From Acidimicrobiia bacterium (GTDB lineage: Bacteria > Acidobacteriota > Vicinamibacteria > Vicinamibacterales > UBA2999), in assembly GCA_016871275.1 (NCBI GenBank), contig VFZG01000013.1:1-64000 (forward strand): a stretch of 64,000 nucleotides of DNA. The letters are read 5' to 3'. Below the pieces are notes generated by a model. It was not told the DNA's origin and did not search any database. It saw only the letters and a list, made by a program, of their open reading frames with translations. A program made the translations under genes and the position numbers. This document shows positions 1 through 64,000 of this stretch, piece after piece. Every line of letters begins with the position of its first letter. Positions within the stretch are counted from its first letter, which is position 1.

Positions 1-286
1 CCGTGGACAGGCGGAAGAAGGGAAACGCGGCGAGGAACAGCCCCAGTCCCCAGATGATCGCGCCGCGCCGCCCGATGGCGGCCAGCGACGCCGGCCGAGT
101 ACCCAGTCCGATGGCCGTCCCGACGATAAAGAGGAAGAACGGGAAGATGAGATCGGTGGGGGTCCAGCCATGCCACTCGGCGTGGAGCAGCGGACCGTAC
201 ACCGTGCTCCAGTCGCCGGGGTTGTTGACGATCACCATGCCTGCCACGGTGAGACCGCGAAAAAGGTCCAGCGATCGGAGGCGCAT
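1..286 (-). CDS. NagX/DUF5009-family membrane protein (HGSNAT-like), N-terminal part
   Basis: This reading frame is open to the window edge and is not in the ORF track. The first 95 codons are visible. The N-terminus reads [20 protein letters not shown], followed by a stretch containing [18 protein letters not shown]. That is the signature start of the DUF5009/COG4299 family (NagX; bacterial relatives of heparan-alpha-glucosaminide N-acetyltransferase), polytopic inner-membrane proteins linked to sugar acylation or N-acetylglucosamine use. At least two hydrophobic segments are visible. It begins 4 bp beyond the UPF0182 stop codon, so the two are probably co-transcribed. Substrate and full length cannot be judged from this fragment. 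Confidence 0.8.
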
Positions 287-289
287 GCC

Positions 290-3004
290 TTACTGCGGCT
301 GTTTCAGGCGCTCCAGGATGTCGCCGAGCCGACGAATCTCTTCGCCGTATTTCGCCCAGTCGCCGGCGCGCTGCGCGTCAATGGCGCGCTGATACGTCTC
401 GCGGGCTTCCATGGCCAGCCGCTCCCAGCCGGCTCGATCGGTGATCGGCGGCGACGGCGGCGGCACGGCCACACCCGTGACGCCGGCTGCCGCTGGCCTG
501 GCCGGCGGCGGCGCCGTGGCCGGTCCTCCGAACAGCCGCGCCAGCGCCTGATCGAGCGTCGGCTCCATGACGATCCGGTTCTGATGCGCGACGATGACGC
601 GGGTCAGCTCGGGGATGCGTCCAGCCTGCGAGCGGAGGTAGAGCGGACGCACGTAGATCAGCGACTCCTCGATGGGAATCACCATCAGCGTGCCCTGAAT
701 CACCGTCGAGCCCTGCTGATTCCACAGCGTGATCTGCGGCGAGATCACCTGGTCCTGGTTGATGCGGCCGACCACCTGCTGGGGGCCGAACACCAGCGTC
801 TGCTTGGGGAAGGCGAACACCTGCAGCTTGCCGTAGTGCTCGCCGTCGCTGCGCGCCACCATCCACGACGCCAGGTTGTCGCGACGCCGCGGCGTGAACG
901 GCAGCATCTGGATGAACTCCGCGGTCTGTTCGCCGGGGATCTTCATCATCGTGTAGTACGGCTCCATCCGGCGGCTCTCGCCGCCGCTGTCCACCGCCGG
1001 CGCTTCCCATTGGTCTTCCTTGTTGTAGAACACCGCGGGATTGGTCATGTGATAGGTCGCAAACACCGACGCCTGGAGCTGGAAGATCCCCTCGGGATAG
1101 CGCACGTGGCTGCGCAGGTCGGCCGGCATCTCGTCCAAGGGACGCATCAGGCTCGGGAAGATCTTCGTCAGCGACTGCGCGATCGGATCGGTGGGCTCGG
1201 CCGCGTAGAAGGTCACCGATCCCTGATAGGCGTCGACCACCACCTTCACCGAGTTGCGGATGTAATTGACGCCGCCCGCCGCGGAGGAGTACGGGTAGCG
1301 CTGGGTGACGGTGTAGGCGTCCTGGATCCAGAAGATGCGTCCGTCGCTCACCACCGGATACGGATCGTCATCCAGCACCAGGAACGGCGCGATCTTCTGC
1401 ACGCGGCGGCGAATCTGGCGATCGAACATCAGCCGGCTCTCGCTGGTGATGTCGTCGCTCAACAGGATCTGGTAGTTGCGGAAGTGCGCGGCGAACAGCA
1501 GCTTGCGCCACAGCGATCCGATCGGGACGCCGCCGGTGCCGCTGTACTGGTTGTAGACGTTGTCTTCGCCCTTGGGATAGTGAAACTCCTGCGCCCGCGT
1601 GCGGACGATCACGTAATCGTTGGCCAGTTCGCCGAAATAGATGCTGGGTTCGGTGATCGGCAGGTCCACCGAGGTGACCGGCGGCAGGTCCTGGACGAAC
1701 AGGACCGGCAGCCCTTCGGCGGTGACCTGGTTGACCGGCCCGAGCGTCAGGCCATGGCCGTGGGTGAAGACCAGCCGCTCGTTGACCCAGGTGCGATTGG
1801 GTAGCGCCGACGGATTGAGCTCGCGCACCGACAGCATCACCTGCCGGTTCTGCCCGTTGATGCGATAGCGGTCGTTGTCGACGGAGACGAAGTCGTAATA
1901 GGTCCGGATTTCCTGGATCTGTCCGAAGGTCTCGAGCAGCGGCTGGTGGTCCCACAGCCGTACGTTGTCGAGCGTGGCGCGATTGGCCTCGATGTCCTGC
2001 CGTGTCAGCGACGCTTCGGCAGGAAGCTCGCGCTCCTCGACGCGATCGAGCCCGAACGCTTCGCGGGTGGCGGCGATGTTGTATTCCATGAACGGCGTCT
2101 CGCGCACCTGCTCGTTCGGGGTCACGACAAACCGTTGCAGGACGCCGGCGTAGGCCTCGCCGCCGAGCAGCACGAGTGCGTAGACGGCGGCGGCCGCGAT
2201 GAGATGACGGGGCGACGATCCCACCGCGGTGGCGAGGGCGAGGCCGGCCGACACGACCGACGCAATCGTCAGCGCCAGCGCCGCGGGCATGCGTCCGTGG
2301 ACATCGGCGTAGCCGGCGCCCTGGATGATGCCCGACGGCGACACAATCTCCTGCAGGCGCCCGAGCCACGCGCCGAGCGCCAGGATCAGGAACAGGCCGA
2401 CCGCCAGCCATGACAGGTGACGGCGCGCGCGGTCCTCGATGCGCACGCCGAACGGGCTCAGCGCAATCTGGCCGGCCGCAAAGTAGAGGGCGGCCGTACC
2501 AATGGCGGCCAGCACCACCAGCCCGAACAGGAAGGCGCGCAGCAATTCCAGCGCGGGCAGGGTGAACACGTACATCGCCGCGTCGTGGCCGAGCACCGGG
2601 TCGGCCTTGCCGAACGGCACCTGGTTCCACCAGGCCAGCAGCGGCATCCACTGGCTCGAGACGAACGAGGCCAGCAGGAACGACCCGATGGCGGCCAGGA
2701 CCAACACCACCGGTCGCACCTGATCGCGCGTCGGCAGCGCCATCGTGAAGCCTTCGCGGGTCGTGAAGGTCAGGGGCGCCGCTGACATGGAGGCCAGCGC
2801 CAGCCGCGCGTGGGCGGTCAGCCAGGCGACCGCAATGACGAACGCGACGCCCCAGGTGATCGCCCGGGCCGTGATCTCGGTGGAGTAGACCTGCTGGAAG
2901 CCCACTTCCCCGAACCACAGCCAGTCGGCGACGAAATCCAAGGAGGCCGGCAGCACGAAGAAGATGGCTGCGCCCAGGGCCAGGACAATGGCGCGGATGC
3001 TCAC
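290..3004 (-). CDS. UPF0182 family membrane protein
   Basis: A 904-residue protein of the UPF0182/COG1615 family, whose function is unknown. Roughly the first 300 residues hold about seven hydrophobic helices, beginning with a segment near residues 5-25. A large hydrophilic domain follows, with family-typical stretches such as RLVFTHGHG and NRTWVNERL near residues 385-410. The C-terminus is rich in Pro and Ala (residues about 825-850) and ends in a short charged helical region. The length is normal for the family, which is best known from actinobacteria and cyanobacteria. It lies upstream of the NagX-like gene with a 4-bp gap. Membrane location with a large extracytoplasmic domain is inferred from the hydropathy pattern. 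Confidence 0.9.
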   Translation of the reverse strand: MSIRAIVLALGAAIFFVLPASLDFVADWLWFGEVGFQQVYSTEITARAITWGVAFVIAVAWLTAHARLALASMSAAPLTFTTREGFTMALPTRDQVRPVVLVLAAIGSFLLASFVSSQWMPLLAWWNQVPFGKADPVLGHDAAMYVFTLPALELLRAFLFGLVVLAAIGTAALYFAAGQIALSPFGVRIEDRARRHLSWLAVGLFLILALGAWLGRLQEIVSPSGIIQGAGYADVHGRMPAALALTIASVVSAGLALATAVGSSPRHLIAAAAVYALVLLGGEAYAGVLQRFVVTPNEQVRETPFMEYNIAATREAFGLDRVEERELPAEASLTRQDIEANRATLDNVRLWDHQPLLETFGQIQEIRTYYDFVSVDNDRYRINGQNRQVMLSVRELNPSALPNRTWVNERLVFTHGHGLTLGPVNQVTAEGLPVLFVQDLPPVTSVDLPITEPSIYFGELANDYVIVRTRAQEFHYPKGEDNVYNQYSGTGGVPIGSLWRKLLFAAHFRNYQILLSDDITSESRLMFDRQIRRRVQKIAPFLVLDDDPYPVVSDGRIFWIQDAYTVTQRYPYSSAAGGVNYIRNSVKVVVDAYQGSVTFYAAEPTDPIAQSLTKIFPSLMRPLDEMPADLRSHVRYPEGIFQLQASVFATYHMTNPAVFYNKEDQWEAPAVDSGGESRRMEPYYTMMKIPGEQTAEFIQMLPFTPRRRDNLASWMVARSDGEHYGKLQVFAFPKQTLVFGPQQVVGRINQDQVISPQITLWNQQGSTVIQGTLMVIPIEESLIYVRPLYLRSQAGRIPELTRVIVAHQNRIVMEPTLDQALARLFGGPATAPPPARPAAAGVTGVAVPPPSPPITDRAGWERLAMEARETYQRAIDAQRAGDWAKYGEEIRRLGDILERLKQPQ

Positions 3005-3074
3005 GAGGGAAGTCTACCGCCTGAGCGCACGTCCGCTCCATCGCCAATCTCGAACTGTTCCCTCGAAAATTCGG

Positions 3075-3458
3075 TCATTCCCCGCGCTTGAGGCGGCGCA
3101 GCGTCCGGCGCTGATCGCGATCGGGCCGCGTTGGCGGGGTGGCGGCAGCCCGGTAGATGCGCTCGAGACGGCGGATCGCGATCTCCTCGGCGGTAGGCTG
3201 GGGCGTGCGGTCGTCGTAGAGCCGCCGCGCCTCGGCCCTGGCCACGTGTGTCCCGGCCACGCCGAGGACCGTGATGAACTGCCGGCGCCCCATCGGCCGA
3301 TGGATCTCCATCTCATCGCCGATCTTCATGTCGCGGTGCGGCTTGGCGGCCTGGCCGTTGACGACTACCTTGCCCAGCTTGCAGGCTTTCTGCGCCTCGG
3401 AACGCGTCTTGAACAGGCACGCCACGTCGAGCCACGTGTCCAGTCGAACATGAGCCAC
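3075..3458 (-). CDS. S4-domain RNA-binding protein (Hsp15/HslR-like)
   Basis: A 127-residue protein with an S4 RNA-binding domain in its first 60 residues (RLDTWLDVACLFKTRSEAQK, then KVVVNGQ and KIGDEMEI). The C-terminal half is basic, ending RRTLRRLKRGE. The arrangement is that of Hsp15/HslR, which binds free 50S subunits carrying nascent chains. That exact role is family knowledge, not shown here. A stand-alone S4 protein of the RqcP/YlmH group is the alternative. It is followed by UPF0182 after 70 bp in the same orientation and is divergent from ilvD across an octamer repeat. Confidence 0.8.
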   Translation of the reverse strand: MAHVRLDTWLDVACLFKTRSEAQKACKLGKVVVNGQAAKPHRDMKIGDEMEIHRPMGRRQFITVLGVAGTHVARAEARRLYDDRTPQPTAEEIAIRRLERIYRAAATPPTRPDRDQRRTLRRLKRGE

Positions 3459-3471
3459 GTGGCCAGCTTAA

Positions 3472-3584
3472 TGCACCACAAAGACGCGGAGCCACGGAGC
3501 CATTTCTGGGAAATGCGATAGCCGCTAAGGGGCACTGGCGTTGTCCCAAGAAGTCTGTGCCTCCGTGTCTTCGTGGTGCATTTA
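3472..3584. repeat. Inverted pair of octamer arrays (CACGAAGA/CACGGAGG family)
   Basis: The left arm (about 3472-3502) reads in 8-bp steps such as CCACAAAG, ACGCGGAG, CCACGGAG. The right arm (about 3552-3583) is its approximate reverse complement, which read on the minus strand gives CACGAAGA, CACGGAGG, CACAGACT. The arms flank about 50 bp of unrelated sequence. The pair fills the divergent gap between the S4 gene and ilvD, and the right arm runs up to the ilvD -10 box. Confidence 0.75.
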
Positions 3585-3588
3585 GAAT
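3583..3588 (+). promoter_or_regulatory. Putative -10 box TAGAAT for leaderless ilvD
   Basis: TAGAAT lies 8 nt before the ilvD ATG with no Shine-Dalgarno sequence between. Transcription would begin at or next to the start codon. No clear -35 is visible. Confidence 0.45.
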
Positions 3589-3596
3589 CTGGACCA

Positions 3597-5267
3597 ATGG
3601 CCAAGCGACCGCACTCATCACTGGTATTGGACGGACCCGAACGCGCGCCGGGGCGCGCCATGTTGCACGCCGTGGGTTTTACGCGCGCCGATTTCGCCAA
3701 GTCACAGGTGGGCGTGTGCTCGACCTGGAGCCAGGTGACGCCGTGCAACGTCCACATCGACGGCCTGTCGCGGCACGCCGCCGCGGGCGTCGACACGGCT
3801 GGCGGCAAGGCGGTGATCTTCAACACCATCACCGTGTCGGATGCGATCTCGATGGGCACCGAGGGCATGAAGTACTCGCTCGTCTCCCGCGAGGTGATTG
3901 CCGACTCGATCGAAACCGTGATGGGCGCCGAAGGCTTCGACGGCCTGGTGGCGATTGGCGGCTGCGACAAGAACATGCCGGCGTGCGTCATGGCCATGGC
4001 CCGATTGAACCGGCCGGCGGTGTTTGTCTACGGAGGAACCATCCTGCCCGGCACCTTTCAGGGACGCGCCGTGGACATCGTGTCGGTCTTCGAGGCGGTT
4101 GGGCAGCACGCGGCTGGGAAGTTGAGCGATGCGGCGCTGGCGGACCTCGAGCAACACGCCTGCCCCGGCGCAGGATCGTGCGGCGGCATGTATACGGCCA
4201 ACACCATGGCCTCGGCCATCGAGGCGCTCGGGCTGAGTTTGCCGAACAGTTCAGCGCAGGCCGCCGTCTCGGATGACAAGCGACAGGATTGCGCGCGTGC
4301 CGGCGCCGCGGTCGTCGACCTGATTCAGCGGAATATCCGGCCGCGCGACATCCTGTCGCGCAAGGCGTTCGAGAACGCGATCGTCACCATCAGCGCGCTG
4401 GGCGGCTCCACCAACGCGGTACTGCACCTGCTGGCGATTGCACACGCGGCCGGCGTCAAGCTGTCGATCGACGATTTCACTCGCGTTGGCAAACGCGCTC
4501 CGGTGATCGCGGATCTGAAACCCAGCGGCAAGTTCGTGATGGCCGAACTGATCAAGATTGGCGGTCTGGCGCCGCTGATGAAGCGCCTGCTCCAAGCCGG
4601 ACTGCTGCACGGTGACGCCATGACCGTGACCGGGAAAACGCTGGCTGAGAATCTGGGCGACGTGGCCGACTATCCAGCCGGTCAACAGATCGTCAGATCA
4701 CTCGATCAACCGATCAAGCCGACCTCGCATCTGGTGATCCTCGGCGGCAACCTGGCGCCCGATGGTGCGGTCGCAAAGATCAGCGGGAAGGAAGGTGAGA
4801 GGTTCACCGGCAAGGCGCGCGTGTTCGATCGTGAAGAAGACGCGCTGGCGGCGATCCTGAAGGGCCGCGTCACCAAGGGCTCCGTGATCGTGATTCGCTA
4901 CGAAGGGCCGCGCGGCGGCCCCGGCATGCGCGAGATGTTGTCGCCGACGTCGGCCATCATGGGCCGCGGACTCGGCAGCGACGTGGCCTTGATCACCGAC
5001 GGCCGCTTCAGCGGTGGCACGCACGGCTTCGTCGTCGGTCACATCACTCCAGAAGCGTTTCTTGGAGGTCCATTAGCGCTGGTAAAGAACGGCGATCGCA
5101 TCACCATTGACGCGCGCCGGCGGTTGCTGACGCTCGATGTGGCGACGAAGGAGCTGACGGCGCGGCGGCGCGCGTGGAGGGCCCGCAAGCCGCGTTACGC
5201 GCGCGGCGTACTGTCGAAATACGCGAAGTTGGTGTCGACGGCGAGCACCGGCGCGGTCACGGACTAA
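3597..5267 (+). CDS. ilvD: Dihydroxy-acid dehydratase
   Basis: Dehydrates 2,3-dihydroxy-isovalerate and 2,3-dihydroxy-3-methylvalerate to 2-keto acids, the third step of branched-chain amino acid synthesis. The three Fe-S ligand regions are present: [12 protein letters not shown] (near residue 40), [10 protein letters not shown] (near 120) and [16 protein letters not shown] (near 190). [15 protein letters not shown] and the C-terminal [14 protein letters not shown] are also diagnostic. The length of 556 residues is normal. The ATG at 3597 is preferred over the GTG at 3573 in the track, because the protein aligns from MAKRPHSS and a TAGAAT box lies 8 nt upstream. It stands alone here, with no ilvB, ilvC or leu genes in the window. 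Confidence 0.95.
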
Positions 5268-5307
5268 TCCAAAATTCCGTAGACCGATCGTCCTTCGTCA
5301 ACTCTGC

Positions 5308-5337
5308 TTGCAAGTAGTGGTCTGGAGCGCATACACT
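5308..5337 (+). promoter_or_regulatory. Putative sigma70 promoter of the TonB-dependent receptor gene
   Basis: TTGCAA (5308-5313), an 18-bp spacer and TACACT (5332-5337). Transcription would start near 5344, giving a leader of about 115 nt. Confidence 0.5.
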
Positions 5338-5412
5338 TCGGAGTCTTGTCGCAGGCGCGTCGCAGCTGTTTCGCACGAATTTCAATGTCCCTTGGTGCCT
5401 TCGTGTCCGGGG

Positions 5413-5426
5413 CCCACTGCAGTGGG
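5413..5426. promoter_or_regulatory. Perfect 14-bp palindrome in the receptor leader
   Basis: CCCACTGCAGTGGG is an uninterrupted palindrome 33 bp before the start codon and just upstream of the GGAGG ribosome-binding site (5444-5448). It could be an operator or a small leader hairpin. Confidence 0.4.
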
Positions 5427-5458
5427 TCTGGTCTCTTCGATTTGGAGGAATGACGAGT

Positions 5459-8400
5459 ATGACGAACCTTGTGTCGCGGTGGTGCGTGGCGGCACTGCTG
5501 ATTGTTGCATTGGCCACTAGTACTGCGTGGGCGCAGACGTTCACGGGCGGCCTTCGCGGCGCGGTGCGCGACGCCAACGGCGTCATTCCCGGCGTCACGG
5601 TGTCGCTGCTCAACACGGCGACGGGCGCCAGCCGTGATGCGGTATCGAACGAATCTGGCGAGTACAGCTTCACGGCTGTTCCTCCTGGCAACTACACGGT
5701 TCGGGCCGAGCTCTCGGGGTTCAAGACCTACGAGAACCAGAACATCCGCATCGCGGCCCAGCAGTTCATCACGCTGGACATCGCGCTCGAGGTCGGCCAG
5801 TTGCAGGAGACCATCACGGTCACCGGCGCGGCGCCGCTGATTGACACCTCCAACGCCACCGGCGGCGGCGTGATCAGCACCGAGCAGCTGTCGACGCTGC
5901 CGAGCGGCGGCCGGTCCGCGTTCCTGTTCGCGGTCACGCTGCCGACGGTGATCGCCACGGGCGACCCGCAGTTCAATCGCCAGCAGGATCAGACCAACGC
6001 GTCGCTGCTGTCACTGGGCGGCGGCACGCGCCGTGGCAACAACTACCTGGTCGACGGCGTGCCGGTGACCGACATGCGCAACCGCGCCTCCGCCAACCCG
6101 ACCATCGAGGCGCTGGATGACGTGGCGGTGCAGGTGCACCAGTACGACGCGGAGGCCGGCCGCACGGGCGGCGGCACCTTCAACGTCGCGACGCGCTCGG
6201 GCACCAACGACTGGCACGGCAGCGGCTTCTACCAGACGCGGCCGCGCTGGGGCATGGCGAACAACTACTTCTCGGACAAAGCCGGCCTTCCGTTGCCGAA
6301 GACCTACTTCCACCTGGGTGGCGGCGGCGTGGGCGGCCCGATCGTCCGCAACCGGACCTTCTTCTGGTACGCCATGGAGGGCTACGGCTCCAACACCACG
6401 CGCAACTCGCCGTCGATCCGGCTGCCTACCACGCGCGAGCGGGCGGGAGACTTTTCGCAGACGACCGATTCGTCGGGTCGCCTCGTGGTGATCTACGACC
6501 CGCTGACCGGCGACGCCAGTGGCAACGGCCGGCAGCCGTTTACGAACAACATCATCCCGGCCGGCCGGCTCAACCCGATCGCCACCAAGATGCTGAGTTA
6601 TCTGCCGACCCCGCAGCGGGATGTCAGTAACGGCTCGTCGAACTTCTCGAGCGTTGCCGAGATCCACGACCGCGCAATGATGTACACGGGCAAGGTCGAT
6701 CATCGCTTCAGCGACGCGGTATCGTTGTCGGGTTTTTACCTCTATAACAAGACCGACGAACCGTGCGCGAACTACCTCGAGCCCGGCCTCAATGGCCCCA
6801 ACCGGTTTGTCGATAACGGCGATTATCTGCTGCTTCGTCGCGTCCAAACCCTGGCGTTGAACAACACCTGGTTGCCCAGCAGCAACACCGTGGTGACGCT
6901 GCGCTACGGCTGGACGCAGTTCTTCGACGACGACACGCTGTCGATCGACTTCGATCCGTCGACGCTGGGCTTCGCGTCCGCGTACAGCAGCGCGATTCAG
7001 AAGAAGAAGTTCCCGTCAGTCGGCATCACGGACTACTACGGGTTGGGTGCGATCGATCCGTCGGATCGAAACTGGTATTCGTGGAGCGCGAACGGCACGG
7101 TGTCGAGACTGGTGGGACGACACACAGTCAAAGCGGGGGTCGACTATCGCAGGATGGGGAACGACACGCAGTCGTTCTCGGGCGGCGCCGGTAGCTTCCA
7201 GTTCGATCGGCGGTTTACCTCGCTCAATCCGCTGACCAACGGCGTGGACGGCGCGACGCCCTCCGGCAACGCGCTGGCCTCGCTGCTGCTTGGCTATCCC
7301 ACTGGAGACTCCGGCAATCTCAGCCGCATCCTCGTCTCCGAGCCCGCCAATTACTTCGTGAATTACTTCGGCGGCTACATCCAGGATGACTTCCGCGTCA
7401 GCTCGCGCTTCACGATCAACGCCGGCGTGCGCATCGAGCACGAGGACGGGCTGCGTGAAGAGGAGAACCGGTTCACTGTCGGGTTCGACCGCACCGTCAA
7501 TCCCGGTGGCGCGCTCGGCGCGGCCGGCGCACGCGGTGGTCTGATGTATGCCGGTGTCGGCGGCAACGCAACGCAGCAGGGCGACCAGCCGGCCATGAAG
7601 TTTTCACCGCGCGCTGGCTTCGTCTACTCGATCAACCCCAAGACCGTATTGCGCGGCGGCTACGGCATCTACCAGGCGCCGTGGAACTATCAGTTCGTCG
7701 GCGCGACCAACTACGGGCAGGTCGGCTACAGCCAGAACACGTTCATGGTCCAGGATCCGTTCAAACCGACCACCACGCTCACGAACCCATTCCCGACCGG
7801 TGTCGTGCGGCCGCGCGGGAATTCGAAGGGCGTTCTGGAGGGTTACGGCACCAACATCGAGTTCATCGATCAGGACAAGACCGCGCCGTACGTTCAGCAA
7901 TACTCGTTCGACCTCAACCGCGAGCTGCCGGGTAACATGGCGATCGGCTTCGAGTACAACGGCGCCACCGGGCGCAACCTCGGGCTCGGCGGATCGAACG
8001 ACGGCGTCATCAACATCAACCAGCTCGATCCGCGGCATCTGGCGCTCGGGGCGGCGGCGTTGAATGCGCAGGTGCCCAACCCGTTCGCCGGCCTGTTGCC
8101 CGGCACCAACTTGAACGGCTCCACGATCTCTCGCGCGCAGTCGCTGCGGCCGTTCCCACAGTTCGGCAACATCGTGATGCGTCAGAACACCAGCGGCAAG
8201 AACCAGTATCATGCCGCGATCGTCAAGCTCGAAAAGCGGATGAGCGGGGGCTGGGGTGGTCGACTCAACTACACCTACAGCCGCCTCAAGGACAACCAGT
8301 TCGGCGAGGGCAACGCCTACTCGGCGACCAATGGCAATGCGCCCAACGCCTACGACTTGGAATCCGAGTACGTCGTCGGCTTGCTCGACGTTCCGCACAA

Positions 8401-8959
8401 GCTGGTGTTTTCGCCGATCATCGAGCTGCCGTTCGGCGAGGGCAAGCGGTGGGCACAGAGCGGTGTGGCCGCGGCCATCCTCGGCGACTGGACCATCTCG
8501 TCGATCGTCGCGTTCGAGAGCGGGTTCCCGTTCTCGGTGGCCAACAGCTCCAACACGCTGTCGGCGTACGGCTTCCTGGTCCAGCGTCCGAACCTGACCG
8601 GATCGACGCTCGCGACCACCGGCAGCCGCCCAGAGCGGCTGTATGCGCCGCCCGTCAGCACCGCCACGTGGCTGGACTCGAGCGGGTTCGTGCACCCGGG
8701 CCTGACGCTCGGCAACGCGCCGCGGACCCTGACGGACGTTCGCACGCCCCACCGCAACAACTGGGACTTCGTCGCCACTAAGGATGTCCGGATGGGCGGC
8801 AGCCGGCGCGCCCAGATTCGTCTCGAGGTGCTGAACATCACCAATACGGTGAAGGCAGACGCGCCGACGACCACGCACGGCTCGGCGGCGTTTGGCCGTG
8901 TCAGCCGCCAGCGCGGCTTCATGCGCCTGACGCAGCTGATGTTCCGCTACTCGTTCTAA
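5459..8959 (+). CDS. Oar-like TonB-dependent receptor with carboxypeptidase-regulatory domain
   Basis: Outer-membrane receptor of 1166 residues. It has a signal peptide (MTNLVSRWCVAALLIVALAT, cut after AWA), then a carboxypeptidase-regulatory-like beta-sandwich at about residues 25-105 (GLRGAVRDANGVIPGVTVSL), a plug region at about 110-240 with NNYLVDGVPVTDMRN, and a long beta-barrel ending in the typical aromatic LMFRYSF. This architecture is abundant in Acidobacteria and is thought to import polymers or act in adhesion; the substrate cannot be told. The track starts at 5450, but that ATG abuts GGAGG. The second ATG at 5459 has a proper 10-nt spacing from GGAGG, so it is chosen. A heptamer array and a strong hairpin follow the stop codon. 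Confidence 0.9.
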   Translation: MTNLVSRWCVAALLIVALATSTAWAQTFTGGLRGAVRDANGVIPGVTVSLLNTATGASRDAVSNESGEYSFTAVPPGNYTVRAELSGFKTYENQNIRIAAQQFITLDIALEVGQLQETITVTGAAPLIDTSNATGGGVISTEQLSTLPSGGRSAFLFAVTLPTVIATGDPQFNRQQDQTNASLLSLGGGTRRGNNYLVDGVPVTDMRNRASANPTIEALDDVAVQVHQYDAEAGRTGGGTFNVATRSGTNDWHGSGFYQTRPRWGMANNYFSDKAGLPLPKTYFHLGGGGVGGPIVRNRTFFWYAMEGYGSNTTRNSPSIRLPTTRERAGDFSQTTDSSGRLVVIYDPLTGDASGNGRQPFTNNIIPAGRLNPIATKMLSYLPTPQRDVSNGSSNFSSVAEIHDRAMMYTGKVDHRFSDAVSLSGFYLYNKTDEPCANYLEPGLNGPNRFVDNGDYLLLRRVQTLALNNTWLPSSNTVVTLRYGWTQFFDDDTLSIDFDPSTLGFASAYSSAIQKKKFPSVGITDYYGLGAIDPSDRNWYSWSANGTVSRLVGRHTVKAGVDYRRMGNDTQSFSGGAGSFQFDRRFTSLNPLTNGVDGATPSGNALASLLLGYPTGDSGNLSRILVSEPANYFVNYFGGYIQDDFRVSSRFTINAGVRIEHEDGLREEENRFTVGFDRTVNPGGALGAAGARGGLMYAGVGGNATQQGDQPAMKFSPRAGFVYSINPKTVLRGGYGIYQAPWNYQFVGATNYGQVGYSQNTFMVQDPFKPTTTLTNPFPTGVVRPRGNSKGVLEGYGTNIEFIDQDKTAPYVQQYSFDLNRELPGNMAIGFEYNGATGRNLGLGGSNDGVININQLDPRHLALGAAALNAQVPNPFAGLLPGTNLNGSTISRAQSLRPFPQFGNIVMRQNTSGKNQYHAAIVKLEKRMSGGWGGRLNYTYSRLKDNQFGEGNAYSATNGNAPNAYDLESEYVVGLLDVPHKLVFSPIIELPFGEGKRWAQSGVAAAILGDWTISSIVAFESGFPFSVANSSNTLSAYGFLVQRPNLTGSTLATTGSRPERLYAPPVSTATWLDSSGFVHPGLTLGNAPRTLTDVRTPHRNNWDFVATKDVRMGGSRRAQIRLEVLNITNTVKADAPTTTHGSAAFGRVSRQRGFMRLTQLMFRYSF

Positions 8960-8965
8960 CAGGGT

Positions 8966-9000
8966 CTTCGGGCTTGGGACTTGGGTCCTGGGCCTCGGTT
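8966..9000. repeat. Heptamer tandem array (CTTGGGA family)
   Basis: Five 7-bp units directly after the receptor stop codon: CTTCGGG, CTTGGGA, CTTGGGT, CCTGGGC, CTCGGTT. The reverse complement of the same family recurs inside the TPR gene at 9556-9583. Confidence 0.75.
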
Positions 9001-9009
9001 GCGAAGTTG

Positions 9010-9047
9010 CACCACGAGGGCGGCCTTCACGGGCCGCCCTCGTGGTG
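9010..9047 (+). terminator. Strong hairpin, probable terminator of the receptor gene
   Basis: A perfect 16-bp stem (CACCACGAGGGCGGCC pairing with its complement at 9032-9047) and a 6-nt loop. No T-run follows, so an intrinsic terminator in the strict sense is uncertain. The hairpin may act with Rho or protect the mRNA end. Confidence 0.6.
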
Positions 9048-9058
9048 TACTGGCGTGT

Positions 9059-9095
9059 CATTGACATGTGTCATTCAGACACTAAACTGACACAT
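9059..9095 (+). promoter_or_regulatory. Promoter and operator of the antitoxin gene
   Basis: TTGACA (9061-9066), a 16-bp spacer and TAAACT (9083-9088), ending 7 nt before the ATG. Overlapping TGTCA/TGACA half-sites (TGTCATTGACA, TGTCATTCAGACAC, TGACACAT) cover the promoter, as expected for ribbon-helix-helix autorepression. The same half-sites recur before the sce7726 cassette. Confidence 0.55.
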
Positions 9096-9305
9096 ATGAC
9101 CAAGACGCAGGTCTATCGACGCGACAAAGAACTGGAGGCGCTGCGAAACGCCGCCGACCGAGCTGGCCGCAGCGTTGCCGATCTGGTTCGCGATGCCATC
9201 CGGCAGGTGTGGCTCCGTCCTGGAACCGCTGGCCCGGTGGCGATCTGGTCCGGCCCATTGCGCCGCACATCCGTGGGCCATGACAGCATTTTCGACCAGC
9301 CCTGA
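9096..9305 (+). CDS. Ribbon-helix-helix (CopG-type) antitoxin
   Basis: A 69-residue protein with a ribbon-helix-helix DNA-binding fold: a basic beta strand TKTQVYRRDKELEALRNAAD, then AGRSVADLVRDAIRQVW. The tail ends HDSIFDQP, the usual C-terminal end of antitoxins paired with PIN toxins. The inner ATG at 9096 is taken instead of 9042, because the promoter TTGACA-16-TAAACT ends 7 nt upstream and the extra N-terminal residues of the track entry are not family-like. Its toxin partner survives only as a C-terminal stub directly downstream, so this antitoxin is orphaned. Confidence 0.8.
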   Translation: MTKTQVYRRDKELEALRNAADRAGRSVADLVRDAIRQVWLRPGTAGPVAIWSGPLRRTSVGHDSIFDQP

Positions 9306-9479
9306 GCGATCGACGGTGCCGCCGGGGATCGGGCCTGGCCTTATTTCGAGCGGTCCGACGTGCACAAGCTGTCTGCCGTTGATGCGCTCAGCTTCGTGCT
9401 GATGGCCGACCGTCGCATCACGATCGGGTTCGCCTTCGATTCCCATTTCCCGTCCGCCGTGTGTCGAATGACCGGCTGA
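9306..9479 (+). pseudogene. PIN-domain toxin remnant (C-terminal stub)
   Basis: Directly after the antitoxin stop, in the same frame and without a start codon, the sequence encodes AWPYFERSDVHKLSAVDALS followed by FVLMADRRITIGFAFDSHF and a stop at 9477-9479. This matches the last third of VapC-like PIN nucleases: the SxxDA acidic motif, the LM helix, and the FDxHF motif near the C-terminus. The N-terminal two thirds, including the first catalytic Asp, are gone. The toxin is therefore inactive. The family call rests on motif order and on the paired antitoxin. Confidence 0.7.
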
Positions 9480-9488
9480 GCCAACGGC

Positions 9489-11186
9489 ATGATCCGTCCC
9501 ACGCTTCTCGTACTGCTGGCGGCATCTGGCGCCGTGCTGGGGGTCTCCACCGACGCCCAGGCCCCAGGGCCCAAGCCTCCCACCTCCGCCAGGGCGACGG
9601 TGGGCAAGCCAGCCCACACCGCCGAGGCAGAATACCAGCGAGGCGTGACCTGGCTCCACAGCTTTATGTACGAGGACGCGATCGATGCGTTCCGCGCCGC
9701 ACAGAAGATCGATCCGTCCTTTGCCATGGCCTACTGGGGCGAGGCCATGAGCTTCAGCCAGCCGCTGTGGTTCTTCGAGGAACCGGACAAGGGCAGAGCC
9801 GCGCTGGCCAGGCTTGGCAAGACGCCCGCGGAACGAATGGCCAAAGCCATGACGCCTCGTGCGCAGGGATTCATGCGGGCTGTTGAGGCGCTGTTCGGTT
9901 CCGGCGAGAAGCCGGCGCGCGCCGCGGCGCACGCCAAAGCAATGGCACGAGTGGCCGCCGAGAATCCGGCCGACGACGACGCGCAGACCTTTTATGCGCT
10001 CGCGCTGCTGGCCACCATGCCGCGCGGCGATGCGGCGCTGCCGATTCGCCGACAGGCCGGCGCGATCGCCGAACAGGTGTTTGCGCGCAATCCCAAGCAT
10101 CCGGGCGCCGCGCATTACATATTGCACGCCTACGATCACGGCACCCTGGCTGCCAGGGCGCTGCCGGCGGCACGCAGCTACGCCAGGATCGCGCCGGGGG
10201 CGAGCCATGCACTCCATATGCCCGCGCACGCATTCCTGCAATTGGGTTTCTGGGATGAGGCCGCGGCCAGCGATGAAGCGTCGTGGGACGCGTCGATTGC
10301 GTGGGCAAAGCGGCGTGGATTGCCAAGCACCAGCCGCGATTACCACAGCCTGGCGTGGCTGCAATACGAGTGGACGCAGCAGGGAAGGTTTTCGAAAACC
10401 AAGGAGGCCATTGCGCTCGTGAATGAAGCGCTGAGGGCGTCGTCCGCCTCCGCCACGGCTGCGGCGGGACAGCATGCTCCGGCTTCGCCGCAGCACGCGG
10501 GCGGGCATGGCTACGGCGAAGGCGGTTCGACTCCGCTCACCGCCAGCAGCGAGATCGGGCGCGGGAACACCGAAGCCAACCTGCGCAACGATCGCGGCTC
10601 GATGCGGGCACGCTACATCATTGAAAGCGAGCGCTGGCAGGAGATGAAAGGGCAGTCGACCTTCGACAACATCGAAGAGCTGTTCGCGCTCGGGCTCAGC
10701 TCGGTCAACCTCGGCGATGCTCCGCGCGTGCGGGTGGTGATCGATGAACTTCGGAAGGCGGCAGCCCCGTCCCAGCCTGCCGGCCTGCGCGAGCAGGCCG
10801 ACGTGATGTGGCGGCAAATGGAGGCGCTCGATCTGTTCGCCCAGGGCCGCCACGCGGAAGCGTTCGCCACGCTGGACCTGGCGGCGGCGCTGCAGAACCG
10901 GATGCCCAGGCCGATCGGCCGGCCGTTTCCGGTCAAGGACGTCAACGAGTTGTATGGCGAGCTGTTGCTGCAGGTGAATCGCGCCAGTGAAGCCGTGCAG
11001 TGGTTCAGCCGCTCACTGGCCAGGACGCCGAATCGCAGCCGGGCGCTGTTCGGGTTGGCGCGGGCCCATCGCAACGCCGGCGACGCGGTCAACGCCCGCG
11101 CCGCCTACCAGCGATTTCTCACCAATTACCGGCTCGCCGACCCCGGCTTGCCGGAGGTCTTCGAGGCGAGAGACGCCGTGCGGTGA
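9489..11186 (+). CDS. Exported TPR protein (TTC38-like)
   Basis: A 565-residue protein with a signal peptide (MIRPTLLVLLAASGAVLGVS) and tetratricopeptide repeats through most of its length, for example AEYQRGVTWLHSFMYEDAID with FRAAQKIDPSFAMAYWGEA, and a C-terminal block with LFGLARAHRNAGDAVNARAA. It resembles bacterial relatives of TTC38, probable protein-interaction scaffolds. No catalytic domain is visible. The mature N-terminus APGPKPPTSA is written by three to four CCCAGGG-type heptamers (9556-9583). About residues 320-345 form an Ala/Ser/His-rich low-complexity loop. Confidence 0.8.
   Translation: MIRPTLLVLLAASGAVLGVSTDAQAPGPKPPTSARATVGKPAHTAEAEYQRGVTWLHSFMYEDAIDAFRAAQKIDPSFAMAYWGEAMSFSQPLWFFEEPDKGRAALARLGKTPAERMAKAMTPRAQGFMRAVEALFGSGEKPARAAAHAKAMARVAAENPADDDAQTFYALALLATMPRGDAALPIRRQAGAIAEQVFARNPKHPGAAHYILHAYDHGTLAARALPAARSYARIAPGASHALHMPAHAFLQLGFWDEAAASDEASWDASIAWAKRRGLPSTSRDYHSLAWLQYEWTQQGRFSKTKEAIALVNEALRASSASATAAAGQHAPASPQHAGGHGYGEGGSTPLTASSEIGRGNTEANLRNDRGSMRARYIIESERWQEMKGQSTFDNIEELFALGLSSVNLGDAPRVRVVIDELRKAAAPSQPAGLREQADVMWRQMEALDLFAQGRHAEAFATLDLAAALQNRMPRPIGRPFPVKDVNELYGELLLQVNRASEAVQWFSRSLARTPNRSRALFGLARAHRNAGDAVNARAAYQRFLTNYRLADPGLPEVFEARDAVR
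9556..9583. repeat. Heptamer array inside the TPR coding sequence
   Basis: Four 7-bp units (CCCAGGC, CCCAGGG, CCCAAGC, CTCCCAC), reverse complements of the family at 8966-9000. They encode the proline-rich start of the mature TPR protein. Confidence 0.6.
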
Positions 11187-11228
11187 TGACGGCGCGGCTG
11201 TGGAGCGCCGACGACGGGCGCGTCGCCG

Positions 11229-12443
11229 TCAGACCTCTTCGATCCGGACCTGCCGCATGTAGTACAGCGACTTTAACCGGCGCTGCGGCACCGACTGGTC
11301 GGCAACCTCGAGCGCAATATCATAGGGGCCGGGCTGTGACGGTTTCCAGGTGAAATCCCAGAGCTGCCACATGGTGTGCGTCTTCGGCGCCGGACAGATG
11401 GTGAACGGCGTGAATGGCTGATCGGTCCCGCCGAAACGAATCTGCAGTCGATCGACCACCTTCGTTCCGCCCCACACGATCCCGACGAAGCGGTACTCGA
11501 GGCCATTGGGGCCCTTGCGCTTCTCGCAGCGGATAGGAGTCGCGGCAGTCTGGATGTCGGCCGGCGCGTAGTCGCGGGCGTACTTATGCGGTGCGCTTTG
11601 ATGCGTGCGCGCGGCGAACTCGACCATTTGTGAGGTGGCGGGTTCGTCCGGTCCGACCAGCCTGATTTCGTTGACCCACTTGATCCACGAGCAGCCGTAC
11701 CACCCCGGGACGGCCAGGCGCACCGGCTTGCCATGATCAGGGGGCACCGGCACGCCGTTCATGCGGATGGCGAGGAAGGCGCCGATCTTCTCGAGATCGG
11801 CGAGCGGGAAGACCCAGCTGGCGCCGACGATCGATCGCTGCGAGATTTGACCGACGTGGTCGTAGCCGCTGACGAGAATCGCGGTGGCGTCCTTGGTCGG
11901 TGTCAGTCGAGCGACGAGCTCGGTCAGCGGGATCCCGTCCCATTCGGCCACGCTCATCAGGCCGAAGTCGCGATTGCTGCCGTTGCCCGAGCACTCGAAC
12001 AGGTGCGGTCCCATGCTCTTCGAGAGGTTCGTGAAGTCATCGAGCCGCAGCACCGCCGGGGCGGCCAGCATGCCGCTGGTCTCGAGCGTCCACGGGCCCT
12101 GATGGTTGGCGGCGGCCGGCGGAATCTCGGTGCGGATGTAGGCGAGCTCGTTTGGCGTGATCAGCTTGTTCGGCTCGAGCAGCGAGAGGTCGGTGTCGAG
12201 GCGCGCATCGAGGCCGGTGCCGTCGTATTTCAGACCGAAGTGCGGGGGCAGGATGCGATTGCGGAACAGCGGCAGGGTGCCCACGAGCTGTCCGGCGGCG
12301 CCGCCCTTGGCGCAGGGGACATCGGCGGCCATCCTGGCGAGCAGCGCGTCCGGTTCCCAAAGGGTGGCTGCGCCCGTGGCGGCCAGCATTCCCAGCATCT
12401 GTCGGCGTGAAGGCTCAGCCTGAGCAGGGTCGAAGCGCGTCAT
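11229..12443 (-). CDS. Sulfite-oxidase-family molybdopterin oxidoreductase (Tat-exported)
   Basis: A 404-residue molybdenum-cofactor enzyme of the sulfite oxidase/SorA/YedY superfamily. A twin-arginine signal is present near residue 13 (SRRQMLGMLAATGAA), so it is predicted to be exported folded. The Mo-binding domain has the conserved Cys in HLFECSGNGSNRDFG, then WDGIPLTELV and PVRLAVPGWYGCSWIKWV. The C-terminal third (GLEYRFVGIVWGGTKVVDRL) is the Mo-Co dimerisation domain. The substrate may be sulfite or another oxyanion and cannot be fixed. The start at 12443 is favoured: a TATAAT box read on the minus strand ends 7 nt before it. An in-frame ATG at 12452 overlaps that box. Confidence 0.85.
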   Translation of the reverse strand: MTRFDPAQAEPSRRQMLGMLAATGAATLWEPDALLARMAADVPCAKGGAAGQLVGTLPLFRNRILPPHFGLKYDGTGLDARLDTDLSLLEPNKLITPNELAYIRTEIPPAAANHQGPWTLETSGMLAAPAVLRLDDFTNLSKSMGPHLFECSGNGSNRDFGLMSVAEWDGIPLTELVARLTPTKDATAILVSGYDHVGQISQRSIVGASWVFPLADLEKIGAFLAIRMNGVPVPPDHGKPVRLAVPGWYGCSWIKWVNEIRLVGPDEPATSQMVEFAARTHQSAPHKYARDYAPADIQTAATPIRCEKRKGPNGLEYRFVGIVWGGTKVVDRLQIRFGGTDQPFTPFTICPAPKTHTMWQLWDFTWKPSQPGPYDIALEVADQSVPQRRLKSLYYMRQVRIEEV

Positions 12444-12450
12444 GCGCGCC

Positions 12451-12458
12451 ATTATACT
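12451..12458. promoter_or_regulatory. Overlapping divergent -10 boxes
   Basis: On the plus strand, TATACT (12453-12458) ends 6 nt before the VWFA gene ATG. On the minus strand, TATAAT (12456-12451) ends 7 nt before the molybdoenzyme ATG. The two share four base pairs, and the start codons are only about 20 bp apart. Confidence 0.6.
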
Positions 12459-12464
12459 GGTGGC

Positions 12465-13700
12465 ATGAAATCCGGTTTGTCGCTGGTTGTGACGGTGCTG
12501 GGGCTGGCTACGCTGTCGGCGCAGCAGCCAACGTTTCGCGCCGGGGTGACGCTTGTCACCACCGATGTCATTCCACGCGGGGATCGCGGCCAGTTCATCG
12601 CGGATCTGACCAGGGATGACTTCACCGTCCTGGAGGACGGCGCGCCACAGAAGATCGAGTCGTTCGTGATGGTGCAGGGGGGGCGCACCTTCAACCTGCT
12701 CACGCCGTCGTCCGCCGCCGCAGCGCCGGACGGTCTGGTGCTGCCGCAAGCTCGGCCGACCACGTCCGATGCGGTCGGCCGCGTGTTGCTGATCGTCGTC
12801 GACGATCTGCACTTCGAGCCTGAGCTCACGCCGCACGTCCGCAGGCTGATGCAGACGATTGTCGACACGCTGCTGCACGAAGGAGATCTGGCAGCGGTCG
12901 TGTCCACGGGTCCGTCGTTCATCGAGACGGGTTTGACCTACGACCGGAAGATCATTGCCGAAGCGGCGAAAAAGATCCGCGGGTCTGGGTATCTGGCCGC
13001 CGAAATCTTCAAGATGCTCGAGAACTCGCAGGGACCTGGAGACATTCGCAACAAGGCCCAGATGGCGTTTTACACCGCCTACGGCATCCTCGCCGACCTC
13101 GAGCAGGTGGCCAATCGCCGCAAAGCCGTTCTGTACATCAGTACCGGCTACGATTTCGATCCGTTCGCCGAAGGCCGCAACAGCCGCGACCGGATTATGG
13201 GCGGCCGCTTTTCCGATCCGTTGCGCTTCCTGGTTGACCAGGAGAACCCGTACTTTTCACTGGGCCGCGTCACCTCCGACATCGATCTATTCCGGCTGAC
13301 GCGCGAGTTGACGCTGGCGGCCAACCGCGCCAACGCCTCCATGTACACGATCGATCCGCGTGGCCTTGCCGGAACCACCGACGCGGGGCAATACGTCGAT
13401 CAGAGCGAGTGGCGCACGTATATCCAGAAGACCACCAGCACGTTGAAATACCTGGCCGAAGAGACCGGTGGGTTCCCGATTGTCGACACCAACGACTTCG
13501 AGGGCGCGCTCAAGCGCGTGGATGCCGAAACGAGCGATTACTACGTGCTCGGCTACTACTCGAACAATCCTGACCCCGCTCACCGGTCGCGCTCACTGGA
13601 AGTCAAGGTCAACCGTCCAGGTGTGAAGGTGGCCGCCCGCAGAGGCTATTCGCTGAAACCCGACGGCAAGCCGCCCAGGCCACCGGCAATCAAGAAATAG
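12465..13700 (+). CDS. VWFA-related domain protein, acidobacterial type
   Basis: A 411-residue exported protein of the acidobacterial VWFA-related family (TIGR03436-like). It has a short signal peptide ending LATLSAQQP, then an N-terminal strand region with FIADLTRDDFTVLEDGAPQK, a divergent von Willebrand A fold with VLLIVVDDLHFEP in place of a classical DxSxS MIDAS, and a C-terminal EVKVNRPGVKVAARRGYSLK. RRGY(S/F) near the end is typical of the family. The role is unknown, probably extracytoplasmic protein binding. It is divergent from the molybdoenzyme with overlapping -10 boxes and is likely leaderless. Confidence 0.85.
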   Translation: MKSGLSLVVTVLGLATLSAQQPTFRAGVTLVTTDVIPRGDRGQFIADLTRDDFTVLEDGAPQKIESFVMVQGGRTFNLLTPSSAAAAPDGLVLPQARPTTSDAVGRVLLIVVDDLHFEPELTPHVRRLMQTIVDTLLHEGDLAAVVSTGPSFIETGLTYDRKIIAEAAKKIRGSGYLAAEIFKMLENSQGPGDIRNKAQMAFYTAYGILADLEQVANRRKAVLYISTGYDFDPFAEGRNSRDRIMGGRFSDPLRFLVDQENPYFSLGRVTSDIDLFRLTRELTLAANRANASMYTIDPRGLAGTTDAGQYVDQSEWRTYIQKTTSTLKYLAEETGGFPIVDTNDFEGALKRVDAETSDYYVLGYYSNNPDPAHRSRSLEVKVNRPGVKVAARRGYSLKPDGKPPRPPAIKK

Positions 13701-13728
13701 CGTTCGCCCACACGACTCCGCCGACCCG

Positions 13729-15738
13729 CTAGTTCAGTTGATCCAGCCAGGCTGATAGCAGCGACGTGTGCGGCCCGCGGCCGGCCACGTAGCGCGCTCC
13801 TTCACTGCGGAGCCGCTCGGCGGCGCCGCGATCGCCGCCGACGAACTGCGCGTAAAGCGCGTGGACCAGCAGCCATCGCAATTCGGTGTTCTCCGGATCG
13901 TGGACCAGTGCCGCGTCGAGCATCGCGACCGCCTCGGCGTTGCGCCGTAACGCAATGCGTGTGGCGGCCAGCGTGCGTGCCGCGGCCGGATCACCGATGA
14001 CGTCGTCGGTCTCGGCGATCGCGCTCGCGGCTCGCGTGAAGTCCTTCTGGCGCAGGTAGGCGTCCGCGATCAACCGGTCGACCACCCGTTTCGGTACCGC
14101 GCCGTCGCTGGCGGACGCCCACGCGATCACGGCGTCGGCGTCCCGATTCTGCATCGCGCGCGCGGCGCCGATCAGGAAGTGCACGGGCGCCGGCGGTGTG
14201 TCGGCCTGCATCGCCCACTCGAACTGCCTAATCGCGCCAAGATCGGCGAACGACAGCAACCCCAGGCCGGTCAGAGCGGCACGAACGCCGCGTTCCGGCT
14301 CCGGCACAGCCTCGGCAATCAACAGGTCAGCGAACCGGCCCGCGCGAGCCGATTCGAGAGCTCTACTTAGTGCCGGCGACGGCGTGGCAGGCGCGAGACG
14401 ATCGATCAACGCCGCCACGATTGGAACCCGCAGCGCGTCGGTGATAGTGAAGCGTGTGGCAAGCGGCGGCGCTTCCGCGAGCAGGCTGGTGGCAGTGCCG
14501 ATGACACGGAAGTCGACGGCGCTACTGACGATGCTGCCCGACAGCTTATCTTCCGCGGCGATGCGCAGGCGATAGTCGCCGCGGGGGATTGTGGACAGCG
14601 GCGCCGACAGCGCCGCGATCACCGGCTGACCTTGCCGAATATCGAAATCCGGCGGCATGGTGCTGTCGTTGTAGATGAGCGGCGAGAGCGCCGCCACGGG
14701 TTCCTCGCGTGCGCCCGTCATCCGCACGATGCGAAGCTCGACGCGAATGTCGGGCTTGCCCGTTGCCGACGGCATCGCGTTGACGATCTGGAACGCCACG
14801 GCCAGCCGCTCGTGCGGCGCGAAGACCGCATCGCGCGCCGGCAGAATGTCGGTGACGCCAATCGTGTACGGGTGCGAGCGCTGCTCCAGCGCGGTGTAGG
14901 GCACCGGCCGCACCCCGATTTGATCGGCGATGATCACGCTGCTCAACCCGAACTCGACCTTCGCCGGGGCGAGCTGCAGGCTCTGACGCGCGACGTGAAC
15001 CGTGGCTTTGGCCGCGGTCTGCGACGCATCGGCCCACGCGATGAACAGGGTGTAGCTGCCCGGCCCCGACGTCAGCGCGCGTTGAATCGTCCGGCTGCCG
15101 TCGCCGAATCGGGCCGGTACCCCCACTTCGAAGTCCTCGAACGGAAACCGGTCGGCGGCCAGCGCGCCCTCGCCCGCGAGGGCGGCGCGCCGCTCTTTCT
15201 CCTCTTTTTCGCGCCGTTGCCGCGCCCGGTCGCGCTGCATCGCCATGGTCTGCAGATCCGTCGATCCAACCGACGCTCCGCCGCGCGCGGCGATGGCGCC
15301 GGCGCCCAGCACGGGCATCTCGCCGATCGCCATGCCGCCACGGCGCGGCAGCAGCCGCGGATCTGTGCGCGATCCCTGAAGCCATTCGCGGACCAGCGAC
15401 CGCTCCGCCAACGTCGTGACCCCGGCAGCCGGTGTGGTCGCCAGGCGCACGTAAACCAGGAGTGGCCGCTCAGCGAGCGCGGCGGCGCCGGGGATGACCG
15501 ATACGGCCAGGTAATGCGATCCGTCGGAGGCGCGTAGCACGTGCGTGAGCCAGGTGTGGTCAACCGGCGTCGTCGCGGATCTGGCGTCATCGACGGCCGT
15601 GACCAGCTTCTGCAGCAGCTCGCGCTGCTGGCGGGAGAGCTCCTGCGCCGACGCGGTGGTCGCCAGAGCCGGCGCGCAAAGACATGTCGTGACAATTACT
15701 GTCGGCAGTAGGTGCGCGAGCAAGCTTGTGTGGGCCAT
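13729..15738 (-). CDS. Exported TPR-containing protein of unknown function
   Basis: A 669-residue protein. The first 30 residues form a signal peptide ending ALATTASAQ. The middle (residues about 200-430) looks like beta-rich domains (SGPGSYTLFIAWADASQTAA; PRGDYRLRIAAEDK), and the C-terminal 200 residues form helical TPR-like pairs (NAEAVAMLDAALVHDPENTE). A basic coiled stretch, QRDRARQRREKEEKERR, lies near residue 160. The track entry begins 221 codons earlier, inside the opposite gene; the ATG at 15738 gives a proper signal peptide. No named family is recognised. It is divergent from the DUF5916 gene. Confidence 0.75.
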   Translation of the reverse strand: MAHTSLLAHLLPTVIVTTCLCAPALATTASAQELSRQQRELLQKLVTAVDDARSATTPVDHTWLTHVLRASDGSHYLAVSVIPGAAALAERPLLVYVRLATTPAAGVTTLAERSLVREWLQGSRTDPRLLPRRGGMAIGEMPVLGAGAIAARGGASVGSTDLQTMAMQRDRARQRREKEEKERRAALAGEGALAADRFPFEDFEVGVPARFGDGSRTIQRALTSGPGSYTLFIAWADASQTAAKATVHVARQSLQLAPAKVEFGLSSVIIADQIGVRPVPYTALEQRSHPYTIGVTDILPARDAVFAPHERLAVAFQIVNAMPSATGKPDIRVELRIVRMTGAREEPVAALSPLIYNDSTMPPDFDIRQGQPVIAALSAPLSTIPRGDYRLRIAAEDKLSGSIVSSAVDFRVIGTATSLLAEAPPLATRFTITDALRVPIVAALIDRLAPATPSPALSRALESARAGRFADLLIAEAVPEPERGVRAALTGLGLLSFADLGAIRQFEWAMQADTPPAPVHFLIGAARAMQNRDADAVIAWASASDGAVPKRVVDRLIADAYLRQKDFTRAASAIAETDDVIGDPAAARTLAATRIALRRNAEAVAMLDAALVHDPENTELRWLLVHALYAQFVGGDRGAAERLRSEGARYVAGRGPHTSLLSAWLDQLN

Positions 15739-15767
15739 GCGCGTCCAGTTACACTTTCGAGCGTTTC

Positions 15768-15773
15768 TATCAT
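15768..15773 (+). promoter_or_regulatory. Putative -10 box TATCAT before the DUF5916 gene
   Basis: TATCAT ends 8 nt before the ATG at 15782 and no Shine-Dalgarno sequence is present, suggesting a leaderless transcript. Confidence 0.4.
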
Positions 15774-15781
15774 CCAAACCC

Positions 15782-18082
15782 ATGCACCGCAACATATTCA
15801 CTCGCTGTTGTACCGGCTCATTGTTTCTCTGCTTTCTGAGCCTTCCCTGGCCCTCCACGGTTTCCGCACAAACGCCCCAAGCGCCCACATTGACGGCCGG
15901 TAAGCTCGATTCGTCTGCCGAAGGTCCCGTGATCGACGGCCGGGTCAACGAAGCCGTCTGGGGCACGGTGCCGCCGCACGCGACGTTTACGCAGCAGGAT
16001 CCTGTTGAAGGCGCCCCGGCCTCCGAGAAAACCGAGGTCCGCATCCTCGTCGGCAAGGGCAACGTGTATGTCGGCATCATCGCCTTCGACAGCGACCCGT
16101 CGAAGATCATCGTGTCGCAGTCCAGGCGCGATGCGTCGCTCACCGAGACCGACTCGATCGTGATGGTGCTTGATACCTTCAACGACAGCCAAAACGCATT
16201 TGTTTTCGGCACCAATCCGCTCGGAATCGAGTATGACGGCCAGGTGGCACGCGAAGGGCAGAGCAGCGGCGTGTCCTTCGCCGGTGGCGGCGGCGCCGGC
16301 ACGCAGCGCGGCGTCATCAGCGCCTTCAACCTGAACTGGGATGGCGACTGGATGGTGCGCGCGCAGATCACCGAGCGCGGTTGGGAGGCGGAAATGGCCA
16401 TCCCCCTGAAGACGCTTCGCTATCGGACCGGGCCGAGCGAGACCTGGGGTGTCAATCTGCTGCGCAACATCCGTCACAAGAACGAGCAGGTGTACCTCGC
16501 GCCGATTCCCAGGGGCTTCGACATTTATCGCGTGTCGCTGGCGGCCAAGATGAACGGCCTGGACCTGCCGCCGCGCCGGGACATCAAGTTGCTCCCCTAC
16601 GCGCTCGGCTCGGTGAACAAGGACTTCACCCGCGCCGCCGGCGATCAGGTCGCCAGGAACGGAGATGTCGGCCTTGACCTGAAATGGGGGATTCGCCCCA
16701 ACGTGACGCTCGACGCGACGGTCAACACCGACTTCGCACAAGTTGAGGCAGACGAAGAGCAGGTCAACCTGACACGCTTCGACTTGTTCTTTCCTGAGAA
16801 ACGCCCCTTTTTTCTGGAGAATGCATCCACGTTTCAGTTCGGGCAGCCCCAGAGCATCGATTTGTTTTTTTCACGTCGGGTCGGTCTTTCCGCGGGGGCA
16901 CTGCCGATTGACATTCTTGGCGGCGGCCGGTTGAGCGGCAAGATGGGCGGCTGGAACGTGGGCCTGCTGAACATCCAGGCAGACGACGTCGAGGACGCCA
17001 GAGGCAACACGGTTGGCCCCTCGAACAACTTCAGCGTCGTTCGCCTGCAACGCGAAGTCGGCCGCTCGAGCTACGGAGCGATCTTCGTCAATCGACAGGG
17101 GTTCGGACCGGCGGCGGTGGCGGAAGACTGGAACAGAGCCTTTGGCGTCGACGCGAACATTCTGTTGAATCAGAATTCCCGGCTGTCGGCCTTTCTCGCG
17201 CGCACGGACACGCCGCAGAACCGTCGGACCGGCCCGCGGGGCACGGGCTACTCCGGCCGCGCGTTCTACAACTACACCGACAATGTCTGGCAGGTTTCGG
17301 GCGGATACTCCCAGGTCGACCGGAACTTCAACCCGGAAGTCGGTTTCTTGCCGAGGCGCGGCTATCGACGTCCGGAATTCCGGCTGTACTACCAGCAGCA
17401 GTCGAAGCGCATCGCGTGGGTTCGGCGGGTTGCCCCGCACATCTCGTACAACTCGTTCTGGGATATCGAGACCGGCAAACGGCAGTCGGAGGCCTGGCAC
17501 ATCCATCCGTTCGAGATTCAGCCCAGGCAGGGTGGCCGCTTCGGATGGTTCGTGGACTACACGCGGGACAATCCGACATCGCCCTTCATGGTCTACAACC
17601 GCGACGGGCGGCGTGTCACGATCCCGGTGGGCGAATATTCCTGGCACCAGCATGCGTTCGAGTATTTCCACAACCCGAGCGCGCGCGTCACGGGAACCAT
17701 TCGGGCCCGCGTCGGAAAGTACTATGACGGCGATTTCAACGGCGTCGAGATCACGAGCGATTACCGCATTACGCCGAAGATCACGGCGAGCCTGGGCTGG
17801 ATACGTCAGAACATCGACCTGCCATACGCTTCATTCCACAACGATTTGGTGCCGATCAAGGCGAATATCTCGTTCACCACGCTCATCAACCTGTCATCGC
17901 TGCTGCAGTACAACGGCCAGACGGGGCAGTTCTCATCGAACCTCCGCTTCGCCTGGCTCAACCGCAGCGGCACCGGGCTGTTCGTGGTGTTCAACGACAG
18001 GCGGGACTTGCTGAGTTCCACGGCCGTCGAAGCGCTCGGCCGGTCGTTCGTGGTCAAGTTCACGAGGCTGGTTGATTTCTAG
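15782..18082 (+). CDS. DUF5916 / CBM9-like outer-membrane protein
   Basis: A 766-residue protein with a signal peptide (PWPSTVSAQ) and an N-terminal carbohydrate-binding family 9-like sandwich (VIDGRVNEAVWGTVPPHATF, then VRILVGKGNVYVGIIAFDSD). A DUF5916 beta-barrel region with FPEKRPFFLENASTF follows. The C-terminus ends VKFTRLVDF, an aromatic end typical of outer-membrane barrels. Family members occur in Bacteroidetes and Acidobacteria with unproven function, perhaps as receptors or porins for glycans. The track start at 15545 lies inside the divergent gene; the ATG at 15782 gives the signal peptide and follows a TATCAT box. Its TAG stop is the first unit of an octamer array. Confidence 0.85.
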   Translation: MHRNIFTRCCTGSLFLCFLSLPWPSTVSAQTPQAPTLTAGKLDSSAEGPVIDGRVNEAVWGTVPPHATFTQQDPVEGAPASEKTEVRILVGKGNVYVGIIAFDSDPSKIIVSQSRRDASLTETDSIVMVLDTFNDSQNAFVFGTNPLGIEYDGQVAREGQSSGVSFAGGGGAGTQRGVISAFNLNWDGDWMVRAQITERGWEAEMAIPLKTLRYRTGPSETWGVNLLRNIRHKNEQVYLAPIPRGFDIYRVSLAAKMNGLDLPPRRDIKLLPYALGSVNKDFTRAAGDQVARNGDVGLDLKWGIRPNVTLDATVNTDFAQVEADEEQVNLTRFDLFFPEKRPFFLENASTFQFGQPQSIDLFFSRRVGLSAGALPIDILGGGRLSGKMGGWNVGLLNIQADDVEDARGNTVGPSNNFSVVRLQREVGRSSYGAIFVNRQGFGPAAVAEDWNRAFGVDANILLNQNSRLSAFLARTDTPQNRRTGPRGTGYSGRAFYNYTDNVWQVSGGYSQVDRNFNPEVGFLPRRGYRRPEFRLYYQQQSKRIAWVRRVAPHISYNSFWDIETGKRQSEAWHIHPFEIQPRQGGRFGWFVDYTRDNPTSPFMVYNRDGRRVTIPVGEYSWHQHAFEYFHNPSARVTGTIRARVGKYYDGDFNGVEITSDYRITPKITASLGWIRQNIDLPYASFHNDLVPIKANISFTTLINLSSLLQYNGQTGQFSSNLRFAWLNRSGTGLFVVFNDRRDLLSSTAVEALGRSFVVKFTRLVDF

Positions 18083-18152
18083 GCCAATAGGCCAATAGGC
18101 CAATAGGCAAATAGGCGAATAGGCGAATAGGCCCCTAGGCCCTAGGCTTTAG
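18080..18152. repeat. Octamer tandem array TAGGCCAA
   Basis: About eight 8-bp units (TAGGCCAA three times, then TAGGCAAA, TAGGCGAA twice, TAGGCCCC and shorter ends). The first unit supplies the TAG stop codon of the DUF5916 gene. Because the period is not a multiple of three, the array puts TAG in all three frames. Confidence 0.85.
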
Positions 18153-18196
18153 TCCACCCGGCCTCGTGGAGCACCGGCGTGAGGCTTCGGAATCGA

Positions 18197-18226
18197 TTGA
18201 CATTAATTTGTCATTCATATGACACT
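18197..18226 (+). promoter_or_regulatory. AT-rich promoter with TGACA/TGTCA operator
   Basis: TTGACA (18197-18202) with TATGAC at 18218-18223 (15-bp spacer) or GACACT at 18221-18226 (18-bp spacer). Two nested inverted repeats cover it: TGACATTAATTTGTCA and TGTCATTCATATGACA. The local AT-richness stands out from the surroundings. It is placed to drive the two-gene cassette at 18263-19242. Confidence 0.55.
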
Positions 18227-18262
18227 GCGCGTGCCGAGGCAAAACCGCTCGGCACTCCCAAC

Positions 18263-18631
18263 ATGGCCGCCGTTGACGCCGCGAAGGTGGTGTCCAAGCT
18301 TGACGCCTCCCGGTGCACGCCGCGCCGCGTGCGGCAGGGCATTTCGGCCTGGGTCGCCCGTGTCGTCCTGACCTGCCTCCGCGACGACATCGTCCGCGCA
18401 TTCAAGTCGGCGGCGGCGCTAAGCCTGTCGGTCAACGGCATCCGCGGCCGACTGGAACCGACGCTCAGATCACGGCCGGCCTCGGCGGTGGGATGGGTAT
18501 CGCTTTGCGACGTCTGGAAGGGGCTCGAAGGCGAGATCGGCTTACTCCGCGACGCCAAGCCGACGGTCTGGATGTGGGCTGAAGTCCCATGTCACGCCGT
18601 AAAGCACTCAACGTCCGGCACCCCCGCATGA
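18263..18631 (+). CDS. Unknown protein, partner of the sce7726-like gene
   Basis: I do not recognise this 122-residue product. It is basic in the first half (KLDASRCTPRRVRQGISAWV) and then has LSVNGIRGRLEPTLRSR and VSLCDVWKGLEGEIGLLRD. Support for it being real comes from context. It sits behind an AT-rich promoter with a palindromic operator, and its TGA overlaps the next start codon as ATGA, implying translational coupling. A helix-turn-helix regulator or an immunity-like partner is possible but not shown. The start is uncertain, since no Shine-Dalgarno sequence precedes 18263. Confidence 0.45.
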   Translation: MAAVDAAKVVSKLDASRCTPRRVRQGISAWVARVVLTCLRDDIVRAFKSAAALSLSVNGIRGRLEPTLRSRPASAVGWVSLCDVWKGLEGEIGLLRDAKPTVWMWAEVPCHAVKHSTSGTPA

Positions 18632-19242
18632 CCACTGCCGGGGCCATCTTCGTCGGCCGAAAGGCGGGCGCCGGGAAGGCCAAGGACGGCGACGTTCGTG
18701 GCTTGCTGCGGGAATACCTTTCCGCGCTCCACGAGGGCACCGACACGCTGGTGCTCGAGGAACTTGGTCTCTGCCAGGGTGATGTCCGGGTAGACGTGGC
18801 CGCCGTCGACGGCGAACTGTCCGGATACGAAATAAAGAGCCCGTCCGACACAATGGCCCGGTTTCCCAAGCAGTGCCGGGTCTACTCGAAGGTCGTCGAC
18901 CGCGCCTGGATTGTGGCGCCGCTGAAGACCCTCGCCAAAGCGGACGTGCCCGACTGGTGGGGGCTGATCGGCGTATTCGAGCTCGACGATCGGCTGGCCC
19001 TCCGCCTGGTGCGACCCGCGGCACCGAACCCGACGCTCGATCCGCGTTCGATCGCGCGCCTGCTGTGGCGCGATGAAGCCCTGGAAGTACTCAGAAACGC
19101 CGGCTGCGCCCGTGGCGTGATGACGAAGTCACGCCGGATGATCTGGAAGCGGCTGGTGGAAAAGGTGTCGCTCGACGACTTGCGTGCCGCCGTTCGCGCG
19201 GCGCTGAAGCGGCGGCCGGAGATGATTGAACTACTGGACTAG
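18628..19242 (+). CDS. sce7726-family protein (nuclease-like fold)
   Basis: A 204-residue protein matching the sce7726 family: EELGLCQGDVRVDVAAVDGE followed by GYEIKSPSDTMARFPKQCRV and VYSKVVDRAWIVAP. The E..D..(E)IK pattern (VRVDVAA and GYEIKS) resembles the PD-(D/E)xK nuclease core, so a nuclease role is inferred, not proven. VPDWWGL is also typical. The start at 18628 is chosen over 18589 because it overlaps the preceding stop as ATGA. Members are often found in variable, defence-rich regions. Here it lies beside tRNA-Phe and insertion-sequence debris, which fits horizontal acquisition. Confidence 0.75.
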   Translation: MTTAGAIFVGRKAGAGKAKDGDVRGLLREYLSALHEGTDTLVLEELGLCQGDVRVDVAAVDGELSGYEIKSPSDTMARFPKQCRVYSKVVDRAWIVAPLKTLAKADVPDWWGLIGVFELDDRLALRLVRPAAPNPTLDPRSIARLLWRDEALEVLRNAGCARGVMTKSRRMIWKRLVEKVSLDDLRAAVRAALKRRPEMIELLD

Positions 19243-19252
19243 AAGCCCCTGA

Positions 19253-19258
19253 TATACT
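19253..19258 (+). promoter_or_regulatory. -10 box of tRNA-Phe
   Basis: TATACT lies 17 bp before the tRNA 5' end. No well-spaced -35 is evident. Confidence 0.4.
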
Positions 19259-19275
19259 TGAAAATCTCTCCTGAC

Positions 19276-19351
19276 GGCCAGGTAGCTCAGTTGGTAGAGC
19301 ATGCGACTGAAAATCGCAGTGTCGGCGGTTCGATTCCGTCCCTGGCCACCA
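19276..19351 (+). tRNA. tRNA-Phe (GAA)
   Basis: A complete 76-nt cloverleaf. The acceptor stem is GGCCAGG/CCTGGCC, the D-arm GCTC...GAGC, and the anticodon stem TGCGA/TCGCA with loop CTGAAAA (anticodon GAA). A 5-nt variable loop and the T-arm GGCGG-TTCGATT-CCGTC follow. CCA is encoded after discriminator A. Insertion-sequence fragments follow directly. Confidence 0.97.
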
Positions 19352-19404
19352 ACCTTCGCTCGGTCCATTCCGGATGCGGTTACGGGACGGCGTCAGCTTC
19401 CCCG

Positions 19405-19533
19405 TCAAGTAGACAGTCCTAATGGAGACTGCCCGGTTGATGAAGGCCTCGGCAGAAACGAGACGGGCGCGCCGGCCTTGGCCTGCTTCAAGACTGCGGT
19501 GATCTGCTCAACGGAAAAGCGCTTCTTCTTCAC
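19405..19533 (-). pseudogene. IS3-family transposase OrfA remnant
   Basis: From a GTG at 19533 the frame reads VKKKRFSVEQITAVLKQAKA then GAPV, the N-terminal helix of IS3/IS911-type OrfA helix-turn-helix proteins. After about 24 residues the similarity ends and the frame runs to a stop at 19405. The rest of OrfA and all of OrfB are absent from the neighbouring sequence. Confidence 0.7.
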
Positions 19534-20192
19534 GGCACTGCCTCCTCGGCCAACGGGCCCGATTGTGCCGCAAAACTCACTCTCCAAATGAGCTGAGAAA
19601 TGAGGAGCCCCTCACCCGCGGGACCATCGCGCCCAACCCCTGTCCAATTGCCATTGACGTTACGAAATGAACGAGGTGAGAGGGCGCCGTTTCCTGACCT
19701 TTCGACGATAGGCCGTATTAGGGGCCTCCCTCGAACGGCAGCTCGGCGTGTCCTTCCATGCGCAGGATCGGGGCTCTCCAGAATCCGCCGACCGTCTTTG
19801 CACGTCAGGCAAACTCCGCGAACGGCCCACAGCAGGTCAACAACGGCGTCTGGCTTCTTAGCCCTGGTCAATTCTCAATGAGCCGCCCTGGTCAGTTTCT
19901 AACGGGCGGCAACACGCCGGACCGCCCGTCATGAATCCGAGTGGCATCCGGTCCGCTCCCCGTCGACGGCTGAGCGAGTGCCGGCATGGCCACGGCCAAT
20001 ACACCAAACGATCACCCCAGGTCGCATCAGTCCACACGGTACCAGCGATTGCGCAATCGGGACGAACGCCGACACGAACCCCGGCAGGGCAGCATCACCA
20101 GCGTTTGCACGTGTCGGCGGCCGCGGTAATATTCGGGGGGCGTTCGTTTCAATGACGATAGCCCGAGGACCCTACGGTGCCTGGAGTCGCTG
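19534..20192. other. Gene-free stretch with insertion-sequence debris
   Basis: No convincing gene. The stretch holds short open frames without recognisable families, the tandem 24-bp repeat at 19862-19909, and otherwise featureless GC-rich sequence up to the DinB gene. A frame on the minus strand (19530-19871) encodes no domain I can name. Confidence 0.5.
19862..19909. repeat. Two 24-bp direct repeats, IS21-like terminal repeats
   Basis: CCCTGGTCAATTCTCAATGA (24-bp unit ending GCCG) and CCCTGGTCAGTTTCTAACGG (ending GCGG) are adjacent imperfect copies. Multiple terminal repeats containing TGGTCA are typical of IS21-family ends. No istA or istB remnant could be identified, so this is a tentative assignment. 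Confidence 0.45.
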
Positions 20193-20672
20193 ATGCACAC
20201 GTTGTCGACCGAACTGGCTGACCTCTTCGCGCGTGATATCTCCAGGGTGATCCAGGAGATCGAGGCGTTTCCGGATACCCCATCAATCTGGCAGACCGTG
20301 CCCGGGGTGCCGAATGCGGCGGGGACGTTGGCGCTGCATCTGGAAGGCAACCTGCGCGAGTTCATCGGGCGCCAGTTAGGGCAGATCGCGTTCACGCGCG
20401 ACCGGCCCCTCGAGTTCAGCGCGCGCGGGGTGGAGAAGTCGGAACTGATTGCCCGGCTCGAGGCGGTCAAAGTCTCGATACCTCCGGTGATCGCGCGGCT
20501 CACCGACGCGCAGCTCGGCGCCCACTTCCCCGAAGAGTACATGGGCAAGCCCATCGTCAACCGCCAGTTCCTGGTGCACCTGCTGGCACACTTGAACTAT
20601 CACCTCGGACAGGTGGATTACCTGCGTCGAGTCGTGACCGGCAAGGCGGCGATCGATCTCGCCCAGCTGTAG
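20193..20672 (+). CDS. DinB-superfamily protein
   Basis: A 159-residue four-helix-bundle protein of the DinB/YfiT-like superfamily (DUF1572-like). A possible metal-binding His set is visible: ALHLEGNLREFIG near residue 50 and LVHLLAHLNYHLGQVDYLRR near residue 130 (the HxxxH-type helix of this superfamily). Members include thiol-dependent S-transferases and damage-induced proteins of unknown activity; the substrate here cannot be told. It stands alone and is convergent with the broken SRPBCC gene, whose stop codon lies directly after its own. Confidence 0.8.
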   Translation: MHTLSTELADLFARDISRVIQEIEAFPDTPSIWQTVPGVPNAAGTLALHLEGNLREFIGRQLGQIAFTRDRPLEFSARGVEKSELIARLEAVKVSIPPVIARLTDAQLGAHFPEEYMGKPIVNRQFLVHLLAHLNYHLGQVDYLRRVVTGKAAIDLAQL

Positions 20673-21437
20673 CTATTGCAGCCACGCCGCGAACCGATCG
20701 ATCGCGCGCTCGAGGCGCGGCTGCGCGTTCCCGGCCGTTGAACCTGCGTCAAGCCACACCGAGCGGTCGAGGCCGATCATCCGGCCGCCTGGCCATGCCA
20801 ACGACCTGAGCGCGATGGTGCCGTCGAGACCGGGATACGCCAGCAGGATTTCAGAGCCGCTGTCGCACAGCAGTTGACTGGTGTGCACCGTGTCGGGCGG
20901 CATCCACTTCGCGCGGCCTGCAACCGTGGCGTAGAATGGCCGCAGCTGCTCTGCCGTGTGCGGCACCGGCTGCACCACGGGGTCGTGATGGCGCGTGCGC
21001 ATCGGATGCTGCTCCAGCCACACCTGCATCGTCGTCAAGGCATGCGCCCAGCCCGACACGGTGCCTGAGAAGCCCGCGTCCCTCTTTGGATCTTCCGGGA
21101 AGCCCGAGTTGACAAGCCGCATCACGGTATCGCCGCCATCTTTCTCGATGGTGATTCCCATCAGGTATGGCATGCCGTCCGGCCCGTCGTCTCCCGCTGT
21201 GACAAAGGTCTTACCCGGCTCGGACTCGACGACCGGAATGTCCATCACGTAGCCGAAGGTGTCGAAGAATCACCGCATGGTGGTGCCGGCGTGGCCCATG
21301 CTTTCGGCCCGATCGATGAACCAGTTGGCCAGCTGCTGTGGATCGGCCCACGCCTCCCAGACGCGCTGGAGTGTGGACTTGATGCGAATCGACGTATCGA
21401 TGATACGGCCGTGGTGCTTGCGGGTCGTCGGAGTCAT
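20673..21437 (-). pseudogene. SRPBCC (AHSA1-like) protein interrupted by an in-frame TGA
   Basis: From the ATG at 21437 the frame reads MTPTTRKHHGRIIDTSIRIK, then VWEAWADPQQLANWFIDRAE, the start of an Activator-of-Hsp90-like SRPBCC domain. A TGA stop lies at 21270-21272. Translation continues in the same frame as FFDTFGYVMDIPVVESEPGK, and a second SRPBCC-like half runs to 20673. Family members usually have Trp just before this Phe-rich strand, so a TGG-to-TGA change is likely. The downstream part can be read as a 191-residue ORF from 21248 but lacks the start of its domain. A sequencing error is the alternative. Confidence 0.75.
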
Positions 21438-21640
21438 GGTGAGCCTATCTGGGAGTGGGCTAACAGCCAGGCACCAGGCGGTACTGGCCGGCGCATGAGC
21501 GGTCGGCCGGCGGCGGAGACTGGCGAACGCGCGTGCGCCAGGATCTCACGGCGCAGCGGCTTGAGCAGCATGCCGGCCTTTGGGGCTTCGCGAATGACGG
21601 CGACGGGAGCCGCGGATCCGGGCACGGCGGGATGACACAT
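21434..21640 (-). pseudogene. ArsR-type HTH regulator remnant
   Basis: From the ATG at 21640 the frame encodes an N-terminal helix-turn-helix start, VIREAPKAGMLLKPLRREIL then AHARSPVSAAG. This resembles the opening of ArsR/winged-helix regulators (LLKPLRLRIL...EPxSAAxLA). After SAAG the recognition helix is missing and the frame continues with unrelated residues. It ends in an ATGA overlap with the SRPBCC start. An ArsR gene in front of an AHSA1/SRPBCC gene is a common pair, supporting the call. Confidence 0.6.
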
Positions 21641-21794
21641 TCGATAAATACATTTGTCAGATATCCGCTGGCGCGGTTCGACGCCACGGCCGGCCATGCG
21701 TCGACCGTGCAATTGCGGGAACCGCCGTCTAGGGATATAGTCGAAGGTTACGGGCGCGGCCGGATTCGCGCCTGTGTGCCTTCATCCTGAGACC

Positions 21795-24743
21795 ATGCCG
21801 CCGGTAGAAGACGCTTCGACTCTCGTCATTCGTGGTGCCCGGACGCACAACCTGAAGAACGTCGATCTCACGCTGCCGGCAGGACAACTGATCGTCTTTA
21901 CCGGCGTAAGCGGATCCGGCAAGTCGTCGCTTGCGTTCGACACCATCTACGCGGAAGGGCAGCGGCGCTACGTCGAGTCGCTGTCCGCCTATGCGCGCCA
22001 GTTCCTCGAGCGCATGGAAAAGCCGGACGTCGATCGCATCGACGGCATTTGCCCGTCCATCGCCATCCGCCAGAAGAACTCGGTCAGGAATCCGCGCTCG
22101 ACGGTCGGCACCGTCACCGAGATCCACGACTATATGCGCCTGCTGTTCGCGCGCGTCGGGCGGACGATATGCCGATCGTGCCGACAGGAGGTCATCCGCG
22201 AAACGGCCGAAGTGGTCGCCACCCGGTTGCTGGCGCTGCCCGAAGGCACGCGGCTGATGCTGGGATTCGATCTGCCGGTGGTCGCGATTGCGGCCACCGA
22301 AACGGAAGCGGCCAGGGCCGCAGAAAGCGCCGACGGCGCAGATCACGACGAGCCATTTGATGCGGAACTGTCGGAGCCTGCTGCGGCCCTGTTGACTGAA
22401 TCTGCGCCGTCTGTCGCCCTGGAGAACCTGCGGCGCAAGGGTTTCGGCCGACTGCTGCTTGGCGATCAGGCCGTCACCTTCGAAGACGTCGATCCCAAGG
22501 TCCTGAAGAAGATCACCGTCCTTCGCGTGGTCGTCGATCGCGTCAAGGTCGCCCCCGATGCACGGACCCGCATCACCGACTCCGTCGAGACCGCCTATGC
22601 GGAAGGCGGCGGCGCGGCGTGGGCGCTGCAGCTGCAGGATGCGGCCGCGCCAATCGAGCACCTGTTCTCTGAACGGTTCGAGTGCCGCACGTGCGGGATC
22701 CCGTACGAGGATCCGCAGCCCCGCTTGTTTTCGTTCAACAATCCGTTCGGCGCCTGCCCGACCTGCCACGGCTTTGGCAACATCATCGAGCTCGACCAGG
22801 AACTGGTCGTGCCCGATCAGCAGAAGTCAATCAACCAGGGCGCCATCGAACCGTGGACGAAGCCGCACTATCGCTCGCATCTCGCGGAACTGAAGCGTGC
22901 GGCCAAGGGCGGCAAGGTCCGGCTCGACGTGCCGTGGCACGACCTGACGGCGGAAGAAATCGCCTTCGTCATGGACGGCGACGCATCGACCGGCTCAGGG
23001 CCGGCGGCTGACTACGAAGGCGTGCGCGGATTCTTCCGCTGGCTCGAGCGCAAGAAATACAAGGTGCACGTCCGCGTCTTCCTCAGCCGGTATCGTGGAT
23101 ACCTGACCTGCCCGGATTGCGCCGGCACCCGCCTTCGCCGCGAGGCGCGCGATGTGCACGTCGGCGGCGTGACAATCGACCAGGCATCCGGACGGACCGT
23201 CAAGCAGGCAGAGAAGTTCTTCGCCGACCTGCTGCTCTCCGAAAAAGAAGCGGCCATCGCCGACAAGGTGCTGAAAGAGATTCAGCGCCGCCTCGGCTTC
23301 CTCCGGGACGTGGGGCTTGATTACCTGACGCTCGATCGGCTGTCGTCAACGCTCTCGGGCGGCGAGGCGCAGCGCATCAACCTGGCCACGTCGCTGGGCT
23401 CGGCGCTGGTCGGCACGCTCTATGTGCTGGACGAGCCGTCGATTGGTCTTCACACCCGCGATAATCAGCGACTGATTGCCATCCTGCGCCAGCTTCGCGA
23501 CCAGGGCAACACCGTGATTGTGGTCGAGCACGACGCCGACATGATTGCCGTCGCCGATCACCTGGTGGACATGGGGCTGGGGGCTGGTGAGCATGGCGGC
23601 CGCGTGGTCTACTCCGGCACGCTGCAGGGGCTCACCAGCGAGTCGCGATCGCTGACGGCAAAGTACCTGCGGGGCGAGTTGAGCATCCCGATTCCGGCGT
23701 CGCGCCGCAAGGGCACGCCGCAGCGCATCAAGCTGTTCGGCGCGACCGAACACAACCTCAAGGGCGTCGACATCGAGATTCCGCTCAACACGCTGACCTG
23801 CGTCACCGGCGTGAGCGGCTCCGGCAAGTCCACGCTGGTGCACGACGTGCTCTACGCCGCGTTGAAGCGCGCCAAAGGTGATTGGGACCGGAAGGTCGGC
23901 GCCCATCAGCGCCTGGAAGGGCACGACTACATCAGCGATGTGGTGCTGGTCGACCAGACGCCGATCGGCCGCACGCCGCGCTCGAATCCGGTCACCTACC
24001 TGAAGGCCTTCGATCCGATCCGTGAACTGTTCGCGGCGACCAAGGATGCCAAGTCACGCGGCCTCACTGCGAGCCATTTCTCCTTCAATGTTCCCGGTGG
24101 ACGCTGCGAAGCATGCCAGGGCGAAGGCGAAGTGCGCGTCGAAATGCAGTTCCTGGCCGATGTGTTCGTGCCATGCGAACAGTGCGATGGCCGCCGATTC
24201 AAGTCGCAGGTGCTCGACGTGCGCTACCGTGGCAAGAACGTCACCCAGGTGCTCGACCTGACGGTGCGCGAGGCGTTGACCTTCTTTGCGGCCACGCCCA
24301 AGGTGCTGCGCCGGTTGCAGGTGCTCGACGAGATTGGCCTCGGCTACCTTCGCCTCGGCCAGCCGGCGACGACGCTGTCGGGCGGGGAGGCGCAGCGCAT
24401 CAAGATCGCCGCCCACCTGTCATCGCATGCCGGAGAGCGGTTGCTCTACATCCTCGACGAGCCGACCACCGGTCTGCACTTCGACGACATCGCCAAGCTG
24501 CTGGCGGCGTTCCGGAAGCTCCTCGACGCGGGGCACTCGCTGGTCGTCATCGAGCACAACCTCGACGTCATCAAGGTTTCCGACTGGATCATCGATCTCG
24601 GTCCCGAGGGTGGCGAGGAGGGTGGCCGCGTGCTGGCCATGGCCACGCCCGAGCAGGTCGCCCACAATCCAGGCTCGCACACCGGCAAATACATCCGGGA
24701 AGTGCTATCGTCCGGCAAGCTCCTCCAGACAGTCGGCCGGTAA
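21795..24743 (+). CDS. uvrA: Excinuclease ABC subunit A
   Basis: Damage-recognition ATPase of nucleotide excision repair, 982 residues. Two ABC modules are present, with P-loops [11 protein letters not shown] (near residue 35) and [11 protein letters not shown] (near 675) and signature motifs LSGGEAQRI in both halves. Zinc-binding pairs CRTCG...CPTCHG and CEACQG...CEQCDG are intact. The insertion domain (about residues 165-225) is acidic and Ala-rich. The ATG at 21795 (MPPVEDAS) is preferred over the GTG at 21774, whose extra residues are not family-like. Together with uvrC at 31.2 kb the window holds two of the three excinuclease genes; uvrB is not here. Confidence 0.97.
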
Positions 24744-24832
24744 ACGACCATGCACATGTTTCGCGCCGTCGGCGAACGGTCGCGTGGCGGCCAGGCGCGT
24801 GCCTGCCTGGCCGAGCTCGGGTCGCCCGTGCC

Positions 24833-25438
24833 GTGATCCTGCCGGGTGATTTCTATCGACGTCCCACGCTCGACGTCGCGCGCGATCTGATCGGAAAAGT
24901 TCTGGTCTACAAGTCACCGCAGGGCGCCGCCGCCGGCGCAATCGTCGAGGTCGAGGCCTACATTGGCGAAGACGACCCCGCCTGCCACGCCGCGGCCGGT
25001 CTGACGGAGCGCAACGCGCCACTCTACGGCCCGCCGGGTCGCGCCTATGTGTATCTGAACTACGGCCTGCACGACATGATGAACGCCGTCACCGAACAGC
25101 ACGGTCAGCCCGCGGCGGTGCTGATTCGCGCGCTGGAACCGCTCGAGGGCCTGGGCCTGATGCGCCGCCGGCGCGCCGCGGCACCATGGCGAACAGGCAA
25201 GCCGCCGGTGGTGGATCACGAGCTGTGCCGGGGACCGGGGAATCTCTGCCGCGCCATGGGCATCACGCTCGCCGACAACCGGCGGCGGCTCTCCCGCGGT
25301 CCGCTGACCATCCACGATCGCGGCCTGGCGATGGGGCCGATTGTGTGGAGCCCGCGAGTCGGCATCCGTGTCGGCACGGAACACGACTGGCGGGCCACCG
25401 TGCAGGGCCACCGGTCGGTGTCCGCGACTCGCAGCTAG
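24833..25438 (+). CDS. DNA-3-methyladenine glycosylase (AAG/MPG family)
   Basis: A base-excision repair enzyme of 201 residues that removes alkylated purines. Family motifs are LPGDFYRRPTLDVARDLIGK, AIVEVEAYIGEDDPACHA (with the catalytic Glu), GRAYVYLNYGLHDMMNAV and GPGNLCRAMGI. The track ORF begins far upstream inside uvrA; the GTG at 24833 gives the usual N-terminus (VILPGDFY). It follows uvrA by 89 bp in the same direction, forming a DNA-repair pair, and its last four bases overlap the convergent mscS-like gene. Confidence 0.92.
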   Translation: MILPGDFYRRPTLDVARDLIGKVLVYKSPQGAAAGAIVEVEAYIGEDDPACHAAAGLTERNAPLYGPPGRAYVYLNYGLHDMMNAVTEQHGQPAAVLIRALEPLEGLGLMRRRRAAAPWRTGKPPVVDHELCRGPGNLCRAMGITLADNRRRLSRGPLTIHDRGLAMGPIVWSPRVGIRVGTEHDWRATVQGHRSVSATRS

Positions 25439-26562
25439 GTATCTCGGTCCGCTGCAGCGCCGCGGGCGTAGGGGGGGTGTGCATGCGGCATCCGGATGCC
25501 CTTGGCATCCAGCGCCTGCTTGATGCGCCGCCGCAACTCGCGCGCGACATCGGCCTGTTTCATCGGCAGCGTCTTGATGCGGAACCGCACCACGACTTCG
25601 GAGCTCTTGAACGCGTCGACGCCAAACACCTCGAGCGGCTCGAGGATGCTCGAGGCAAGCGCCGGGTCCTCCCTCAGCTGCGCCGCCACCGCGCGCACTT
25701 CGTCGACGATCCGGTCGGTGTCCTGGTCGTAGTCGACGCCGACATCCACCACTGCATAGGCGTAGTGCTTCGACTTGTTGGCGAGCGTGCGGATCTCGCC
25801 GTTGGCGATGTAGTGCACGGTGCCTTCCACGTCGCGCAAGACGATGGTTCGCAGGTTGATCGCTTCGACGGCTCCACCAATACCGTTGATCTCGGCCGCG
25901 TCTCCCAGGCGCACCTGGTCTTCGGTGATCAGGAACAGCCCGGAGATGATGTCCTTCACCAGGGTCTGCGCGCCGAAGCCCACGGCCAGGCCCACGATGC
26001 CCGCGCCGGTCAGCACCGGCGTGATGTCGACGCCCAGCTCGCGCAGCGCCATCAGCGTGGCGGCGGTCCAGATCAGCACCGAGAAGAACCGCCGCAACGT
26101 GCCGCCCACGGTCTGCAGGCGCTTGCGCCACTCGATCGACTCCGGGTCGTCGCCGTCGGCGATCTCGTGCTCCGCGCTCCGGATGACCGAGCCGGCAAAG
26201 CGATTGGCCGCAAACGCCAGCAGCACCAGCAGGATGATGCGCGCGCCGTTCTGCGTCAGCCACTGCGTCAGGTCTTCGGGATGCAGGCCGACCCGCATCT
26301 CGACCCCCGCCAGGTCAAGCGCCGGGAAGGCCAGCACCAGCAGGCTGAGGACGAAGCTCACCCGCCGGACCGCCTTCACGGTGGTGTTGGCGATGGGTTG
26401 CATGTGGAACCGCTCGCCCTCGATGCTGAGGAGCAGCCGGCGGGTCAATGCGCCGCAGAGCAGCGCAATCGCCGACGCCACCAGGGCGGCCACCGACAAC
26501 GCCGCCAGCGCTTCAAGGCTGACGACCTGCGAGACCGCGGCCGGCTGGGCAGGCGCCTGCAT
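25435..26562 (-). CDS. MscS-family mechanosensitive ion channel
   Basis: A 375-residue small-conductance mechanosensitive channel. Hydrophobic helices lie at about residues 18-40, 65-85 and 105-125, followed by the pore helix LTGAGIVGLAVGFGAQTLVK and the beta domain LGDAAEINGIGGAVEAINLR. Its cytoplasmic alpha/beta domain ends near residue 360. The Gly/Ala packing of the pore-lining TM3 is well conserved. It protects cells during hypo-osmotic shock. It may be co-transcribed with htrA and hsp20 upstream on the same strand, making a stress-related run. The gap to htrA is 40 bp and holds a heptamer array. Confidence 0.93.
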   Translation of the reverse strand: MQAPAQPAAVSQVVSLEALAALSVAALVASAIALLCGALTRRLLLSIEGERFHMQPIANTTVKAVRRVSFVLSLLVLAFPALDLAGVEMRVGLHPEDLTQWLTQNGARIILLVLLAFAANRFAGSVIRSAEHEIADGDDPESIEWRKRLQTVGGTLRRFFSVLIWTAATLMALRELGVDITPVLTGAGIVGLAVGFGAQTLVKDIISGLFLITEDQVRLGDAAEINGIGGAVEAINLRTIVLRDVEGTVHYIANGEIRTLANKSKHYAYAVVDVGVDYDQDTDRIVDEVRAVAAQLREDPALASSILEPLEVFGVDAFKSSEVVVRFRIKTLPMKQADVARELRRRIKQALDAKGIRMPHAHPPYARGAAADRDT

Positions 26563-26571
26563 TACCGCAAT

Positions 26572-26599
26572 CCGGGCGCCGGGATCCGGGATCCGGCAC
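26572..26599. repeat. Heptamer array CCGGGAT
   Basis: Four 7-bp units (CCGGGCG, CCGGGAT, CCGGGAT, CCGGCAC) fill most of the gap between htrA and the mscS-like gene. Confidence 0.65.
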
Positions 26600-26602
26600 T
26601 CC

Positions 26603-27796
26603 TCATCTGCGACGGACGCGCCGTTCTTGCTGGGCTTCGATGGGAATGCGGAGCGTGGAGCGGCGGCCCTCGCGCAGCACCACCATCTGCGCGCTCGAAC
26701 CGATGCTGCTGTCGGCGATCAGCCGCACGAACTGCGACGGATCGGTGATGGTCGTGCCGTTGACCGAGATGATGATGTCGCCAGGCTCGAGACCGTTGCG
26801 ATACGCGGCCGAGTCGCGCGACATCTCGTTCACCACCACGCCGTCATTGCCGGGCGCCCGCAACTCGTCGGCCAGGCGGCCGCTCAACGGGATCACCTGC
26901 ACGTAGCCGATCGATCCGCGCCGCACCCGCCCGAACTTCTGCAGGTCGTCGACGACGCGGCGCACCAGGTTGCTCGGCACCGCGAACCCGATGCCCTGGT
27001 AGCCGCCGCTCTCAGAAAAGATCGCGGTATTGATGCCCACCAGCTCACCGCGGGCGTTGATCAGCGCCCCGCCGGAGTTGCCGGGGTTGATTGCCGCGTC
27101 GGTCTGGATGAAGTCCTCGTACTGCGTAATGCCGACGTTGGCGCGGCCCAGCGCGCTGACGATGCCAAGGGTCACGGTCTGGTTGAGCGAGAACGGATTG
27201 CCGACCGCCATGACCCATTCGGCGACGCGAAGCCTGGACGAGTCGCCCCACGGGATGACGGGGAAGCCCTTGCCCTCGATCTTCAACAGCGCCAGGTCCG
27301 TCCACGAATCCACGCCGATGATCTTCGCCTTGACGTCGCGCTGGTCGCCAACCGTCACGGTCACTTCGGCCACGTCGTCTCCAAGCACGTGGTTGTTGGT
27401 GACGACCAGGCCGTCGGATGACACGACGACACCGGATCCCAGGCTCTGCTGCGCGCGGCTGCGGCCGAACACGTCGCCCTGATCGCCGAAGAAGTACTGG
27501 AAGAACGGATCGTTGGCAAACGGCGAGGTCGATCGGCGCACGACCTGCACCGAGGAAATATTGGTGACCGCGCGGACGGTTTGTGCGGCGACGCGCGTGA
27601 AATCGGGACCGGCGGTTGGAGCCGGTGCGGCCGCTTGCTCGGCTCCAGCCGGCGCAGAGGTCGAGGACCTGGCCGGCGTGAGCGCCAGGACGTCCGGTTG
27701 ATCGGTCGCGCGACCCGACAGCACGATGCCGACCAGCACACCCGCCAGCAGGATGCCGACCACGAAGAGCTTACGCAGCAGTTTCGTCAGTGACAC
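26603..27796 (-). CDS. HtrA/Deg-family serine protease with PDZ domain
   Basis: A 397-residue periplasmic quality-control protease. An N-terminal hydrophobic segment (LFVVGILLAGVLVGIVLSG) may act as an uncleaved anchor. The trypsin-like catalytic triad is visible: His in VTNNHVLGDD, Asp in SWTDLALLKI and Ser in INPGNSGGALINARG. One PDZ domain follows (about residues 290-385), with LEPGDIIISVNGTTI. A single PDZ and an anchored N-terminus make it more like DegS than DegP. It lies 3 bp after hsp20 on the same strand, so the two chaperone/protease genes are probably co-expressed. Confidence 0.95.
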   Translation of the reverse strand: MSLTKLLRKLFVVGILLAGVLVGIVLSGRATDQPDVLALTPARSSTSAPAGAEQAAAPAPTAGPDFTRVAAQTVRAVTNISSVQVVRRSTSPFANDPFFQYFFGDQGDVFGRSRAQQSLGSGVVVSSDGLVVTNNHVLGDDVAEVTVTVGDQRDVKAKIIGVDSWTDLALLKIEGKGFPVIPWGDSSRLRVAEWVMAVGNPFSLNQTVTLGIVSALGRANVGITQYEDFIQTDAAINPGNSGGALINARGELVGINTAIFSESGGYQGIGFAVPSNLVRRVVDDLQKFGRVRRGSIGYVQVIPLSGRLADELRAPGNDGVVVNEMSRDSAAYRNGLEPGDIIISVNGTTITDPSQFVRLIADSSIGSSAQMVVLREGRRSTLRIPIEAQQERRVRRR

Positions 27797-27799
27797 GGT

Positions 27800-28201
27800 T
27801 CAGGCGACCGTCACGCGTCTCGGTGCTTCAGTGGGCAGCTTCGGCACGGTAATCGTCAGAATGCCGGCCGACAAGTCCGCGGTGACCGCGTCGGCGTTTA
27901 CCGCATGGGGCAGCACGAACGTCCGCATGAACTCCCCGTGCCCGCGCTCGACCTGGTGATACTTGTCACACGACACGCGCGCTTCGCGGCGGCCCTGCAG
28001 CGTCAGGCGGTTCTCGTGCACGTCGATGCGGACCTGCTCGCGCACCAGGCCCGGCAGTTCGGCGGTGAAAATGAATGCGTCGGCCGTCTCGCACAGGTCG
28101 ACGGCAGGGGACCAACCCTGCGGGCCGTGAGACGCGAGGCGCTCGAGGCCATGCTGGATGCGAATCAGATCCCGAAATGGGTCCCAGCGCGCGAACACCA
28201 C
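27800..28201 (-). CDS. Hsp20/alpha-crystallin small heat-shock protein
   Basis: A 133-residue ATP-independent holdase. The alpha-crystallin domain spans about residues 30-125: VDLCETADAFIFTAELPGLV, then RREARVSCDKYHQVERGHGE and the C-terminal GILTITVPKLP, a variant of the usual GVLTVTVPK. WDPFRDL at the N-terminus is common in this class. The start is one of two adjacent GTG codons (28201 or 28198). A 7-bp-arm inverted repeat (ACGATGC-CA-GCATCGT) lies directly upstream and could be a regulatory site. Confidence 0.93.
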   Translation of the reverse strand: MVFARWDPFRDLIRIQHGLERLASHGPQGWSPAVDLCETADAFIFTAELPGLVREQVRIDVHENRLTLQGRREARVSCDKYHQVERGHGEFMRTFVLPHAVNADAVTADLSAGILTITVPKLPTEAPRRVTVA

Positions 28202-28232
28202 GATGCCAGCATCGTAGCATGCGCGTGTCGCC

Positions 28233-28262
28233 TTGGCCCGCCTCGGGCCGCCGTGCTACACT
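28233..28262 (+). promoter_or_regulatory. Putative efp promoter
   Basis: TTGGCC (28233-28238), an 18-bp spacer and TACACT (28257-28262), leaving a leader of about 25 nt before efp. Confidence 0.4.
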
Positions 28263-28295
28263 CGCAAGGTTCTACTAACTGATTACAAAGGCTTT

Positions 28296-28862
28296 ATGGC
28301 AGACAACCTTCTCGCAACACAGCTCCGCAAGGGCATGGTCATCAAGGTGGAGAACAAGCTGTTCCGGATTTTCGACCGGATGCATGTGACCCCCGGCAAC
28401 CTCCGCGGCTTCGTCCGCATCAAGATGCGCAACATCCAGAACGGCTCGATGGCGGAGGAGAAGTTCCGCTCGGAAGACATTGTCGAGCGCGTGTCCCTCG
28501 AGCAGAAGGAAATGCAGTATCTCTACAACGACGGCGACGGCTATCACTTCATGGACAACGAGTCGTTCGAGCAGGTGGCGCTGAATGCCGATTTCCTGGG
28601 CGATTCGGTCGGCTACCTGAAGCCGGAAATGAACGTCCAGGTTGAGTTCTACGGCGATGCACCGATTGGCGTGGAACTGCCGCAAACCGTTGACCTGAAA
28701 GTCGTCGAGACCATGCCCGGCATCAAGGGCGCGACGGCCACCAACCAGATGAAGCCGGCCACGCTGGAAACGGGGGTCGTGGTCCAGGTTCCGCCGTTCA
28801 TCAACGAAGGGGACGTGGTGCGGGTCAACACCGAGAGCGGGGAATACCAAACGAGAGCATGA
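28296..28862 (+). CDS. efp: Elongation factor P
   Basis: A 188-residue translation factor that rescues ribosomes stalled at polyproline. The three beta-barrel domains are complete, ending [17 protein letters not shown]. The loop that reaches the peptidyl-transferase centre reads [17 protein letters not shown]. Aligned to the PGKG loop of E. coli, the modified Lys/Arg position is Asn35. No modification enzyme gene (epmA, earP or similar) is near. The track start at 28233 lies upstream of the promoter; the ATG at 28296 gives the normal N-terminus [10 protein letters not shown]. Confidence 0.95.
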
Positions 28863-28915
28863 CGTGCGGGGGTCAGGCTGGCGGGACGCAGGCTACCGGC
28901 CGCCCGCAAGGCCGC

Positions 28916-28921
28916 TATAAT
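28916..28921 (+). promoter_or_regulatory. TATAAT box for leaderless tdk
   Basis: A consensus TATAAT ends 6 nt before the thymidine kinase ATG, with no ribosome-binding site between. Confidence 0.55.
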
Positions 28922-28927
28922 TCCCGC

Positions 28928-29542
28928 ATGGATGTCGTTCGGACCCCGGCGACCGGCTGGATTGAGGTGGTCGTCGGGAGCATGTTCAGCGGCAAAAGCG
29001 AGGAGCTGATTCGCCGCTTGCGCCGCGCGCAGATTGCCCGCCAGCGCGTGCAGATTTTCAAACCCGCCGTCGATACGCGTTATGCGGCCGACCACATCGT
29101 GTCGCACAGCGAACTGCGCATTCCTTCGGAGAGCGCCAAGACGGCAGCGGAGCTGCTCAGCAGGGTCCTGCCCGACACGGAAGTGGTGGGCATCGATGAA
29201 GGGCAGTTCTTCGACGCCGAACTGCCGGCCGTTACCGCCGGGCTCGCGCGTCGCGGCGTGCGCGTGATCGTCGCCGGCCTCGATCAGGATTACCTCGGCA
29301 AGCCCTTCGAGCCCATGCCGCAACTGCTGGCGATTGCCGAGTACATTACCAAGACGCGCGCCATCTGCATGGTGTGCGGCAATCCGGCCAATCACACGCA
29401 GCGCCTGATCCACAGCTCGGATCGCGTGCTGATCGGTGCGCAGGGGACCTACGAAGCGCGCTGCCGGCGCTGCTTCGACCCGACGCTGTCGCGCGAAGCA
29501 GAAACCAACGCCACCAGGGAAGCGGCCGGGAAGGCGCGATGA
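28928..29542 (+). CDS. tdk: Thymidine kinase (type II)
   Basis: A salvage enzyme, 204 residues, phosphorylating thymidine with ATP. Visible motifs are the P-loop [20 protein letters not shown], the Mg/lid Asp-Glu in [11 protein letters not shown], and the zinc-binding Cys pairs CMVCGNP and CRRCFDP of the type II lasso domain. The ATG at 28928 is chosen over 28859 because it follows a TATAAT box by 6 nt and gives the family N-terminus. Its TGA overlaps the next start codon as ATGA. Confidence 0.95.
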
Positions 29543-30129
29543 GCGGTCCGGAGTTTGCCACGGTTCTCCGGCAGGCTCTGTTCGCGCTCGGCGTCCTGTT
29601 CGTGGTCGTCAACATCAAGGAAGGCGGGCAGTTGCTGCACTGGTGGGGCATGCGCGCGCAGTCAATCGTCACGTGGCTGCCGCCCAAGCCGCCGTACTTT
29701 GCCGTCAACGTCACCATTGGCGTATTGCTGGCGGTGCTGCTGTTCGTGACCGCGTTCGTGGAAATCAGCGTCCAGCGGCGCGGTCTCGGCGCACTCCCGT
29801 CGATGTTCGGGATCTCGATGATGTTCCTGTATTACGGCTACCTGCTGCCGCTGCTGGCGCGGGTGCGGCGCGGACTGTATCGCGACGGCATCTGGACCGA
29901 CACCGGGTTCATTCCCTATACCCACATTGGCGGCATGACGTGGAAGAGCGAGCACACGCTGGTGCTGGCGTTACGCGAGAAAGCCGTCGCGAAAAGCCTG
30001 CGCGTGCCCGGCGCTCAGATTGGCGAAGTCCGCCACGTCCTGCGCGACAAGATGAACGAGCACGCGATTGAGTTTGAAGTGGGGCCGGGTTTACACCTTG
30101 GCACTCGGGACACTCGGGAATCGGTCTAG
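29539..30129 (+). CDS. Membrane protein of unknown function (DUF5673-like?)
   Basis: A 196-residue protein with three predicted membrane helices (about residues 10-25, 50-72 and 85-108), then a cytoplasmic domain with [20 protein letters not shown] and [15 protein letters not shown]. That pattern, a membrane anchor followed by a small beta domain with GI....FIPY..I....W, recalls DUF5673-type proteins, but I cannot be certain. It is translationally coupled to tdk (ATGA overlap). The last residues [10 protein letters not shown] are encoded by a short CACTCGGGA duplication. Confidence 0.6.
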
Positions 30130-30148
30130 CGCCGATAGGGACACCGCC

Positions 30149-30318
30149 GTGGCAGCACGTCCAACCTGGGAGGGGGACATCAAGGCCAGCCTCGTCACGA
30201 CCCCGGTGAAGGTCTATCCGGCGACGGAGTCGAGCGGGACATCACGCAGGCCGCCGAATCAACGGCCAAGAAGGTCACCAGCATCAAGGCCAACAAGAGA
30301 AAGGCGTCGGAGGGCTAG
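30149..30318 (+). pseudogene. Ku DNA-end-binding protein remnant
   Basis: From a GTG at 30149 the frame encodes RPTWEGDIKASLVTTPVKVY then PATES, closely matching the first beta strands of bacterial Ku (RPIWxGxxxFGLVxxPVKLY). After about 27 residues the frame is lost. A different frame, VERDITQAAESTAKKVTSIK then ANKRKASEG, continues to a stop at 30316-30318 and could be the basic Ku C-terminus. The central barrel is missing, so non-homologous end-joining by this copy is impossible. The TAG stop overlaps that of the convergent gene (CTAG). Confidence 0.65.
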
Positions 30319-31070
30319 CGGGTCAGCAGGCCGAGCAGGCCCATTCCGGTGGCCGCCGGATCGCTGATCCAATCCGGCGGCACCAGCCACACGAACGCCA
30401 GAATCACCACCACCCAGATGTCGTAGGGAATCGTCGCGCGTTCATCACGCCAGAAGAAGAAGCGCGCGAACCAGCCCTCGGGCATCGGCTGATGGTTGAG
30501 CGCCAGATACGTGTAATGAATGCGGTTGGCGACCGTGATGATCGCCAGCACAAGGATGACCCACAGCACGCCCGCCATGCGATCGGTGAACGCGCCAATC
30601 ATGAACAGCACAATGCGCTCGGGGCGCTCCATGAAGCCGACCTTGCACTTCTCAATCAGCGATTCGGCCCGCGCGCGCGCGTAGCTGGTCATGATCGAGA
30701 AGATCAGCGCCAGCGTGGCGATCAGCACGTAGCCGTTACGCCCGAGCTCCGCGTAGAGCCAGATCAGGCCGGTGAACAGCGCCAGGTCGGAAAAGCGATC
30801 GAGCGTCGAGTCCCAGAACGCGCCGAACTGCGACTGCGTGCCGGTAATGTGCGCCACCTTGCCGTCGATGAAGTCGAAGATGTTGGCGACGATCATGATC
30901 ACGCCAGCCATGATGAAGCGGTCGACGGCCAGGTAATAGGCGGCGAGGACGTTGATCAAGACGCCGATCAGCGTCAGGACGTTAGGGTGAATGCCCAGGG
31001 CCACCGAGCCATTGATGATGGCCCGCAAAGGAAGCATGCAGGCGACGCCGATCGCGCCTGTGAAGGTCAT
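30315..31070 (-). CDS. CDP-alcohol phosphatidyltransferase
   Basis: A 251-residue integral membrane enzyme that joins CDP-diacylglycerol to an alcohol, such as inositol phosphate or glycerol phosphate. The family signature is DFIDGKVAHITGTQSQFGAF then WDSTLDRFSD. The Asp residues match DG..A(R)........G...D...D, but the usual Arg after Ala is His here (KVAH). Six hydrophobic helices are visible. The product cannot be identified; the relation to phosphatidylinositol-phosphate synthases is only in general form. It lies divergent from uvrC. Confidence 0.88.
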   Translation of the reverse strand: MTFTGAIGVACMLPLRAIINGSVALGIHPNVLTLIGVLINVLAAYYLAVDRFIMAGVIMIVANIFDFIDGKVAHITGTQSQFGAFWDSTLDRFSDLALFTGLIWLYAELGRNGYVLIATLALIFSIMTSYARARAESLIEKCKVGFMERPERIVLFMIGAFTDRMAGVLWVILVLAIITVANRIHYTYLALNHQPMPEGWFARFFFWRDERATIPYDIWVVVILAFVWLVPPDWISDPAATGMGLLGLLTR

Positions 31071-31211
31071 TGACGAGACCTAGCGTAGCCGATGCCCAGG
31101 GCCGCTTCAAGCCTTGCCGCCGTCCCACACCACGCGCCGGGCATCGCAGTCAGCCTGAAGCACGTGCCGGCCGGGCGCGTGTTCAGTGGTACGATCGAGC
31201 CGGCTTTCCGA

Positions 31212-33056
31212 GTGGCCATCCACGACCTGAGAGAACAGATGGCGCGCCTGCCGGAGCAGCCAGGCGTCTACATCTACTACAACGCGAAAGGCGAGACGCT
31301 CTACGTCGGCAAGGCCCGCTCCCTGCGCGATCGAACGCGCTCGTACCTTGGCGCCTACGGCATGAGTCCCCGGCACGACGCGTTGCTCGACGAAGCGTCG
31401 CGGATCGAGGTCATCGTCACCGACTCGGTCGTAGAGGCGCTGGCGCTCGAAAACAACCTCATCAAGCAGCGCGCGCCCAAATACAACATCCTGCTGCGCG
31501 ACGACAAGAACTATCCCTATCTGCAGTTGACCACCACCGAGCCGTTCCCTCGCGTGCTGGTGGCTCGTTCGGTGGAACGTGACGGCAACGTCTACGCCGG
31601 CCCGTTCCTGCCCGCGAAGTTTGCCCGCCGGACGATGGGGCTGACGCACAAGGTGTTTGGCATTCGATCATGCAACGAGGTGATTACCGGCCATCGTCAT
31701 CGGCCCTGCCTCGAATTCGACATCAAGCGCTGCCTGGCGCCGTGCGTGGCGGCGATCTGCAGCACCGAGCGCTATGCGACGGCGGTGGCTGACACGAAGC
31801 TGTTTCTCGAGGGCCGCAACCAGGAGCTGGCAGCGCAGCTGCGCAATCGCATGCTGACGGCTTCGGAAGGTCAGCGCTACGAGGAGGCCGCGCAGCTGCG
31901 CGACGCCATGCGCACGGTCGAGGCGGTGCGCGAGCGGCAGCAGAAGATGGCGTCGGTGGAGCTCGGCGACCGCGACGCCTTCGGCGTCAAGGTCGGCGCC
32001 AGCGGCGCCGTGGTGCACATCTTCACCGTCCGTGGCGGCCGCGTGATCGAGCGCGTGGAGTTCGTGTGGGACGCCTCGGAGAGCGGTGAGTCCGAGGCGC
32101 ACGTGCTCGAAGCGGCGATTCAGCAGTTCTACGCCGATCAGCCGCCGCCTCCGGAGATCCACGTTCCGCTGGGGGTCACCGAACAGCAGGTGCTTGAGGA
32201 GTGGCTCTCACAGCGCGCGGAGCGGAAGGTCCGCATCGTGTTGCCGCAGCGCGGCACCAAGAAGGGGATGATGGAGCTGGCGCATCGCAATGCCTCGCTG
32301 GCGTATCGCACCCGCTTCGACGCCCATGCCACCGCCAACTACGAGGCGCTGGAGTTGCTGCAAGCCGCGTTGCGCCTGCCCAAGCTGCCGCGCCGCATCG
32401 ACTGCTTCGACATCTCCACGATCCAGGGAGCCGAGACCGTAGGGTCGATGGTGGTGTGCGAAGAAGGCCGCATGCGGCCGTCTGAATACCGGAAGTTCAA
32501 GATCCAGCCGGGCCAGCAGGCGAACGATCTGTCGGGCCAACAGCATGAGCGATTTCTCGACGATTTCGCCGCGATGGAACAGGTCGTTCGTCGACGTTAT
32601 TCAAAAGTCCTCGAGAACGGGGGGCCTTTTCCGGATCTGATCGTCATCGACGGAGGCAAGGGACAACTCAGTTCCGCCTACACCGCCCTGGAGACGGTTG
32701 GATTGTCCAACCTGGTTGCGATCGGCCTGGCCAAGAAGGAAGAACTGGTGTTTACGCGCGACCGCAACGAGCCGCTGGGGCTGGATCCACACGGCCCGGC
32801 ACTGCGCCTGCTGCAACGCATTCGCGACGAAGCGCACCGGTGTGCCATCACCTTTCATCGACAGTCACGCAAGCAGCGTGACCTGCAGTCGGAGCTCGAT
32901 GTCGTGCCGGGGATAGGATTGCGCCGGCGGAAGACGCTGCTGACGGCGTTCGGCAGTGTCTCCGGAGTACGGCGGGCGACGCGCGAGGAGTTGGCGCGAG
33001 TGGTGGGCGCTCGGGCCGCCGATGCGGTGATTGCCCATTTTGCGGCGAACCCATGA
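31212..33056 (+). CDS. uvrC: Excinuclease ABC subunit C
   Basis: Makes both incisions in nucleotide excision repair, 614 residues from this start. It has a GIY-YIG nuclease (PGVYIYYNAKGETLYVGKAR, near residues 18-40), a UVR domain (GQRYEEAAQLRDAMRTVE), an RNase H-like C-terminal nuclease (FDISTIQGAETVGSMV; DLIVIDGGKGQLSSA) and a terminal helix-hairpin-helix (VPGIGLRRRKTLL). The GIY motif reads VYI...YVG, a usual variant. The track ATG at 31092 adds 40 residues with no family support. The GTG at 31212 (VAIHDLREQ) is preferred, though the true start is uncertain. Confidence 0.93.
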   Translation: MAIHDLREQMARLPEQPGVYIYYNAKGETLYVGKARSLRDRTRSYLGAYGMSPRHDALLDEASRIEVIVTDSVVEALALENNLIKQRAPKYNILLRDDKNYPYLQLTTTEPFPRVLVARSVERDGNVYAGPFLPAKFARRTMGLTHKVFGIRSCNEVITGHRHRPCLEFDIKRCLAPCVAAICSTERYATAVADTKLFLEGRNQELAAQLRNRMLTASEGQRYEEAAQLRDAMRTVEAVRERQQKMASVELGDRDAFGVKVGASGAVVHIFTVRGGRVIERVEFVWDASESGESEAHVLEAAIQQFYADQPPPPEIHVPLGVTEQQVLEEWLSQRAERKVRIVLPQRGTKKGMMELAHRNASLAYRTRFDAHATANYEALELLQAALRLPKLPRRIDCFDISTIQGAETVGSMVVCEEGRMRPSEYRKFKIQPGQQANDLSGQQHERFLDDFAAMEQVVRRRYSKVLENGGPFPDLIVIDGGKGQLSSAYTALETVGLSNLVAIGLAKKEELVFTRDRNEPLGLDPHGPALRLLQRIRDEAHRCAITFHRQSRKQRDLQSELDVVPGIGLRRRKTLLTAFGSVSGVRRATREELARVVGARAADAVIAHFAANP

Positions 33057-33100
33057 CAGTCGAGCTGACACCCGGCGTTCGAGAGGCGCGTGTCGCGTGG

Positions 33101-33106
33101 TAGCAT
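33101..33106 (+). promoter_or_regulatory. Putative -10 box TAGCAT for the M50 gene
   Basis: TAGCAT ends 7 nt before an in-frame TTG (33114) and lies inside the longer ORF of the track, favouring a leaderless start at the TTG. Confidence 0.4.
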
Positions 33107-33113
33107 TTCTGGT

Positions 33114-33761
33114 TTGGGCGGCATCGATTTCACGCAGGTTCTGCTGGTCCTGTTCGTGCTGATCGCCTCGTTGTCGATACACGAGGCGGCGCATGCGCTT
33201 GCGGCCGACCGGCTGGGCGATCCGACGGCGCGGCAGCTCGGTCGGCTGTCGATCAATCCCGCGGTGCACGTCGACCCCATCGGCACATTGTTGTTTCCGT
33301 TGATCGCCTTCCTGACGAACGTGCCGCTGATCGGCTGGGCCAAGCCGGTGCCCGTGGACCTACGCTACCTCAAACATCCGAAGCGTGATTTCGCTCTGGT
33401 TGCGGCAGCGGGACCGGCCAGCAACCTGATCATGGCCGCGGTCGGCGCCGTGTTGCTCGCCGTGGTGCCGGGCGGAGCGCCTGGCGACCTCGCAGCCCGA
33501 GCCCTGACCGGGCCGCTCTTCCAGCTGCTGAATCTCTTTGTCTATGTCAACGTGCTGCTGGCGGTCTTCAACATGATTCCCGTGCCGCCGCTCGATGGTG
33601 GCAACGTGCTGCTGGGCATTCTGCCGACGGGCCCCGCCCGTATCATCGAGCAGCTGCGCCCTTGGGGCTTCCTGATTCTGTATGCTTTGATGCTGACCGG
33701 CGTGCTGAGCACCCTGCTTGGGCCGGTGGCGAACTACCTCTTGTATCTGTTGGGCGTCTGA
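33114..33761 (+). CDS. Site-2 protease family (M50) membrane metalloprotease
   Basis: A 215-residue intramembrane zinc protease of the short M50 group. The catalytic HExxH is [16 protein letters not shown] near residue 20, and the second metal-binding motif is [14 protein letters not shown] near residue 152. About five or six hydrophobic segments are present and there is no PDZ or CBS domain. Substrates are unknown. The start is taken at the TTG at 33114, which follows a TAGCAT box and yields [11 protein letters not shown]; the track GTG at 33090 adds eight residues. It is followed 10 bp later by trpS, in the common M50-trpS-scpA-scpB order. Confidence 0.9.
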
Positions 33762-33771
33762 CCAGGCCGTC

Positions 33772-34764
33772 ATGAGACAGCGCGTGTTGTCGGGGATGCG
33801 CCCGACCGGAAAACTCCACCTCGGCCATCTTGTTGGGGCACTCCAGAACTGGGTGACCCTGCAGGAGCAGTACGACTCGTACCACTGCGTCGTGGATTGG
33901 CACGCGCTGACGACGCATTACGCGGATACCAGCGAGATTGTCGCAAACACCTTCCATAACGTCGCCGACTGGATCGGATGCGGCCTGGATCCGGAACAGA
34001 GCACGTTCTTCATTCAGTCGCTCGTGCCCGAGCACGCCGAGCTGTACCTGCTGCTGCAGATGGTCACGCCGATTCCATGGCTTGAACGCGTGCCGTCTTA
34101 CAAGGAACAGGTCGAGCAGTTGAGCGATCGCGATCTGTCCAGCATCGGCTTCCTGGGCTATCCGCTGCTGCAGGCCGCAGACATCGCCGTCTACGACGCG
34201 CACTGGGTGCCGGTTGGCGAGGACCAGGTGCCACACCTGGAGTTGACCCGCGAGGTGGTGCGGCGCTTCAACAACTTCTTTCCGGACGCCGCGCTGATTG
34301 AGCCGCAGCAGATCCTGACGCCGACGCCGCGCCTTCCCGGCCTCGACAATCGGAAGATGAGCAAGAGCTACAACAACGCCATCTACCTGTCGGACGATGC
34401 GAAGACGGTACAGAACAAGGTGCGGCAGATGTACACCGATCCGAAGCGGGTGCGCGCCGACATCCCGGGCACCGTCGAAGGCAATCCGGTGTTCATGTAC
34501 CACGACGCCTTCAATCCCAATACGGAAGAGGTCGAAGACCTCAAGACGCGCTACCGTGCCGGCAAGGTCGGCGACGTCGAGGTCAAGACCAAGCTATCGG
34601 TGGCGATCAACAACCTGCTCGATCCGATTCGCGAGCGCCGCGCGCAGGCGCTGGCCCGTCCGGGATACCTCGAGGACGTGCTGATCGAGGGCTCGAAGAA
34701 GGCGCAGGCCGTGGCGCACCAGACGATGGAACGGGTCCGCGGCGCTGTGAAGCTGAAATACTGA
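33772..34764 (+). CDS. trpS: Tryptophanyl-tRNA synthetase
   Basis: A class I synthetase of 330 residues. The HIGH motif is [12 protein letters not shown] near residue 13, the KMSKS loop is [10 protein letters not shown] near residue 198, and Trp-pocket regions [11 protein letters not shown] and [11 protein letters not shown] are present. The length is normal. The ATG at 33772 begins [20 protein letters not shown] as expected; the track start at 33718 lies in the M50 gene. TGATG overlap couples it to scpA. Confidence 0.96.
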
Positions 34765-35696
34765 TGGCCGACACTCCCGAACCACCGGGCGACCAGGCCG
34801 TACCCCTGGCGCCGGAACCCGAAGAGGTCTTTGAATCGCAGCTTGAGGCCATCAGCATCAAGCTGCACACGTTCGAAGGCCCGCTCGACCTGCTCGTGCA
34901 TCTGATCAAGAAGAATCAGATGAACGTCTACGACATCCAGATCGCGGTCATCACCAGGCAGTATCTCGAATACCTGAACCTGATGCAGGAGCTCAACCTC
35001 GACGTGGCCAGCGAGTTCCTGGTGATGGCGGCCACGCTGATTCACCTCAAAAGCAAGATGCTGCTGCCGCGGCCGGAGACGGCCGCCGGCGATCCGCTGG
35101 ACGAGGCCGATCCGCGCGACGCGCTGGTGCAACGGCTGCTCGAGCACCAGAAGTTCAAGGCCGCGGCCGAGCTGCTGCACGACAAGGAGACGCTGCGCGC
35201 CGCGCAGTGGGGCCGGCCGGATTCGCGCATCGAGGAAATTGCCGGCGAGGACTCAGAGCCCGAGGTCGAGGTCGACCTGTTCAGCCTGCTGTCGGCGTTC
35301 AAGCAGGTGCTGGAGCGGGCCCGCGAGCGGCCGCCGGTGCTGCTGCCGCCCGAACAGATCCCCATCGAGACGCGCATCGACCAACTGCTGGAGCGGCTGT
35401 CGGAAACCGAAGCGTGCGGCTTCGAAGACCTGTTCGACGGCGACTACACGCGCGCGGACATGATTGTCACCTTCCTGGCGATGCTGGAGATGATCCGCCT
35501 GAAGCTGATTCGCGTGTTTCAGCAGGGCGGCCAGGGCGCGATCCGTGTTTACAAGCGCGCCCGGCCGGCCGATGCGCCGCACCCGATTCACGATCCGGAA
35601 GATGAGTACAAGGCGCACCATCAGAAGCAGGGATCGGGGATCGGGCATCAGGGACCAGGGAGCGGGGATCAGGGGTCAGAGGACGAGAAGCCATGA
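34764..35696 (+). CDS. scpA: Segregation and condensation protein A
   Basis: The kleisin subunit of the SMC-ScpAB condensin, 310 residues. Its N-terminal SMC-binding helix region is FEGPLDLLVHLIKKNQMNVY (near residue 35), then EFLVMAATLIHLKSKMLLPR. The winged-helix C-terminal part ends near residue 280 (VTFLAMLEMIRLKLIRVFQQ). The final 25 residues (QGSGIGHQGPGSGDQGSEDE) are a low-complexity tail written by eight GGGGATC-type heptamers. The start overlaps trpS (TGATG), and the stop overlaps the scpB start (ATGA). Confidence 0.94.
   Translation: MADTPEPPGDQAVPLAPEPEEVFESQLEAISIKLHTFEGPLDLLVHLIKKNQMNVYDIQIAVITRQYLEYLNLMQELNLDVASEFLVMAATLIHLKSKMLLPRPETAAGDPLDEADPRDALVQRLLEHQKFKAAAELLHDKETLRAAQWGRPDSRIEEIAGEDSEPEVEVDLFSLLSAFKQVLERARERPPVLLPPEQIPIETRIDQLLERLSETEACGFEDLFDGDYTRADMIVTFLAMLEMIRLKLIRVFQQGGQGAIRVYKRARPADAPHPIHDPEDEYKAHHQKQGSGIGHQGPGSGDQGSEDEKP
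35629..35684. repeat. Heptamer array inside scpA (AGGGATC family)
   Basis: Eight consecutive 7-bp units: AGGGATC, GGGGATC, GGGCATC, AGGGACC, AGGGAGC, GGGGATC, AGGGGTC, AGAGGAC. They encode the ScpA C-terminal tail and end 8 bp before the scpB start. Confidence 0.8.
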
Positions 35697-36379
35697 GCGA
35701 CGAGCCGATTCATCTACCCGAACCCGCCAAACCCGTGCCACCGGCCGAACCCGCCGAACAGGCCAAGCCTCGCATGGAGCTGGCGCAGCTGAAGGCGGTC
35801 ATCGAGGCCCTGATGTTCGCGTCACCTGACCCGATCACCCCGCGCCTGCTGAACAGGTTGCTCAACGACGAGCCCAAGGAAGATGTCAAGGCGGCGCTCG
35901 ACGCCCTGCGCGCCGACTACGAGCAGCGTGGCGGCCTGCACGTCGCTGAAGTGGCCGGCGGGTTCCAAATCACCACGCGCCCCGAGTACCACGAGTGGGT
36001 GAGACGCCTGTTCCACGAGCGTTCGGCGAACAAGCTCTCGGTGGCGGCGCTCGAAACGCTGTCGGTGATCGCCTACAAACAGCCGGTGACCGCCGCGGAA
36101 ATCGGCGAGATCCGCAGCGTCAACACGTCGGGTGTGCTGTCGACGCTGCTCGAGCGCCACCTCATCAAGATCGTCGGCCGCAAGAACGTCATCGGCCGCC
36201 CGTTCCTCTACGGCACGACCAAGGAATTCCTGATTCGCTTCGGGCTGAACGACCTCGGCGACCTGCCGAAGATCGAAGACATGGCGCAGCAGCTTGGCTT
36301 CGAGCCGCCGCCGATCCTGATGGAACAGCCGGTGCCGGAGGACATGCTGCCGCTCGACGAAGGCGAGCAATCGAATTGA
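35693..36379 (+). CDS. scpB: Segregation and condensation protein B
   Basis: A 228-residue winged-helix partner of ScpA in the SMC condensin. Tandem winged helices include LKAVIEALMFASPDPITPRL (near residue 30) and ETLSVIAYKQPVTAAEIGEI with RSVNTSGVLSTLLERHLIKI (near 120-160). KNVIGRPFLYGTTKEFLIRF is diagnostic. Coupled to scpA by ATGA. The TGA stop (36377-36379) is the first three bases of palindromic element A. Confidence 0.95.
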   Translation: MSDEPIHLPEPAKPVPPAEPAEQAKPRMELAQLKAVIEALMFASPDPITPRLLNRLLNDEPKEDVKAALDALRADYEQRGGLHVAEVAGGFQITTRPEYHEWVRRLFHERSANKLSVAALETLSVIAYKQPVTAAEIGEIRSVNTSGVLSTLLERHLIKIVGRKNVIGRPFLYGTTKEFLIRFGLNDLGDLPKIEDMAQQLGFEPPPILMEQPVPEDMLPLDEGEQSN

Positions 36380-36498
36380 CGATTGGGAGATTCCTTGATT
36401 GTCGGGCGATTTGGCGATGGTCAATCGCCGGATTATGTGGCGATCGTCATTCGACGATCACCCAACAGCCAAGGAATCAAGGAATCACCCAATCGTCA
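36377..36498. repeat. Palindromic octamer element A
   Basis: A 122-bp element with imperfect terminal inverted repeats: TGACGATTGGGAGATTCCTT at the left and AAGGAATCACCCAATCGTCA at the right. Inner sequence runs in 8-bp steps (AGGAATCA twice; GGCGATTT, GGCGATGG). Its left TGA is the scpB stop, and its right TCA is the stop of the minus-strand pseudogene. It is homologous to element B at 46728-46857, in reverse orientation. Confidence 0.85.
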
Positions 36499-36889
36499 AT
36501 GAGCTTGTAGGAGTAACGGGTCTACGCGGTGGGCGTGCACGAACTGCTCGCGCTGCGACCATGTGAAGATCGTGAATCGCCCGTCCTGCGAGGCCACCAT
36601 TGCCATCGCATCGCGCTGATCGCGCACAAACTGAGCGGCGGAGAGATGGCGGGTGCCGCCCAGTGGCGTCGGCGTCGCTTTCGTGGCCGCGCGGCCTTCC
36701 GCCGGTTCGGTCACGTTGACGAGCTCGACCGGCGGGCTGCCCCGGCGGCGCCTGTCGCACTAGAACGGATCCTTCCGTGTCTTCTGCGGCCGCGGTGTTT
36801 TCCGTGGCCGCGGAAATATGCCTCGCAAAGTGCACCCGTACGGCGTCAGCGACGCTGTTGGCGGCGGGGTAGGTGGGCTGCGCCATCAC
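36496..36889 (-). pseudogene. DAC-like nucleotide-sensor protein remnant
   Basis: The minus strand keeps a start (MAQPTYPAANSVADAVRVHF then ARHISAA) and, in another frame, an end containing PLGGTRHLSAAQFVRDQRDA then MAMVASQDGRFTIF. The GTRH...DA..MVAS..GRF pattern resembles the DisA_N/DACNV nucleotide-binding fold. The middle is missing and replaced by an octamer-like stretch (36786-36825), where the frame also changes. The start overlaps the rluB stop (TGATG), so the gene was once translationally coupled. The family call is tentative. Confidence 0.5.
36786..36825. repeat. Degenerate octamer array inside the DAC-like remnant
   Basis: Read on the minus strand, CACGGAAA, ACACCGCG, GCCGCAGA, AGACACGG follow one another in 8-bp steps, related to the CACGGAGG family at 3472-3584. 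It lies near the frame change of the pseudogene. Confidence 0.45.
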
Positions 36890-37650
36890 TGGTTGGATGC
36901 AGGCAAAACCGATCGGTCACTGACAATACTGTCGCGCTTCAGCCTGGAGACCTCTGCGGCGGTAAGGTCGCGCCACTGCCCGGGTTTCAATCGGCCGAGT
37001 CCAATCGGGCCCATGCGAATGCGGCGCAAGTCGCGAACCGGCAGTCCCACCGCGCTGCACATCTTGCGAATCTGCCGGTGACGGCCTTGCTTGATGGTGA
37101 TGGTCAGCTTGGTCGTCGCCCGCGCTGCCTTGACCGTCGTCCCGACGTGCACCACGGCCGGCGAGGTGCGGCCGCCCTCGATGTAGACGCCCTTGCGCAG
37201 CTTCTCGATCGATCTCGGCTCGGGCGTGCCGAGCACGATGACTTCGTATTCCTTATCCACTTCGTGCCGCGGGTGCATCAGGTGCGCCGCCAGGTCACCG
37301 TCGGTCATCATCAGCAGCAGGCCTTCGGTGTCGTAGTCGAGCCGCCCGACGGGATAGATGTAGTCGCCTTCGCCAATCAGGTCCATGACCGTTGGCCGGC
37401 CTTCCGGATCCTTACGGGTGGTGACGTAGCCTTTCGGCTTGTAGAGCACGATGTAGCGGTGAACGACGTGGGTTTTGATCCGCCGGCCGTCGACCTTGAT
37501 GGCGTCCTTGTCCGGGTCGGCCTTCGAGCCCAGTTCGCGCACGGTCTCGCCGTTGACGGTGACGCGGCCCTCGAGAATGAGCTGCTCCGACGCGCGCCGC
37601 GAGGCGACGCCCGCGGTCGAGAGGATCTTCTGGAGGCGAGCCAGCATCAC
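36886..37650 (-). CDS. rluB: 23S rRNA pseudouridine synthase, RluB/RsuA family
   Basis: A 254-residue RsuA/RluB-type pseudouridine synthase. The N-terminal S4 domain is LARLQKILSTAGVASRRASE, and the catalytic Asp motif is YPVGRLDYDTEGLLLMM near residue 100. IKQGRHRQIRKMCSAVGLPV is also typical. Exact rRNA position (U2605-like or 16S U516-like) cannot be set from the sequence; rluB is chosen because of its usual place after scpB. Here it lies on the opposite strand to scpB and cmk, unlike the common order. Confidence 0.9.
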   Translation of the reverse strand: MMLARLQKILSTAGVASRRASEQLILEGRVTVNGETVRELGSKADPDKDAIKVDGRRIKTHVVHRYIVLYKPKGYVTTRKDPEGRPTVMDLIGEGDYIYPVGRLDYDTEGLLLMMTDGDLAAHLMHPRHEVDKEYEVIVLGTPEPRSIEKLRKGVYIEGGRTSPAVVHVGTTVKAARATTKLTITIKQGRHRQIRKMCSAVGLPVRDLRRIRMGPIGLGRLKPGQWRDLTAAEVSRLKRDSIVSDRSVLPASNQ

Positions 37651-38855
37651 CGGCCCATTATCGCCCGCCAGAAACTCGCCAGCCGCCAGACTTCGGTCGA
37701 TGTGGCGGTGCGATTGACTTCGGCATGCGTAATCAACCCGCTGAGCAGGCCCGTGACCTGTGCCTTTCCCCTGTAGTGCTCGGCGAGCAGCACGGTTTCG
37801 ACCGACGGGATGACGTTGTCGTCGACTCCGTGCAGCAGGAAGATGGGCGCCAGCGGTGGCGTGGCACGTTCGGGTGAGAGCGCCGGCATGCCGGGATGGT
37901 CCTTCAAGCCGTCGGCGATTGGCAGCAACACGGGACCGAGCTTGTCGACGGCACGGTCGTTCACGTACTGCATGTAAGTGCGTGACGGCTCAGGCAGTGT
38001 TTCCTGGTATTTCTTCATCTGGTCGAATACCGGGATCGCCTTCTGAGGATCGGTGACCGCCAGCGAAGACGCCAGGAGGAAGCCGTCGATACCTTTCGAC
38101 AGCGCCTCGACCTGATTGGCAGGGACCACGCGGTCGGCGAGATTCAGCAGCACTACCGCCAGGCCGTAGTCGTGCGGCGGGTGCACGCCGACATGCTCGG
38201 CGCCGGCCACGGAGGAACTGCGCTTCGCCGACTCCAGATCACCCAGGACTTCGCCGGACGTCAGGTAGTGCAGAGCCCGCGAGAGATCGCCGTGCCCGCC
38301 GAACGACATGACGAACGCCACGCGATCGCGAATCGACTCACGCCCGGCGGCGACGATCGACAGGCCGCCGGAGAAGCTGATGCCGAGGACGCCGATCTTG
38401 CCGTCGGTGCGGAACTGGGGCTGCTCGCTGACCCAGCGGACCGCATCTTCGATGGTGTCGGTGACCGCCGGGGTGATCTTGAAGCGCTGCAGATCCGGGG
38501 CGGCGATGGTGAGCACGCCGTAACCGGTCGCTGCCATGTCCTCGGCCAGTCCCACCAGGCGTGACTCGTTGATGCCGTCGCGATGCACGCCCGGCATCAG
38601 CACCATGGTCCGGCGCGTCTGCCGGGCCGGCCGGAAGAATCGGGCCGGGATGGTGCCGCCGCGGGTCGGCACGGTGATCTCGGGGTCGCGGGTAATGGGC
38701 TGTGCGCGCCACGCTGCCACGGTCGACGGCGTGCCCGGCAGGTCGGCGGCCCTGATGATGAAGCCGAGCGCATCCAAGGTCGGGAGAGTGGCGACTGCGA
38801 TCGCACCGAGCAGCGCGAAGACCACCAGCAGGCTCGCCTTACGCTTGAGGGTCAC
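37647..38855 (-). CDS. Alpha/beta hydrolase (dienelactone hydrolase-like), membrane-anchored
   Basis: A 402-residue protein with an N-terminal hydrophobic anchor or signal (LLVVFALLGAIAVATLPTLD). The alpha/beta hydrolase fold has the nucleophile elbow GVLGISFSGGLSIVAA near residue 170, and a late catalytic region FLLHGVDDNVIPSVET (Asp) and ITHAEVNR (His). The substrate is unknown; an esterase or peptidase role is possible. The start GTG at 38855 follows a TACCAT box (minus strand) by 6 nt; the track start at 38942 overlaps the divergent cmk promoter. Its last four bases overlap the rluB start codon region. Confidence 0.8.
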   Translation of the reverse strand: MTLKRKASLLVVFALLGAIAVATLPTLDALGFIIRAADLPGTPSTVAAWRAQPITRDPEITVPTRGGTIPARFFRPARQTRRTMVLMPGVHRDGINESRLVGLAEDMAATGYGVLTIAAPDLQRFKITPAVTDTIEDAVRWVSEQPQFRTDGKIGVLGISFSGGLSIVAAGRESIRDRVAFVMSFGGHGDLSRALHYLTSGEVLGDLESAKRSSSVAGAEHVGVHPPHDYGLAVVLLNLADRVVPANQVEALSKGIDGFLLASSLAVTDPQKAIPVFDQMKKYQETLPEPSRTYMQYVNDRAVDKLGPVLLPIADGLKDHPGMPALSPERATPPLAPIFLLHGVDDNVIPSVETVLLAEHYRGKAQVTGLLSGLITHAEVNRTATSTEVWRLASFWRAIMGR

Positions 38856-38861
38856 AGGCAG

Positions 38862-38871
38862 ATGGTACACT
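38862..38871. promoter_or_regulatory. Divergent -10 boxes of the hydrolase and cmk
   Basis: Minus strand TACCAT (38867-38862) ends 6 nt before the hydrolase GTG. Plus strand TACACT (38866-38871) would start a transcript about 70 nt ahead of cmk. They overlap by two bases. Confidence 0.4.
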
Positions 38872-38948
38872 GTTCGTTCGGCGGAGCGTTCAAAGCACCC
38901 GTTCGACCGCCGTTGGGACCGTCGCCGAACCCCAGGGTGCACGATCGT

Positions 38949-39611
38949 ATGAAACGACTGGTCATTGCGATTGATGGGCCCTCAGGGGCGGGCAAGGGCA
39001 CGGTGTCGCGCACCGTGTCCCAGCGGCTTGGCTATTTGCACGTCGATACCGGCGCGATGTATCGGGCCGTGGCGTGGAAGGCGGCGTACGAGGGCGTGCC
39101 ACTGGATGATGATGCGCAGCTCTCGGCACTGGCCCGGCGCGCGAGCTACGAGCAGGCCGACGGCACCATCACCATCGACGGCCACGATGTGACCCGGGCG
39201 ATCCGCACGCCGGACATGGACAAGGCCGCTGCCTCGGTGGCGCGGCTGCCCGCCGTGCGCGAAGTGCTGGTTGGGAAGCAGCGCGCGTTGGGCGCCAAGG
39301 GCGGTGTCGTCATGGAAGGACGCGATATCGGCACGGTGGTCTTTCCGAACGCCGATGTGAAGCTGTACATCGACGCCTCCGCCGAGGTGCGGGCACAGCG
39401 GCGGGCCGCCGACGCCTCGCACTCGGGGAGCCAATCGGGCATCACCAGCGTGCAGAGCGACATGGCGGCGCGCGACCAGGCCGACAGCACTCGTGCTGTC
39501 GCGCCGCTCACCAAGGCAGACGACGCCGTCTACATCGACACCACCGACATGCCGATCGAAGCGGTGGTGCATCGCGTCATGATGCTCATCGCCGAAGCCG
39601 TGGAGCCATGA
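38949..39611 (+). CDS. cmk: Cytidylate kinase
   Basis: A 220-residue (d)CMP kinase. The P-loop is AIDGPSGAGKGTVSR near residue 10, followed by LGYLHVDTGAMYRAVAWKA and VVMEGRDIGTVVFPNADVKL. The LID region is RAQRRAAD. The track entry starts inside the divergent hydrolase; the ATG at 38949 gives the family N-terminus MKRLVIAIDG. It is normally followed by rpsA; here a decarboxylase, an aldehyde dehydrogenase and a lysine-rich protein gene lie between. A CCCGTAG heptamer array follows its stop directly. Confidence 0.95.
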   Translation: MKRLVIAIDGPSGAGKGTVSRTVSQRLGYLHVDTGAMYRAVAWKAAYEGVPLDDDAQLSALARRASYEQADGTITIDGHDVTRAIRTPDMDKAAASVARLPAVREVLVGKQRALGAKGGVVMEGRDIGTVVFPNADVKLYIDASAEVRAQRRAADASHSGSQSGITSVQSDMAARDQADSTRAVAPLTKADDAVYIDTTDMPIEAVVHRVMMLIAEAVEP

Positions 39612-39644
39612 CCCGCAGCCCGCGGCCCGTAGCCCGTAGCCCCT
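39612..39644. repeat. Heptamer array CCCGTAG between cmk and the decarboxylase
   Basis: CCCGCAG, CCCGCGG, CCCGTAG, CCCGTAG and a partial unit occupy the whole gap from the cmk stop to the next ATG. The same heptamer recurs at 42478-42506. Confidence 0.8.
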
Positions 39645-41051
39645 ATGAATAGCGACGAGTTCCGCGAAGCCGGCCACCGGCTGATTGACTGGATCGCCGA
39701 TTACCGGGCGACGATTGAAACCCGCCCGGTGATGGCGCCATCGAAGCCGGGCGAGATCAGAGCCCTCCTTCCCCAATCACCTCCGCAGCGACCCGAGTCG
39801 TTTGACGCGATCATCGGCGATCTCGATCGCGTGATCCTGCCCGGCATTACCACGTGGCAGCATCCGCGTTTCTTCGGTTACTTCCCGTCCGGGGGATCGC
39901 TTGCGAGCGTGCTGGGCGACTACGTCAGCTCCGCACTGGGCGTCGTGGGACTGGCGTGGCAGTCGAGTCCGGCGCTGACCGAGGTTGAGGAAGTCACCAC
40001 CGACTGGTTGCGCCAGATGCTCGGCTTGTCCGGGGCGTGGAGCGGCGTGATCAGCGACACCGCCTCGACCAGTTCGCTGGTGGCGCTGATGTGCGCGCGC
40101 GAGCGGACCACCAATTACGGATTGGCGCGCGGCGGCTTGCAGGAAGCGGCCCAGCCCCTGGTGGTCTACACGTCGGCGCACAGCCACAGCTCGGTCGAGA
40201 AGGCGGCGCTGCTGGCAGGGTTCGGCAAGGGCAACGTGCGGATCGTGCCGCATGACGCCGCAAACGCCATGCGGCCCGACGCGCTCGAGCAGATGGTGAA
40301 AGACGACATTGCAACTGGCCGCAGGCCCTGCGCGGTCGTGGCGACCACGGGCACCACCACGTCCACGGCCCTGGACCCGCTGGCGGCGATTGCGCGCGTC
40401 GCGCAGGCGCACGGCCTCTGGCTCCACGTCGATGCGGCCATGGCCGGCTCGGCGATGATCCTGCCCGAATGCCGCTGGATGTGGGACGGCGTCGAACGGG
40501 CTGATTCGCTGATCGTCAATCCGCACAAGTGGCTCGGCGCGGTGTTCGATTGCACGGTCTACTACGTTCGCGACCCGGAGCACCTCGTTCGCGTCATGTC
40601 GACGACACCGAGCTACCTCCAGACCGCCGCCGACGGCCAGGTGAAGAATTATCGTGACTGGGGCCTGCCGCTCGGGCGACGCTTCCGCGCGCTGAAGCTG
40701 TGGTTCCTGGTCCGCGACCAGGGTGTGGAGGGGTTGCAGGCCCGCTTGCGCCGCGACATCGAGAATGCGAAGTGGCTCGAGCGCCAGATCTCAGCGACGG
40801 CCAATTGGCGTGTGCTCGCACCGGTGCCGCTGCAGACAGTGTGTGTGCGTCACGAGCCGCCAGGTGTGAGTGGCGAAGCGCTCGACAGGCACACGCTCGA
40901 ATGGGTGGCACGGCTGAACCAGTCCGGTGACGCCTACCTGACGCCGGCGATCCTGGATGGCAGGTGGATGGTGCGCGTGTCGATCGGCGCCGAACTGACG
41001 CAACGCGCACATGTGGAGCAGCTGTGGAGATTGATGAATGAAAACGTTTGA
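39645..41051 (+). CDS. PLP-dependent group II decarboxylase (aromatic amino acid type)
   Basis: A 468-residue pyridoxal-phosphate decarboxylase of the aromatic-L-amino-acid/tyrosine decarboxylase family. The N-terminal RLIDWIADYRATIETRPVMA and HPRFFGYFPSGGSLASVLGD are typical. The PLP Lys lies in SLIVNPHKWLGAVFDC near residue 293, and the cofactor-binding His and Asp in TSAHSHSSVEKA and WLHVDAAMAGSA. The substrate (Tyr, Phe, Trp, Dopa or a related amino acid) cannot be decided. It overlaps the following dehydrogenase by 14 nt. Confidence 0.9.
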   Translation: MNSDEFREAGHRLIDWIADYRATIETRPVMAPSKPGEIRALLPQSPPQRPESFDAIIGDLDRVILPGITTWQHPRFFGYFPSGGSLASVLGDYVSSALGVVGLAWQSSPALTEVEEVTTDWLRQMLGLSGAWSGVISDTASTSSLVALMCARERTTNYGLARGGLQEAAQPLVVYTSAHSHSSVEKAALLAGFGKGNVRIVPHDAANAMRPDALEQMVKDDIATGRRPCAVVATTGTTTSTALDPLAAIARVAQAHGLWLHVDAAMAGSAMILPECRWMWDGVERADSLIVNPHKWLGAVFDCTVYYVRDPEHLVRVMSTTPSYLQTAADGQVKNYRDWGLPLGRRFRALKLWFLVRDQGVEGLQARLRRDIENAKWLERQISATANWRVLAPVPLQTVCVRHEPPGVSGEALDRHTLEWVARLNQSGDAYLTPAILDGRWMVRVSIGAELTQRAHVEQLWRLMNENV

Positions 41052-42414
41052 CGTCGTCAATCCGGCCACGTCGGCCGTCCTCGATCGCGCGCCGGATGCG
41101 TCGGCCGAGGAGGCGCGGCGGGCTCTTGAAACATCCGTCGCCGCGTTCGCGCTGTGGAAAGCGAAAACGCCCTTCGAGCGATCGGCCATCCTGCGCAAGT
41201 GGTACGAGTTGATCCTCCAGGACGAGAGCACGATCGCGACGATGATGACGCAGGAGATGGGGAAGCCCATTTCCGAGTCGCGCGGCGAGGTCAAATACGC
41301 CGCGGCGTTTGTCGAGTGGTTCGCTGAAGAAGCCAAGCGCGCCTACGGTGACATTGTGCCCAGTCACGCCAATCACAAGCGCCTGTTGGCGATGCGGCAA
41401 CCGGTGGGGCCGGTGTACGCGGTCACCCCGTGGAATTTCCCGGCGGCGATGGTGACACGTAAGGTCGCGCCGGCCCTGGCGGCGGGATGCACCGTGGTGC
41501 TGAAACCGGCGGAGCAGTCGCCGCTGACCGCGATCCGTCTCGAAGAGCTGTGGGTGAAGGCCGGCGGGCCGTCCCAGGTGTTCCAGGTGCTCACGACGTC
41601 GGATCCAGCGGCCGTGTCGGAGGTCTTCTTCGCCGACCCGCGTGTACGGAAGTTGACGTTCACCGGCAGCACCGACGTCGGCATCACGCTCTATGAAAAG
41701 GCCGCGAGAACCCTCAAGCGCGTCTCGCTCGAACTTGGCGGCCACGCGCCGTTCATCATTTGCGAGGATGCGAACGTCCCGGCGGCGGTGCAGCAGGTGA
41801 TGGCGTCAAAGTTCCGCAATGCCGGGCAGACATGTGTCTGCGCCAATCGCATCTACGTCCACGACCGGATCCGGGCCCCGTTCGCCGAGGCCATGGCCGA
41901 TGGCGTCCGCACGCTCCGCGTCGGCGATCCCATGAGCGATCACACCCAGGTCGGCCCGCTGGTGGACAGGCAAGGGGTCGACAAAGTGGCGGCGCACGTC
42001 GAGGATGCGCTGAGCAGGGGCGCGACCGCGCTGGTGGGCGGCCACAGGCGTGAGGGCCTGTATTTCGACCCCACGCTGCTGGTTGGCGTGACGAGCGGCA
42101 TGCGCATCCTCCACGAGGAAACCTTCGGGCCGGTGGCACCGATCGTGGGTTTCACCGACGAGGCCGAGATCATCCGCGCGGCGAACAATACACCGTACGG
42201 CCTTGCGGCCTACGTGTGGACCCGCGACCTCGGCCGGGCATTTCGCATGGCCGAGCAGTTGGACTACGGAATCGTCGGCGTGAACGACGGTTTGCCGGCT
42301 GCGCCGCATGCGCCGTTTGGCGGCGTCAAGTTTTCAGGGATTGGCAGGGAAGGCGGACCGTGGGGGATGGACGAGTACCTCGACATCAAATACGTGTCGA
42401 TCGGGTTGCCGTAG
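41038..42414 (+). CDS. NAD(P)-dependent succinate-semialdehyde dehydrogenase family protein
   Basis: A 458-residue aldehyde dehydrogenase close to GabD in form. Active-site Cys is in FRNAGQTCVCANRIYVHDR, and the general base Glu in VSLELGGHAPFI. The cofactor-binding region is TPWNFPAAMVTRKVAPALAA, and the C-terminus has PFGGVKFSGIGREGG. Coupled to the upstream decarboxylase by a 14-nt overlap, it may oxidise the aldehyde formed after an amine is deaminated. A matching amine oxidase or transaminase is not in the window. The TAG stop is followed within 6 bp by an octamer array. Confidence 0.92.
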   Translation: MKTFDVVNPATSAVLDRAPDASAEEARRALETSVAAFALWKAKTPFERSAILRKWYELILQDESTIATMMTQEMGKPISESRGEVKYAAAFVEWFAEEAKRAYGDIVPSHANHKRLLAMRQPVGPVYAVTPWNFPAAMVTRKVAPALAAGCTVVLKPAEQSPLTAIRLEELWVKAGGPSQVFQVLTTSDPAAVSEVFFADPRVRKLTFTGSTDVGITLYEKAARTLKRVSLELGGHAPFIICEDANVPAAVQQVMASKFRNAGQTCVCANRIYVHDRIRAPFAEAMADGVRTLRVGDPMSDHTQVGPLVDRQGVDKVAAHVEDALSRGATALVGGHRREGLYFDPTLLVGVTSGMRILHEETFGPVAPIVGFTDEAEIIRAANNTPYGLAAYVWTRDLGRAFRMAEQLDYGIVGVNDGLPAAPHAPFGGVKFSGIGREGGPWGMDEYLDIKYVSIGLP

Positions 42415-42419
42415 GGGTA

Positions 42420-42506
42420 CGGGCTAGCAGGCTAGCGGGCTAGCAGGCTAGCAGGCTAGCAGGCTAGCGGGTTGCATTAGCCCGTAGCCCGTAGCCCGTA
42501 GCCCGA
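42420..42506. repeat. Octamer array CAGGCTAG plus inverted heptamer array TAGCCCG
   Basis: Six 8-bp units (CGGGCTAG or CAGGCTAG) at 42420-42467, then four 7-bp TAGCCCG units at about 42478-42506, nearly reverse complements. Together they form an imperfect inverted structure between convergent genes and may serve as a bidirectional terminator. Confidence 0.8.
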
Positions 42507-42523
42507 TAACCCATCTTTATGAC

Positions 42524-43144
42524 CTATTCCTCATCGTCGAAGTCATCCTTCGAGGCGGGGTCGAGCTCCCAGCGGTGACGATCGCGCTCCGTGATCTCCG
42601 CGCCACCCTGCAGCTCTTCGTCATCGTCGTACTCAACGCCCAGCGCGCGGCCGATGTCGTCCACCACGTCCTGATCCGGTGTCGGGTTGTCGCCGCCGGG
42701 GGCCTCGTCGCCAATGGCTTCGGCGGCTTCCCAATCGGCGTCGACGTCTCCGGCGGTGAGGGCCGGACCCGCGCTGGTCACCTTCGAGAGCTTGTCCCTC
42801 AGTTCGGCGCGCCCCGACCTGGCGGCCGACGCACCGCGATCCATGGCGAGGCTCGAGGGGATGCCGTGGATGTCGGCCACGGTCTTCCGCGGACGGTCCA
42901 GATTGGGCTTCTTGGCCACGGTTTTCGCCGGCGCCCGTTTCGCCGAAGCTCTGGCTGAGGCGGACGCCTTTTTTGCCATGCCTTTCCTGGGAGCCGCCTT
43001 CTTCTTCTTTGGAGCGGCCTTCCTGGCTGGCTTGGAGGCCTTCTTGGGCGCTGCCTTCTTCGTCGGCCCCTTCTTCACGGGCTTTGTGGCCGGCTTACGG
43101 GCGGCCTTCTTCTTGGCCTTCTGTGCGGGCTTCTTGCGGGCCAT
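42524..43144 (-). CDS. Lysine-rich histone-H1-like protein with DUF6335-type C-terminus
   Basis: A 206-residue two-part protein. Residues 1-75 are a Lys/Ala/Pro-rich tail (KKAAPKKASKPARKAAPKKK) like bacterial histone H1-type proteins and likely bind nucleic acid. Residues about 110-205 are acidic and match the DUF6335 pattern: TAGDVDADWEAAEAIGDEAP, then NPTPDQDVVDDIGRALGVEY and RDRHRWELDPASKDDF. The ATG at 43144 is preferred because GGAGG lies 9 nt upstream; the ATG at 43153 abuts that site. The function is unknown. It is divergent from rpsA. Confidence 0.75.
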   Translation of the reverse strand: MARKKPAQKAKKKAARKPATKPVKKGPTKKAAPKKASKPARKAAPKKKKAAPRKGMAKKASASARASAKRAPAKTVAKKPNLDRPRKTVADIHGIPSSLAMDRGASAARSGRAELRDKLSKVTSAGPALTAGDVDADWEAAEAIGDEAPGGDNPTPDQDVVDDIGRALGVEYDDDEELQGGAEITERDRHRWELDPASKDDFDDEE

Positions 43145-43175
43145 GACTTCCATCCTCCGGAGCGGGCGTCGCCGG

Positions 43176-43205
43176 TTGACAGTTCGACGCTAAGTAACGT
43201 AATCT
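43176..43205 (+). promoter_or_regulatory. rpsA promoter
   Basis: TTGACA (43176-43181), 18-bp spacer, TAATCT (43200-43205). A transcript would carry an untranslated leader of about 85 nt, which could be the site of S1 self-control. Confidence 0.6.
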
Positions 43206-43296
43206 CTATCGGTTACGCGGAACGTGGATAACTCAATCAATCGAGCTTACGACCGTTCGCGGCAACGAATCTGAGAGTAAAGGACACCTTTCGCAA

Positions 43297-45084
<1,788 letters not shown>

Positions 45085-45120
45085 GCCTCTTGGCTGGGGG
45101 CCTGCAGGGCAGTTGTTGTT

Positions 45121-45465
45121 ATGACGAAGGCGGAACTGGTCGAAGAAGTCTCGCGGGTCTCGGACCTCACGAAGAAGCACTCCGAGGTCATTGTCGACAC
45201 GGTGTTCGAGAGCATCATCGATGCGCTCAAGCGCGGCGAGAAGATCGAGCTTCGTGGATTCGGCAGCTTCCGCCTTCGTAAACGCGAGCCCCGCAAGGGC
45301 CGCAACCCGAAGACCGGCGACAAGGTGGACGTGCCGCCGAAGCGCGTTCCGTACTTCAAGCCTGGCAAAGAACTGAAGGATCTGATCAATAAGGAGACGG
45401 ACGAGGCGCCGGATGAAACCGGCGCGCCGTCCGCGCCTTCCGCCAACGGATCGCCGCTCAGCTAG
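45121..45465 (+). CDS. HU/IHF-family DNA-binding protein
   Basis: A 114-residue nucleoid protein. The HU fold runs from MTKAELVEEVSRVSDLTKKH through KIELRGFGSFRLRKREPRKG, GRNPKTGDKVDVPPKRVPYF and KPGKELKDLIN near residue 90. The arm motif GRNPKTG and the PPKR loop are intact. The final 22 residues are an Ala/Pro/Glu-rich tail beyond the usual HU length. It lies in the rpsA operon, a position often held by IHF-beta. HU and IHF subunits cannot be told apart here. Confidence 0.93.
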   Translation: MTKAELVEEVSRVSDLTKKHSEVIVDTVFESIIDALKRGEKIELRGFGSFRLRKREPRKGRNPKTGDKVDVPPKRVPYFKPGKELKDLINKETDEAPDETGAPSAPSANGSPLS

Positions 45466-45471
45466 TTCTGC

Positions 45472-45957
45472 ATGGATCGGATCTGGTCACCCTGGAGGCA
45501 TTCCTACGTGACTCGATCGGAAGAGCCCGCCGGCTGCGTCTTCTGCGTCGCGAACACCATCGGCGACGGGCAGCAGCTGATCGTTCACGACGGCCGGCTC
45601 GCCTACGTCATCCTCAACAAGTATCCGTACAACGCCGGCCACCTGATGGTGGTGCCGCATCGCCACGTCGCCAACCTGACGGGATTGGAAGATGCGGAGC
45701 TGAATGAGATGGCGAAGCTGACGCAGCTGTGCGAACGGGTGCTGACGGAGGCTTACGCGCCGCAGGGCATCAACGTCGGTATGAATCTGGGACGACCGGC
45801 GGGCGCGGGTATCGTCGATCACCTGCACATGCACCTGGTGCCGCGATGGAACGGCGACACGAACTTCATGACGGTCGTCGGCGACGTGCGGGTGTTGCCG
45901 GAAGAGCTGGCCCAAACGGCGGTTCGCCTGCGGCCGCTGTTCGCAAAGTTTTCCTAA
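45472..45957 (+). CDS. HIT-family hydrolase/AP4A phosphorylase-like
   Basis: A 161-residue histidine-triad protein. The start DRIWSPWRHSYV is typical of the ATA_HIT/AP4A phosphorylase subgroup. CVFC near residue 22 may bind zinc, YPYNAGHLMVVPHRHV precedes the core, and the catalytic triad is IVDHLHMHLVPRW near residue 120. Members hydrolyse or transfer nucleotides from dinucleoside polyphosphates or nucleoside phosphoramidates; the substrate is not clear. It follows the HU-like gene by 6 bp with no Shine-Dalgarno sequence. Confidence 0.92.
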   Translation: MDRIWSPWRHSYVTRSEEPAGCVFCVANTIGDGQQLIVHDGRLAYVILNKYPYNAGHLMVVPHRHVANLTGLEDAELNEMAKLTQLCERVLTEAYAPQGINVGMNLGRPAGAGIVDHLHMHLVPRWNGDTNFMTVVGDVRVLPEELAQTAVRLRPLFAKFS

Positions 45958-46001
45958 TACCCCCCGCGTGATAGGCTCAAGGGGCAGATTCGGGCGGTCC
46001 C

Positions 46002-46730
46002 ATGACTTTCGACTTCACTCCAGAACAGCAGGCGCTCGCGCAACGTGCGCGAGAGATGGCGGCGTCGATCGGCCTGTCGGTCGCGCACGCCATCGATTCG
46101 TTGGGTTCGATTGCCGACGACATTTCGAAATCGCTCAGGTCACAGTCGCTGACGTCGGTCTTCAGGGAGAGCGCGGTCAACGCGGCGATCGTCCTCGAGG
46201 AGCTGGCGGCGGTGAGCGCGAGCCTTGGCGCATATGTCGGGTTCTCGTCGGCGCTCGAGGGCGTCGACGCCACCGCGGTGGTGCCGACGCCGCTGGCGGG
46301 GCTGCGCAGCAGCGAGACGCCGCTGGCGCGGGCCGAGGTGGCAAACCCGGCGGCCAAGGCCAAGGCGAGGCTGGCGGCCGCGGCGGTAGCCGTCGGCATA
46401 GGCCGCGCGGCGGTCGACCATGCCATCGCGGCGATGAAGAAGGCCGGCGTGAAGCCCGGACCGGATGAATACGCGCCGCACTGGGCGTTCGCCGACGGTG
46501 CGACGGACGTGGCCGCGGCGCGGATGCTGACCTTCGATGCCGCCCAGAAGCTGGATCGCCGCGAGGACGCCGAAGCTGCCGTCACGCGCGCGCACATCTT
46601 TGCCGCCAACGCGGCCGCGCGCGCCGTGGATGCGGCAATCAAGGTCGAGGGGCCGTGGGGCTATTCGAAAGGCGGGCTGCTCGAGCGGCTGTCGCGCGAC
46701 GCACGTACCCTGCAAGTGATCTTGAAATGA
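46002..46730 (+). CDS. Shortened acyl-CoA dehydrogenase-like protein
   Basis: A 242-residue protein whose ends resemble acyl-CoA dehydrogenases: FTPEQQALAQRAREMAASIG at the start and a final helical bundle with AHIFAANAAARAVDAAIKVE then GYSKGGLLERLSRDARTLQV. The middle beta domain and most of the flavin-binding region seen in full-length members (about 380 residues) are missing, as is the catalytic Glu loop (YEGT). Ala content is high. It may be a non-catalytic relative, as found beside true dehydrogenases, or a shrunken gene still open. Its TGA stop is the first codon of element B. Confidence 0.65.
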   Translation: MTFDFTPEQQALAQRAREMAASIGLSVAHAIDSLGSIADDISKSLRSQSLTSVFRESAVNAAIVLEELAAVSASLGAYVGFSSALEGVDATAVVPTPLAGLRSSETPLARAEVANPAAKAKARLAAAAVAVGIGRAAVDHAIAAMKKAGVKPGPDEYAPHWAFADGATDVAAARMLTFDAAQKLDRREDAEAAVTRAHIFAANAAARAVDAAIKVEGPWGYSKGGLLERLSRDARTLQVILK

Positions 46731-46857
46731 CGATTGAGGGAGTCCTTGATTGCTTGGTTGTTGGGTGATTGCCGAATGACGATCGCCAAATAATTCGGCG
46801 ATTGAACATCGCCAAATCGCCCCACAATCAAGCAATCAAGGAATCGCTCAATCGTCA
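46728..46857. repeat. Palindromic octamer element B
   Basis: A 130-bp element with imperfect terminal inverted repeats, TGACGATTGAGGGAGTCCTT and AAGGAATCGCTCAATCGTCA. Its reverse complement aligns along the whole of element A (36377-36498) with few differences and one 6-8 bp insertion. CAATCAAG is repeated in tandem near its right end. Left TGA and right TCA are the stop codons of the two convergent acyl-CoA dehydrogenase-like genes. Confidence 0.85.
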
Positions 46858-48021
46858 ATTCCCCAGGATTCCCTTGGCGATCGTGCCGAGCTGCATGTTC
46901 GACGTGCCTTCGTAGATCTGCCCGATCTTCGCGTCGCGATACAGCTTCTCGACCGGATATTCCTTCACGAACCCATTGCCGCCGTACAGGTTGATCGCCA
47001 TCGAGGCGACCCGCTCGGCCACTTCGGATGAGTGAATCTTGCACATCGCCGCTTCGGTCAGGAACGGCAGACCCGCCTCACGCAGGCGGGCGCTGTTGTA
47101 GACGAGCAGGCGAGTGGTTTCGACGTCCAGGGCCATGCGCGCGACCTGGAACTGCACGCCCTGGAAGTCGGCGATCGGCTTGCCGAACTGCTTGCGCTCC
47201 TTGACGTAGGCGATGGTGTGGTCGAGCGCACCCTGGGCGAGCCCGAGCATTTGCGCGCCGATGCCGATGCGTCCTTCGTTGAGCGTCTCGATCGCGACCT
47301 TGTAGCCCTTGCCGATGTCGCCGAGAATCTGCGACCGCGGCACCAGGCAGTCTTCGAAGATCAGTTCGCACGTGCTGCTGGCGCGAATACCCAGCTTGTC
47401 TTCCTTCTTGCCGACGGCGAATCCCGGCGTGCCCCGATCGACGATGAATGCGGTGATGCCGCGATAGCCGGCATCCGGATTGATGGTGGCGAACACGATG
47501 AACATGTCCGCTTCGTTGCCGTTGGTAATCCACAGCTTGCGGCCATTGATCGCGAACCCCTCGCCGCGCTCCGTGGCGCGCGTCGTCAGCGCGAACGCGT
47601 CACTGCCGGAACCGGCCTCCGAGAGGCAATAGGCGCCGATCAGGCTGGTGGCGAACTTGGGCAGGTACTGGCGTTTGATCTCGTCGGTGCCCCACCGCAT
47701 CACCGCGTTGATGACGAGCGTGTTCTGCACGTCGACCAGGACGCCGATCGAGGGGTCGACGCGCGACAGCGATTCGACCGCCAGGACGGAGTGGAAGAAC
47801 GTGCCGCCGGCGCCGCCGTAGCTCTCCGGCACCTCGATGCTCATGGCGCCGAGCTCGAAGAGCTTCTTGATCAGCTCGGGCGAGAACTTCGCAAGCTCGT
47901 CCATGTCCCGCGTGAGTGGCCGAATCTCCCGATCGGCAAACTCGTACATGGCGTCGCGGAAGATGGTTTCGTCTTCGGCGAGTCGCGTCAACGCGGGCCT
48001 CGCGACGATCGTCTGGCTCAT
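46855..48021 (-). CDS. Acyl-CoA dehydrogenase (short/branched-chain type)
   Basis: A 388-residue flavoprotein that oxidises acyl-CoA to enoyl-CoA. Motifs are YCLSEAGSGSDAFALTTRAT, KLWITNGNEADMFIVFATIN, and the catalytic Glu in IGQIYEGTSNMQLGTIAKGI. The arrangement is close to short/branched-chain acyl-CoA dehydrogenases, which fits the nearby B12 mutase that may handle isobutyryl-CoA. The ATG at 48021 is preferred to 48159, which lies inside the divergent gene; GGGGA precedes it by 4 nt. The stop is supplied by element B. Confidence 0.93.
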   Translation of the reverse strand: MSQTIVARPALTRLAEDETIFRDAMYEFADREIRPLTRDMDELAKFSPELIKKLFELGAMSIEVPESYGGAGGTFFHSVLAVESLSRVDPSIGVLVDVQNTLVINAVMRWGTDEIKRQYLPKFATSLIGAYCLSEAGSGSDAFALTTRATERGEGFAINGRKLWITNGNEADMFIVFATINPDAGYRGITAFIVDRGTPGFAVGKKEDKLGIRASSTCELIFEDCLVPRSQILGDIGKGYKVAIETLNEGRIGIGAQMLGLAQGALDHTIAYVKERKQFGKPIADFQGVQFQVARMALDVETTRLLVYNSARLREAGLPFLTEAAMCKIHSSEVAERVASMAINLYGGNGFVKEYPVEKLYRDAKIGQIYEGTSNMQLGTIAKGILGN

Positions 48022-48085
48022 GAGTCCCCTGTTCGAGCGAAATACGGGCTGAATACCAGCCGACAACGTCAATGTTATCATCGCC

Positions 48086-50170
48086 ATGAAGGCCATGGGC
48101 ACTACGGTCCCACGCACGCTGCTGGTTTGCGCCGCCATCGCCTGCGCGACGCTCGGCACGTCGGCACGTCAGCAGCCCGCCACGCCAGCTCCGGCGCCTG
48201 TACAGCCCGCTCAACCGTCAGCCCCGCCAGATCAGCAGCCGGTGTTTCGTGCCGGCATCGACACCGTCCGCGTGGACGTGATCGTGACCGACCGGCAAGG
48301 CAACCCGGTCACCGACCTGAAGCTCGAGGATTTTCAGATCGAAGAGGATGGCAAGCCCCAGAAGGCCGACACCTTCCGGCTCGTCCGCGTCGACACGACC
48401 ACGCAGCCGGGCGACACCCAGCGCAGTATCCGGTCCCGCAACGACGAGGACACGGCGGCGGCCGACGAGCGCAGGCGCATCTTCATGGTCTTCCTGGACG
48501 ACTACCACGTGATGCGCGACCGGGGCATGGTGCTGAAGAAGCCGGTCATCGATTTCATCGCCAACCAGCTCGGACCGAGCGACCTGCTGGGCGTCATGCA
48601 TCCGCTGACGCCGATCGACGGCGCGGTGGTCACCGGCAACCACCAGGGTGTGATTAACGCGGTCGAGAAGTTCGAGGGCCGCAGGTACAACTACGAGCCC
48701 GTGAACGCCACCGAAGCCGGATACGTCTACCGGCTCACGCCGGATGCGATCGAGATGATCCGCCGCCAGGTGACGTTCACGGCGATTCGCGGCATCTGCA
48801 CCAAGATGGGCGCGCTGCGTGAGGGCCGCAAGTCGCTGATTCTCCTCAGCGAGGGATACAACTCGATGCTGCCCCCGCAGATGCGCAGCAGTCTGCCCGG
48901 GGCGGTGGCCGGAGTGAGCGGGGTGGGCGGTGGCGGCGCGAATCGCGATCCGTTCGCGGCCGATGGCAACATCAACGAGGACCGCGCGCGTTTCGGCCAG
49001 GACATCGACATGATGCGCGAGCTGCAGGACGTCTGGGACGCCTGCAACCGCGGCAACGTCTCGATTTACCCCGTGGACCCGCGCGGCCTGGCGGCCGGCG
49101 CGTTCGACATCACGTCGAACATCTCGATTCGCACCAGCCAGCAGTACCTCACGCAATCGCAGGACACGCTGCGCGACCTCGCTGGCAATACCGACGGCCG
49201 CGCGATCGTGAATCGCAACGATCTTGCCGCGGGCATGCGGCAAATCGTCCGCGATTCGAGCGCCTACTACCTGGTGGCGTACACCACGCAGGCGGCCACC
49301 GACGGCAAGTTCCACGAGATCCGCGTGCGCGTGAAGCGCCCCGGCGTCCAGGTCCGGCACCGCAAGGGCTTCTGGGCCTTCACCAACGAAGACGTCAAGC
49401 GCGCCATGGCCCCGCCCAGGGCCGGTCCGGCCGCCGAGATCACCAAAGCGCTCACCGCAATCGCACCGATGACCAACCGGCGTTACATCCGCACGTGGTT
49501 TGGCACCGACCAGGGGCCCGATGGCGGCAATCGCGTCACGTTCTTGTGGGAGCCGCTGCCGCCCACGCCGGGCGTCAGGCGCGACGAGGCACGTCGAGTG
49601 ACAGTGCTGGCGACCTCGCCATCCGGCGACATCGTGTATCGCGGGCGCGTCCCGAGCGAGCTGGCCTCGCCGGGCAACGGCGGCATCATCCGGTTCAACG
49701 CGCCGCCGGGCAAGCTCGGCGTGCGCCTGACCATCGAGGGTGACGGCACCGGCGCGCTCGACACCGAGGATCGGGACGTCACCTTACCAGACCTGACCGC
49801 GCCGGAACTCAGGCTGAGCACGCCACAGGTATGGTTTGCGCGCAATGCCAGAGAGTTCCAGGCGCTGACCGCCGGCACGCCGCCGGCGCCCGCGGCGACG
49901 CGCGATTTCCGGCGAACGGACCGCCTGCTGGTCCGCGTCGATGCCTACTCGCCCGCCAACGCCCCGGCACAAGTGACCGTGCAACTGCTGAATCAGCAGG
50001 GCACCAAGATGGCGGACATTCCGGTGACGGCGCCGGCGGAGGGGCAGACCTACTCGATCGACCTGCCGCTGGCGAGCCTGGCGCCCGGTCAGTACCTGAT
50101 CGAGATCACCGCCAACAGCGAAGGCCACAAGCCCGTGACTGAACTTGTGGCCTTGCGGCTGGGCAGTTAG
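48086..50170 (+). CDS. VWFA-related domain protein, acidobacterial type
   Basis: A 694-residue exported protein. A signal peptide (RTLLVCAAIACATLGTSARQ) is followed by a Pro/Gln-rich linker. The VWFA-related domain follows (residues about 55-435), with VDVIVTDRQGNPVTDLKLED and FQIEEDGKPQ, a non-canonical metal site region in IFMVFLDDYHVM, and RVKRPGVQVRHRKGFWAF at its end. The last 250 residues form two beta-rich regions without a recognised family. It is longer than the relative at 12.5 kb but shares the same core. A TATCAT box lies close to the ATG. It ends by overlapping the convergent gdh stop. Confidence 0.85.
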   Translation: MKAMGTTVPRTLLVCAAIACATLGTSARQQPATPAPAPVQPAQPSAPPDQQPVFRAGIDTVRVDVIVTDRQGNPVTDLKLEDFQIEEDGKPQKADTFRLVRVDTTTQPGDTQRSIRSRNDEDTAAADERRRIFMVFLDDYHVMRDRGMVLKKPVIDFIANQLGPSDLLGVMHPLTPIDGAVVTGNHQGVINAVEKFEGRRYNYEPVNATEAGYVYRLTPDAIEMIRRQVTFTAIRGICTKMGALREGRKSLILLSEGYNSMLPPQMRSSLPGAVAGVSGVGGGGANRDPFAADGNINEDRARFGQDIDMMRELQDVWDACNRGNVSIYPVDPRGLAAGAFDITSNISIRTSQQYLTQSQDTLRDLAGNTDGRAIVNRNDLAAGMRQIVRDSSAYYLVAYTTQAATDGKFHEIRVRVKRPGVQVRHRKGFWAFTNEDVKRAMAPPRAGPAAEITKALTAIAPMTNRRYIRTWFGTDQGPDGGNRVTFLWEPLPPTPGVRRDEARRVTVLATSPSGDIVYRGRVPSELASPGNGGIIRFNAPPGKLGVRLTIEGDGTGALDTEDRDVTLPDLTAPELRLSTPQVWFARNAREFQALTAGTPPAPAATRDFRRTDRLLVRVDAYSPANAPAQVTVQLLNQQGTKMADIPVTAPAEGQTYSIDLPLASLAPGQYLIEITANSEGHKPVTELVALRLGS

Positions 50171-51417
50171 GCATACATGCCACGCATTTTCGTGACGGTG
50201 GCAACCCGTCCAATCGCCACGATATAAGCGGCGACGCGCATGTCGACGTTGTATTCGAGCGCCGTTTTCAGCACCGTCTCGAACGCCTGGCACATCTTCG
50301 CCTCCAGGCGTTCGTTCACTTCCTTCTCGGTCCAGAAGTAGCCATGGCGATCCTGCACCCACTCGAAGTACGACGTGGTGACGCCGCCGGCGTTGGCCAG
50401 GATGTCGGGCACCACGAAGACGCCCTTCTCGTGCAGGATCTTGTGCGCCTCGGTCGTCGTCGGGCCGTTGGCGCCTTCGACGATCAGCTTCGCCTTGATG
50501 TCGTGCACGTTGTCGAGGGTGATCTGCTTCTCGAGCGCGGCGGGCATGAGAATCTCGGCGTCGAGCGTGAAGACATCGGCCGCGGCGAGCGGCTCGCCGC
50601 CGGGGAAGCCGGCGACCGTTTTGTGCTGTGCCACCCATTGCTGCAGCTTCGGAATGTCGAGGCCGGTGGGGTTCTGAACGCCGCCCTTCCAGTCGGTGAC
50701 GCCGATGATGACGGCGCCCTGCTCGGCCATCAGCTGCGCGCCGATCGCGCCGACATTGCCGAATCCCTGGACCGCGACCTTTGATCCGTCGAGCGAGAAC
50801 CCCAGATGCCTGGCCGCTTCACGGGCGACAATCATCGCGCCCCGGCCGGTGGCTTCGCGGCGGCCCAGCGACCCGCCCATCTCCACCGGCTTGCCGGTGA
50901 CGACGGCGGTGGAGGTGTGGCCGACGTGCATGGAGTAGGTGTCCGAGAACCACGCCATGACCTGTTCGTTGGTGTTGACGTCGGGAGCAGGGACGTCCTT
51001 GTCGGGGCCGATCGCATCGATGATCTCGGCCGTGTAGCGGCGGGTCAGCGCCTCGAGCTCGCGCTTCGACATCTTCGTCGGGTCGCAGATCACGCCGCCC
51101 TTGCCGCCGCCGAACGGCAGCTGCGCCACCGCGCACTTCCACGTCATCCAGGCCGCCAGCGTCGTCACTTCATCCAGCGTCACGTCGGGGTGATAGCGGA
51201 TGCCGCCCTTGGCCGGGCCAAGCGTCACGTTGTACTGGACCCGGAAGCCGGTGAAGACCTGGATCTCGCCGCTGTCCATCTGGACGGGGCAGGAGACGAT
51301 GATCTGCCGTTTGGGGTGGGTGAGCATCTGCCAGATGCCCGGTTCGAGATTGAGCAGACGCGCGGCGCCTTCGAATTCCTGAAGCATGCCGCTGAAGAGC
51401 GTGCCGTATGACGACAT
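50167..51417 (-). CDS. gdhA: Glu/Leu/Phe/Val dehydrogenase (glutamate dehydrogenase)
   Basis: A 416-residue enzyme converting glutamate to 2-oxoglutarate with NAD(P), or the reverse. Catalytic region: PAKGGIRYHPDVTLDEVTTL then MTWKCAVAQLPFGGGKGGV with the reactive Lys. The Rossmann fold starts VAVQGFGNVGAIGAQLMAEQ, and APDVNTNEQVMAWFSDTYS is typical. The ATG at 51417 with GAGGGT 3 nt upstream is chosen; the track GTG at 51456 adds 13 residues and is possible. A promoter TTGACA-18-TACTTT lies upstream on this strand. Confidence 0.93.
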   Translation of the reverse strand: MSSYGTLFSGMLQEFEGAARLLNLEPGIWQMLTHPKRQIIVSCPVQMDSGEIQVFTGFRVQYNVTLGPAKGGIRYHPDVTLDEVTTLAAWMTWKCAVAQLPFGGGKGGVICDPTKMSKRELEALTRRYTAEIIDAIGPDKDVPAPDVNTNEQVMAWFSDTYSMHVGHTSTAVVTGKPVEMGGSLGRREATGRGAMIVAREAARHLGFSLDGSKVAVQGFGNVGAIGAQLMAEQGAVIIGVTDWKGGVQNPTGLDIPKLQQWVAQHKTVAGFPGGEPLAAADVFTLDAEILMPAALEKQITLDNVHDIKAKLIVEGANGPTTTEAHKILHEKGVFVVPDILANAGGVTTSYFEWVQDRHGYFWTEKEVNERLEAKMCQAFETVLKTALEYNVDMRVAAYIVAIGRVATVTKMRGMYA

Positions 51418-51477
51418 CAGACCCTCATCGATGGTGGACCCCTCTGAGCCAGACACGGCGCAGAAGGCAAACGAACC

Positions 51478-51507
51478 AAAGTAGCAATCCGCTCATGACA
51501 ATGTCAA
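51478..51507 (-). promoter_or_regulatory. gdhA promoter with TGACA/TGTCA palindrome
   Basis: On the minus strand TTGACA (51507-51502), an 18-bp spacer and TACTTT (51483-51478). The -35 overlaps TGACAATGTCA, an inverted repeat with the same half-sites seen at 9.06 and 18.2 kb. Confidence 0.5.
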
Positions 51508-51602
51508 TTCACTATCTCTCCCATGCGTTTCAGTTATCACCTGGCGCCCCCGAATAACCCGCCTCCGCCCGCGGCTGGGGCGTGGCAAGCTCCCTCAGGT
51601 CT

Positions 51603-51608
51603 TATAAT
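51603..51608 (+). promoter_or_regulatory. TATAAT box before the B12 mutase genes
   Basis: Consensus TATAAT ends 9 nt before the mutase ATG. GAGG lies 4 nt before the ATG, so a very short leader is also possible. Confidence 0.5.
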
Positions 51609-51617
51609 TAGAGGCAC

Positions 51618-53297
51618 ATGAAGGGCGTGATCGAGCGCGCGGACAGGCGCAAGGCGAAATGGGAACGTGAGGTCCTGGAGCCGGCGCTCGAGAAGTCACC
51701 TGAGCGCAAGGGGCCGTTCACCACCATTTCCGGCCGCCCGATCGAGCGTCTCTACACTTCCGAAGACATCGCCGGCATCGGCTACGAGCGCGACATTGCC
51801 AATCCCGGCGAGTATCCCTACGTCCGCGGCATTCACCCGAGCGGCTATCGCGGCAAGCTGTGGACCATGCGCCAGTTCGCCGGCTTCGGGTCGCCCGAAG
51901 AGACCAACCAGCGCTACAAGGACCTGATTGCGGCCGGCGGCACCGGGCTGAGCGTCGCATTCGACCTGCCGACGCTGATGGGGCGTGATCCGGATCACCC
52001 GTTGTCGCTCGGGGAAGTGGGCAAGTGCGGCGTCAGCATCGTGTCGCTGAAGGACATGGAGCGGCTGTTCGACGGCATTCCGCTCGACGACCCGGCGATC
52101 ACGACGTCGATGACGATCAACTCGCCGGCGCCGATGATCTTCGCCATGTATCTGGTCGTCGCCGAGCAGCACGGCGCCGACTGGAAGAAGATTTCCGGTA
52201 CCATCCAGAACGACATCCTCAAGGAATTCATCGCCCAGAAGGAATACATATTCCCGCCGCGCCAGTCGATGCGGCTGATCACCGACATCTTCGCGTTCTG
52301 CTCGCAGGAAGTCCCGAAGTGGAACACCATCTCGGTGAGCGGCTATCACATCCGCGAGGCGGGCTCGACGTCGCTGCAGGAGCTGGCGTTCACGTTGCGT
52401 GACGGCCTCGAGTACGTGCAGTACGGGGTGGACGCCGGACTGGACGTCGACGACTTCGTGCCGCGCATCTCGTTCTTCTTCAACTCGCACAGCGACTTTT
52501 TCGAGGAGATTGCCAAGTATCGCGCCGCGCGCAAGCTGTGGGCGGACGCGATGAGGCACCGGTTTGGCGCCAAGAATCCCCGTTCGTGGCAGCTCCGTTT
52601 CCATACCCAGACGGCCGGCGTGTCGCTGACCGCGCAGCAGCCCTACAACAACGTCGTGCGCACGGCGCTGCAGGCGCTGGCCGCGGTGCTGGGCGGCACC
52701 AACTCCCTCCACACCAACTCGCTCGACGAGGCATTGGCGCTGCCGACCAGGGAGGCGGCCACCATCGCGCTGCGAACGCAGCAGATCATCGCCCACGAAA
52801 GCGGCGTGACCAACGTCGTCGACCCGCTGGGCGGTTCGTACTTCGTCGAGGCGCTGACACGCCAGATGGAAGAGGGCACGCTGAAGTACTGGGACACGAT
52901 CGATCGCATGGGCGGCATGGTCGAGGCGATCGAGCGCGGCTATCCGCAACAGGAGATTGCCGAGGCGTCCTATCAGTTCCAGCAGGCAGTCGAGCGCCGT
53001 GAGAAGGTCATTGTCGGCGTCAACGACTTCGTCCAGATGGATGCCAAGCCGCTCGAGATCCTGTACATTGACGAGTCCACCGCCGGGCTGCAGCTGGAGC
53101 GGCTCGCCGATCTGAAGCGCATGCGCGACCACCATCGCGTGCGGCAGACGCTTGAGGCGCTGCAGGCCGGCGCAACGGGCACCGCGAACACCATGCCGCT
53201 GCTGCTGGATTGCGTACGCGCCTACGCCACCGTTGGTGAAATGTGCGATGCTCTCCGCGAAGTGTGGGGAGAATACGAAGAAGTCCCCCTCATATGA
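51618..53297 (+). CDS. Acyl-CoA mutase large subunit (methylmalonyl-CoA mutase family, isobutyryl-CoA mutase-like)
   Basis: A 559-residue substrate-binding TIM-barrel subunit of a B12-dependent carbon-skeleton mutase. Motifs are [40 protein letters not shown] and [20 protein letters not shown] with [13 protein letters not shown]-type text ([20 protein letters not shown]). Two specificity positions differ from true methylmalonyl-CoA mutases: Phe87 in RQFAG replaces Tyr, and Gln207 in FIAQKEYIF replaces Arg. Both changes are those of isobutyryl-CoA mutase. The B12-binding domain is a separate downstream protein coupled by ATGA. A role in branched-chain acyl-CoA metabolism is inferred. Confidence 0.9.
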
Positions 53298-53695
53298 GCC
53301 AGAAGATTCGAGTCGTCATCGCCAAGCCAGGCCTGGACGGCCACGACCGTGGCGCCAAGGTGATCGCGCGCGCTTTGCGCGATGCGGGTATGGAGGTGAT
53401 CTACACCGGCCTGCGGCAGACGCCCGAGCAGATTGTCTCGGCGGCGCTGCAGGAAGATGCCGACGTGATTGGCCTGTCCATTCTGTCCGGCGCCCACATG
53501 CACATCTGCCGGCGGGTGATGGAACTGCTCACAGAAAAGGGCCTCGACGACGTGCAGGTCGTCATCGGCGGCATCATTCCCGACCTCGACATTCCCACGT
53601 TGAACGGGATCGGCATCAAGGGCATTTTCATCCCCGGCACCCCGATGCAGCGGATCATCGACTTCATTTCCGCCAACGCGCGCGCCAGGGTGTGA
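53294..53695 (+). CDS. Cobalamin-binding small subunit of the acyl-CoA mutase
   Basis: A 133-residue B12-binding domain. It has the base-off/His-on motif DxHxxG in [20 protein letters not shown], then [20 protein letters not shown] and [20 protein letters not shown] with GT(P)-type C-terminus FIPGTP. This is the usual small subunit that completes the separate large subunit upstream. The ATG at 53294 overlaps the upstream TGA; the track start at 53243 lies within the large-subunit gene. No MeaB/ArgK chaperone gene lies nearby. Confidence 0.95.
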
Positions 53696-53750
53696 AGGGA
53701 CATGCCACTGTTACCCGGCCGTCCGCAGGCCGATCAGGTGGGGTAACCCT

Positions 53751-53924
53751 GGGCATGCCACCCTCCTCCTGGCGGACGACAGTGTCACCGTCCAACGGGT
53801 GATAGCGCTGACGTTCGCCGAACAGCCCATTCAGATTGTCACCGTCCGCAGCGTGGTTTTGGAAACCTCCGAAGGCCTGGTCCGCGACGAAATCGAGCGC
53901 ATCAAGTCTCGCCGATCTCAATAG
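53751..53924 (+). pseudogene. Response-regulator (REC) remnant
   Basis: Without a start codon, the frame reads GHATLLLADDSVTVQRVIAL then TFAEQPIQIVTV, the first strand and helix of a receiver domain with its acidic pair (ADD). It then jumps to RSVVLETSEGLVRDEIERIK then SRRSQ and a stop at 53922-53924. The phospho-acceptor Asp and most of the domain are missing. The remainder looks like the two ends of a longer regulator joined in frame. Confidence 0.55.
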
Positions 53925-53926
53925 GG

Positions 53927-53932
53927 CATAAT
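53927..53932 (+). promoter_or_regulatory. Putative -10 box CATAAT for leaderless valS
   Basis: CATAAT ends 6 nt before the valS ATG; no ribosome-binding site is present. Confidence 0.45.
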
Positions 53933-53938
53933 CGTCAG

Positions 53939-56509
53939 ATGCCTGTTCCGGAGAAGCCGGCCCTCGAGGGTCTCGAAGACTCTCTTTCTGCGCGCTGGGA
54001 GCGCGACGGCACGTATCGATTCGACCGCACGAAGAGCCGCGATCAGATCTACTCGATCGATACGCCGCCGCCGACCGTCAGCGGTTCACTGCACGTCGGC
54101 CATGTCTTCTCCTACACGCACACCGACATCATGGCGCGTTTCCAGCGGATGCGCGGCAAGGAGGTGTTCTACCCGATGGGGTGGGACGACAACGGCCTGC
54201 CCACCGAGCGGCGGGTCCAGAACTACTTCGGGGTGCGCTGCGATCCGTCGTTGCCCTACGTGTCCGACTTCGTCCCGCCTGAGAAGCAGGAGAAGCCGCC
54301 CGTCTCCGTGTCGCGCCCCAACTTCATCGAGTTGTGCACGAAGCTGACGGTCGAGGACGAGAAGGCCTTCGAGCACCTGTGGCGGTATCTCGGCCTGTCG
54401 GTGGACTGGTCGATGACCTACGCGACCATCGGCCGCGACGCACAGTTGGTGTCGCAGGCCATGTTCCTGCGGTTATTGCAGCACCAGCGCGCCTACCAGG
54501 TGGAAGCCCCGACATTGTGGGACGTCGACTTCCGGACCGCCGTGGCGCAGGCCGAGCTCGAGGATCGCGAACAACCCGGGGCGTACCACAAGATTCATTT
54601 CTACCGGGATCAGGAAGCGGGGATTGGGGCTCGGGGAGCGGCGCCGATCGCCATCGAAACCACGCGGCCGGAACTGATCCCCGCCTGCGTGGCTCTCGTC
54701 GCTCATCCTGACGACGCGCGCTACCAGCCCCTGTTCAACACGCACGTCATCACGCCGCTGTTCGGCGCGCGGGTGCCGGTTCTCGCCCATGCGCTGGCGG
54801 ATCCTGAAAAGGGCAGCGGCATTGCGATGATCTGCACGTTCGGCGACACCGCCGACGTGGTGTGGTGGCGCGAACTCAAGCTGCCCGTGCGCGCGATCAT
54901 GCAGCCCAACGGCGCGCTTGGTCCGGTCACCTGGGGCCAGCCAGGCTGGGAATCCAATGATGCCGTCAAGGCGCAGGCCCACTACGATCAGCTGAAGGGA
55001 CTCTCGGCCAAGAAGGCCCAGGCGCGCATCGTCGAGCTGCTGCGCGAGAGCGGCGACCTGCAGGGTGATCCCAGGCCGATCACCCACAACGTCAAGTTCT
55101 ATGAGAAGGGCGATCGCCCGCTCGAGATCGTCACCAGCCGGCAGTGGTTCATCAAGACGATGGACTATCGCGAAGACTTCATCCGCCGAGGCCAGCAGAT
55201 CTCCTGGCACCCGGAGTATATGCGCGCGCGCTATGAGAACTGGGTGCACGGACTGAACGGCGACTGGTGCATCAGCCGACAACGCTTCTTCGGCGTGCCA
55301 TTCCCGGTCTGGTATCCGATTCGGCAGGACGGCACCACCGACTACGATCACCCGATTCTCTGCGAGGAGTCGCGGTTGCCGATCGATCCGTCGACCGACG
55401 TGCCAGCCGGCTACACCGCCGATCAGCGCGGCCAGGCCGGCGGGTTCGTCGGCGACCCCGACGTGATGGACACCTGGGCGACGTCGTCGGTGTCGCCGCA
55501 GCTCGTGTCCGGCTGGCATCGAGACGACGACCTGTTGGCGCGGACCTTCCCGATGGATCTGCGGCCGCAGGCGCACGACATCATCCGCACCTGGCTGTTC
55601 TCGTCGGTGGTGCGCGCGCACTTCGAGAATGAGTCGGTGCCATGGACCCACGCGTCGATCTCCGGCTGGGTGCTGGACCCGGATCGAAAGAAGATGTCGA
55701 AGTCGAAGGGCAACGTGGTGACGCCGATGGCGCTGCTGCAGGAGCACGGCTCAGACGGCGTGCGCTACTGGGCGGCGCGTGGCGGCCCCGGCGTCGATAC
55801 GGCGTTTGACGCGGGCCAGATGAAGATTGGCCGCAAGCTGGCGATGAAGGTGCTCAACGTCTCCAAGTTCGTGCTGCTGGGTGCACAGGCCGACGGCGCC
55901 GTCACCGAGCCGCTCGATCGCGGCATGTTGCAGAACCTGGCGGCACTGGTGGACGAAGCGACCGCGGAACTCGACCACTACGAGTACGCAAAGGCGCTGG
56001 CGAAGGTCGAGTCGTTCTTCTGGGATTTCTGCGACAACTACGTCGAGGCGGCGAAGTCGCGCCGGTATGGAGATTTTGGACCGGACGCGGCGGCCTCGGC
56101 ATCGACCGCCATGCGCCTCGCGCTGTCGGTCATGCTGCGCCTGCTGGCGCCGTACCTGGCGTTCGTGTGTGAAGAAGTGTGGTCGTGGACCAACAGCGGT
56201 TCGGTCCATCGTGCGAGGTGGCCCATGCGCGACGAAATCGTGCGCGTGTCGGGCACCGATGCGGCGGCGACGCGGGCCATGTGCCATGTCACTGAGGCGC
56301 TGAACGCGATTCGCAAAGGCAAGGTCGACCAGCAGGTGTCGATCGGCACGCCCGTGCAGCAGGTGATCTACCAGGCCGGCGGCGAAGCGATCGCCTGCCT
56401 GAAGCTCGTCGAGCGCGATCTCAAAGCCGCGTCGCGAACTGACACGCTGGTGTTGCGCGCCGGTGCCGAACCGGCGGTGGAAATCACCCTCAGACCCGCC
56501 GGGGTGTGA
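53939..56509 (+). CDS. valS: Valyl-tRNA synthetase
   Basis: A class I synthetase of 856 residues. HIGH motif is SGSLHVGHVFSYTHTDIMAR near residue 50, and KMSKS is DRKKMSKSKGNVVTP near residue 585. The editing domain lies between (IETTRPELIPACVALVAHPD) and the anticodon-binding domain follows. FYPMGWDDNGLPTERRVQNY suggests the archaeal/actinobacterial-type subgroup rather than the E. coli type, which usually carries a C-terminal coiled coil not seen here. Residues DQEAGIGARGAA near residue 225 are encoded by a heptamer array and sit just before the TTRPE motif. Confidence 0.94.
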   Translation: MPVPEKPALEGLEDSLSARWERDGTYRFDRTKSRDQIYSIDTPPPTVSGSLHVGHVFSYTHTDIMARFQRMRGKEVFYPMGWDDNGLPTERRVQNYFGVRCDPSLPYVSDFVPPEKQEKPPVSVSRPNFIELCTKLTVEDEKAFEHLWRYLGLSVDWSMTYATIGRDAQLVSQAMFLRLLQHQRAYQVEAPTLWDVDFRTAVAQAELEDREQPGAYHKIHFYRDQEAGIGARGAAPIAIETTRPELIPACVALVAHPDDARYQPLFNTHVITPLFGARVPVLAHALADPEKGSGIAMICTFGDTADVVWWRELKLPVRAIMQPNGALGPVTWGQPGWESNDAVKAQAHYDQLKGLSAKKAQARIVELLRESGDLQGDPRPITHNVKFYEKGDRPLEIVTSRQWFIKTMDYREDFIRRGQQISWHPEYMRARYENWVHGLNGDWCISRQRFFGVPFPVWYPIRQDGTTDYDHPILCEESRLPIDPSTDVPAGYTADQRGQAGGFVGDPDVMDTWATSSVSPQLVSGWHRDDDLLARTFPMDLRPQAHDIIRTWLFSSVVRAHFENESVPWTHASISGWVLDPDRKKMSKSKGNVVTPMALLQEHGSDGVRYWAARGGPGVDTAFDAGQMKIGRKLAMKVLNVSKFVLLGAQADGAVTEPLDRGMLQNLAALVDEATAELDHYEYAKALAKVESFFWDFCDNYVEAAKSRRYGDFGPDAAASASTAMRLALSVMLRLLAPYLAFVCEEVWSWTNSGSVHRARWPMRDEIVRVSGTDAAATRAMCHVTEALNAIRKGKVDQQVSIGTPVQQVIYQAGGEAIACLKLVERDLKAASRTDTLVLRAGAEPAVEITLRPAGV
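54605..54639. repeat. Heptamer array inside valS
   Basis: Five 7-bp units (CGGGATC, AGGAAGC, GGGGATT, GGGGCTC, GGGGAGC), the same family as in scpA (35629-35684), in frame within the ValS editing domain. Confidence 0.7.
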
Positions 56510-56561
56510 CCGTGATCGAACCGCTGGCGACCGCCGGCCTCAGCTTCGAGCGCGAGCCCGC

Positions 56562-57284
56562 ATGATGCCCGCCGGCATTGACCTGCGCCGGCATCGATCG
56601 CTTCCGTCAACCATGGATGCCGCTGCCGCGCTGGCCCACGCCGGCGCCGCGCACGGCGTCGTGGTCGTGGCCGAGGAGCAGACCGCCGGCAGGGGCAGGC
56701 GCGGCACGCAGTGGGCGTCTCCTCCCGGTTCCGGGCTGTACTTCTCGTTCGTGTCCAGGCCAGGCGACCCGTCGTTGATTACGCTTGCGGCCGGCGTGGC
56801 GGTTCGTGACGGCATCGCGGCCGCCACCGGACTGGCGCCCGACCTCAAGTGGCCCAACGACGTGATGGTCGGCAGGCGCAAGCTCGCCGGCATGCTTGCG
56901 GAAGGCCTTGCGATTGGCACCGCTGCACAAGCCGTCATCATCGGCGTCGGAATCAATGTCCAGCCCGCAGCCTATCCGGCGGACGTCGCGGCGCGCGCGA
57001 CGTCGATCGAAGCGGAACTCGGGCGGCCGATCGACGGCGAGCCGTTGCTGGTCGCGGTGCTCGAGGCGCTGCGCGATCGGCTGGTCCTGCTCGAGCAGAA
57101 GCCCGGTGATATCCTGCAGGCGTGGCGCGCGGCCTCGCCGAACGCGGTCGGCACGCGCGTGGAATGGGACGGACGTGTCGGTACGACCGCCGGCGTCGAT
57201 GACAGCGGCGCGCTGCTGGTACGAACCCGCGCCGGCGTCGAGCGGGTCGTGGCCGGCGAACTCACGTGGCACCTTGGCACTTAG
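56562..57284 (+). CDS. birA: Biotin-[acetyl-CoA-carboxylase] ligase
   Basis: A 240-residue biotin protein ligase attaching biotin to carboxylase carrier proteins. The catalytic core has EEQTAGRGRRGTQWASPPGS, LKWPNDVMVGRRKLAGMLAE and VIIGVGINVQ. No N-terminal DNA-binding domain is present, so it is a simple ligase rather than a repressor. The C-terminal SH3-like domain ends ERVVAGELTWHL. The ATG at 56562 gives the normal N-terminus; the track start overlaps valS. A 17-codon GTG frame bridges from the valS stop to here. Its stop lies in TGGCACC-type heptamers. Confidence 0.93.
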   Translation: MMPAGIDLRRHRSLPSTMDAAAALAHAGAAHGVVVVAEEQTAGRGRRGTQWASPPGSGLYFSFVSRPGDPSLITLAAGVAVRDGIAAATGLAPDLKWPNDVMVGRRKLAGMLAEGLAIGTAAQAVIIGVGINVQPAAYPADVAARATSIEAELGRPIDGEPLLVAVLEALRDRLVLLEQKPGDILQAWRAASPNAVGTRVEWDGRVGTTAGVDDSGALLVRTRAGVERVVAGELTWHLGT

Positions 57285-57287
57285 GCA
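57267..57287. repeat. Three heptamers at the birA stop codon
   Basis: TGGCACC, TTGGCAC, TTAGGCA in direct succession; the third holds the TAG stop. Short and degenerate, but it fits the pattern at other gene ends. Confidence 0.4.
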
Positions 57288-57293
57288 CCCAAC

Positions 57294-58067
57294 ATGTTGC
57301 TAGCGATTGACATCGGCAATACCAACATCGTCATCGGCGTGTTTCGCGGCGATGCGCTGGTGCATAGCTGGCGCCTGACCACGATCAGGGAGCGAACGTC
57401 CGACGAGCTCGGCATCCTGCTGACCGATCTGTGTAACCGCTACGAGATTCGACACGCGGAGATCTCCGGCGTCGTGATCGCCTCGGTGGTGCCGCCGCTG
57501 ACCGCTACCATGGTCGCCATGGTGTCCGAGTATTTCGGCCGCGTGCCGCTGCTGTTCGAGCCGTCGGTGAACGCCGGCATTCCGGTGCTGACCGACAATC
57601 CCGCAGAGGTCGGCGCCGACCGCGTCGTCAACAGCATTGCGGCGTTTGCGTCGTATGGGAAAGGGCTGCCGATCATCGTGATCGACTTCGGCACGGCCAC
57701 GACCTTTGACGTGGTGTCGGCGAAGGGTGAGTACCTGGGCGGCGTCATTTGTCCCGGTCCGCAAGTCTCGGCCGATGCACTCGTGCAGCGAACGGCCAAG
57801 CTGCCGCGCATCGATGTGCGAAAACCCGCGCGCGTCATTGGCACCAACACCATTGGCGCCATGCAGTCAGGGCTGTTCTGGGGCTACGTCGACATGGTGG
57901 ACGGCCTGGTGCGGCGGATGAAGGCGGAGCTCGGCGGATCGGCGGTCGTGGTGGCGACCGGAGGCCTGGCGACCATCGTCGCGCCCGAAACCACGTGTGT
58001 CGAGCATGTCGATGAGGAGCTGACGCTTCGCGGACTGCGGCTGGTGTGGGAACGTCACCAAGCGTGA
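57294..58067 (+). CDS. coaX: Type III pantothenate kinase
   Basis: A 257-residue first enzyme of coenzyme A synthesis, of the acetate-kinase-like fold. Motifs: LLAIDIGNTNIVIGVFRGDA at the start (phosphate-binding), DNPAEVGADRVVNSIAAFAS, VIDFGTATTFDVVSAKGEYL and GGVICPGPQVSADAL. CoaX needs a monovalent cation and resists feedback by CoA. It lies 9 bp after birA, a common pairing. Its TGA overlaps the next start as GTGA. Confidence 0.96.
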   Translation: MLLAIDIGNTNIVIGVFRGDALVHSWRLTTIRERTSDELGILLTDLCNRYEIRHAEISGVVIASVVPPLTATMVAMVSEYFGRVPLLFEPSVNAGIPVLTDNPAEVGADRVVNSIAAFASYGKGLPIIVIDFGTATTFDVVSAKGEYLGGVICPGPQVSADALVQRTAKLPRIDVRKPARVIGTNTIGAMQSGLFWGYVDMVDGLVRRMKAELGGSAVVVATGGLATIVAPETTCVEHVDEELTLRGLRLVWERHQA

Positions 58068-58777
58068 TTGACGTCGAGTCCTATTGCCGAGACCTCGAGG
58101 CGTACCTGTGCCGGAAGAACGACGGCCACTTGATCCGCATCACCGGGGCCGCGTTCGAGCAGGTGCAGAGCTGGGCGCTGCAGGGCGTGCCGATCAAGGT
58201 GGCCGAAGCCGGCATTGACCGCCACTTCGAGCGCTATTACCGCAAGGGCCCGCGCCGCCGGCCCGTCCGCATTGAATTCTGCGAAGCCGACGTGCTCGAC
58301 GCCTTCGACGACTGGCGCCGCGCCGTCGGCGTGACACGGGTGGTTGAAGACCCGCCGGGTGGGCCTGGAGTCGAAAATCCGGCTCCGGCGGTCCGACGCC
58401 GACGATCGCTGACGACGCAGATCGACGGCGTGCTCGCGCGGTTGACGGTGCTGCGCGGCAGCGGCCAGGCCGGCGATGCGATTGGTGGGGCCCTCGACGA
58501 CGCGGTGCGCGCGCTCGATGCGCTCAAGGGCGAGGCCGGCGCCGCCAAAGGCGAGGCCCGCGACGCGCTCATGCAGCGAGTGCACGAGATCGATCGCCGC
58601 TTGCTTGACGCGGCGCTGGCGGCCCTTGACCCGGCCGACCAGGCGGCGCTGAGCAGGGAAGCGGAGGCCGAATTGGCGCCCTTCCGGGAACGCATGGGCG
58701 CGGCGGCGTTCCAGCAGTCCAGCCGGCAGGCCCTGCATCGCCTGGTGCGCGAGCGGTTCGGCCTGCCGGGGTTCTGA
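58064..58777 (+). CDS. Protein of unknown function between coaX and an RNA methyltransferase
   Basis: A 237-residue protein I cannot place in a family. The first 85 residues look globular (VESYCRDLEAYLCRKNDGHL, GIDRHFERYYRKGPRRRPVR, EADVLDAFDDWRRAVGV). A Pro-rich linker follows (about residues 92-110). The C-terminal 120 residues are Ala/Glu/Arg-rich helix, possibly coiled coil (ALDALKGEAGAAKGEARDAL). The start is the GTG at 58064, overlapping the coaX stop (GTGA); the track start at 58046 is less likely. It ends 1 bp before the next ATG, so it is part of the same operon. Confidence 0.7.
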   Translation: MIDVESYCRDLEAYLCRKNDGHLIRITGAAFEQVQSWALQGVPIKVAEAGIDRHFERYYRKGPRRRPVRIEFCEADVLDAFDDWRRAVGVTRVVEDPPGGPGVENPAPAVRRRRSLTTQIDGVLARLTVLRGSGQAGDAIGGALDDAVRALDALKGEAGAAKGEARDALMQRVHEIDRRLLDAALAALDPADQAALSREAEAELAPFRERMGAAAFQQSSRQALHRLVRERFGLPGF

Positions 58778-58778
58778 C

Positions 58779-60020
58779 ATGGTCCGAGGCGATCGCCACC
58801 GGGTCACAGTCGAGCGGCCGGCCGCGGGCGGCCGCATGATTGCCCGCCATGACGGCGCCATCGTCTTCGTCTCGGGCGCGATTCCGGGTGAAGTGGTCGA
58901 CATCGAAATCGAGAAGGTGCAGCGCGGCACCGCGTGGGCGGCGACGCGCGCGGTGGTCGACCGCTCACCGGACCGCGTGGACGCTCCCGATGGGGCCTGC
59001 GGCGGCTCGGTGTTCGCGCATATCGCCTACCAACGCCAGCGCTGGTTGAAATCGCAAATCATCGACGATGCGTTCCGGAGGATTGGCCGGATCACGTTGG
59101 ACGGTCCCATTGACGTGGCGGCGTCACCGGTAGACGGCTATCGCATGCGCGCGCGGCTGCACATGCGTGATGGCCGGATCGGATTCTTTCGCGAAGCGAC
59201 GCACGCGCTGTGCGATCCAGGGCCCACGCGGCAGTTGCGCGACGACACGGTGAGCATGATTCGACGGCTGGAGACGGCGCTGTCGGCGGCGCCGGCGGGA
59301 TTGATACGCGAGGTCGAGATCAGCGAGAACCTCGATGCCACCGATCGCGCCATTCACCTGGAACTGCATCCCGACGCCGAGCCGTCCAGCCTGACGTCCC
59401 TCGTGCAGGTTGACGGCCTGACCGGCGCGACGTGCGCGCCTGGGGACGATCCGCGAACGTTCGAACTGTTCGGATCGCCCATCGTATCCGACCGGATCGG
59501 CGGTGCGCAGCTCGATCGTCATGTGCGCTCGTTCTTCCAGGGCAACCGCTACCTGATCACGCCATGCACCGAGTGGGTGAGCCGGCTGGCGGACCAAGGA
59601 CCGCTGGTGGACCTGTATGCGGGCGTGGGGCTCTTCAGCCTGACGGTCGCGCGGCTGCGAGGGGCCGGTGAGATCACCGCCGTGGAAGGCGATCCGTTCG
59701 CGGCCCGCGACTTGAAAAGGAACGCCAGCGGCGCCATCACGGTAATCGAACTGCCGGTTGAGCAGTACGTGCATCGCTCGGCCCAACCCGTCGCCACCAC
59801 CATCGTCGATCCGCCGCGCACCGGCATGTCGAAAGAGGCGTTGGCGCGGGCGATGGCGATTCGATCGCCGCGTTTCATCTACGTGTCCTGTGATGTGGCG
59901 ACGCTGGCGCGCGACGCGCGAGTGCTGGTGGATGCCGGCTACCGGATCGCGTCGGCCAGGGCTTTCGACATGTTCCCGAATACCGCGCACGTCGAGACGG
60001 TCATGGCTTTCGCCCGTTAG
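58779..60020 (+). CDS. TrmA/RlmD-family RNA (uracil-5)-methyltransferase
   Basis: A 413-residue SAM-dependent m5U methyltransferase. An N-terminal TRAM-like domain (GGRMIARHDGAIVFVSGAIP) is followed by a Rossmann domain with LVDLYAGVGLFSLTVARLRG. The catalytic DPPRTGMSKEAL and the nucleophilic Cys in FIYVSCDVATLARDARVLV are present. The Fe-S cluster Cys set of RlmD/RlmC is reduced: where CGGC is usual, CGGS occurs (DGACGGSVFAHIAYQRQRW), and only one further Cys (ALCDPGP) remains. The target nucleotide is unknown. It ends by overlapping the convergent amidotransferase by 20 bp. Confidence 0.9.
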   Translation: MVRGDRHRVTVERPAAGGRMIARHDGAIVFVSGAIPGEVVDIEIEKVQRGTAWAATRAVVDRSPDRVDAPDGACGGSVFAHIAYQRQRWLKSQIIDDAFRRIGRITLDGPIDVAASPVDGYRMRARLHMRDGRIGFFREATHALCDPGPTRQLRDDTVSMIRRLETALSAAPAGLIREVEISENLDATDRAIHLELHPDAEPSSLTSLVQVDGLTGATCAPGDDPRTFELFGSPIVSDRIGGAQLDRHVRSFFQGNRYLITPCTEWVSRLADQGPLVDLYAGVGLFSLTVARLRGAGEITAVEGDPFAARDLKRNASGAITVIELPVEQYVHRSAQPVATTIVDPPRTGMSKEALARAMAIRSPRFIYVSCDVATLARDARVLVDAGYRIASARAFDMFPNTAHVETVMAFAR

Positions 60021-60699
60021 CGGCCTGCACCAGGCCTTCGAACAGCTCGCGGAATTCGCCGGTCCGCCAGAAGTTCTCGGGGTGCCACTGCACGGCCACC
60101 ACGAAGGTCGGCCCAGGCTTCTCCATGGCTTCCACGACGCCATCTGGAGAGGTGGCGGTGACTTCGAAACCCGTGGCGATGTCCTTCACCGACTGGTGAT
60201 GGCGGCTGTTGACGTGCGCCGTTTCGCCGTCTCCCATGTGGTCCTTGAGCAGCTCCGACAGTCGTGACCCCTGCGCGACCCACACTTCATGCGCGCCGCC
60301 GGCGCGGGGCTGCGGCACCGAGTGGGCAAGGGCGCCGGGCACCTGGCTGGGAATGTCCTGAATCAGCGTGCCGCCCATCGCGACGTTCAGCACCTGCATG
60401 CCTCGACAGATCGCCAACAATGGAATGTCCCGGGCCACCGCTTCGCGCGCCAGCGCCATCTCGAACTCGTCGCGACCGGCTTCGGCGGCCTGGAAGGTGT
60501 CGTGCGGCGTTTCGCCGTACAGCGTGGGATCGACGTCGCCGCCGCCGGTCAGCAACACGCCATCGACGCCGGCGAGAATCCGCGCGGGTGCGTCAGCGCC
60601 GACCACGACTTCGACCGGCTCGCCGCCCGCGCGCCGCACCGACTCGAGGTAGTCCTCCATCTTGCGGTTCTGCCCGATGGCAATCAGCGCCATATCCAC
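60001..60699 (-). CDS. Class I glutamine amidotransferase-like hydrolase (PuuD family, peptidase C26)
   Basis: A 232-residue protein of the gamma-glutamyl-gamma-aminobutyrate hydrolase family. It has the glycine-rich VLLTGGGDVDPTLYGETPHD, the nucleophile elbow LLAICRGMQVLNVAMGGTLI (catalytic Cys), NSRHHQSVKDIATGFEV, and the His-Glu pair in AVQWHPENF. Members split gamma-glutamyl bonds in putrescine breakdown; no other puu genes are nearby, so the substrate is open. Together with argS it flanks a divergent region holding a strong palindrome. Confidence 0.92.
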   Translation of the reverse strand: MDMALIAIGQNRKMEDYLESVRRAGGEPVEVVVGADAPARILAGVDGVLLTGGGDVDPTLYGETPHDTFQAAEAGRDEFEMALAREAVARDIPLLAICRGMQVLNVAMGGTLIQDIPSQVPGALAHSVPQPRAGGAHEVWVAQGSRLSELLKDHMGDGETAHVNSRHHQSVKDIATGFEVTATSPDGVVEAMEKPGPTFVVAVQWHPENFWRTGEFRELFEGLVQAANGRKP

Positions 60700-60797
60700 A
60701 GCGTCCTACATTCGGGCCGGTACGGCAACCGCAGAGTGTCTCTAGGGAGCGTATCAACGGGATTGAGAGTGTCAGGCGCTGAGCTCATCGAAGTCTC

Positions 60798-60852
60798 GGA
60801 CCGTTCCGTGGGAACGGTCCAGGTGGAAATCGACCATTCATGCCGGTAGAAT
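60798..60852 (+). promoter_or_regulatory. argS promoter with upstream perfect palindrome
   Basis: GGACCGTTCC-GTG-GGAACGGTCC (60798-60820) is a perfect 10-bp-arm inverted repeat. It is followed by TGGAAA (60824-60829), a 17-bp spacer and TAGAAT (60847-60852). The palindrome abuts the -35 and so looks like an operator. Confidence 0.45.
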
Positions 60853-60884
60853 CGCAAGATGCTCTCGTCCAGATGTGCCCTCCA

Positions 60885-62573
60885 ATGCTAGGTGAGATCA
60901 AGCAACAGATCGCTCAAATCGTCACCCGGGAGCATTCCGCAGAGGCGGCAGGAGAACTGAGCTTCCGGCCGGTGCCCGCCACCGCCACCGGCGATATCGC
61001 GATCCCGGTGTTCGGGGTGGCGCGCAAGGCCGGCATCGATCCCAAGACGCTGGCGTCGTCGCTGGCGGGTCACATTCGCGCCCTTCCCGGTGTGGCTGAG
61101 GTGCTGGCCGCCGGCCCGTACGTCAACCTTTCCTTTGACCGGGCGGTGTTCGCGCGACGCTTCATCGCCGACGTTGCGGCGGGGGAGGCGACCGCGCTGA
61201 AGCCAAGCGGCTCCCGCGTGCTGATTGAGCACACCAGCATCAATCCCAACGCGAGCCCGCACGTGGGCCGCGGCCGCAACGCCATCATCGGCGACACCAT
61301 CGCCCGGCTGCATCGCTTCCTCGGCCACCACACCGAAGTGCACTACTACGTGAACGACATCGGCAAGCAGATCGCGCTGCTGGTCTACGCCTGCCGCGGC
61401 CACGAGGACCTGCAGTTCAACGATTTACTCGACCAGTACGTGGCGATCAGCCAGCAGGCAAAGGACGATCCGGCGGTCGAGCAGATCGCGTTCGATCTGC
61501 TCAACCAGTTCGAGCAGGGCGATGCCGCGGTGCGCGACGAGTTCCGCAGGGTCGTCGACCTGTGCGTCAACGGCCAGGTATCGATCCTCGGACGGCTCGG
61601 CATTACCTATGACATCTTCGATCGTGAGTCGAACTTCCTGGACGATCCACGGCTGCAGCCGGTGATCGAGAAGCTCATTGACCAAGGGGCGCTGATCACC
61701 GACGAGCACGGCCGCCAGGTCATCGATCTGCTGCAGCTGGGCTTCACGCGCGAAGAGGGCCGCTACGTCGTGCTGAGCCGCGCCAACGGCACGTCGATGT
61801 ACGTGGCCCGCGACCTTGCCTATACGATCCACAAGTCCGAGATCAGCGCGGCTGCCAACCTGTCGGTGCTCGGCGAGGACCACCGGCTCTATCAGGAGCA
61901 GCTCGACCTGATTCTCCGCTGGTGCGGCTTCGCGACGCCGGACGTCATCTACTACTCGTTCGTGCTCCTCAAGCAGGGCAAGATGTCGACCCGGCAGGGG
62001 AACGTGGTGCTGCTCAGCGACTTCATCGATCTGGCGCGCGACAACGCGGCGGCGCGGATCCGCGACGCCAACCCCGGCCTGTCAGACGACGAGATTCGAG
62101 AGCTGGCCGACACGGTGGCGGCCGGGGCGGTGCGCTACGGGATTCTCAGCGTCAGCCCCACGAAGAACGTCATCTTCGATCTCGAAGAGTCGTTGCGATT
62201 CGAGGGCAACACCGGCCCCTACCTGCAGTACTCGTGCACGCGCATCGCCTCGATCCTGGCGAAGCACGGCGGCGCCGTTCCCGCGGTGCCGGCGTCCGTG
62301 CCGGAGCTGAATGCCAGCGAGTGGGCGCTGATCATGGCAATGACGCGCCTGCAGGACGAGGTCCGGACCGCCGCCTCGTCGCGCAATCCGTCGAGCCTGT
62401 GCGCCTATGGTTTCGAACTCGCGCGCGCCTTCAATCGCTTCTACCACGACTCGGACGTGCTTGATGCGCCAGCGGCTGAGAGGGCGATGCGCTTGAACAT
62501 CTGCGCCGCGACCGGGACCGTGCTGTCCGCCTGCCTCGACGTGCTGGGCATGCAAGTTCCCCGGCGGATGTAG
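60885..62573 (+). CDS. argS: Arginyl-tRNA synthetase
   Basis: A class I synthetase of 562 residues. N-terminal Add-1 domain (LGEIKQQIAQIVTREH), HIGH-like motif in EHTSINPNASPHVGRGRNAI near residue 120, KMSTR in LLKQGKMSTRQGNVVLLSDF near residue 370, and the C-terminal DALR anticodon-binding domain (GPYLQYSCTRIASIL; ELARAFNRFYHDSDVL). The ATG at 60885 gives the family start MLGEIKQQ; the track ATG at 60840 lies upstream of the TAGAAT box and would not be transcribed from it. A possible 10-codon leader frame ends over this start codon. Confidence 0.95.
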   Translation: MLGEIKQQIAQIVTREHSAEAAGELSFRPVPATATGDIAIPVFGVARKAGIDPKTLASSLAGHIRALPGVAEVLAAGPYVNLSFDRAVFARRFIADVAAGEATALKPSGSRVLIEHTSINPNASPHVGRGRNAIIGDTIARLHRFLGHHTEVHYYVNDIGKQIALLVYACRGHEDLQFNDLLDQYVAISQQAKDDPAVEQIAFDLLNQFEQGDAAVRDEFRRVVDLCVNGQVSILGRLGITYDIFDRESNFLDDPRLQPVIEKLIDQGALITDEHGRQVIDLLQLGFTREEGRYVVLSRANGTSMYVARDLAYTIHKSEISAAANLSVLGEDHRLYQEQLDLILRWCGFATPDVIYYSFVLLKQGKMSTRQGNVVLLSDFIDLARDNAAARIRDANPGLSDDEIRELADTVAAGAVRYGILSVSPTKNVIFDLEESLRFEGNTGPYLQYSCTRIASILAKHGGAVPAVPASVPELNASEWALIMAMTRLQDEVRTAASSRNPSSLCAYGFELARAFNRFYHDSDVLDAPAAERAMRLNICAATGTVLSACLDVLGMQVPRRM

Positions 62574-62592
62574 TACGGTCGACGGGATTTCC

Positions 62593-63183
62593 GTGGTTGA
62601 CGCTGGAATCGGCCGCCTGCTCATCTCGAGCCTGCATCAAGGCATTGCCGACATTTCCCCAAACAGGCTTGAGTTCTACGAAAACTGGTTGAGCCCTACC
62701 GGCATGCGCGACGGGCGCATCGGGCTGGCGCCGCTTGGCGCCGTGCTCAGCTTCCTGCATCGCGAAGAGCCGCCGGCCAACGAACAGATCGTGGCGCGCG
62801 CTGGCCGGTATGCCGCCGATTGGATGTTCGCCGGTGTGTCGACCTTCCGGCGCTCCTACGTGCGCCACCTGCCGATGGGCCTGCGGTCGCGCGCGGCGCT
62901 GGGCCTCGGCCGGAAGCTGATTCTCACGACCGTGCGCCAATCGAAGGTCGGGTCGAGGCTGAGCGGCAGGTCCGCGGCCATCGACATCAGCTCGGCGTTG
63001 TTCGACCAGTTGCGGGCTCCGGCCACCATCCCGATGCGCGCGTTCTATGCCTCCGCCGTCGAGCGCCTGCTCCAGCACTGCGCGGTCGATGCCGAGGTGA
63101 GCGTCACCACTGATCCGCTTGGCGCGTGGAGCCTGGCGATCACCGTCCGCGGGCCGCTCGAGGTGCTGGAAAGTGAGAAGTGA
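62593..63183 (+). CDS. Hypothetical protein with V4R-like length, no family recognised
   Basis: A 196-residue protein of unknown function. It has an N-terminal LISSLHQGIADISPNRLEFY, a central basic helix FRRSYVRHLPMGLRSRAALG then LGRKLILTTV, and a C-terminal half resembling a small alpha/beta sensor domain (RAFYASAVERLLQHCAVDAE). The size and the final strand layout recall 4-vinyl-reductase-type ligand-binding domains, but there is no clear motif. It is possibly co-transcribed with argS (19-bp gap, GTG start). Its stop TGA (63181-63183) lies in an AGTGAGA heptamer array, which also encodes the last residues ESEK. Confidence 0.6.
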   Translation: MVDAGIGRLLISSLHQGIADISPNRLEFYENWLSPTGMRDGRIGLAPLGAVLSFLHREEPPANEQIVARAGRYAADWMFAGVSTFRRSYVRHLPMGLRSRAALGLGRKLILTTVRQSKVGSRLSGRSAAIDISSALFDQLRAPATIPMRAFYASAVERLLQHCAVDAEVSVTTDPLGAWSLAITVRGPLEVLESEK

Positions 63184-63263
63184 GAGGCAGAAAGTGAGAA
63201 GTGAGAGGTGAGAAGTCGGAAGAGGAGCATGCTTCTCACCTGCTACTTCTCACTTCTCACTTC
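63174..63263. repeat. Inverted heptamer arrays AGTGAGA / TTCTCAC
   Basis: The left array has 7-bp units AGTGAGA, AGTGAGA, GGCAGAA, AGTGAGA, AGTGAGA, GGTGAGA. The right array has TTCTCAC, CTGCTAC, TTCTCAC, TTCTCAC. The inner pair AGGTGAGAAG (63206-63215) and CTTCTCACCT (63232-63241) forms a perfect 10-bp stem with a 16-nt loop that holds the ribosome-binding site and ATG of the next gene. Confidence 0.85.
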
Positions 63264-64000
63264 GCCGGCCTTCGCCCAGCTCCTCGTCATTCCGTTCGAC
63301 AATCCCACCCAGGAGCCGCGGCTGACCTGGATGCGCGAAGGGGCCGCCATTCTGCTGAGCGAGATGCTGGCATCGGCCGGCGAGTTGACGATCGAGCGCG
63401 AGGAACGTTTGCGCGCGTTCGAGCGCTTGCAGTTGCCCGCCACCGCGACACTCAGCCGCGCATCGACGATTCGGGTCGGGCAGGCGGTCGCCGCCTCGCT
63501 GATCCTGAGCGGCAGCGTGACCATGACGGGCGACCAACTGGTGGCTCGCGCCCGTGGCGTCCGGCTCGATACCGGCCGATTGCTGCCCGAGTTCGAGGCG
63601 AGCGGGCCGCTGACCGACGTGTTCCTGGTGTTCGGCCGCCTGGCGCAGCTGGTGCGCGGAGCGCCCGAGGCCGCGCTGCCGGCCACGCCGGACCGGCTGC
63701 CTGATGCGCCGCAGGTGTTCGAGCTCTATGTCAAGGGCCTGGTCGCGGAGACGCCGTCGACCGCGCTGGCGTTTCTCGAGCAGGCGTTGAGCGTGGCGCC
63801 GCAGTTCGATCGCGTGCGGCTGGCCATCTGGGATTTGCACTCCGAGGCGTCCGAGCACCAGCGCGCGCTCGAGAGCATCACCGCCGTCGGTCCTGACAGC
63901 CGCTACCGGCGCGCCGCGCAGTTTCGCCGCGCGCTCTCGCTGATACACCTGAAGCGTTTTGACGATGCGCTCGCGACGCTGGGCGCGATGCAGCGGGAAG
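63229..64000 (+). CDS. Exported TolB/FlgO-like and TPR-like protein, N-terminal part
   Basis: This frame is open to the window edge (257 codons) and is absent from the ORF track. It has a signal peptide MLLTCYFSLLTSPAFAQ, most of which is encoded by TTCTCAC-type heptamers. A domain like TolB-N/FlgO follows (LLVIPFDNPTQEPRLTWMRE, GAAILLSEMLASAGELTIER, VGQAVAASLILSGSVTM), usual in proteins that rank or assemble envelope components. From about residue 160 helical pairs look like TPRs (FELYVKGLVAETPSTALAFL; DDALATLGAMQRE). GGAAGAGGAG stands just before the ATG. Start and ribosome site lie in the loop of a predicted hairpin. Confidence 0.8.
   Translation, partial: MLLTCYFSLLTSPAFAQLLVIPFDNPTQEPRLTWMREGAAILLSEMLASAGELTIEREERLRAFERLQLPATATLSRASTIRVGQAVAASLILSGSVTMTGDQLVARARGVRLDTGRLLPEFEASGPLTDVFLVFGRLAQLVRGAPEAALPATPDRLPDAPQVFELYVKGLVAETPSTALAFLEQALSVAPQFDRVRLAIWDLHSEASEHQRALESITAVGPDSRYRRAAQFRRALSLIHLKRFDDALATLGAMQRE

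Follow-up and report, generated by a model that had tools for sequence, protein, structure and literature searches.

Two short genes stand in front of a tRNA-Phe gene in the 64,000-nucleotide stretch of bacterial DNA analyzed here (the window). An earlier note had read them as a two-gene cassette, in which a regulator-like gene (P0001) is coupled to a nuclease-like gene of the sce7726 family (P0002) behind a palindromic operator, similar to small defence or toxin modules. Are the two genes a functional pair, and if they are not, what does an sce7726 gene do at this place?

Layout of the locus

The open reading frames of P0001 (18263-18631, + strand, 122 aa) and P0002 (18628-19242, + strand, 204 aa) share an ATGA stop/start overlap at 18628-18631. 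The P0002 start at 18628 agrees with the congener protein, which starts at the same residue. ARAGORN placed a tRNA-Phe (GAA) gene at 19276-19351 (+ strand), 33 bp after the end of the sce7726 gene. All these features were present as described before. The insertion-sequence debris mentioned in the earlier note was also found, though it is slight: a single remnant of an IS3-family OrfA N-terminus at 19405-19587 (- strand), which matched annotated IS3 transposases in tblastn (up to 63% over 46 aa). The locus is anchored in the flanking backbone by a DUF5916 gene (15545-18082, + strand; PF19313, 4e-25) that is syntenic in most congeners examined. The tRNA-Phe gene was present at high identity in eight of the nine genomes of the genus, the window's own genome included.

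Several other features were noted in the surroundings. At 18080-18141, after the DUF5916 gene, TAGGCCAA is repeated in tandem about 7.8 times. A 15-mer of this array, AATAGGCCAATAGGC, occurred eight times on seven contigs of the genome and was never read backwards. On the other side of tRNA-Phe, the window carries the IS3 debris, a DinB-like gene and uvrA; in the congeners G001, G003 and G004, recA and a PAP2-like gene were placed there by sequence inspection. The orientation of tRNA-Phe relative to its neighbours varied among congeners (L008, L024, L055, L056 and L058). Two minus-strand open reading frames, 20673-21248 and 21270-21437, matched the two ends of AHSA1 (PF08327), suggesting one AHSA1 gene split by a frameshift or stop.

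The first gene and its upstream region

P0001 had no match in Pfam, NCBIfam, PHROGs or PADLOC, and tblastn found no match to it in plasmids, phages or viral contigs. A six-frame search recovered homologues in five related genomes (E 9e-21 to 3e-34), and its relatives turned up in related genomes only. Because of these homologues, P0001 is a real coding sequence as judged from sequence. The full-length homologues have 157-164 aa and are MerR-like, and the one from G135 matched PF13411 MerR_1 at 23.0 bits (cut-off 21.6).

Compared with the aligned homologues, P0001 carries a 39-aa (117 bp) in-frame deletion between codons 24 and 25 (18334/18335), which is known from one assembly of 124 contigs and may be an assembly error. 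The deletion starts midway through the HTH, extends into the helices after it and leaves P0001 without a complete N-terminal winged HTH. The likeness to MerR regulators (PF13411) therefore belongs to the full-length relatives, one of them above the Pfam cut-off, whereas P0001 lacks 39 aa of the domain and matches no family. The AlphaFold2 model of P0001 alone had a pLDDT of 39, too low for the model to be used. The dN/dS of P0001 against the congener G008 was 0.26, which points to coding ancestry. P0001 is most likely dead as a DNA-binding regulator; its frame is still open, and at this dN/dS it may have kept some function after the deletion. The term "regulator-like" thus held for its ancestry but not for the present gene, whose HTH domain is 39 aa short. 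In G135, G012 and G014 (L025, L027 and L028), the full-length MerR-like relatives adjoin an apparent comM/YifB-type gene, assigned by reading the translation; the gene orientation differs among these loci.

A promoter-like element, TTGACA-N15-TATGAC, was located at 18197-18223 (+ strand), with no other exact match within the window. All six P0001 family members share TTGACA and TAT/TAA, N15 apart, in their upstream regions. Two short palindromes, TGACA-TTAATT-TGTCA (18198-18213) and GTCAT-TCAT-ATGAC (18210-18223), together span 18198-18223. The palindromes behind the supposed operator do exist, but they overlap the promoter-like element, and they were not conserved upstream of the P0001 homologues when the six family members were compared. 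We do not count a palindromic operator among the conserved features, since only TTGACA-N15-TAT/TAA recurs across the family. Visual inspection of G008 showed another short dyad, different from these palindromes, at the equivalent upstream position.

The second gene product and its predicted fold

P0002 matched NF033832 (sce7726) with an E value of 8.8e-38, residues 19-196 aligning to positions 2-182 of the 184-position profile. The score was 130.1 bits, against a curated cut-off of 70 bits. It also matched PHROG 984 and PADLOC cll (3e-16). On sequence grounds, P0002 is solidly a true, intact sce7726-family protein, as the earlier note had it. In an alignment of 53 sequences, E45, D56, E68, K70, Q82 and Y86 of P0002 were conserved. 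The codons of its E-x-K catalytic motif (E68-K70) lie at 18829-18837 (+ strand), and E68 and K70 were invariant in both alignments.

The AlphaFold2 model of P0002 had a pLDDT of 93.8. Its elements are a helix at 20-34, strands at 41-48, 53-60 and 64-69, a helix at 79-89 and a strand at 92-98, and this alpha-beta-beta-beta-alpha-beta order is that of the PD-(D/E)XK core. P0002 is thus confidently predicted to have a PD-(D/E)XK fold with E45, D56, E68 and K70 as intact catalytic residues. The model agrees with the restriction-nuclease-like core proposed before, and the proposed check on catalytic residues found them present.

Foldseek analysis of the P0002 model gave 3dnx (SPO1766), which we take to be MmcB-like, as the sole PDB match with E < 0.001 (E 2e-5, probability 1.00; 25% identity over 148 columns; TM-score 0.43/0.58). 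Several viral model matches were annotated as MmcB-like, and phrog_5429 ("DNA repair protein") matched P0002 weakly. A PDB sequence search with the sce7726 profile gave no significant match. P0002 and the MmcB-like proteins have the PD-(D/E)XK core in common; P0002 differs by an extra C-terminal helical region and belongs to a separate sequence family.

The dN/dS of P0002 against the congener G007 was 0.14, at a dS of 1.34 that is near saturation. Because of this value, P0002 appears to be under purifying selection, which argues against decay. Within the genus, two of nine genomes had an sce7726 match; the figures were 5 of 149 for relatives and 10 of 396 for genomes of the phylum. Viral contigs, plasmids and phages are rich in members of the family.

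The usual partner of sce7726

Annotated phage and plasmid records show a "beta family protein" gene tail-to-tail with sce7726, the two tails overlapping. By the beta profile, a convergent beta gene adjoined sce7726 in 16 of 27 hand-collected loci, a set that includes near-duplicates. The same held for 43 of 49 viral lineages after clustering at 80%. G013 and G107, from the same order as the window genome, also carry a convergent beta next to sce7726. Beta, convergent and overlapping at the tail, is the real partner of sce7726 genes.

The same order is known from satellite P4, in which gop and beta are followed by a convergent cII. P4 cII is a member of NF033832 (2.5e-44), and PADLOC cll matched P0002, the congener protein and P4 cII. 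The gop-beta-cII system protects against lambda and P1, and gop is toxic without beta (Rousset et al., PMC9122126). The link to defence drawn in the earlier note was supported at the level of the family, as P0002 and the cII of this system belong to the same one (NF033832, PADLOC cll). P0002 differs from P4 cII in length (204 aa vs 264 aa), and it is preceded by an unrelated regulator remnant.

Beta proteins also matched PD-lambda-2_C, and in Sinorhizobium the adjoining gene was PD-lambda-2_B. The C protein is required for PD-lambda-2 defence against lambda-vir (Vassallo et al., PMC9519451). On Sinorhizobium and Agrobacterium plasmids (L071:3911-6819 and L065:3965-6844), sce7726 is convergent to beta, followed by an Xre-family gene; in Sinorhizobium the beta and Xre-family genes match PD-lambda-2_C and PD-lambda-2_B, respectively. 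In such PD-lambda-2 loci, sce7726 may be an unrecognised extra component. The sce7726 proteins of the beta-paired loci, some of them with PD-lambda-2 B and C (PMC9519451), are of the same family as P0002, but the window has no adjacent beta/PD-lambda-2_C or Xre-peptidase gene. Among open-access papers, we found none that linked the sce7726 family to beta or to the tested defence systems.

We searched the window genome for these partners. PF14350 (beta), a profile that matches beta genes called PD-lambda-2_C, was not found in this genome or in eight congeners by profile search (controls positive), and gop (PDLC03001) was not found in this genome (P4 control positive); because the assembly consists of 124 contigs, a partner may have been left out of it, and profile searches could overlook a beta or gop gene that has degenerated. 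Of the gop-beta-cII system, a cII-family protein was thus present and convergent beta and gop were not found; of PD-lambda-2, the beta-family C gene was not found.

In a tree of 75 sce7726 sequences, the window protein and that of G007 paired with full support, and a long stem leads to them. Orphans were scattered among mostly beta-paired sequences in the same tree, with eight changes. Two relatives from the same phylum, in G297 and G423 (L087 and L088), have NF033832 as their best match, but no beta gene adjoins them and the tree places them outside the branch of beta-paired sequences. P0002 is a new orphan member of the known sce7726/cII family, which has lost its usual partner or never had it.

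An orphan of this kind might be a chromosomal DNA-repair or DNA-processing nuclease of the MmcB-like kind, rather than a defence protein. The failure to find beta fits this explanation, as do 3dnx as the best solved-structure match, the MmcB-like annotations of viral models and the weak phrog_5429 match. We regard it as unlikely: the sequence puts P0002 firmly in sce7726/cII and not in MmcB, its rare, patchy occurrence (5/149 relatives, 10/396 phylum genomes) is unlike that of a housekeeping repair gene, and viral contigs and plasmids often carry the family.

Still less probable is a decaying relic, in which P0002 would be a non-functional cII gene left behind when the rest of a beta-cII module was lost. 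P0002 is full-length with every catalytic residue intact, its predicted fold is confident, and the dN/dS of 0.14 against G007 speaks for constraint. These observations weigh against the relic more than the missing beta, the broken regulator and IS3 debris beside the gene, its presence in two of nine genomes of the genus and its long stem branch weigh for it.

Conservation of the gene pair

The neighbourhood of tRNA-Phe was compared among congeners. G007 has an sce7726 gene (75% identical) at the same locus, and in place of P0001 it has an aminotransferase gene 5' of it (class-V by sequence inspection). In G008, tRNA-Phe is preceded by a full-length MerR-like gene, and the genome gave no sce7726 match. 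In G005, the aminotransferase gene is followed by the tRNA, with neither P0001 nor sce7726 between them. The locus is a variable accessory slot at tRNA-Phe, after a conserved DUF5916/aminotransferase block. An integrative element targeting the tRNA was considered but not adopted, as no integrase was observed and the sce7726 gene is located 5' of the tRNA; the plain aminotransferase-tRNA arrangement of G005 also disfavours it.

The survey of the pair drew on genome searches and on viral, phage and plasmid records. A P0001 homologue was near sce7726 in none of 26 other loci and in none of 49 distinct viral lineages (clustered at 80%). P0001 homologues occurred without adjacent sce7726, and in G013 both genes were present on separate contigs. 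Within the data examined, the P0001-sce7726 adjacency is unique to this genome. Joint conservation of the two genes was not found, and the cassette proposed in the earlier note failed its own conservation check, because the first gene is not kept beside sce7726 homologues; beta, the usual sce7726 partner, was not found either.

A functional defence or toxin-antitoxin cassette, with P0001 regulating or neutralising the sce7726 nuclease, is thus very improbable, as the ATGA overlap, the shared promoter-like element and the open frame of a gene of regulator ancestry stand against a pair seen only here (0/26 and 0/49), an orthologous sce7726 in G007 without P0001, P0001 homologues without adjacent sce7726 and a missing HTH core.

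Discussion

The locus is probably best explained as an orphan cII-type PD-(D/E)XK nuclease-like gene in an accessory slot at tRNA-Phe, behind an unrelated MerR-like remnant, and not as a conserved cassette. Two unrelated genes would have been brought together between the DUF5916/aminotransferase block and tRNA-Phe. Transcription would start from the promoter of the old regulator, and the ATGA overlap would couple the translation of sce7726 to that of P0001. P0001 now most likely supplies only the promoter and this translational coupling.

As predicted from its model, P0002 would be a nuclease, most likely cutting nucleic acid with a divalent metal, and its substrate may be foreign or damaged DNA. 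Elsewhere, sce7726/cII functions in anti-phage modules, with a convergent beta gene facing it. We favour a defence role for P0002 because of its family membership, its patchy distribution (10/396) and the abundance of the family in phages and plasmids; a repair role is possible. More tentatively, P0002 could be a stand-alone cII/sce7726 nuclease, fixed at the tRNA-Phe slot in the genus, that needs neither beta nor gop to protect the cell or process DNA; we consider this conceivable but doubtful. If it is true, the stand-alone form would make cII the effector itself and not an add-on to the toxin-antitoxin pair formed by gop and beta.

The analysis corrects a false cassette reading. The survey pointed to the convergent beta-sce7726 pair as the real unit and to sce7726 as an additional gene in some PD-lambda-2 loci. 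Because P4 cII belongs to the sce7726 family, this family of "unknown function" is now tied to a tested anti-phage system. The association of sce7726 with beta in phages, plasmids and bacteria, also together with PD-lambda-2 genes, is a more useful lead than this locus, and the function of cII by itself can be addressed cleanly in orphans like P0002.

Follow-up and report, generated by a model that had tools for sequence, protein, structure and literature searches.

Arrays of tandem heptamers dispersed at gene junctions, with unit variants within arrays, have been described for GGGAATC in Xanthomonas, where there are 70-75 inverted pairs per genome, and for GGGGA(T/C)T in Nostoc (PMC4692102), whilst the TAACTGA heptamer repeats of Beggiatoaceae lie near start codons and in some cases overlap the end of the upstream ORF (PMC4679880). 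Repeats can also enter proteins: the Yersinia palindromic element RU-2/YPAL forms part of one predicted signal peptide, that of YPO1552, the signal sequences of its homologues from other genera being unrelated (Delihas 2007, PMC2759123), and the Rickettsia palindromic elements (RPE) are palindromic repeats incorporated in-frame into proteins (PMC2229807). The term 'signal peptide' is absent from the paper on the Xanthomonas and Nostoc arrays (PMC4692102), and literature searches on heptameric repeats in Acidobacteria, on Vicinamibacter repeats and on repeat-derived bacterial signal sequences found nothing.

The locus considered here lies near the end of the 64,000-nucleotide stretch of contig VFZG01000013.1 that was analysed (the window). 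A direct AAGTGAG array, followed by an inverted CTCACTT array, occupies 63171-63263 and spans the junction of two co-directional genes (Table 1); CTCACTT units begin at 63249 and 63256, and degenerate copies reach back to 63232. All three copies of the 14-mer AGTGAGAAGTGAGA in the window fall within this element, against an expectation of 0.00 from 100 shuffles, and the perfect 10-bp stem (63206-63215 paired with 63232-63241) likewise has an expectation of 0.00 in shuffles. The sequence, the shuffle controls and the exact stem confirm the initial annotation in placing an array at this gene junction with the downstream start inside it. The stop of the upstream gene was also correctly located within the purine array: the final residues of this ORF, SEK, and its TGA (63181-63183) are array DNA. 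No Pfam or NCBIfam family was found for the upstream ORF, and its orthologues at the matching junction have C-terminal residues that differ from SEK.

Table 1. Coordinates of the junction element and of the genes that share it.
Feature	Start	End	Strand	Details
Upstream gene, 196-aa ORF directly 3' of an argS-like gene	62593	63183	+	
Purine arm	63171	63219	+	AAGTGAG units at 63171, 63178, 63192 and 63199; degenerate AAGTCGG at 63213
5' half of perfect 10-bp stem	63206	63215	+	AGGTGAGAAG
GTG start codon, favoured	63208	63210	+	would give a 23-residue signal peptide with a basic n-region
Putative signal peptide	63208	63276	+	VRSRKRSMLLTCYFSLLTSPAFA; predicted cleavage before Q (63277); n-/h-/c-region layout; orthologues align from about here
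Downstream gene, TPR protein	63208	64000	+	conserved start LLVIPFDNPTQEPR; extends beyond the window end
SD-like sequence	63218	63225	+	GGAAGAGG; in the loop, preceding ATG 63229; only part of it free in the fold
ATG start codon, alternative	63229	63231	+	in the loop; start chosen by the initial annotation
Pyrimidine arm	63232	63263	+	CTTCTCACCTGCTACTTCTCACTTCTCACTT; codes for the hydrophobic core LLTCYFSLLTS

Two in-frame starts for the TPR gene lie inside the element. The start had rightly been assigned to the array, but a further one, GTG 63208, which provides the basic residues VRSRKRS, had been missed. The product of translation from this GTG (VRSRKRSMLLTCYFSLLTSPAFAQ...) is laid out like a Sec signal peptide, with an n-region VRSRKRS, an h-region MLLTCYFSLLTS and an AxA-type cleavage site PAFA↓Q, and a start at ATG 63229 would yield a 16-residue signal peptide without a basic residue. 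We favour GTG 63208 because in six of the seven other array-start genes of the same genome (G000), all but L003, the start codon is the GTG of an array unit with AGA after it, which makes M-R the first two residues; for these six no start other than such a GTGAGA is available. The earlier statement that repeat DNA makes most of the signal peptide holds for the n- and h-regions, which are array-encoded, but not for the c-region PAFA↓Q, which is ordinary DNA. Judged from the sequence, it appears well supported that the array supplies the signal peptide and translation start of the TPR gene; the array peptide probably functions as a signal peptide, with GTG 63208 as the probable start codon.

It might instead be that the array is an ordinary intergenic repeat through which the frame runs open by accident, the TPR protein starting downstream without a signal peptide. 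Heptamer arrays are indeed mostly intergenic (PMC4692102), and cytosolic genes of G000 (PurA, AccD and others) start after an array even though the frame is sometimes open through it. At the present locus, however, there is no other start codon from the array to the conserved LLVIPFDNP, the cleavage-like AFA↓Q directly follows the array, a signal-peptide-like N-terminus is present at this position in all orthologues, and further array genes come from families whose members require export, all of which makes an accidental frame improbable.

The element has a strong predicted RNA fold (MFE -63.7 kcal/mol, z = -5.4), with probabilities of being unpaired of 0.48 for the SD-like GGAAGAGG, 0.87 for ATG 63229 and 0.03 for GTG 63208, which is buried within the stem's 5' arm. 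The SD-like sequence and the ATG had been described as lying in the loop of a perfect stem: both are there (loop 63216-63231) and the stem is perfect, but the SD-like sequence is only partly free in the fold. The strength of this fold, the open ATG in the loop and the spacing of 25-48 nt between the stop and the starts would suit a hairpin that acts primarily in translational control or coupling, in which the outer stem would be opened by ribosomes that terminate at 63183, allowing the next gene to start. Against such a role, the inner stem remains closed in the fold even with the region of the upstream stop kept unpaired, the start may precede, fall within or follow the purine arm from gene to gene, four array-start loci (L003, L006, L013 and L159) are single-armed and form no hairpin, and most orthologues have no hairpin either. 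Control by a loop-held start, as the initial annotation had suggested, does not agree with these varying start positions or with the several array-encoded starts that have no second arm; hairpin-mediated control, though conceivable, is unsupported, and we regard it as unlikely to be the primary function.

Comparison with orthologues of the TPR gene suggests that the array replaced something older. The orthologues in G001-G005 and G008 have a signal-peptide-like N-terminus made from ordinary DNA, whereas that in the congener G007 has a GGCAAAA/TTTTGCC hairpin at the corresponding place, which encodes MRKAKGKMQKAKPIFFCLLPFAFCLSLPVTPASAQ. Strong lag-7 periodicity 5' of the mature protein was found in two of 30 orthologues from the order, those of G000 and G007, with differing units; for the control lags 5, 6, 8, 9 and 10, a score of 17/21 was reached in none. 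A signal peptide shared with repeat-free orthologues would have spoken against a repeat origin, and the comparison found that the orthologues' signal peptides differ. Recent recruitment of the repeat as an export signal had been proposed, and it is well founded as to age, since only these two of the 30 orthologues carry a strong period-7 array, but not as to novelty: a signal-peptide-like N-terminus was seen in each orthologue examined, so that export would not be newly gained. Export of the TPR protein thus appears to be ancestral, the repeat having probably been swapped into the n- and h-regions only.

We therefore arrive at a reading, to which we give a probability of roughly 0.77, in which a heptamer array between two tightly packed genes became part of both. 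Its purine arm would have provided the upstream stop codon, the GTG start and the basic n-region, and its pyrimidine arm the hydrophobic core of the TPR protein's signal peptide; the array would have displaced the n/h-region of the ordinary signal peptide that the gene had before, whilst the cleavage region of ordinary DNA stayed. On the same reading, replacement of this kind would be a recurrent route in the genus, using different heptamers.

Several dozen heptamer arrays lie at gene junctions in G000, an assembly of 124 contigs; the arrays considered are a sample obtained by searching for patterns and reading selected regions. The AGTGAGAAGTGAGA 14-mer has 26 exact copies there (control 0), and a pattern of three AAGNNRG units matches 62 times; the reversed-pattern control is uninformative for GGCAGAA-rich genomes, the units of which the reversed pattern fits too. 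All G000 loci inspected were at gene junctions, and many are hairpins of purine arm, loop and pyrimidine arm; loops, lengths and flanks vary among loci, and the unit alone is common to them. Across the order, AGTGAGA-type peptide matches occur in 25 of 60 genomes and GCAAAAG-type matches in 35 of 60, the latter with none in G000 and more than 100 frame-matches in each of the congeners G001, G002 and G007. Few loci of either type in other genera have a clear gene context besides an NHL gene in G036, and tblastn of plasmids with the GGCAAAA-type array peptide gave no match, although the low-complexity filter may mask such matches.

Other arrays were seen in passing. At L002 (G000:C1:212369), ATTAGGA/ACTAGGA units adjoin AGTGAGA units in one array, as if one were replacing the other. 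In the window itself, the convergent junction between the ORFs 41038-42411 (+) and 42527-43189 (-) holds, at 42420-42505, an array of GGCTAGC(A/G) octamers and, after it, one of TAGCCCG heptamers in inverted orientation. At 18080-18147, an octamer array of TAGGCCAA adjoins the end of ORF 15515-18079, its first TAG being the stop codon, and a degenerate CAGGGAT-type heptamer array (35628-35684) lies immediately 5' of ATG 35684 and close to where the frame 35606-36376 begins.

At least eight genes of G000, the window gene included, have array-encoded export signals, with families checked against Pfam: a TonB-dependent receptor (L003), a gene without a Pfam family (L006), a glutamine cyclotransferase (L013), the TPR gene of the window (L018), a PQQ dehydrogenase (L158), a prepilin-type protein (L159) and proteins with weak BNR (L174) and weak NHL (L175) similarity. 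The prepilin-type protein (G000:C1:156722, minus strand; Pfam N_methyl) has the leader MRSRRG↓FTFVELL, of which MRSRRG is mostly array-encoded and starts at a GTG in an AAGTGAG array, and would show the repeat supplying a targeting signal of another kind. In the congeners G001, G002 and G007, at least 11 further genes have array-encoded signals, orthologous pairs being counted once: a cytochrome c7 protein (L118, with L140), a ThuA protein (L126), the orthologue of the window TPR gene (L127), a UnbV/ASPIC protein with a lipobox-like LGC (L134), TPR proteins (L142, with L181), a BamA-like POTRA protein (L144), a PBP transglycosylase whose membrane anchor is array-made (L192), and the genes at L120, L122, L155 and L156. 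The array genes thus include families known as exported, i.e. TonB receptor, glutamine cyclotransferase, cytochrome c7, POTRA, PQQ dehydrogenase and prepilin N_methyl proteins.

The NHL-repeat gene is the best comparative case, with an array-encoded signal peptide in six species and at least four unit types: AAGTGAG in G000, GGCAGAA in G001 and G002, an AAAAGNA type in G007, a CTTCTCA/CTTCCCG mixture in G036 and a TTCTTGG/TTCTTCG type in G031. In G004, G008 and most other genera its signal peptide is ordinary. At the genes for the glutamine cyclotransferase and PQQ dehydrogenase, the array is confined to G000, and the signal peptides of the congeners are ordinary and differ from one another.

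To gauge how far this use of arrays follows the nature of the downstream gene, we took G000 arrays with a co-directional gene just 3' and sorted these genes by hand on Pfam, gene context and sequence. The N-terminus is array-encoded in 8 of 10 exported genes and in none of 8 others (Fisher p = 0.001), or p = 0.005 when a HisS-like gene with a possible array GTG is counted. That gene (L162, G000:C5:37479, minus strand) apparently takes its GTG start from the last array unit.

The likely reason for the use of such elements lies in how they are read. As 7 is not a multiple of 3, a heptamer array translates to the same 7-residue repeat whatever the frame: GGCAAAA reads AKGKRQK and its complement LLPFAFC, and TCTCACT reads FSLLTSH. 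A purine arm gives basic residues and its reverse complement F, L, P, S, A, C and T; moreover, a hairpin that is purine-first on one strand is also purine-first on the other, and so, irrespective of frame or strand, translation of a purine-then-pyrimidine hairpin yields a basic n-region and, after it, a hydrophobic h-region. AAGTGAG repeats additionally hold TGA and, six bases on, an in-frame GTG, and can therefore close one gene and open the next. Signal-peptide-like readings, in which a basic and next a hydrophobic stretch come after a start, occur on 9 of 74 strands of AAGTGAG-type elements, against 1.1 expected for random window segments and 0.4 for shuffled elements, and on 11 of 118 strands of the GGCAAAA type, against 1.7 and 4.3, respectively; for the latter type a good part of the effect is one of composition, since the shuffled elements already give 4.3 of the 11.

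A unit length that is not a multiple of 3 would equally suit a phase-variation switch, in which gain or loss of units shifts the frame and turns off export or expression. On paper, one unit more or two fewer in the pyrimidine arm leaves no in-frame ATG or GTG, and one fewer or two more brings in another GTG with a far less basic N-terminus (VRGEKSEEEHASH...). Nevertheless, the imperfect units would slow slippage and most such arrays lie outside coding frames, and a switch of this kind is, in our estimation, very improbable.

Arrays are also shared between species by position. When 38 G000 loci were compared with 60 loci from three congeners, six orthologous junctions had arrays in both G000 and a congener, with AAGTGAG units in the one and GGCA(A/G)AA in the other (L006/L156, L018/L127, L022/L123, L024/L125, L025/L146 and L175/L155). 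With about 40 arrays and about 3,700 junctions (an estimate from genome size), at most ~0.65 shared junctions are expected even were all junctions conserved (Poisson p = 6e-5, and p = 0.002 at double that expectation). Inherited arrays with a rewritten unit and strongly preferred junctions would both explain the six. That the junctions are permissive hot spots hit repeatedly, rather than places where arrays are inherited with a rewritten unit, a question that concerns the conservation of position only, fits with arrays being found at gene junctions only, so that tolerated places are limited; the excess over expectation speaks against it, and we consider its chances not far from even. Slightly more tentatively, junction arrays might form a standing, fast-changing source of signal peptides, their positions inherited and their unit rewritten genome-wide, in which case the signal peptides of the affected genes would be rewritten along with the repeat units.

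Signal peptides diverge too fast for their origin and turnover to be traced easily; here the repetitive source DNA is still recognisable, and relatives provide before-and-after views at one gene. A general rule also emerges, in that an inverted purine/pyrimidine repeat with a unit that is not a multiple of 3 gives a basic-then-hydrophobic reading in every frame on both strands. For annotation there is a warning: open frames through arrays are sometimes true N-termini, as for the exported genes, and sometimes not, as for the cytosolic ones.

Amongst described systems, the Xanthomonas and Nostoc arrays resemble those reported here in their tandem 7-nt unit, many genomic copies, junction sites and inverted pairs; however, their unit sequences differ, and they are discussed as G-quadruplex elements, whereas AAGTGAG and GGCAAAA units have no GGG tracts. 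The TAACTGA repeats are similar in forming heptamer arrays near starts and in overlapping the upstream ORF end, but they are direct, lie 5' of starts, are proposed as regulator sites and do not encode N-termini. RU-2/YPAL is a single case and a 168-bp MITE of defined sequence, whilst the heptamer arrays are simple repeats that serve many genes with several units, the units differing at one gene across species, and they lack the conserved element sequence and terminal inverted repeats of defined length of a MITE. The RPE are alike as palindromic repeats that form in-frame parts of proteins; unlike the arrays, which give an N-terminal targeting region and a start codon, they lie inside protein genes, where they seem simply to be tolerated. 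Heptamer arrays in themselves are already known, and what is new is the recurrence, the simple heptamer arrays as source, the different units at one gene and the frame- and strand-independent coding logic, which together point to a simple, recurring replacement route by which different repeats in different species repeatedly became export tags.
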